Shown here one piece after another: positions 1 to 21,893 of a DNA stretch of 21,893 bases (position 1 is the first letter of the stretch; each line of letters starts with the position of its first letter). Origin of the DNA: a virus. Made by a program: the position numbers and the translations under genes. The stretch covers positions 1 to 21,893 of the IMG/VR virus record IMGVR_UViG_3300024433_000068, one strand, 5' to 3'. The notes beneath the pieces are model-generated. The model had not been told where the DNA came from and ran no database searches. It saw only the letters and a list, made by a program, of their open reading frames with translations.

Positions 1-656
1 TTATTGAGCTGCCCGAAGCACGGCCCCCACGTCTGACCCCAGAAATAATAAGTAGCTGTGATGTTCCTCAAAGGCTGGCAAATGATCGACTGCCTTCCGG
101 AACTTTTTGCTTTAACTGTCTTGTAAGGATTTACCCATGAGGTCTGCCAAGTGCTTGCTGGGATCCTATACTTCAATGGCTCGTAAAGGGTAGCAGTAAC
201 ATATCCACCTGTGAGCGATGTAATTCTCCCCACTGTAGTAGCAACTGCGCTTGATTTAATTCTGTGCATTTGTCCGACTGTAGGTGTTGAAACTCCACTC
301 CAGTAATAACCTTCAGCCCAATAATTAACTCCTTTTTCTATCGTGTAATCATCTCCATATTGATTCATGGGGATCGTAACTTCATCCTCTCCTACTTCAT
401 AAGCTACTGCATCGCCAGCTCCTTCTCTAGGCATAACATCAGAAGCTCCACCTTTGAAAGCGTTCAAATCTCCTTTAGCATAGCAATATCTGAAGACTCT
501 ATCATCCATCACCAGCCTTGTGCCTATAGTGTAATTCTGCGTTGCGCTCTCTTCGTGGATATCCTGGATATCGCCATTGGCTAGTTTATGGCCAGCAGTT
601 AAAAGCTGATCAACAACTATGCCATCCTTGCCTCTTGTTGGTTGGTATCTAAACAT
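1..656 (-). CDS. Capsid-adjacent structural protein, C-terminus cut by window edge
   Basis: An open frame starts at an ATG at 656-654 and stays open to the left edge, giving 218 residues with no stop. The start follows GGAGAAAGGTG with a spacing of about seven A residues. It begins MFRYQPTRGKDGIVVDQ and is rich in Gly, Thr, Tyr and Trp, with no membrane segment or enzyme motif, which suits a beta-rich virion protein. It is the first gene after the major capsid gene (26 bp gap), where tailed phages usually encode a head decoration or head-completion protein. The role is inferred from position only; I do not recognise the family. Nothing suggests a frameshift. Confidence 0.8.
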   Translation of the reverse strand, partial: MFRYQPTRGKDGIVVDQLLTAGHKLANGDIQDIHEESATQNYTIGTRLVMDDRVFRYCYAKGDLNAFKGGASDVMPREGAGDAVAYEVGEDEVTIPMNQYGDDYTIEKGVNYWAEGYYWSGVSTPTVGQMHRIKSSAVATTVGRITSLTGGYVTATLYEPLKYRIPASTWQTSWVNPYKTVKAKSSGRQSIICQPLRNITATYYFWGQTWGPCFGQLN

Positions 657-682
657 TTTTTTTCACCTTTCTCCTTCAGCAG

Positions 683-1864
683 TTAAGCTGCTGGCTCTGC
701 TAAGATTCTGATAGCATCTGCCCTGATGACTGCACCAGTAACTCTTTTGCTAACCAGGATTCCAATCAGACCTGCTCCTGCATAGAGTTCAATGAGTCTC
801 TGCACATACATTTGGCTTCTGTCCACTATCCTATAACCAGCTTTGATATCTCCACAGATGACCAGATCACAGCTAGTAGCTGATGCAATTTCAGGAATGT
901 CATCTTGAGTGAAGACTTTCTTTCCAGCTAAAGTAGCAGGGACATCTAAAGCAACTTGAGGCTGCCAGTAATAAGCTCCAGTAGTGGCTGATTGAAGTTT
1001 CATGATAGCTAGTTCTGTAGATGAGTGCATGATGAATACAGAATTTCTCCTGTATTGAGCAGGAACTTCCTGCTTGAGAGTAAGTATGTCATCAAGAGTT
1101 ATGGTGTCTATAGCTCCTCCATCTACTCTGGTGATAGTAGAGCCATTCAATATCCCTTCAGGTTGCTGATTAGAGTGTCCAGAGCCTTCAATATAGGCAG
1201 TATCTTCTGCTTCTGATTGTGCTCTCCCAAAGCTATCAACTATGAGAGACTCTAGCTGGACATCAGTGTCTGCCAGTTCATCCTTCCCGATCTTGGCTAG
1301 ACCTTCCAAGTCCTCAACATAGTGAAACTCTTCTGTAGGAGTAGGAGTGGAATCTACTGCCTCTCCACCCAGCTCGAGCTTTCCCCAGCCTACACTTACT
1401 TCAGTAAGACTCCTCTTTCTGATCCTGTCCCGAGTGGTCTGCCTGATGGTAGCCAGTGGCCTGATAACTGCAATCTTAGGAAGACTCCTATAGATTTCAG
1501 CTTCAAGGTCTTCAGGGACTAATATCCTGCCGGTGGTATCTTCTACAAGTGCCTTCCTCTCTTCTGGATCCATCTCTGCTTTGCTTTCTTTTCTTAAGAA
1601 GTTAAAGAAAGCTTTTTTATGGAAAGCTTTTTCTGCTTCTTTTACAGCGTCAGCATCGCCAGCTGCCGGGCGTTTTGCTTCTGTTTGAAGCTTCTCGATG
1701 AGTTCTTTATTGGCTGAAAACTGAGCATCTATTTTCTCTTCGAATTCTTCAAACTCTGATTTAGTGAACATATTCTTTTCGAACTCTTCATTCTTTTTTC
1801 TGATCTCACTGACAAGCTTTTGATTCTCTTCGATTAAAGCTTTTGCTTCTTCTCCGGGTGTCAT
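683..1864 (-). CDS. HK97-family major capsid protein
   Basis: This 393-residue protein should be the subunit of the icosahedral head. Residues 5-62 form a charged coiled coil, like the scaffolding delta domain of HK97 gp5 that the prohead protease removes. After it come LVPEDLEAEIYRSL (115-128) and GSGHSNQQPEGIL (227-239), both typical of the Phage_capsid family (PF05065), and an Ile/Ala-rich C-terminus ending AIRILAEPAA. Length and layout fit the family. The ATG overlaps the stop of the protease gene (TAATG, 1866-1862), and an AGGAGGT site lies inside the end of that gene, so the two are probably translationally coupled. Whether the capsid crosslinks as in HK97 cannot be judged. Confidence 0.95.
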   Translation of the reverse strand: MTPGEEAKALIEENQKLVSEIRKKNEEFEKNMFTKSEFEEFEEKIDAQFSANKELIEKLQTEAKRPAAGDADAVKEAEKAFHKKAFFNFLRKESKAEMDPEERKALVEDTTGRILVPEDLEAEIYRSLPKIAVIRPLATIRQTTRDRIRKRSLTEVSVGWGKLELGGEAVDSTPTPTEEFHYVEDLEGLAKIGKDELADTDVQLESLIVDSFGRAQSEAEDTAYIEGSGHSNQQPEGILNGSTITRVDGGAIDTITLDDILTLKQEVPAQYRRNSVFIMHSSTELAIMKLQSATTGAYYWQPQVALDVPATLAGKKVFTQDDIPEIASATSCDLVICGDIKAGYRIVDRSQMYVQRLIELYAGAGLIGILVSKRVTGAVIRADAIRILAEPAA

Positions 1865-2847
1865 TATAATTGACCTCCTATTGAATTTTTGAGCTTCTTA
1901 AGCTCTTCATTGTAACTGGATATTAAGTAATTGCTTGACTCAATATCTAAAACAGACGGCTGCCCTTCTGTGAGAGTACCTTCTGCAGATGGCTCTCCTA
2001 TAATGGGAAGTGTCTCAAGACTTTTTATAGCCTCTCTTACATATTGAGAAACCTCAATAGTAAGATCATTTTCTATATCTAAATCTATAACTTCCTGCAG
2101 CACTCCTTCCAGTGATTTTTCTGCAGGTTCAAATTTCTCATGTTTTACATTATTATCTTTTAGCCAAGTCTTAGCCTGGGCTACAGTCCAATCTGAAACA
2201 GGGAATCTTATAGCTTGAGGGATTGGATTATCAGTAGGTTCATCATGCTCTTTTAGCTTTGCCCAGATAACTGCAGCTGTCCCGGGGACTTTAATCTTTC
2301 CATAGATAGTCCCATCCTTCTTTCTCCTAAAAGTATCAGCATTGAAGAGAGCAGAACTCTTGATCCTTGCTGAATGTTCATTAGGATAAGGCTTCATTTC
2401 CATCTTTACATCAGTTATGAAAGCCTCGTGATCCATCCCCCAGGTTACTATAGAGACTTCCCAAAGCTTAATCTCCTTGAGCTTCCTGATCCCTGTGTTA
2501 GCATCCCAGCTCTGCTTGATAACATCATAGCCAATAGAAAGCATATTAACTACTTTCTTCTTCATGAGAGCATAGAGTTCTACTGCTTTCTGAACTTCCA
2601 GGACTAAGAATCCCTTCATGAATAATCCTTTATCATCCTCTTCTCCATGTATGCCTCCCACTGGCTGAAGGATAGAGTGATACCAATGGACAGGGAACTG
2701 ATCATTTTCTTTAAGTGTCTTCTTAAAAGCGCCGGGCTCTATGAGATCGTTTCCATGATCTACTTTATTGAAAGTAGAAGCATATCCTTCAAAAGTGCCA
2801 TCCTCATTTAATTCTTTGACTTCAAACTTGAATGACTTCTTTTCCAT
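1864..2847 (-). CDS. HK97-family prohead protease (S78) with C-terminal extension
   Basis: This serine protease (327 residues) should cleave scaffold and capsid delta domains during head maturation. The N-terminal 140 residues carry the S78 pattern: GYASTFNKVDHGNDLIEPGA (21-40), H54/H57 in PVHWYHSILQPVGG as candidate catalytic His, LSIGY with S104 as nucleophile, and LKEIKLWEVSIVTWG (123-137). Residues about 180-245 contain PQAIRFPVSDWTVAQAKTWL, a module I know from the C-termini of other phage proteases. The remaining acidic, helical tail could act as scaffold (inference). An upstream in-frame ATG at 2883 is possible, but the start at 2847 has an ideal GGAGGAAATC site in front of it. It sits between portal and capsid genes as expected. 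Confidence 0.92.
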   Translation of the reverse strand: MEKKSFKFEVKELNEDGTFEGYASTFNKVDHGNDLIEPGAFKKTLKENDQFPVHWYHSILQPVGGIHGEEDDKGLFMKGFLVLEVQKAVELYALMKKKVVNMLSIGYDVIKQSWDANTGIRKLKEIKLWEVSIVTWGMDHEAFITDVKMEMKPYPNEHSARIKSSALFNADTFRRKKDGTIYGKIKVPGTAAVIWAKLKEHDEPTDNPIPQAIRFPVSDWTVAQAKTWLKDNNVKHEKFEPAEKSLEGVLQEVIDLDIENDLTIEVSQYVREAIKSLETLPIIGEPSAEGTLTEGQPSVLDIESSNYLISSYNEELKKLKNSIGGQL

Positions 2848-2918
2848 GATTTCCTCCATAAATAAAAAGCTGACCCAAAACAAAAGCTAGCTAAGAAGAG
2901 TATAATTCCTTCAATCAT
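2808..2918 (-). CDS. Putative 36-residue single-pass membrane peptide
   Basis: A short frame starts with ATG 4 nt after the stop of the upstream gene, behind a TAGGTAAAAA site. It encodes MIEGIILFLASFCFGSAFYL, a clear hydrophobic helix, then a basic tail WRKSWKRSHSSLKSKN, so an N-out/C-in or signal-anchor topology is likely. Its last 40 nt overlap the start of the prohead protease gene in another frame. The only support is that it fills an otherwise empty gap with a good start site and a coherent membrane segment. Function unknown. It could be spurious. Confidence 0.45.
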   Translation of the reverse strand: MIEGIILFLASFCFGSAFYLWRKSWKRSHSSLKSKN

Positions 2919-2921
2919 TTT

Positions 2922-3236
2922 TTACCTATGCTGAACTCCCTCTTTATTACAGTGTCCATAACTAGACCTAAGTTTCACTTTTGATTTCCTTAAATCTTCT
3001 ACTAGCTTTCTCTTATCTTCTTCAATTAGTCCCTGCTTAAATAGCACTCCTTCTGGATCATCTCTATAATCCCAGATCCCACCTATAAGCATTTCTCCAC
3101 TATCAGCAACATCAGGCATTTCTTTACATTTAACAACTACTTCTAAAGCTAGTCCAAGAGGATGAAAAAATAATCTATTTACTTCTTGAAGGAAGCCAAG
3201 CTCTCTAAATTCTTGAATCTTCATTCTCTTAATCAT
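2922..3236 (-). CDS. Conserved-looking small head-region protein, unknown function
   Basis: This 104-residue protein starts MIKRMKIQEFRELGFLQE. The chosen ATG (3236-3234) forms an ATGA overlap with the stop of the portal gene and follows AGGAG; an upstream in-frame start at 3275 would lie well inside the portal gene. The pattern GFLQEVNRLFFHPLGLALEV, then GGIWDYRDDPEGVLF, matches small proteins I remember from other phage genomes, often next to head genes, but I know no function for them. It has no membrane segment or zinc motif. Its place between portal and protease suggests a head-assembly or virion role (inference). Confidence 0.85.
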   Translation of the reverse strand: MIKRMKIQEFRELGFLQEVNRLFFHPLGLALEVVVKCKEMPDVADSGEMLIGGIWDYRDDPEGVLFKQGLIEEDKRKLVEDLRKSKVKLRSSYGHCNKEGVQHR

Positions 3237-5317
3237 GTTGCTTCCTGCTCCTTTACTTCTGGATAAGTAGCACACTTACACTCTATGACGTTTCCTGAGG
3301 ATCCAGCAGGATCTCCTGGATATTGTAACAGCTCCCCCCCTACTTCAAATCCCTGGTCAAGGGGAATAGGATTATCAGAATAGAAATGATCTGCTTCAGC
3401 ATGGGTATCTCTAGTGGTAGGAAGGAAAGCTGAAAGCCAGCCTTTAAGCTCTACCAGCTCACTCTGCTTATAGCCTTCAAGCTGTCCCCAGTTCTCCACC
3501 TTCCCCATCTCAGTGTTAGCTATTCTCCTGGAACTAGATAGCGATAGACCATCTAATCTCTCAAATATATTCTGGGTGAACTCTTCTACAGTCCAGCTCT
3601 CTACCATAGCCCTCTCTAGCATCTTCTCTATTTTCTTCAGGTTGGTCTTATTAATCTGAGTGCCTGATTCCAGAATCATCTCCATCATCTCTTTTCTTAT
3701 CTCTGCCGTTATGATAAATGCTTCCTCTTCCTGCTTCTCTTCAAAGTCTAGATCCATGAGCTTTCCTACACTTGCCAATAGCCCAGCATCTCCTGCCTTC
3801 TGGACAGCATCTGTGTAGTAGTTATCAAACTCCCTAACATATTTCTTCGCCTCTTCTTCTATATCAAAGATGGAGTTAATGTCAATGCTAGACATATCCT
3901 TGATCTTTGAAAGTGCCTTCTTGATCCTCTGAGCCTGATTCTTAAGATAAACCTTGACAGGATCCCTTAAGCCCTTTTCTTTCATCTCTACTCTCTTCAT
4001 GAAGTGCAGCCATAGAGCTTTCTTGCGAGCTTTGAGCGCCCAGAAAGATTTATCCTTTCCCTTGGTTCCTTCTTCCCTTCCTTCTGTGATCTCGCTTATC
4101 GGGATAAAGTTAAGAGGGACTAAGATCACTCCACCATGCCCTGAAGGATCTTCTTCGTAACCAGTAGCCTTTCTCTTCTCGTCTACTGTAAGCCAGTGAG
4201 CTTTTGACATTCGATCAAAGACCTTAACTGCTTCTTCCTGGAGAGCTTGAATAGCATCCCGGTTATAATCAAGCTTTAAGTTATCCCCAAATAAAGGAGT
4301 AAGCCAATTATTAAACTCATCTCTAAAAAAGCTCATAAGAGGAAGGGCTACTTCCATGTATAAAGCTTTTCGGGCTTCCTGGTAGTTGCTGAATTTCTTC
4401 TGTTCTGTGTCCCCCATGAGTTCTGGAGCTATATTGAAGACTGTGCAGATCTTCCTGAGAGTTACTTTATCTAGATTAAGCCAGTCCATTTCTGTAGGGT
4501 TCAAGCTCATCTGCTCCCACTTCATGCCAGCTTCTAGAAGAAGAGGTCTTCCAGCGTTTTCAAAGCCTCCGTATTCAGTCTTGATATCTTCTTTCAGTCT
4601 ATTTCTCTGCTCGTCATCTAACCCTTTCTCAGTTACTAAAGCTCCTGAAGGTCGAGCATCATTCTGGAGTAGTTTATAATTCCAAGCTAGAGCCATGTTT
4701 GATATATCAATTCCCCTTCCTGCAACTTCTATAGGTGAGAGTCCATACCAATCGTCTAGGGGATGGAAAGACTTTACATGCAAGATCTCGCCATCAAAAA
4801 ACTCTTCTTTAGTTCCCCCTCCTTCATACTGATAACCTTTCACTATACCTAGCTTATCTCCCGGGAGAACTTTCACCCGGTCTGGGCGAAGGGCATAGAG
4901 TTCTCTTGGCTTCCCTGGGTTTGGTCCCACTCTCTCTATGTAAGTGTTTCCAGCCAGCTTAAAGAATGAGATAGTTCTCTCTATGAAAGCAGACTGCCCT
5001 TCATAGGGGTTAGGTCTCCTCATTAGATCTAACAGTGGATGCTGCTTAATCTCAGAGATCTTCTCTCTCTGTGTCCTAGGTGTATTGAACAACTGCCAGG
5101 GGATCCCTGCGCAAGTCTGAGCTATAAGAGAGATGCAAGAATAAGCTGTCATACATTTCTGGAAGCCTTCTCTGGATAAGTTAGCAAAGTCTTTCTTGCT
5201 CCAGACTGGTTGTCTTCCGGTAAGGACTAGGATCGCTCCCCAGATTCTACTTTGCTTGATAGATAAGCCTCTAAAGATCCTGGGGATCCTAGGGAGTCTT
5301 ATGCTTATTTTATCCAT
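3233..5317 (-). CDS. Portal protein fused to a MuF-like head morphogenesis domain
   Basis: The 694-residue product joins two proteins that are often separate. Residues 1 to about 430 are an HK97-type portal (PF04860): HPLLDLMRRPNP, GNTYIERVGPNPGKPRELYA, LRPDRVKVLPG, the DWYGLSPIEVA segment, and MGDTEQKKFSNYQEARKALY. Portals form the dodecameric ring at one capsid vertex through which DNA enters. After a charged linker, residues about 560-694 resemble the C-terminus of Mu gpF (PF04233): SSRRIANTEMGKVENWGQLE, KGWLSAFLPTTRDTHAEAD, and a Cys-containing end NVIECKCATYP. MuF proteins take part in head morphogenesis. The ATG follows GAAGGAAAGGGGT. No frameshift is seen at the join. Confidence 0.93.
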   Translation of the reverse strand: MDKISIRLPRIPRIFRGLSIKQSRIWGAILVLTGRQPVWSKKDFANLSREGFQKCMTAYSCISLIAQTCAGIPWQLFNTPRTQREKISEIKQHPLLDLMRRPNPYEGQSAFIERTISFFKLAGNTYIERVGPNPGKPRELYALRPDRVKVLPGDKLGIVKGYQYEGGGTKEEFFDGEILHVKSFHPLDDWYGLSPIEVAGRGIDISNMALAWNYKLLQNDARPSGALVTEKGLDDEQRNRLKEDIKTEYGGFENAGRPLLLEAGMKWEQMSLNPTEMDWLNLDKVTLRKICTVFNIAPELMGDTEQKKFSNYQEARKALYMEVALPLMSFFRDEFNNWLTPLFGDNLKLDYNRDAIQALQEEAVKVFDRMSKAHWLTVDEKRKATGYEEDPSGHGGVILVPLNFIPISEITEGREEGTKGKDKSFWALKARKKALWLHFMKRVEMKEKGLRDPVKVYLKNQAQRIKKALSKIKDMSSIDINSIFDIEEEAKKYVREFDNYYTDAVQKAGDAGLLASVGKLMDLDFEEKQEEEAFIITAEIRKEMMEMILESGTQINKTNLKKIEKMLERAMVESWTVEEFTQNIFERLDGLSLSSSRRIANTEMGKVENWGQLEGYKQSELVELKGWLSAFLPTTRDTHAEADHFYSDNPIPLDQGFEVGGELLQYPGDPAGSSGNVIECKCATYPEVKEQEAT

Positions 5318-5442
5318 ACCCCTTTCCTTCGATAATAGAATTTAAAGGAATAAAGAGCTTTTTTTCTTCTTCCCCAAGAAAGCAAGGCTCTCAGACAGCG
5401 ATAGAGCGAAGATCTCAAGCTGCCTAGTGCTATCCTATTCAC
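5305..5442 (-). CDS. Putative small basic protein between terminase and portal genes
   Basis: A 45-residue frame begins with GTG directly after the TAG stop of the large terminase gene (TAGGTG) and has GAGG six bases upstream of the start. It ends inside the first codons of the portal gene, overlapping by 13 nt. The product (N-terminus MNRIALGSLRSSLYRC) is strongly basic, with GRRKK and YYRRKG clusters and no acidic residue. It fills a 125-nt gap that otherwise has no content. The start context and tight fit are the evidence. The alternative is non-coding sequence, since the region can also fold into an imperfect hairpin (about 5355-5396). Confidence 0.45.
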   Translation of the reverse strand: MNRIALGSLRSSLYRCLRALLSWGRRKKALYSFKFYYRRKGVWIK

Positions 5443-6912
5443 CTATAACCTCGTTATCCTAGGATCAGATACTGGCTTGATATCTGCTAGAGAATAGATA
5501 ACACTCTCTGCTTGATCTGGTGATCTCCCTAGCTTCTCTTTAATCTTGTCTTTAGGGATAATAAAGAGCTGTCCTGCAGAGTTTCGATCATACTTGATAG
5601 ACATAAGCTGAGTTAAAAGCTCCCGGTCATTTGGAAGGCTCACTATTTCTAAAAGTTCCCTTAATCCCCAATGGATTTCACTCCTTACATTTTTGAACTT
5701 AATCGGATCTTTAGGTTTCCCTGCTCCATGGATCTCTATTATCTTTATATACACTCTAAATTTCTCTTCCGCAAGGTTTTTCTTTCTTTCTTTTGAAACA
5801 TTATCCATTATCCATTTAGCACACAGACTCTGCTTCTCTCCTCTCTGCTCTTTCAGTCTATCTACTACACCGGAGCCCAGCCCATCAGCATCTACTTTAA
5901 TGGAGATCTTCAAGCTTGACTTCTTTTCTTTGCTGGTTTCTATCCCCTCTTCTTTCCATCTAGGTAGGATCCTTTCTGCTATTAGCTTCCAAATATCGCC
6001 AGCAGTCTTCATGAGATCTACGCCTTTACTTGTCTTGTAGATCTCCACCCTTAATCCTTCCCGGAGAGTGATAACCGTCTCGTCTGAAGTGTGACGTTCT
6101 GATCTAGCTACGTCTACTCCGATCTCTAAAGGAAGGGAAGGTTTCACCCTTCGCTTCATAGCTGCTCTTACGTCTAAATAAACATAGACATTATCAGGCT
6201 CCCCTACAGCTTCCCAGTCTCCTTTCATAAGTGCTTTATAAGAAAGAGGAGTCAAGATCTTCTTCATGTTTGGGATATAATTCTTTGGAAGATTCTGCTT
6301 GTTATCTTCAGGAAGTGAAGGGATGAAAGTATGATCTTCTAGGTTCTTTTCCAGGAACCTTTCTTTAATCCAGCCTACATTTGGATTGCAGCTAAGAAGA
6401 AAGAAGTATCTTATCCCGGGAAGGTTTAATCTCAAGCGAGTAGCCAGCATTATAAACTGCTCTTCTGTGAACTGCTCTGCTTGATCTAAAGCTATCCAGC
6501 CATACTCACCTGACATAAATTTGTCCCAGTCGTCTTCTCTCTCTCCTAGTCCACCATAGCGGATTCTAGATCCATTCCGGTAGTAGATATATTTCTTAGT
6601 TTCATTCCAGCCATAGATAGTTCGCCTGTCTACAAATTTCTCTAATTGAGGAAGAACTGTATCAATAAATGAAGGAAGAGTCTTTCTTAAGAGGAGTCCA
6701 AAGTTCCCTGGATAATCAAAGCCCAGCATCTGCCCTTCATTAATCAGGGCTGCAGTCTTCCCACCACCCATAGCACCACCGAAGAGCTTATACATTTCAG
6801 GCGATTGATGAAATAATAGCTGCTTCCTATTTCTCTCTGGATCATACTTCAGCTCAATCTTCAGAGTGCCAGTTTCTTCGTCTAAGCCTTCAACAGTTTT
6901 TTCTATTTGCAT
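5443..6912 (-). CDS. Terminase large subunit (packaging ATPase/nuclease)
   Basis: This 489-residue protein drives DNA packaging and cuts concatemers. The ATPase domain shows Walker A GGAMGGGKT (45-53, K52), Walker B WIALDQAEQ (139-147, with D143 then Q144 rather than the usual Glu, and E146 close by), and the coupling motif SCNPN (174-178). The RNase H-like nuclease shows the expected three acidic sites: GVDVAR (D267), VDADGLGSG (D341/D343) and PDQAESVIYSLA (D466). Length is typical. Its ATG overlaps the small-subunit gene by 23 nt and follows AAAAGGAATA. Confidence 0.95.
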   Translation of the reverse strand: MQIEKTVEGLDEETGTLKIELKYDPERNRKQLLFHQSPEMYKLFGGAMGGGKTAALINEGQMLGFDYPGNFGLLLRKTLPSFIDTVLPQLEKFVDRRTIYGWNETKKYIYYRNGSRIRYGGLGEREDDWDKFMSGEYGWIALDQAEQFTEEQFIMLATRLRLNLPGIRYFFLLSCNPNVGWIKERFLEKNLEDHTFIPSLPEDNKQNLPKNYIPNMKKILTPLSYKALMKGDWEAVGEPDNVYVYLDVRAAMKRRVKPSLPLEIGVDVARSERHTSDETVITLREGLRVEIYKTSKGVDLMKTAGDIWKLIAERILPRWKEEGIETSKEKKSSLKISIKVDADGLGSGVVDRLKEQRGEKQSLCAKWIMDNVSKERKKNLAEEKFRVYIKIIEIHGAGKPKDPIKFKNVRSEIHWGLRELLEIVSLPNDRELLTQLMSIKYDRNSAGQLFIIPKDKIKEKLGRSPDQAESVIYSLADIKPVSDPRITRL

Positions 6913-7402
6913 TATTCCTTTTCTTCTCTTTAGATCTAGGGATCTTAGAAACTATCTGGATCTTCATCACTCCGGGGATCTCCAGCTCATGCCTATCTTT
7001 CCATCTCCCAGGGCGTCTATTCTTTAAATGAAAAGCGCAAGCAGCTACATCAGGTGGTATGAACTTCTTTATTTTTTTTATAATTGAAGGTGTAAGTTTA
7101 GGCTTCTCGCTATCTTTAGTTTTCTCTTCTTTCTTCTTGCCTTTGATTCTGTATTCAGTATGGACTTCTTCATACTCAAATCCCAAAGCTCTTTTAAGAA
7201 GGGCATTCTCTACTTTAACATCTACAGGACTTTTCCCTTTTTTTATAGCCTCTGAAAACTCTGGATAATCTAGCTGATATTGATAGTAAGTGCAGAGGGC
7301 AATGCCTAGCTTCATAGCGATCTGCTTATCATTCAGACCCTGCCTAGCATAGTCTTGAGCCATGAGAGGAAAATCCTTTTCAATATATTTAAGTTTAGCC
7401 AC
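6890..7402 (-). CDS. Terminase small subunit
   Basis: This 170-residue protein should recognise phage DNA and load the large subunit. Its N-terminus has a helix-turn-helix pattern, GLNDKQIAMKLGIALCTYY (23-41), followed by a segment typical of small terminases, FSEAIKKGKSPVDVKVENAL, LLKRALGFEYEE, and the late PPDVAACAFHLKNRRPGRW followed by KD. The C-terminus is basic. The start is GTG (7402-7400) with GAGGA ten bases upstream; no in-frame ATG precedes it. It directly precedes the large subunit, with a 23-nt overlap. It is the first gene of the packaging and head block and starts 38 bp from a divergent plus-strand gene, so a promoter should lie in or just beyond that gap, though I see no good one. 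Confidence 0.9.
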   Translation of the reverse strand: MAKLKYIEKDFPLMAQDYARQGLNDKQIAMKLGIALCTYYQYQLDYPEFSEAIKKGKSPVDVKVENALLKRALGFEYEEVHTEYRIKGKKKEEKTKDSEKPKLTPSIIKKIKKFIPPDVAACAFHLKNRRPGRWKDRHELEIPGVMKIQIVSKIPRSKEKKRNNANRKNC

Positions 7403-7440
7403 TTTGCTTTAGTCCTCACTTATGATAGAGTCTACTTGCC

Positions 7441-7623
7441 ATGATAGATTTCTCAGAGCCTTCTAAGCCAGTAGGAGAAGAGCAAGGAGCAAAAAAGCTT
7501 GAAGCTTGGATTTGTGAGATCTGCTCTTTAGTCATTTTAGTTAAGGACTGTAAAATGCCTCGCTTCTTTACCCATGTTCCCTATACTCACCACTGTAAAT
7601 TTAAGAAGAAGCTCGATCATTAA
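7441..7623 (+). CDS. Putative small zinc-binding protein, the only plus-strand gene
   Basis: A 60-residue frame on the opposite strand from all its neighbours. The second half has a plausible metal-site layout: CEIC (C25, C28), C37, then H44, H49/H50 and C52 in FTHVPYTHHCKF. The base composition supports this direction: genes here are purine-rich on their coding strand, and between about 7441 and 7560 the purine-rich strand switches to plus. The weakness is the start, since no good Shine-Dalgarno site precedes the ATG. Antisense to it are two tiny minus frames (7537-7620 and 7416-7535), the first with a good ribosome binding site, so the direction is not beyond doubt. Function unknown. Confidence 0.5.
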   Translation: MIDFSEPSKPVGEEQGAKKLEAWICEICSLVILVKDCKMPRFFTHVPYTHHCKFKKKLDH

Positions 7624-7792
7624 ACCTCACCTTTAACTTAGAATAATTCTGATCAGTTTTCAAGTAGCTCCAATCTTTCCTCTGTAATATCTTTTTATAC
7701 CACCCAAGATATAGTTAAGATAATAGAGTAATTATGTAAAAATCAAGGAATATTTTAAAAGAGGAAAGAAAAGGGAGAGCGTTGTTGGGAAA
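7624..7792. other. Convergent intergenic region, no gene found
   Basis: This AT-rich gap lies between the ends of the plus-strand zinc-protein gene and the minus-strand ParB-like gene. It holds a short palindrome AGAATAATTCT (about 7640-7650) and a purine-rich plus-strand tract from about 7735 to 7785. No open frame with a convincing start was found on either strand apart from the tiny minus frames extending into 7441-7620. Confidence 0.5.
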
Positions 7793-7801
7793 TTATTTCC
7801 C
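7787..7801 (-). terminator. Perfect short palindrome over the ParB-like stop codon, possible terminator
   Basis: GGGAAAT-T-ATTTCCC is a perfect 7+1+7 palindrome containing the TAA stop of the gene at 7793-8581. On the minus strand it is not followed by a clean T-run, only pyrimidine-rich sequence, so an intrinsic terminator is possible but weak. It may instead be a bidirectional end signal between convergent genes or a protein-binding site. Confidence 0.3.
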
Positions 7802-8581
7802 GTTACGGATTTTTAAATCCTGAAAAAAACTGATCTTTTTACCTTGTCGTCTGTAGTTGTAGATGTCTTCAAATATCCGCAGGAAACCATTAACATTATT
7901 TGGCTCGATAAGCAACTTGTCCACATTCTGCTTTAATTTCGACACGAATTCAGAATGATTATATTCTTTAAATTTAAACATTCTCAACATGGACAGTACG
8001 AAAAACCTCTTTTTATAACCATAATAGATATCCTTGAACATTATAATTTTTTCTGCTTTATCCTCTGCTTCTTCTGGATCTCTGAAAATGAATTCGCCTC
8101 TCCTGAAAGAATCTATGGAAACTCCTGATCTTCTCGCACCCGTGGCTTCCGATCCAAGTGGTATATAGCCAATAACAATAATCAATGTCGTAGTCAGTGG
8201 GAAATCATATTTCTTATAGAACTTTTTAAATCTGACATAGTGTTCCATTCCTAAATCATCATAGCAGTTCATAAATTCTGTCAGTGTCCAGTTTTTCCTA
8301 TTCGTGTTGGAAACATGAATTTCCTTAAGACCAAATCCTGATTTCTTGATGTACTGTACAGGGAGCTTCAATTCCTCAAGCGCCTTTTGTCGATGCTGAC
8401 CATCAATCATCTCGAATTTTTCATTGATTATGATTGGCATTCCTAAGTCTCCATGTTCTGAAATAGACTCTTTTAACAGCTTCACATGAGCTGGTTTGAG
8501 AGGTCTATTCCCATTTAAAACTTTGAATTTTGCGTAGTCTGAGGTTTGAAAAACCTTTACTCCGCTCAATTTTTCAGTCAT
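7793..8581 (-). CDS. ParB/Srx-fold protein with its own promoter
   Basis: This 262-residue protein has an N-terminal ParB-like domain: NGNRPLKPAHVKLLKESI (23-40), then GMPIIINEKFEMIDGQHRQK (47-66), where IDGQHR is the hallmark ParB box loop. The remaining 190 residues, starting with KNWTLTEFMNCYDDLG, are not recognised. In phages such domains occur in CTP-binding, nuclease or modification-associated proteins; with no parA nearby, a partition role is unlikely. The ATG follows AAGGAGGTAAAATCCT. Unlike its neighbours it stands alone: a promoter (8727-8754), a structured leader (8644-8717), a palindrome at its end, and no overlap with adjacent genes. That independence resembles a moron, an added cargo gene (inference). 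Confidence 0.85.
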   Translation of the reverse strand: MTEKLSGVKVFQTSDYAKFKVLNGNRPLKPAHVKLLKESISEHGDLGMPIIINEKFEMIDGQHRQKALEELKLPVQYIKKSGFGLKEIHVSNTNRKNWTLTEFMNCYDDLGMEHYVRFKKFYKKYDFPLTTTLIIVIGYIPLGSEATGARRSGVSIDSFRRGEFIFRDPEEAEDKAEKIIMFKDIYYGYKKRFFVLSMLRMFKFKEYNHSEFVSKLKQNVDKLLIEPNNVNGFLRIFEDIYNYRRQGKKISFFQDLKIRNGK

Positions 8582-8643
8582 AGGATTTTACCTCCTTATC
8601 TTGATTTTAACACTCTCCCTTAATTGCCCCTCTATGCCCAAAA

Positions 8644-8717
8644 GACTGTGACCAACAGAGATGTGGGGCTTACAAGAAGGGCTATAAATGAGATTGTTGG
8701 ATTCATTGGTCACAGTC
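8644..8717 (-). promoter_or_regulatory. 12-bp perfect inverted repeat forming a 5' leader stem-loop
   Basis: GACTGTGACCAA (8644-8655) and TTGGTCACAGTC (8706-8717) are perfectly complementary and enclose 50 nt. In the minus-strand transcript predicted from the promoter at 8727-8754, the stem would begin about three bases after the transcription start and be followed by UUUU. An alternative pairing exists inside the loop (CCAACA at 8652-8657 with TGTTGG at 8695-8700). It could be a regulatory leader, a stabilising 5' structure, a small RNA, or a DNA site. It is 74 nt long but is not a tRNA: there is no T-arm or anticodon arm. Confidence 0.6.
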
Positions 8718-8726
8718 ATGTAGATT

Positions 8727-8754
8727 AATATATAATATTATTTTAAAAAGTCAA
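8727..8754 (-). promoter_or_regulatory. Sigma70-type promoter for the ParB-like gene
   Basis: On the minus strand TTGACT (8754-8749) and TATATT (8732-8727) are separated by 16 bp in a very AT-rich stretch. The predicted start is near 8720, just before the 12-bp stem. It lies between two genes with no other transcription signal and points to the gene at 8581. Confidence 0.6.
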
Positions 8755-8766
8755 GCTAATTAATTT

Positions 8767-9261
8767 CTACTCTAGCCATTTAAACCCACACTTAGGGCAG
8801 ATTCTCTCTAGCTCTTTTTTCTCTCCAGAGACTTCATCTCCAGGCGCGAATCCCCCTAAAAGCTCTTTGAGAGAGACAGAGTCCCTTATGTCTATCTTGT
8901 AATCTTCAAGCTCTATCTCTTCCTGCAGAGCGAAGATCTCTTCTGCTATTTTCTCTTCGATCCAGATCCCAGAATTATCGTTATCAGAAAGGGCATACTT
9001 CCACTTATCAGCTTCAGTTTTTGGATGGACTATAGAGAGATCTATTTTTTTATGCTTGAGATCCTTTATCACAAAGTAGCGAGTCCTACCACCTAGGATA
9101 TAATATCTCCCATTCTCGCTATAGGCTACAGCTGGCTTGTAGATCCCCAGCTCTAAGACTTGCTTCTTAGTCCTTTCATAGTCTTTAGTTTTTGTTGCCC
9201 GGGTCTGCAGATTCTTATTCCAGACTTCTACAGAGGAAAGATTTGCGCTGATTATTTCCAT
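8767..9261 (-). CDS. Second ParB-like protein with C-terminal zinc-ribbon end
   Basis: This 164-residue protein carries a different ParB-like domain: NLQTRATKTKDYERTKKQVL (17-36), GIYKPAVAYSENGRYYILGG (39-58) with GGRTRYF, then YALSDNDNSGIWIEEKIAEE, the segment that in this family follows the core (compare the common ALADNR...WDEELL pattern). It ends CPKCGFKWLE, half a zinc ribbon. Such proteins often sit near phage terminase genes, as here; some are tied to DNA modification or cleavage, but the activity of this one is unknown. The ATG is preceded by AGAGGA, which falls inside a small hairpin (CCTCT/AGAGG, 9273-9284). Confidence 0.8.
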   Translation of the reverse strand: MEIISANLSSVEVWNKNLQTRATKTKDYERTKKQVLELGIYKPAVAYSENGRYYILGGRTRYFVIKDLKHKKIDLSIVHPKTEADKWKYALSDNDNSGIWIEEKIAEEIFALQEEIELEDYKIDIRDSVSLKELLGGFAPGDEVSGEKKELERICPKCGFKWLE

Positions 9262-9312
9262 AGAAAATGAATCCTCTTTAGAGGCGTTTTAAGCTGCGTT
9301 AGATAGCTGGCG

Positions 9313-9326
9313 AATAGGATCCTATT
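9313..9326. repeat. 14-bp perfect palindrome AATAGGATCCTATT
   Basis: This palindrome lies in the 84-bp gap between the membrane coiled-coil gene and the ParB-like gene; no gene is visible in the gap. It is a possible protein-binding site. Confidence 0.4.
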
Positions 9327-9345
9327 AGACTGTCCCCTCTGGGAG

Positions 9346-9681
9346 CTACTCTCTGATACTATTCTCATCTATTGCCTGGATAATCTTTCCCCCTAAGTCA
9401 TCTATTTTTTTTTCTATCTTATTATGGTCTTCCCGGTTGTTTTCATGGAGCGTGTTTAGTTGAGTTCCTATCATTTCTATAGCTGTTTTGTTAGAAGCAA
9501 TCTTCCCTTCATGCTGGAAGCAGAGAGTCTTCTTTCCTGTAGAATTGATATCTACAGGGAGAGGCGAATTAGGCTTAGATTGCTTTTGAAATTTCAGTAT
9601 GAATCCAAAGACTACGATTAAAATTAAGCAGACTGCAGAGAGCGCAGGCCCGATAACATCCCAAGGGATTGCTTTCAGCAT
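9346..9681 (-). CDS. Membrane-anchored coiled-coil protein of the lysis cassette
   Basis: The 111-residue product has one strong transmembrane segment (about 9-29, VIGPALSAVCLILIVVFGFI), then a soluble part ending in a charged helical stretch (about 60-105) likely to form a coiled coil. The ATG overlaps the stop of the two-helix holin candidate (TAATG). The layout, an anchor plus coiled coil next to holin and amidase, is reminiscent of XhlA-type or other holin-accessory proteins, although in XhlA the hydrophobic helix is C-terminal. Assigned by context, not homology. Confidence 0.7.
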   Translation of the reverse strand: MLKAIPWDVIGPALSAVCLILIVVFGFILKFQKQSKPNSPLPVDINSTGKKTLCFQHEGKIASNKTAIEMIGTQLNTLHENNREDHNKIEKKIDDLGGKIIQAIDENSIRE

Positions 9682-9875
9682 TATGGATTTACTCCATTAA
9701 ATTCCCTCTTCTTTTGGAAGAGTCTTTTGCCTGTGTAAGCTGTGAGTCCGGCAGTAAGCCAAATCGCATAATTAGGGAACTGAGGGTTCGGGTGATAGTA
9801 AGCCCAGGTCAATAATACAGCCCAAATGAGAAAGGCTGCTCCAGTGTGAAGATCAAATTTTAATTTCCCAGCCAT
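9681..9875 (-). CDS. Holin candidate, two membrane helices
   Basis: A 64-residue protein with two hydrophobic segments (about 12-26 and 38-51) and a basic C-terminus (KRLFQKKREF). The start at 9875 has AGGAGG six bases upstream; a longer frame from 9947 would overlap the amidase gene and has no comparable site. It sits immediately after the endolysin, the usual place for a holin, which would form membrane lesions to release or activate the endolysin. Small phage membrane proteins are hard to tell apart, so the role is inferred. Confidence 0.65.
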   Translation of the reverse strand: MAGKLKFDLHTGAAFLIWAVLLTWAYYHPNPQFPNYAIWLTAGLTAYTGKRLFQKKREFNGVNP

Positions 9876-9895
9876 AGAAAGCCTCCTTTTATAAT

Positions 9896-10339
9896 TTAAA
9901 AGACAAAAGATTTGAAATGCCTGAGCGAGAATTTCTCCCCTGGGCAACTCTTATTTGGATCATATTCGCGGTGCAGGTGGATATCTCCTATCGTGAGGTT
10001 GTAGAGTGAAAGCCAAAGAGAAACGACTTTAGCTCCAGCCTTCAGCTGATCATCTACTGGCGCTATATGATCGAAGTTTCCTATAAAGCAAAGCCCTAGA
10101 GAATCTTGATTATGCCCTCTACAATGCGCCCCCTGGATATCCCACATTCTCCCCATGAAGATTTCATAGTAATTATGATCTCCACTCTTTACTAGTTCAC
10201 AGCCTGCGTGATATCCAATATCAAGATAAGGACGTTTCTTAACTTTAGTATGATAATATCTGATAGCTCCCCAAGATACAGATCCACTGTCTTGAGTAAG
10301 GGAGTGATGAAGAAATATTCTTTTTGGTTTGAGTGCCAT
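9896..10339 (-). CDS. Endolysin: T7-lysozyme-like N-acetylmuramoyl-L-alanine amidase
   Basis: This 147-residue zinc amidase should cut the bond between N-acetylmuramic acid and L-alanine in peptidoglycan at the end of infection. By comparison with T7 lysozyme the metal and catalytic residues are recognisable: H11 in IFLHHS, Y43 in LDIGYHAGCEL, H123 in HLHREYDPNKSCPG, K130 and C132. The AHCRGHNQDSLGLCFIGNFD stretch (71-90) is the family's central strand. It lacks a signal peptide and a cell-wall binding domain, so it is a compact single-domain enzyme that needs a holin. The gene is followed by the holin candidate after 20 bp. Its start is preceded by a hairpin (10342-10362). Confidence 0.92.
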   Translation of the reverse strand: MALKPKRIFLHHSLTQDSGSVSWGAIRYYHTKVKKRPYLDIGYHAGCELVKSGDHNYYEIFMGRMWDIQGAHCRGHNQDSLGLCFIGNFDHIAPVDDQLKAGAKVVSLWLSLYNLTIGDIHLHREYDPNKSCPGEKFSLRHFKSFVF

Positions 10340-10341
10340 TG

Positions 10342-10362
10342 CCCTATTAAAGATAAATAGGG
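10342..10362 (-). promoter_or_regulatory. Hairpin overlapping the amidase ribosome binding site
   Basis: CCCTATT (10342-10348) and AATAGGG (10356-10362) form a perfect 7-bp stem with a 7-nt loop. On the mRNA the 3' arm AAUAGGG contains the only Shine-Dalgarno-like bases of the amidase gene and ends two bases before its ATG. The stem could limit translation of the lysin until conditions change. Confidence 0.45.
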
Positions 10363-10383
10363 AAGGCTGAAATAAAAGTCAAG

Positions 10384-10875
10384 CTAAATAAAAGTATTTT
10401 TTCTTTTATATGGCCTCGTGGTCTTTCTCTTCGCTTGGCAAATTGAGCAAATCTTCTTCTTATTCCAAGGAGCTACATGATGAACCTTACACACAGAGCA
10501 AAGCTCCCAGCTTTTATTCTTATTTTCCCGCTCTGTTTCTGCAGCCTCGAGCACTGCATCTCCTCTCTTCATTTTTCTCTGGAACTCTTCCTTTGTTTCT
10601 TTTTTATTTTCTCTCACAACTTCTACTTCTTTTGTTCCTAGATCTTTTTCTATTATTATTTCTTCCGCTTCTTCTTTGCCCTCTTTCTCCCTTGCTTCTT
10701 CTAACTTTTCTAAACCAGCCTCTAGGCTCTGCCTTATGTTATCCACCTTAAAGATTGCTTTTTCTGCTTCCTCGATCCTTATCCTCAAAGAAAGGATCTC
10801 TCCAGTTAAGCGAAGCTTCTTGTCTTCATAATGCTTGATTGCTTCCTTAATTAATTTGATAGCATCTTGATTCAT
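10384..10875 (-). CDS. Coiled-coil protein with C-terminal zinc ribbon
   Basis: The first 110 of 163 residues are almost entirely charged and helical (Glu/Lys-rich), typical of a coiled coil. Near the C-terminus there are two Cys pairs, CSVC (126-129) and CSIC (142-145), separated by a basic loop, followed by a basic tail KRKTTRPYKRKN that could bind nucleic acid. The ATG follows GGAGGAATAA. It lies between the amidase and a two-helix membrane protein. I do not recognise the family. A structural or DNA-contacting accessory role is possible, but nothing decides it. Confidence 0.75.
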   Translation of the reverse strand: MNQDAIKLIKEAIKHYEDKKLRLTGEILSLRIRIEEAEKAIFKVDNIRQSLEAGLEKLEEAREKEGKEEAEEIIIEKDLGTKEVEVVRENKKETKEEFQRKMKRGDAVLEAAETERENKNKSWELCSVCKVHHVAPWNKKKICSICQAKRKTTRPYKRKNTFI

Positions 10876-10888
10876 TTATTCCTCCGTC

Positions 10889-11617
10889 TTATTTCCCTAA
10901 GACAAATTTAAAAGTAGCAGTAACTACTACTCCTACGCCTACTCCTATTATGAAGCCTTTAAATAGGCCACTCCAAAAGCTCTTCTTGTTCTGCTTCTCG
11001 CTTAGATTAAATTTAACATCTTGCTTCTTTGCCATCACCTTATAATTCGAGATCTGATCTCCCATTTTCCATAAGGCTCCGAAGAGGTTCCAAGATACTC
11101 TTTCTTGCCGGATCAAAGCTTTCTCGCTTCTAGATAGAGCGAAGATTGCTTCATCATATTTCCCTTCTACTAGAGAAAATCGCTTTAGCTTAAGCAATCC
11201 TTCTCTAGCGCACTCCACAGAAAACAAGACCCCCTCTTCATTGAGTAGGATATCTTGACAGCCTAAGATCTCTCTAGTTTCTTCTACGAGCTGTGAAGGG
11301 GGGAGCGCCATAACTATTTCTTCTACTTCAGCTTCTTCTATCTCCAGCTCTTCGATCCTAGCCTTGCTTGCTTCTACTTCAGTTTTTAATTTCTCTACTT
11401 CTTTTCTTTCAGCTAAAGCATCGTTGATATAATCTACTACTTCACCTTCAAGCTTAGAATTCTTTCCTTTGAGGTCTGAGATCTCTTCATCAAGGTCTCT
11501 TATTTTTTTCTCGTAGCCAGCATCTCTACAATAATTCTCAAGGAGAATAAGAGTGATCAATATCACTCCAGCTAAGAAGATCCACTTCCATTTTATTAGT
11601 ATAGTTCGCTTAGCCAT
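10889..11617 (-). CDS. Large coiled-coil protein with N- and C-terminal membrane helices
   Basis: The 242-residue product has a transmembrane helix near the N-terminus (about 10-27, WKWIFLAGVILITLILL), a long coiled coil (about 35-105), a middle helical domain with two Cys residues (ILGCQDILL and SVECAREG), and a second glycine-rich hydrophobic segment near the C-terminus (about 218-236, FIIGVGVGVVVTATFKF). The start at 11617 has AGGGGATA before it and overlaps the upstream gene by 8 nt; a longer frame from 11638 has no such site. Its position just before the lysis genes suggests an envelope function, for example spanin-like or exclusion-related, but this is speculation. Confidence 0.75.
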   Translation of the reverse strand: MAKRTILIKWKWIFLAGVILITLILLENYCRDAGYEKKIRDLDEEISDLKGKNSKLEGEVVDYINDALAERKEVEKLKTEVEASKARIEELEIEEAEVEEIVMALPPSQLVEETREILGCQDILLNEEGVLFSVECAREGLLKLKRFSLVEGKYDEAIFALSRSEKALIRQERVSWNLFGALWKMGDQISNYKVMAKKQDVKFNLSEKQNKKSFWSGLFKGFIIGVGVGVVVTATFKFVLGK

Positions 11618-11969
11618 TATCCCCTGCTCTTGTCTCATCGTTTTCTTCTTTCAAGTGCAGTTTCATTTTTTCCCGGAGATCTCTCCAGGTGATCCTGTCT
11701 TGAGCTTTAGTAGCTGGAGTCTCAAGCCAATCTTTAAAGGCTGGGTTTTCTATAGCTGTGAGGATCATTCTCTTTTCATACTGGGTCAAGTGAACATATT
11801 TTCCTGTAGTTATCTTACTGATTATCTCAGCCTGTCCTTTAATTATATTAACCTTCTCTTCTACTTCTTTCTCTAAGAGATCTGCTTGCGTCTTAAATTT
11901 TAGAAGCTCTTTCCTTTTGAAGATCTTTTCTATGAGATCTCCAATGAATCTTTTAATTTTCTTTCTCAT
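11610..11969 (-). CDS. Unknown basic helical protein
   Basis: A 119-residue, highly charged protein with a basic N-terminus (MRKKIKRFIGDLIEKIFKRK) and predicted helix throughout. It contains TGKYVHLTQYEKRMILTAIE, which looks like a short globular module, and no catalytic motif. The ATG follows GGGAG and overlaps the end of the HNH gene by 17 nt; its own end overlaps the membrane coiled-coil gene by 8 nt. Tight coupling with that gene suggests they act together. Confidence 0.7.
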   Translation of the reverse strand: MRKKIKRFIGDLIEKIFKRKELLKFKTQADLLEKEVEEKVNIIKGQAEIISKITTGKYVHLTQYEKRMILTAIENPAFKDWLETPATKAQDRITWRDLREKMKLHLKEENDETRAGDNG

Positions 11970-12234
11970 GCTTCTTCTCCCATTCTTTGCGCCTCTTTTC
12001 AGCTTCTGCTTCGCGGTGGTGTTCTTCGCAAAGAATTAACCAATATTTTTTATTAAAAAACCCTACTTTATCTCCAGTATAAATCAAGTGATGGATCTCT
12101 AGTGTTTCCTTAATCCCACAGCAGTAACATTCATATTTTTCATTAAAGGCATCTCTCTCTAGTTTCTTCCTGAGTTGATGTTGCCACCTTGATTTATTTT
12201 CTTTAAAGTCTTCTTTAATCGTTACTCTATCCAT
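11953..12234 (-). CDS. Small HNH-type protein
   Basis: The 93-residue product has the layout of an HNH nuclease: CYCC (36-39) as first zinc pair, LEIHHL (45-50) with the catalytic His candidate, and LCEEHH (69-74) with the last metal ligands. Flanking helices are basic and charged. HNH proteins near terminase genes often help packaging cuts, but here it lies more than 4 kb from the terminase, so it may act in recombination, defence or modification. The ATG follows AAGGAGGTTTAATC. Start and end are tightly packed against neighbours. Confidence 0.8.
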   Translation of the reverse strand: MDRVTIKEDFKENKSRWQHQLRKKLERDAFNEKYECYCCGIKETLEIHHLIYTGDKVGFFNKKYWLILCEEHHREAEAEKRRKEWEKKHEKEN

Positions 12235-12236
12235 GA

Positions 12237-12338
12237 TTAAACCTCCTTTAAATTTTGCTTATTACGCACTTTAAGAGCCTTCCCTGGTCTAAGGTGTATA
12301 ATCCCATTAAACAGGCTCTCAAGGCGCTTAGAATCCAT
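12237..12338 (-). CDS. Putative 33-residue basic protein
   Basis: A short frame starting MDSKRLESLFNGIIHLRPGK fills the gap between two genes. AGGAG lies ten bases before its ATG, and the ribosome binding site of the downstream HNH gene forms its last codons (KEV), a packing style seen throughout this genome. The peptide is basic with no cysteines. A 7-bp inverted repeat (AGAGCCT 12274-12280, AGGCTCT 12313-12319) lies inside it, so the stretch could instead be a structured RNA. Confidence 0.5.
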   Translation of the reverse strand: MDSKRLESLFNGIIHLRPGKALKVRNKQNLKEV

Positions 12339-12351
12339 CTAGCAGCTTCTC

Positions 12352-12537
12352 CTATTTCAGCACTTTCCTAAGGTCAATCCTGATGGTTCCAGCTACATCA
12401 TTGAGCTTGTAAATCTTATAGACCCACTTATCGCTTTTCCATTCGCATTCACCATCTAACCGCTGAAAGCCATCTTGGGCTAAAAATTGTAAGGCAGCTG
12501 GAGCTATGTCTTTAGGATGATCAAAATTTTGTTCCAT
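12352..12537 (-). CDS. Small unknown protein
   Basis: A 61-residue protein beginning MEQNFDHPKDIAPAALQFLA and ending in beta-like sequence (DKWVYKIYKLNDVAGTIRID). The start at 12537 has GGAGG six bases upstream, one base after the stop of the MazG-like gene; a longer frame from 12594 would run inside that gene. It has no motif I recognise. Its coupling to the MazG-like gene suggests co-expression. Confidence 0.7.
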   Translation of the reverse strand: MEQNFDHPKDIAPAALQFLAQDGFQRLDGECEWKSDKWVYKIYKLNDVAGTIRIDLRKVLK

Positions 12538-12538
12538 G

Positions 12539-12823
12539 TTAAGCCTCCTTTTTTTTAAGAATTTTTTCATTAGTCCACTTCTCTGATTTTTCAAAATTAA
12601 GCAAGAATCTGATTCCCATAGCTATTGTATGGATAAGCTCCTTTTTTAAAAAATGAGATCCAGATCTTCCATAATAAAAATCTAATGCTGCTTGAAGAGC
12701 TTCTCCAGCTTCCTCTGCTACTATAGCTGCTCCATGAACAGGATCTAGATACCATTTAGGAAACTTAATTTTTGCCCGGAAGATTTCGTCTTCTACTTCT
12801 TTCAATATGTTTTCAAGCTTCAT
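12539..12823 (-). CDS. MazG-like nucleotide pyrophosphohydrolase
   Basis: A compact 94-residue all-helical protein with the metal-binding layout of the MazG-like family: VAEEAGEALQAALDFYYG (35-52) supplies the ExxE-type acidic pair (EE/E), and KKELIHTIAMGIRFLLNF (60-77) supplies the second helix (compare ELIQVAAMAVRW in relatives). Such enzymes hydrolyse nucleoside triphosphates to monophosphates plus pyrophosphate. In phages they are thought to clean the nucleotide pool or lower host (p)ppGpp. The ATG overlaps the stop of the upstream nuclease gene (ATGA). Confidence 0.8.
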   Translation of the reverse strand: MKLENILKEVEDEIFRAKIKFPKWYLDPVHGAAIVAEEAGEALQAALDFYYGRSGSHFLKKELIHTIAMGIRFLLNFEKSEKWTNEKILKKKEA

Positions 12824-13299
12824 TTTTTCTTCTCCTTCTCTCCAAAAAGGAAATAAAAAGCTCCTCTAGCTTCAATAAATTTACCAGCTGTGATCTTTCC
12901 CACATCTTCTACTATCAAAGCTCCTCTACTATCTATGCGAACTCTTTTTATAGACTTCCATTTCTCTCTTTTTATCCAGATCATTAAAAATTCAAAAGGT
13001 GTTAAGTTTTTAAAATAAATAGAAAATTCTTGGAGTCTTCTTGTGATATGCTCATCAAGTGAAGCTTGGATCCATAAAGTTATATTTCCTTTCCTGGCTA
13101 TGAGATCACAGCCGAAAACATCATTGTCTTGCGGAAGCCATATCAGCTTTTTTATTTTAGATCCTTTTCTTTCTGGCACTAAGATAGGCTTAGAAGTCAT
13201 AGGGAAATTTCTTACAATCCAGCCTCTTTCTTGAAGCCAGTTCCTGATCCAGATCTGGAAGTCATTCCCTTTTTCTCTTAATGATTTCTTCTTTTTCAT
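12820..13299 (-). CDS. PD-(D/E)XK-like nuclease, atypical active site
   Basis: The 159-residue protein resembles small restriction-endonuclease-fold phage proteins related to Holliday-junction resolvases. It has an N-terminal helix GNDFQIWIRNWLQERGWIV (11-29), the acidic strand DNDVFGCDLIA (58-68) and the strand ITLWIQAS (73-80). In the canonical motif the last strand reads E/Q-x-K; here it is Q-A-S, as in a branch I remember with IQvTs. It may therefore use a nearby Lys or Arg (TRRLQEF follows) or be inactive. ATGA overlaps at both ends tie it to its neighbours. Confidence 0.65.
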   Translation of the reverse strand: MKKKKSLREKGNDFQIWIRNWLQERGWIVRNFPMTSKPILVPERKGSKIKKLIWLPQDNDVFGCDLIARKGNITLWIQASLDEHITRRLQEFSIYFKNLTPFEFLMIWIKREKWKSIKRVRIDSRGALIVEDVGKITAGKFIEARGAFYFLFGEKEKKK

Positions 13300-13577
13300 G
13301 GCATCTCCTCATAGAGCTGGCGGATGAAGTGTTTACAATCTGACAAGAGCGGTATTTTACCTTCCCTCATTAAAAATAAGTCTATTAATCCCGTCGCCTT
13401 CTCCTCAACCCACCCATCTGTTACTTCTGGCTTTATTTCAATCGGGGTAGTTTCTTTACCCGCATCTGCACTTTTTATCAATGCCACGATTTGCCTTTTG
13501 TATTTCCTCCCTAAAATACTCAATTCATCATTAGGCATCCACATATCTAATACTTCTAAAAGCTTTTCTCTCTTCAT
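13296..13577 (-). CDS. Unknown small acidic protein
   Basis: A 93-residue protein, MKREKLLEVLDMWMPNDELS at the start, mostly helical, with no cysteine pair or membrane segment. The ATG follows AGGAG, and its stop overlaps the nuclease start (ATGA). I do not recognise it. Its place in the replication and nucleotide block is the only hint to its job. Confidence 0.7.
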   Translation of the reverse strand: MKREKLLEVLDMWMPNDELSILGRKYKRQIVALIKSADAGKETTPIEIKPEVTDGWVEEKATGLIDLFLMREGKIPLLSDCKHFIRQLYEEMP

Positions 13578-13601
13578 TTTATTCTCCTATTTGGTTTGGG
13601 T

Positions 13602-13781
13602 TTAAGTGCCATCATCTTCAGCCTCCTCAAGCGTGCTTGCCTCTTCTTCTATTAACCACTTTTCCCAGCAATCTTCACTACAAAAATGAGCCTCTCCATA
13701 ACACTTAAATTCTCTCTTATCTAATTCTTCGAGACAGTTATCACACACCTCAACCTTTCCTCCACACACATTACATGCCAT
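13602..13781 (-). CDS. 59-residue zinc-finger protein
   Basis: The frame starts at ATG 13781 behind AGGAGG (five-base spacing) and ends TAA at 13604-13602. Cysteines follow an orderly zinc pattern: CNVC (3-6), CDNC (13-16), C27, and FCSEDCW (C34, C38), the last resembling the treble-clef FCSxxCW ending found in many small phage zinc proteins. The C-terminal 20 residues are acidic (EEEASTLEEAEDDGT). Function unknown; protein or nucleic-acid binding is likely. Confidence 0.75.
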   Translation of the reverse strand: MACNVCGGKVEVCDNCLEELDKREFKCYGEAHFCSEDCWEKWLIEEEASTLEEAEDDGT

Positions 13782-13790
13782 CCTTACCTC

Positions 13791-13964
13791 CTAGTTGACA
13801 TTTCTATTTGCCCCCGATTTGGCATAATGTTCCTTGCCATCCCATAGCTTGTTTCCTTTTGCACAAACACAACCTTCTTTTCTCCACCATTGGCATTCAT
13901 CATCACAAGTACCACGTCCGTCTATGCCCTTGAAATAACAAGTGCATTCATAGCCTGTTTTCAT
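13791..13964 (-). CDS. 57-residue cysteine-rich protein
   Basis: The frame starts at ATG 13964, directly after the TGA of the preceding frame (TGAATG), with GGAGGAG upstream. Six cysteines cluster in the first 34 residues: C7, C9, C20, C24, C32, C34 (YECTCY, GTCDDECQWW, GCVCAKG). Its TAG stop is part of the TAGGAGG ribosome binding site of the next gene. The Cys spacing fits a metal-binding knuckle. I do not recognise it. Confidence 0.7.
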   Translation of the reverse strand: MKTGYECTCYFKGIDGRGTCDDECQWWRKEGCVCAKGNKLWDGKEHYAKSGANRNVN

Positions 13965-14123
13965 TCACTCCTCCTTCTCTGGCGTATCACCGATATACTC
14001 AAAATCAGTAGAGTTGCCTCCCCCTTCATCTATTCCAAAGTCAACATACTCATAAGGGTTAATGTCCCACTCCTGGCATAGCTCTTTCCAGGTTTGCCAG
14101 TTATTGATGTAGTTAGGCTTCAC
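13965..14123 (-). CDS. Putative 52-residue acidic protein, GTG start
   Basis: A frame beginning GTG (14123-14121), read as MKPNYINNWQTWKELCQEWD, has GAGGAAGGGAA just before the start and stops one base before the next gene's ATG. It is acidic and aromatic (DINPYEYVDFG, FEYIGDTPEKEE). Translation coupling with the cysteine-rich gene downstream supports it. The start codon is uncertain because the frame is open upstream to 14163. Confidence 0.55.
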   Translation of the reverse strand: MKPNYINNWQTWKELCQEWDINPYEYVDFGIDEGGGNSTDFEYIGDTPEKEE

Positions 14124-14237
14124 TTCCCTTCCTCGTTCTTTTAAGATGCTCCCAATGCTTAGTCATGTTACTAAATAATTAGCTCGGAAAGTCCGGGAAA
14201 TAGTTGCCCTGGAATTGAGTAACGATTTATTTTTCAT
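14113..14237 (-). other. Two tiny ATGA-linked frames of doubtful coding status
   Basis: In the gap after the gene at 14234-14680 there are two chained frames: 24 codons (14163-14237, start overlapping the upstream TGA) and 17 codons (14113-14166, start overlapping the first frame's TGA). The second ends within the GTG-start gene. Each overlap is of the ATGA type used elsewhere here, but the starts lack convincing Shine-Dalgarno sites. They may be real mini-proteins, or only keep ribosomes moving through the gap. Confidence 0.25.
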
Positions 14238-14680
14238 TCTCGTTCTTTTCCTGAAGTCAATAATTTTCCTTCTGTATATTTTTGAAAGAGAGTCCTCTTC
14301 CCATCATACATATAAGGAAGGAAGATCTCTTGTGGCTGGGCTTGCCCTGATGCTATTAAACTTAACTGAGCATGAGTCCAGTCTTTTAGTATTCTCCATG
14401 CTACCCTATAAGCCTTATCATCTCTTCTCTTCATTGAATCCCTTGCATGGTGAGCGCGGATCCCTTTATATAGAATTTCCTTCACTCCCTCAACATTTGC
14501 TGGAAGCTTAAAAGAATCGTCCAGGAGTCTAAAAGAAAGGCTGTGGACTCTTCCATTAGAAGTGTATTCTTTTATAATTGCTGCAGCTCCAAAGAAAGTT
14601 AAAAGCTTCTCTATTTCAAGGATGCTTCTTTCTGCTGAGATTTCTGTAGTATAATTTTTTATGTTAAACTTTTGATCCAT
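14234..14680 (-). CDS. Conserved phage protein of unknown function
   Basis: The 148-residue product fits a family I remember from many phages and prophages: NYTTEISAERSILEIEKLL (9-27), GAAAIIKEY, LSFRL followed by FKLPANVEGVKEIL, then YRVAWRILKDWTHAQLSLIA (91-110) and a closing EIFLPYMYDGKRTLF (118-132). The pattern is clear, the function is not known to me. It starts 17 nt inside the end of the zinc-knuckle gene behind a GGGGGG-type site. Its location in the replication block suggests a DNA-metabolism accessory. Confidence 0.85.
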   Translation of the reverse strand: MDQKFNIKNYTTEISAERSILEIEKLLTFFGAAAIIKEYTSNGRVHSLSFRLLDDSFKLPANVEGVKEILYKGIRAHHARDSMKRRDDKAYRVAWRILKDWTHAQLSLIASGQAQPQEIFLPYMYDGKRTLFQKYTEGKLLTSGKERE

Positions 14681-15170
14681 TCTGATCCCCCCATTTCTTT
14701 TGATGAAATTGATAAGCCTTTATTATATTTTTCCTCGCAAAATTTAAAGTAGCATCAAAGGAGCCCGGGCGCTTCTTCCTTCTTAAAGCTTCGTAGGCTG
14801 TTTCATAGAGGCATCTGCAAGGATAAGCTTGCATCCCCTTTCCTTTCTCTAAGAAAGTGAGCCAGCCATTCCCATTGCAGACTTTACATTTATTAACTTT
14901 CCCTTCTGCGCCTTGAGGAAGAGCTTCAGACATAATCTCCTTTGCAGCTTGTTCTATTTCTATCCCAGTTAGTAAGAGTGATTTCTGGAAGATATCATCA
15001 GGATCCCTTTTCCTTAAAGCGCGGTCCATGGCTTGAATTACTATCTTGAGAGGATAGCCACTAAGATAATTAAACATAGGCTTAGCGTCTTCTGCTCCAA
15101 TAGTCTTCCCTATCACCCTCGCAGACTCTAATAAGGCTGTCGAGAATTCTCCTAATTCATTTGGGTTTAT
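14664..15170 (-). CDS. Replication-block zinc-knuckle protein with probable AUA start
   Basis: The 168-residue product has an N-terminal helical part, ELGEFSTALLESAR (5-18) then GAEDAKPMFNYLSGYPLKIV (25-44), of the kind seen in phage replisome organiser or loader proteins, then a DnaJ-like zinc knuckle (CKVC 95-98, CRC 118-120). The coding-looking frame extends 18 codons above the first GTG (15116), but no ATG, GTG, TTG or CTG lies there. At its top is ATA (15170-15168), seven bases after AGGAG, overlapping the upstream stop as ATAA, an exact analogue of the ATGA overlaps used nearby. I therefore take AUA as the start; an assembly error or the later GTG are the alternatives. Confidence 0.7.
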   Translation of the reverse strand: MNPNELGEFSTALLESARVIGKTIGAEDAKPMFNYLSGYPLKIVIQAMDRALRKRDPDDIFQKSLLLTGIEIEQAAKEIMSEALPQGAEGKVNKCKVCNGNGWLTFLEKGKGMQAYPCRCLYETAYEALRRKKRPGSFDATLNFARKNIIKAYQFHQKKWGDQNGSKV

Positions 15171-15415
15171 TTTTTTCTCCTATGAACTTCAGGGTTTGTA
15201 AGAGCTAAAAGAAGCTCCTTCAAGGCTTCCTCAACTAATCGAAGCCTGTCCTTTATAATATCGGAATCATCCCTCGGATATATTTTTATCCAGGCTCTTC
15301 CGTTGTGGCGCCATACCGAACCATTTTCAAGGCCTCCTTCCTCTTGGATTATGGTGCCCTCTTTTGGTGTGGCAGGTGCGTTTGGAATAACTTCCTTCAT
15401 TCTTGGATTATTCAT
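15167..15415 (-). CDS. Small unknown protein
   Basis: An 82-residue protein with an N-terminal Pro/Gly-rich part containing NGSVWRHNGRAWIKIYP (about 32-48), which reads like a short beta hairpin, and a C-terminal helix (IIKDRLRLVEEALKELLLAL). The ATG overlaps the stop of the replication gene (ATGA) and follows AAGGAG. Its stop overlaps the next gene's presumed AUA start. Family not recognised. Confidence 0.7.
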   Translation of the reverse strand: MNNPRMKEVIPNAPATPKEGTIIQEEGGLENGSVWRHNGRAWIKIYPRDDSDIIKDRLRLVEEALKELLLALTNPEVHRRKK

Positions 15416-16263
15416 TTTTTCTCCTTTTCTTTAAAATTATTAACTAAATCTTTAATCTCTTTAGCGTCTCGATCTCTTTTTGATATATAGAAAGATTGTC
15501 CTGTCTTCCTGGATCCCCCTTTGTCTTGCTCTCTTTTTAGCCAGTTGTTTATGAATTGTCTGTAGTTAGATTTCTTTCTTGAAGGATTCGCTAGAAGCCA
15601 TTCTCTCATTATCCTTAATTGTGCTTCTATATCTACAGCTGGATAAGCATCTAACCATCCAGCCTTGTCTTCTACGTTTATATTTAGAAATTTTCTCTTT
15701 TCAAAATTAAAGTCAATTTTTACTTCTTTCTTCTTTATTATTTCTTCTTTCTTAGATTTAGAAGTAGAAGAAGAAGTAGAAGAAGAAGTAGAAGCTGCTA
15801 TTTTTGCTATTTTTTTATTTTTATCTTTGCTATCCTCTTGCCATCGCTTCTTGGCTCCTTCTTTGCCAGCTTTAGACCGAGCCTCACTTATCTCTTCTTT
15901 TCTTACACTCTCTCTATACATTCGCCTACATATGATAGTTCCATCTCCTAGTCTAGAAAATACATTTTTAGCTTCCAGTTTTTGTAATAACTTTGCTATT
16001 TTATTTTCTGTGTCGCCTACAATTTTTGCTAAAGTTTTGCTATTAACTTTTTTTCGACTTATAGTTAAGGTTCCCCTTATTTCTGATTGAAACATTATCC
16101 CTAACATATCTATCCATAAGCCCCTAGCTTCTAAACTGCAGAGCCTTACATCAAAAGCTGAAAACCAATCTCCCCAATACCATTGCTGAGCTGGTCTGCG
16201 ATCTTCTTTATAGCTTTCCTTAGGTATATTTTTCTTTTTTGGACTATCACTTTTTATATCCAT
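15412..16263 (-). CDS. Replisome-organiser-like protein
   Basis: The 283-residue protein has the three-part design of phage replication-initiation proteins. Residues 28-110 (WYWGDWFSAFDVRLCSLE, RGLWIDMLGIMF, TLAKIVGDTENKIAKLLQKL, NVFSRL) form a winged-helix-like N-terminus that would recognise origin DNA. A low-complexity linker (about 155-175, Ser/Thr/Lys) follows. Residues 190-255 (WLDAYPAVDIEAQLRIMREW, SNYRQFINNWLKRE) resemble the DnaD/DnaT-like module that loads helicase. No origin iterons are seen in the gene. The start lacks a Shine-Dalgarno site and lies four bases after the predicted transcription start (promoter 16274-16300). Confidence 0.75.
   Translation of the reverse strand: MDIKSDSPKKKNIPKESYKEDRRPAQQWYWGDWFSAFDVRLCSLEARGLWIDMLGIMFQSEIRGTLTISRKKVNSKTLAKIVGDTENKIAKLLQKLEAKNVFSRLGDGTIICRRMYRESVRKEEISEARSKAGKEGAKKRWQEDSKDKNKKIAKIAASTSSSTSSSTSKSKKEEIIKKKEVKIDFNFEKRKFLNINVEDKAGWLDAYPAVDIEAQLRIMREWLLANPSRKKSNYRQFINNWLKREQDKGGSRKTGQSFYISKRDRDAKEIKDLVNNFKEKEKK
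15761..15794. repeat. 12-bp tandem repeat, 2.8 copies
   Basis: The unit GAAGTAGAAGAA is repeated in frame and encodes the Thr-Ser-Ser-Ser linker of the replisome-organiser-like protein. It is a site where length variation between relatives is likely. Confidence 0.7.
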
Positions 16264-16273
16264 TATTGCCAGT

Positions 16274-16300
16274 CTTATAATAAAAAAAAGCTACTGTCAA
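16274..16300 (-). promoter_or_regulatory. Promoter of the replication gene, giving a near-leaderless mRNA
   Basis: On the minus strand TTGACA (16300-16295, consensus) is followed after 15 bp by TATAAG (16279-16274). The start would fall near 16267, only about four bases before the ATG at 16263, and the ATG has no Shine-Dalgarno site. The spacer is shorter than ideal (17), so strength is uncertain. Confidence 0.5.
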
Positions 16301-16308
16301 CAGAAAGC
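16282..16308 (-). terminator. Possible weak intrinsic terminator before the replication gene
   Basis: On the minus strand an imperfect stem (GCT...AGC enclosing CTG...CAG) is directly followed by eight T residues (16289-16282). It lies between two transcription units and overlaps the -35 box of the promoter just described. The stem is weak. Confidence 0.35.
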
Positions 16309-16313
16309 AGAAG

Positions 16314-16374
16314 AGGAGCCTAGCCTTTGATCAAAAAGGAGAGACAAGAGAGAAAAATCTCCAGCTAGGCTCCT
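16314..16374. repeat. 11-bp perfect inverted repeat downstream of a stop codon
   Basis: AGGAGCCTAGC (16314-16324) and GCTAGGCTCCT (16364-16374) enclose 39 nt, inside which GGAGA/TCTCC can form a second short stem. It begins six bases past the stop of the gene at 16380-16802. It may be a 3' end structure that stabilises or terminates the recombination transcript. Confidence 0.6.
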
Positions 16375-16379
16375 TCTAC

Positions 16380-16802
16380 TCACTTCCCTTTTTTCTTCTC
16401 TTTCTTCTTCTCTAGCTTCGAATCTCTGAGTTTAGCTACTGTGACAGCTGCCTTCTCTAGCTTTTGTTTTCTCTCCATTAGATCTGCTATTTGATCTTCC
16501 TTTTTAGATATCGCTTCTTGACCAGCTACGATTGCAGCTACTATGATTGAGATCTCTTCCTGGATGGTATTGTAGACTTGATCTTGCTCTCCAAAAAGAT
16601 TAGGCTGATCTCCTTTCTTTGGTGGTGGTGGGGGAGTAGGCTTGTCAGAGCGTTTGCTTACTTCTAGGGGTAGCTTATCGGCTCGCTTGAATTTCTCTTT
16701 AGGATCCTTAGCTTTTTCTAGCTTTGCTTCCCCTTCATTTCTTGTGCCTTTGTATGATCCAGCATACTTCTCTTTGAGAATCTTAGTTTTTTCTTTTTTC
16801 AT
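16380..16802 (-). CDS. Unknown charged protein with proline tract and coiled coil
   Basis: The 140-residue protein has a very basic first half, a PTPPPPPKK tract (about 56-64), a short motif QPNLFGEQ, then a coiled-coil helix (about 80-125) and an almost pure Lys/Glu tail. The start at 16802 has AAGGAG seven bases upstream; the longer frame from 16853 lies in the structured intergenic element and lacks such a site. There is no known domain. Its place after the nuclease and coiled-coil genes puts it in the recombination transcript. Confidence 0.75.
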   Translation of the reverse strand: MKKEKTKILKEKYAGSYKGTRNEGEAKLEKAKDPKEKFKRADKLPLEVSKRSDKPTPPPPPKKGDQPNLFGEQDQVYNTIQEEISIIVAAIVAGQEAISKKEDQIADLMERKQKLEKAAVTVAKLRDSKLEKKKEKKKGK

Positions 16803-16823
16803 TCTTTCTCCTTTATTAAAGTT

Positions 16824-16935
16824 AAGGAGCGACAGTCCCGGGAAGATGCTCAAACCCGGGCATTGTCAGCAATTTCGGGGTAAGCTATGGCTGCTTTTAA
16901 GGTGGGAACATCTTTTTTTTCCACTGTCGCTTCTT
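16824..16935. ncRNA. Structured intergenic element, candidate cis-regulatory RNA
   Basis: AAGGAGCGACAGT (16824-16836) pairs with ACTGTCGCTTCTT (16923-16935) over 12 of 13 positions, closing about 86 nt. Inside are two CCCGGG blocks (16837-16842 region and 16855-16860) able to form a 6-bp GC stem, and AAGATG (16843-16848) complementary to CATCTT (16909-16914). On the minus transcript, GACA next to one CCCGGG block can pair with the UGUC of the closing stem instead, so two folds compete. It lies just before the ribosome binding site of the gene at 16802. A 24-codon GTG frame (VEKKDVPTLKAAIAYPEI at its start) also reads through it. Confidence 0.45.
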
Positions 16936-16939
16936 GTCC

Positions 16940-17605
16940 TTATACAGTCTCAAAATAGACTTCAATTCCAGGGATCTTGATAATCCCCTTAGAAGCTCTT
17001 ACTGCAGCCCCTATCTTCACTTCATCAAGCTTGAGATATGCCACAGGAACATCATCAAAATTAATCAACTTCCACTTTGGGATCTTTCTCATGGTCATTC
17101 CTTTAGTTTCAGGAGCTTTGGGGATCGTTGCCATCTTCTGAATAGATTCTTTCACTTTATCTTCTAGGCTAACTGCTTCCTCGAGTTTTTCATCAGCCTC
17201 TACTTTATCTCCAGTTTCTTCTAAGGCTGTAGCCTCTTGAAGAAGCCTGTCTTGCTCTTTCTTTTCTGCTTCTATTTCAGCTTGAGCTTTAGCTTCCTTC
17301 TTCTGGATCTCCTCTTGGACTTTAAGCTTGTAAGCTATCATCTTAGGTTTGACTGTCTTCATGGCTCTTAGAAGAGGTTCTTCCAGCCTATCAATCTGAG
17401 CTATAGATTCTTTCCATGCTTTGTGAGTAGCTTTCCTGATTGGATCCATATGATTATGGATCTTCTCTATAATCAGCTTGCAGTTTTGATAGAAATAATT
17501 GGCTTCCTTCAGAGATTTATCATCAGTAATGATGATATATTTTGCTTCATCAGGTAAGCTGAAAGATTGAGTTTTGATAAGCTCTATTTGCTTGTTATTT
17601 TCCAT
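16940..17605 (-). CDS. Conserved coiled-coil protein of phage recombination loci
   Basis: The 221-residue product matches a phage family I remember next to exonuclease/annealing genes: an N-terminal part IITDDKSLKEANYFYQNCKL, then HNHMDPIRKATHKAWKESIA (51-70), a long Glu/Ala/Lys coiled coil (about 90-155), and a conserved closing domain with KWKLINFDDVPVAYLK and SKGIIKIPGIEVYFET (about 203-218). The function of the family is not known to me. GAGGAGG precedes the ATG, and the gene overlaps the nuclease gene by 11 nt, so the two are likely made together. Confidence 0.85.
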   Translation of the reverse strand: MENNKQIELIKTQSFSLPDEAKYIIITDDKSLKEANYFYQNCKLIIEKIHNHMDPIRKATHKAWKESIAQIDRLEEPLLRAMKTVKPKMIAYKLKVQEEIQKKEAKAQAEIEAEKKEQDRLLQEATALEETGDKVEADEKLEEAVSLEDKVKESIQKMATIPKAPETKGMTMRKIPKWKLINFDDVPVAYLKLDEVKIGAAVRASKGIIKIPGIEVYFETV

Positions 17606-18605
17606 TGGTAGCCTCCTCGATAACTTTCAAAGTTACCTTAGTCCTAGTTACTGGACTTCCATAAACTTTCTTTATATCGTCTGGATATTCATAAGCTGTA
17701 GTTTCGTAGTCCCGGGACGAGATCTCCACTCCTTCTACTATAGCGTTGACACCCTTTAGACGCTTTCTAAGCGCCTCTGCTACCTTCTTCCATTGAGATC
17801 CTAAGGACTCCCATTTCTTATAGAAGAGAAGATCTTTAATCACTTCTTCGTCTATCTCGCTTGCATACTTAGTAACTTTCACTGGACCGCAAATATGATC
17901 GAAAGCGCAGAGTCCGCAAATAGAAGAGTCGTATTCCATTCGGTCAGGTAGGATTCCTTTCGCTAAACAATGATTAACTTCCTCACACTTCTTGATGCAC
18001 CTTTCTCCTAGTTCATAATCTACCATCATGGCCAAGATCCGCGGTCTGAGCCTATAGGTTTTGATAGCTAAGAATCCAAATTCAGATCCAGACATGAGCA
18101 TATAAATATTGAGCTGGGAAATAGCTTTTCGCATCCAGTAAGATTTACTCTGCTTAATTTCTTCTATAGAAGTCATGAGCTTGAAGATGTGAGGAGCTAC
18201 AGTCTTGATCTCTAAAGGCGCTCTTCCTTTGTAGTTATGAGCTGGGATATCAAACTGCAGGGAGCCATCTGTTCTTCCTGAGATCTGATACTTTTTCCAG
18301 TCGAAATATTGCTGGGCTAAAATAACTTCATAACCTTCTGCTTCGATCATAGCTTTGAGCTTCTTCTCTCCATCTTTGCCCTCTTCAAAAAGATACAATG
18401 TCTCTACTTCAGGAAGTTTTTTGTCTTTCCAGTTAGCCCGGGAATAGACTAGATATCTTAAGCAAGGATGATCGATCTCAGAAGCCCAGTTGCTGAATTT
18501 CCTGGACACTGTTCGCCCTTTAGCTCTACTGTGATCCATCTTGTTTGTTATGGTGTAGCAGACTTCTTCTAGGTCCGTTAATGTTGGTTTGTATTCATTT
18601 TTCAT
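17595..18605 (-). CDS. Cas4-like PD-(D/E)XK exonuclease with Fe-S cluster
   Basis: The 336-residue protein has the RecB/Cas4-type nuclease motifs in order: ISGRTDG (D113), PLEIKTV (E132, K134), and QLNIYML (Q164, Y168). Four cysteines are placed as in iron-sulphur members of the family: C48 in HPCLRY, and C230, C233, C239 in SSICGLCAFDHICG. It would resect DNA ends to single strands for annealing-based recombination and replication. The gene overlaps the putative annealing-protein gene (11 nt) and the coiled-coil gene (11 nt), and GGAGGATCC precedes its ATG. No cas1 or cas2 gene and no CRISPR array is present, so it is a phage recombination nuclease, not CRISPR adaptation. Confidence 0.88.
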   Translation of the reverse strand: MKNEYKPTLTDLEEVCYTITNKMDHSRAKGRTVSRKFSNWASEIDHPCLRYLVYSRANWKDKKLPEVETLYLFEEGKDGEKKLKAMIEAEGYEVILAQQYFDWKKYQISGRTDGSLQFDIPAHNYKGRAPLEIKTVAPHIFKLMTSIEEIKQSKSYWMRKAISQLNIYMLMSGSEFGFLAIKTYRLRPRILAMMVDYELGERCIKKCEEVNHCLAKGILPDRMEYDSSICGLCAFDHICGPVKVTKYASEIDEEVIKDLLFYKKWESLGSQWKKVAEALRKRLKGVNAIVEGVEISSRDYETTAYEYPDDIKKVYGSPVTRTKVTLKVIEEATNGK

Positions 18606-19572
18606 AAGTTGGATCCTCCTCTGGGCTCTTCATCTCTCCTGGAGTCTTCTCTCTAGGCTTCCCTTCCCCTACTCCCTCCTCTTCTGCTGTTTCCTTTATT
18701 ACTTCTCCCTCTTCTTCTACTTCAGTATCTATAATAGAAGCCTCTGTCTTGATCCTCTCATCTCCACTTGCAGCTTGCTTTGAAATGTCTTTTATAGCAG
18801 TAGCGTCTAGCTCATGGCGCCATCCGTAGACTTTAACTTCAGCTTTCCCGTTTTCTTTGTTTTTATCTGCATCATCAAAGTAAGCTGATACTTGAGAAAC
18901 TCCTATTGCTGGGTGATCTTTCAGGCAATTTCTTTCAGCTATCTTCTGAGCTATCCTGTCTCCGAATCTCTGCCTCTGCGTGTGATCTTCCAGGCAAGCT
19001 ATGATCGCCGGGTGAGTGTAGTCTATCCAGATCCCTAGAGGGCGAACAGTCTCATAGAATACCCATTTTTCTTTTCCCCCTAGATCCGGCTTGTCTCTCC
19101 TGGTTCCATAGACTGCACAGTTAGGATATAGAAGCTCTTTGCTCTTCCAGTCAGTAGCTTTCATCTTAGCTTGGATCGCCTGGATAAAATAAGTGTAGAC
19201 GTTATAAAACAGCGTCTTGTCAATAGCTACTATGTTTCCTACCGGGCTGAATCCTATAGCCATTTTCCTTACGTTTACTGTCTCAATTGCTTTCGTGATC
19301 TTATTTCTCTCTACATGGGGATTAGGATAAGACTGCTTGTCTACTACTACTTCTTGAGGCGTTACTAAACTAATTGAAGCAATCCTATTGAGGTGAACAT
19401 ACCCTGTGCTAGATATAGCATACTTCCCTTTCATTCGGTAAAGATGCCCTCTTTTCTCAGATAGAGTTAATGTCGCTTCAAATGGATTTAAAATTTGTGT
19501 GCCATATTTGCGAGCTAGTACCTTAGCAAAAGAAAGTTGGATTAAACCTTTTTCTCCTTTTTTTTCTGTCAT
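18595..19572 (-). CDS. Unassigned protein in the position of a recombination annealing protein
   Basis: A 325-residue protein that I cannot place in RecT, Erf, Rad52/Sak or Sak4. It has FAKVLARKYGTQILNPFEAT (15-34), YRMKGKYAISSTGYVHLNRI (45-64), KMAIGFSPVGNIVAIDKTLF (103-122), YGTRRDKPDLGGKEKWVFYE (about 154-173) and VYGWRHELDATAIKD. The last 60 residues are an acidic, proline-containing tail, as in many single-strand DNA-binding proteins. It directly precedes a Cas4-like exonuclease with an 11-nt overlap, as annealing proteins do in exonuclease/annealing-protein pairs. The recombination role is therefore inferred from context and the tail. GGAG precedes the ATG. Confidence 0.6.
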   Translation of the reverse strand: MTEKKGEKGLIQLSFAKVLARKYGTQILNPFEATLTLSEKRGHLYRMKGKYAISSTGYVHLNRIASISLVTPQEVVVDKQSYPNPHVERNKITKAIETVNVRKMAIGFSPVGNIVAIDKTLFYNVYTYFIQAIQAKMKATDWKSKELLYPNCAVYGTRRDKPDLGGKEKWVFYETVRPLGIWIDYTHPAIIACLEDHTQRQRFGDRIAQKIAERNCLKDHPAIGVSQVSAYFDDADKNKENGKAEVKVYGWRHELDATAIKDISKQAASGDERIKTEASIIDTEVEEEGEVIKETAEEEGVGEGKPREKTPGEMKSPEEDPTYEK

Positions 19573-19582
19573 TTTTTTCTCC

Positions 19583-20005
19583 TCATAGATTTAATTTTTT
19601 GATTTGCCTATGATGTTTCATGTGCGCTGATCTTGATTCCATTACTTCAATATTTTCAGGTCTATTATCATCTTTTATTTCGTTTTTGTGATGAGGAATT
19701 TCATTAGGGTATAAATATCTACCCAATTTTTCTTCAGCTACTAGACGACTCTTGCCTACATATCCCAAGCTATTAACTCCTGGATGATCAGGCTTCCAGA
19801 TATAAACATATCCATCTTTATCTTGTATTATTCCCCCTTTCCAATTTGGATTTTTAGACCCAATGTTCGCTTCCCTCATCTTTCTTTTTGTCTCTTCAGA
19901 ATGATGGCGACCATACATTGAAGTGTTTTTACCAATTCTCAATTTTGCAATTTCTCTCAATTTTTTCTTCGTTGCTTCTGTATGTTTGAATCCTTTGTTT
20001 GGCAT
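19583..20005 (-). CDS. HNH homing endonuclease with NUMOD3 repeats
   Basis: The 140-residue product begins with NUMOD3-type DNA-binding repeats (GFKHTEATKKKLREIAK and GRHHSEETKRKMREANIG, then NPNWKGG), followed by an HNH_3 core: RLVAEEKLGRYLYPNEIPHH, then DDNRPENIEVM and AHMKHHRQ. This combination is typical of free-standing phage homing endonucleases, which nick cognate DNA to spread into relatives. The start at 20005 has AAGGA seven bases before it; an upstream ATG at 20029 lacks a site. Its first 77 nt overlap the 3' end of the upstream gene in another frame, which suggests insertion there. Confidence 0.9.
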   Translation of the reverse strand: MPNKGFKHTEATKKKLREIAKLRIGKNTSMYGRHHSEETKRKMREANIGSKNPNWKGGIIQDKDGYVYIWKPDHPGVNSLGYVGKSRLVAEEKLGRYLYPNEIPHHKNEIKDDNRPENIEVMESRSAHMKHHRQIKKLNL

Positions 20006-20162
20006 TTGATTTTCCTTCACCATTGACAAATCTAAAGAAGGGGATTATATTAAATTTAATGCCCTTCTTCTCCAGCTGGTTTTTAATCACTTCCAGCTTA
20101 AGAGAGTCCATAGCCTCGAGAGAAAAGGGCTGTCTCCAGCCCCCTCTCTCACCTTTGCCCAT
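19929..20162 (-). CDS. Small unknown protein, probably altered at its 3' end by the HNH gene
   Basis: The 77-residue frame starts MGKGERGGWRQPFSLEAMDS and has a good globular part (LKLEVIKNQLEKKGIKFNII, PFFRFVNGEGK). The last 26 residues (after NGEGK) lie over the beginning of the homing endonuclease in another frame and read like frame shadow (SNAKQRIQTYRSNEEKIERN). The natural end was probably lost or displaced by that insertion. The start at 20162 follows AAGAAGGAA and overlaps the upstream gene by 14 nt. Confidence 0.6.
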   Translation of the reverse strand: MGKGERGGWRQPFSLEAMDSLKLEVIKNQLEKKGIKFNIIPFFRFVNGEGKSNAKQRIQTYRSNEEKIERNCKIENW

Positions 20163-20409
20163 TGGGTTCCTTCTTCTCTGCTTTATTACCACCTCCTTTA
20201 TTTATTTCTTTCCTTTCTTCTAAAGCTTCAATTTTTTCCCTTAATCTCGAAAGCTCTTTTTCAACTTCATTTTTTCCGCTTCTTATTCTTCTCCAATATT
20301 CATCATGGTGTGCTGGCTCACAGAACTTCTTTTGTCTATAGTTTGTTTTGAATTTTTTACTACAGCCATCTAAATCGCAAATTCGTTCATATTTATAAGT
20401 CTTAACCAT
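20149..20409 (-). CDS. Zinc-finger protein, first gene after the recombination promoter
   Basis: An 86-residue protein with a single zinc-finger layout: C11, C16 (ICDLDGCSKKF), C30 and H34 in FCEPAHHDEYWRR, like the small CxxxxC...FCSxxCRxxY fingers of phage and bacterial proteins. The rest is a charged coiled coil and a basic tail. ATG 20409 is preferred (GAGG ten bases upstream); a GTG at 20418 would add three residues. It is the first gene downstream of the promoter at 20459-20487. Confidence 0.75.
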   Translation of the reverse strand: MVKTYKYERICDLDGCSKKFKTNYRQKKFCEPAHHDEYWRRIRSGKNEVEKELSRLREKIEALEERKEINKGGGNKAEKKEPNGQR

Positions 20410-20446
20410 ATTACTCACGCCTCTTCATGATTATTCGTAGACATGC

Positions 20447-20462
20447 ATATTCACAGGAATAT
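20447..20462. promoter_or_regulatory. Candidate operator overlapping the -10 box
   Basis: ATATTC-ACAG-GAATAT is a perfect 6+4+6 inverted repeat. It covers the -10 hexamer and start site of the promoter at 20459-20487, the classic place for a repressor site. A ribbon-helix-helix protein is encoded at 21730-21885 and is a candidate ligand (inference). Confidence 0.5.
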
Positions 20463-20487
20463 TATGACATCTAGCAGTAGTTGTCAA
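20459..20487 (-). promoter_or_regulatory. Strong sigma70 promoter of the recombination operon
   Basis: On the minus strand TTGACA (20487-20482) and TAATAT (20464-20459) are separated by exactly 17 bp. It lies in the 84-bp gap before the zinc-finger gene, with the start predicted near 20452. No other gene fits in the gap. Confidence 0.7.
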
Positions 20488-20493
20488 ACCTTT

Positions 20494-20748
20494 TCAGCTT
20501 CCTGGCTCTTTGAAGATATCTCGGAAGAGGCGAACTCCAATCTCGATAGCCTTTTTTTCTTCAATCCAGTCGCATCTATCTCCCCAAATTTTCTTCCCGG
20601 ACTCTAATTGAATGAGGGGGATAGGATCAGGAGCCTTCTTTCTAGTGATAATGTCTTTGGCTGAATAAGCAAACTTAATGATAGTCCCCCAGCCTAAACA
20701 TTGGTGAGTAGATTCGTCCCATACTTGGACTTTATCATTTTCTTTCAT
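20494..20748 (-). CDS. Small unknown protein, beta-rich
   Basis: An 84-residue protein, MKENDKVQVWDESTHQCLGW at the start and IWGDRCDWIEE in the middle, with alternating hydrophobic strands that look like a small SH3-type barrel; no known motif. Its ATG overlaps the stop of the upstream zinc protein (TGATG). It ends just upstream of the recombination promoter, so it is the last gene of the early unit. Confidence 0.7.
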   Translation of the reverse strand: MKENDKVQVWDESTHQCLGWGTIIKFAYSAKDIITRKKAPDPIPLIQLESGKKIWGDRCDWIEEKKAIEIGVRLFRDIFKEPGS

Positions 20749-20957
20749 CAGTCCTCCTCTCCAAAATATTCAATTTGGCAAACTTGACATAAACCAGATA
20801 TCTCGTATTCTGCCTTGCTCAATGGATCTGCTATCTCCTCTACTTTTCTTTTGCATTGAATACAGATCTTCTTTTTATGGATCTCGCTTAGCTTCTCACC
20901 AAAGCACATTTTAGATAAAGAATCTGCTAAATCTTGTAAATTTTTAGATCTTTTCAT
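20748..20957 (-). CDS. Treble-clef zinc protein of a common phage type
   Basis: A 69-residue protein with CIQC (32-35) and CQVC (57-60), separated by RKVEEIADPLSKAEYEISGL. The ISGLCQxCQ end is widespread in small phage proteins (I recall CxxCGK... and LSRKEYxISGLCQxCQD variants). Function unknown; it may bind a host protein or DNA. The ATG follows AAAGGAGGCACT, eleven bases after the stop of the RiPP-like peptide gene. Confidence 0.8.
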   Translation of the reverse strand: MKRSKNLQDLADSLSKMCFGEKLSEIHKKKICIQCKRKVEEIADPLSKAEYEISGLCQVCQIEYFGEED

Positions 20958-20968
20958 AGTGCCTCCTT

Positions 20969-21118
20969 TTATGACCCTTCAATAAGACAATTTCCCGGTC
21001 TTGTGCAGGTGCCAATTCTAGGACCCTGAGTCTGAGAATTTTTGCAGAATCCTAAAACAGATTCTTTTGGTCTTAAAGGGACTCTTCTTATTTCAGGTTT
21101 CTTGTAAGGTTTCTTCAT
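20969..21118 (-). CDS. 49-residue three-cysteine peptide resembling a RiPP precursor
   Basis: A frame with ATG at 21118 and a strong AAGGAGG site four bases upstream encodes a leader-like half MKKPYKKPEIRRVPLRPK and a core-like half with GFCKNSQTQGP, then C38, C44 and the end GS (three cysteines: C25, C38, C44). The plan KKPYxKPEIxxVxLxPxExVLGxCK...GP...C...C..GS matches short peptides I associate with candidate ribosomally made, modified natural-product precursors in bacteria. No radical-SAM or other modification enzyme is visible in this window. It lies in the early operon between two small proteins. The likeness is from memory and needs a search. Confidence 0.7.
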   Translation of the reverse strand: MKKPYKKPEIRRVPLRPKESVLGFCKNSQTQGPRIGTCTRPGNCLIEGS

Positions 21119-21127
21119 CTTTCCTCC

Positions 21128-21511
21128 TTAACTAATTTTGAGATTAACCTTGCCCGGATATTCTCTAGCTTTCTTCCCGGCTTCTTTCCAAGCTTCCTCT
21201 TTAGTAGAAGCCTCTATCTTGAATCTGTCTACTCTAACATTCATGCTTGAAAAAACTTCAAAATGAAAGGGGATCATCATCTTCCTTTCAATGAGTTTAG
21301 CTTTGCTAGGGAAGGTGCTAACTATAGGAAGAACATCACTACTTAAATTTTCATAAAGCCTTTTACTTAGCTCTTCTTCTAGTGCTTTTATCTTTTCCTT
21401 TTTATCAAGAGAGACTTCTGTTCCAGGTGGTAAGTTTTCTATCTTTTCCATTAATTGAGCATGTCTTGAAGCTAGCTCGCGAGCTGTAAGATCACTAATA
21501 GAATTATTCAT
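21128..21511 (-). CDS. Unknown early protein
   Basis: A 127-residue protein with a helical N-terminus (ISDLTARELASRHAQLMEKI; KKEKIKALEEELSKRLYE) and an alpha/beta C-terminus (VRVDRFKIEASTKEEAWKEA, GKKAREYPGKVNLKIS) of the kind found in small RNA- or protein-binding domains. The ATG is preceded by GAGGT and a run of A residues. It is upstream of the RiPP-like peptide by 10 bp. I do not recognise it. Confidence 0.75.
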   Translation of the reverse strand: MNNSISDLTARELASRHAQLMEKIENLPPGTEVSLDKKEKIKALEEELSKRLYENLSSDVLPIVSTFPSKAKLIERKMMIPFHFEVFSSMNVRVDRFKIEASTKEEAWKEAGKKAREYPGKVNLKIS

Positions 21512-21530
21512 TTTTTTTACCTCACTTTTT

Positions 21531-21674
21531 TTAGTCTGATAAAGCTTTCTCTATCATTTTTCTTATGAGCCCAATATTACGACATAAGACCCAAAACATT
21601 AAGAAAATGATCATTGGGAATACGATTGATAAAGCGACGATAAAAAGACTTAAGCTTGCAAATATTTCTGACAT
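21531..21674 (-). CDS. 47-residue single-pass membrane peptide
   Basis: The frame begins MSEIFASLSLFIVALSIVFP and continues MIIFLMFWVLC, one long hydrophobic segment (about 5-31), then RNIGLIRKMIEKALSD, a basic amphipathic helix. GAGGTGAGAAA precedes the ATG. It is placed in the early operon between a DNA-binding protein and an unknown protein. Early phage membrane peptides often alter the host envelope or block superinfection, but the function here is unknown. Confidence 0.65.
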   Translation of the reverse strand: MSEIFASLSLFIVALSIVFPMIIFLMFWVLCRNIGLIRKMIEKALSD

Positions 21675-21729
21675 TTTCTCACCTCACTTTTTAAGATTTG
21701 GATTCATAGAATCCTTCTTTATTTCGCTT

Positions 21730-21885
21730 TCATGCATCTTTATTTCCTATCTTTATATATTTCTTAATAGCCTCTCTTATAACAAAGCTAAATTTCCAGC
21801 CCTTCTTTTCTGCATATTCCTTGAGTTCTTTTTCCAGCTCTGGAGATATCCAAAAGTTTAATTTTCTCCCTAATTGTTTCTTCAT
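21730..21885 (-). CDS. Ribbon-helix-helix DNA-binding protein
   Basis: A 51-residue protein with the CopG/Arc-type plan: a short basic strand KKQLGRKLNFWISPELEKEL, where LNFWIS is the beta strand, a first helix (ELEKELKEYAEKKG), a turn, and a second helix SFVIREAIKKYI. Such proteins act as dimers that insert the strand into the major groove and usually repress their own or nearby genes. The start at 21885 is the last ATG before the window edge; the frame stays open for the remaining 8 bases, so a start outside the window is possible. The stop overlaps ATGCATGA. Confidence 0.8.
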   Translation of the reverse strand: MKKQLGRKLNFWISPELEKELKEYAEKKGWKFSFVIREAIKKYIKIGNKDA

Positions 21886-21893
21886 TAGTTTAA

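Follow-up and report, generated by a model that had tools for sequence, protein, structure and literature searches.

What does a phage gain from a gene for a peptide-natural-product precursor when the enzymes that would mature the peptide are not encoded beside it? The question is raised by a 49-codon gene at 20969..21118 on the minus strand of IMG/VR record IMGVR_UViG_3300024433_000068, which was analysed over all of its 21,893 nucleotides (the window). An earlier note, made from the letters of this DNA alone, had described the product as a RiPP-precursor-like peptide encoded in a phage early operon.

The precursor gene and its phage setting

The open reading frame was confirmed at 21118..20969 (-). 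It starts with ATG and encodes MKKPYKKPEIRRVPLRPKESVLGFCKNSQTQGPRIGTCTRPGNCLIEGS. The strong ribosome binding site attributed to it was also found, since a Shine-Dalgarno sequence, AAGGAGG, lies at 21123..21129 (-), 4 nt ahead of the ATG. The homologous gene of a 55.7-kb phage contig has AAAGGAGG at the same place. The cysteines C25, C38 and C44 and the terminal GS were present as described. Alignments with precursors from Nitrospirota delimited a leader of residues 1-24, MKKPYKKPEIRRVPLRPKESVLGF, at 21047..21118 (-). The core, residues 25-49, CKNSQTQGPRIGTCTRPGNCLIEGS, is encoded at 20972..21046 (-) and was recognised by its Cys at -25, -12 and -6 from the C-terminus and its terminal Ser. The boundary between them, set just before C25, is a guess. 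No family in Pfam, NCBIfam or PHROG matched the peptide.

The window is phage DNA, encoding a terminase large subunit, a portal, a head protease, a major head protein and an amidase. The precursor gene belongs to a leftward series of small genes, some with RHH, zinc-ribbon-like or HNH products, and genes for a Cas4-like exonuclease and a replisome-organizer-like protein were found downstream of that series. Placement in an early operon is reasonable on this arrangement, but remains an inference from it. The stop of the adjacent upstream gene (21128..21511, -; 127 aa, function unknown) abuts the ribosome binding site of the precursor, which suggests that both genes share one transcript. As far as is known, this neighbour has no part in the function of the precursor. 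The adjacent downstream gene (20748..20957, -) encodes a zinc-ribbon-like protein of 69 aa with CxxC pairs, and a homologue is present in the 55.7-kb phage. Elsewhere in the window, two separate ParB-like genes lie near each other at 7793-8581 and 8767-9261 (-).

The same peptide was detected in two further IMG/VR phages, with 90% identity to that of the window in the 55.7-kb contig (P1) and 63% in a 24.8-kb contig (P2), which is possibly a fragment. In both, the precursor gene is likewise near a PD-(D/E)XK/Cas4-like nuclease gene and has no enzyme cassette, so that the recurrence in phages proposed as a check was obtained. Further IMG/VR scans using phage-only and mixed alignments revealed no fourth phage with the peptide, and a tblastn search of annotated phage records (INPHARED) with the peptide gave no match.

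Between the window and P1, 44 of the 49 residues are kept while only 45% of the third codon positions are equal (dN 0.10, dS saturated; NG86). This shows that the 49-aa reading frame is more than a product of chance and that the peptide is under strong purifying selection. The constraint affects leader and core alike, with 19/22 and 25/27 identical residues, respectively. Both P1 and P2 are otherwise distant from the window. The terminases of the window and P1 share 32% identity, and beyond these there are few gene matches. A 148-aa gene of unknown function in the window (14234-14680, -) is about 78% identical in P1 and has a 35% homologue in the Nitrospirota genome G308.

A Nitrospirota precursor family and its enzyme cassette

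When species genomes were scanned with the window peptide, two Nitrospirota MAGs gave matches, and a profile search of this phylum was positive for 59 of the 396 genomes. From the DNA around about 40 of the profile matches, 51 precursors in 42 loci were collected, and the surrounding ORFs were scored with four query proteins. These contexts were chosen for holding a precursor and not for holding enzymes, so the association between the two was not built in. Within 3 kb of the precursor, a radical SAM/SPASM enzyme and an HprK-like kinase were each found in 47/51 cases, a PqqD-like protein in 44/51 and an S24/S26-like peptidase in 34/51. The earlier note had proposed looking for tailoring genes beside homologues, and it is these four enzyme types, the peptidase often but not always, that were found adjacent. 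The weak point is that all four queries came from a single cassette (L004), so that each label depends on homology to it.

Annotation of the cassette proteins gave matches above the Pfam cut-off for PqqD, Radical_SAM and Peptidase_S24. The kinase matched Hpr_kinase_C only below the cut-off, and conserved GxSxxGKST, DDR and GTPWHG motifs were found in it. Among PDB entries, the PqqD-like protein matched the lasso leader-binding protein TbiB1 and the radical SAM enzyme matched PqqE. Of the 47 precursors that have a kinase beside them, 46 have Ser and one has Thr as the last residue; as a control, 11% of short ORFs from the same DNA end in Ser.

Four of the 51 precursors were found without the cassette. 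Three of these (L080, L100 and L105) were rejected as truncated, weak or false family matches. The fourth, L083 (G089:C9, about 5832-6149), has no cassette in the 12 kb of DNA around it, and its surroundings look chromosomal, not phage. A complete cassette lies on a different contig of genome G089, so bacterial precursors, too, may be acted on in trans. Another four loci (L081, L082, L092 and L101) have tandem precursors, two or three radical SAM genes and cores ending in DSGxRxS, and represent a second, apparently unnamed branch of the Nitrospirota cassettes. No name for the precursors of the PqqD/radical SAM/HprK-like cassette was found in NCBIfam or in the literature searched.

The relationship of the phage peptides to this family was evaluated with a profile built from 49 bacterial precursors and no phage sequence. 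A small bias remains, since P2 had been part of the profile used to collect the bacterial set. Against the 934 ORFs of the three phages, the profile matched only the three phage peptides (E 1.2e-16 to 3.3e-15). The window peptide gave E = 1.7e-15, with leader and core both fitting. The motif KKxYxKPxxxxVxLxPxExVL is common to the phage leader and the Nitrospirota leaders, as is CK at the start of the core. The cysteine positions -25/-12/-6 occur in all three phage cores and in the bacterial peptide L068. Each of the phage peptides has GS at its end, and thus a terminal hydroxyl residue like the cassette precursors. What the phages lack is the set of PqqD, radical SAM/SPASM and HprK-like genes beside the precursor. 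Judged by these alignments and profile scores, it is near certain that the phage peptides belong to the Nitrospirota cassette precursor family. The window peptide is an orphan member of it, that is, a homologous precursor whose enzymes are not adjacent. The reading as a RiPP precursor was thereby supported, from the cassette homologues and from the recurrence in phages.

The host itself can be named only provisionally, because other phyla were not covered by the profile search, and proof of a cognate host is lacking. Of the relatives seen, those nearest to the peptide occur in Nitrospirota, and over 46 nt the leader DNA matches a gene from this phylum with 87% identity. The window portal shares 53% identity over 393 aa with a portal in a Nitrospirota genome, compared with 35-39% for the best-matching records of the phage collection. 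The locus of that 53%-identical portal (L046; genome G030, contig C53) has a terminase next to it and is likely a prophage related to the window. A comparison of the window with the 396 Nitrospirota genomes gave no convincing CRISPR spacer and no close prophage. Several matches of 30-35 bases near 15760-15795 were discarded, as they fall in a low-complexity serine-coding stretch of a 283-aa gene. Two 20-kb pieces of P1 gave no spacer-like match in 30 genomes. No tRNA genes were found as a clue to the host.

Proposed maturation in trans and its alternatives

The observed family membership, the constraint and the host cassette, together with the lack of enzymes in the three phage contigs, are best explained by a phage-encoded orphan precursor of the Nitrospirota RiPP class that is matured in trans by the host. 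We assign this reading a probability of roughly 0.65. Expression, maturation in trans, the identity of the host and the function of the product, like every step below, are inferred. As possible roles, the earlier note had considered use of a host enzyme, competition for it, signalling or toxicity. The 49-aa peptide would be made by the phage during infection, and its leader, KKPYKKPEIRRVPLRPKESVL, would be bound by the PqqD-like RRE protein of the host. The Cys/Gly-rich core could then be modified by the partner radical SAM/SPASM enzyme, with a chemistry that is unknown. Phosphorylation of the C-terminal Ser49 by the host HprK-like kinase would follow, and the leader would be cut away, perhaps by the S24/S26-like peptidase. 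The resulting phage-specific product would serve the phage through an unknown target, and the precursor would also compete with that of the host. By analogy, Ser49 is a likely kinase site: in lasso precursors, the C-terminal Ser is phosphorylated by HprK homologues (PMC8498205), the bacterial precursors with an adjacent kinase all have Ser or Thr as their last residue, and the phage peptides end in GS. The broader proposal, in which free-standing precursors of Nitrospirota phages pass through the host PqqD, radical SAM and HprK enzymes to yield a phage-specific, C-terminally phosphorylated peptide that aids infection, stands in our view at an even chance.

One alternative keeps the host enzymes but makes the phage product inert: the peptide would be a decoy that occupies the PqqD-like protein, the radical SAM enzyme and the kinase and so blocks a host RiPP with a possibly defensive role. 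The conserved leader agrees with this, and Streptomyces RiPPs with anti-phage action exist (PMC12360287). However, in the two closest phages the core is no less conserved than the leader, beyond what leader binding alone needs; this speaks for a product that depends on the core and against a mere leader decoy. In addition, PADLOC does not list the kinase, the peptidase or the PqqD-like protein as defence proteins, and the radical SAM enzyme matches viperin models only weakly, a match that the common radical SAM domain explains. A decoy is thus unlikely, although it deserves consideration. It is rather less probable that the phages have a maturase of their own, either in an unsampled part of the genome or as a divergent enzyme. 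The claim that no maturation enzyme lies nearby was borne out for the 21.9-kb record, which may be a fragment; as the same may apply to the 24.8-kb contig, a distant maturase cannot be excluded for either. P1 itself has two radical-SAM-like ORFs with CxxxCxxC (1069-1743 and 11306-12283). One of them is a DUF5131 protein, and the other matches Radical_SAM weakly. Both fall outside the SPASM cassette family and are at least 12 kb away from the peptide gene. On the other hand, not one of the 934 ORFs from the three contigs matched the profiles of the PqqD-like, radical SAM, HprK-like and peptidase proteins at E<=10. A scan of IMG/VR with the cassette radical SAM enzyme gave 111 relatives at E<=1e-3, all distant among those listed (21-38% identity), and no precursor or PqqD gene adjoins the 80 that were kept. 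The corresponding scan with the kinase confirmed no phage-borne homologue.

Two further readings deny the peptide a role in RiPP biosynthesis, and both can hardly be sustained. A small cytoplasmic or zinc-binding protein that merely looks like a RiPP precursor could be imagined from the three Cys and the zinc-ribbon-like neighbour, but the C-x12-C-x5-C spacing includes no CxxC pair, neither a zinc-ribbon profile nor any other Pfam, NCBIfam or PHROG family matched, and the relatives sit in RiPP cassettes. Recent capture of a host gene that is functionless in the phage would fit the 87% identity of the leader DNA, but is contradicted by the strong purifying selection at saturated synonymous sites and by retention in three divergent phages. 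Maturation of the phage precursor by host enzymes remains the preferred reading.

The retention of an enzyme-less precursor in divergent phages suggests that a natural product is made by substrate hijacking. If this is true, the virus supplies a substrate and hijacks the natural-product enzymes of its host. To our knowledge, previously described RiPP genes of phages, that for sublancin in SPbeta among them, are accompanied by biosynthetic genes of their own. As a naturally selected alternative substrate, the phage peptide would open a way to the function of an abundant and apparently unnamed Nitrospirota cassette. Genome mining that requires a nearby maturase would overlook such precursor genes.

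Comparison with known systems

The cassette enzymes resemble those of SynChlorMet (NCBIfam TIGR04248-TIGR04251, ScmC/D/E/F), with scores above noise and the same enzyme types: a PqqD-like protein (ScmD), radical SAM/SPASM enzymes (ScmE/F) and an HprK-like kinase (ScmC). Identity with that system was rejected, as the scores against ScmC, ScmD, ScmE and ScmF (28, 34, 81 and 71 bits) fall far below the NCBIfam cut-offs (125, 100, 400 and 400) for all four. Moreover, the closest Nitrospirota cassettes have one radical SAM gene, not two.

HprK-kinase lasso peptides (paeninodin, ThcoK/SyanK types) also share a PqqD-like leader binder, and in these systems an HprK-homologue kinase occurs with a conserved C-terminal Ser (PMC8498205). 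In the Nitrospirota cassette, by contrast, the main maturase is a radical SAM/SPASM enzyme. Searches with phmmer and NCBIfam named only PqqD, radical SAM, HprK-like and S24/S26 proteins among the cassette genes; a lasso cyclase was not seen, without a dedicated search.

According to a review, biosynthetic clusters occur on phage genomes (PMC12360287), and sublancin 168 of prophage SPbeta is a phage-carried RiPP precursor (PMC6391423). SPbeta has the immunity gene sunI, whereas the window phage has no recognisable enzyme or immunity gene. SPbeta also carries the genes for sublancin maturation. No orphan precursor of the present kind was found in the literature, which is weak evidence given that only open-access papers were searched. 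The nearest counterparts are the Nitrospirota cassette precursors themselves, whose host copies adjoin their enzymes, while those of the phages are solitary members of a phage operon.
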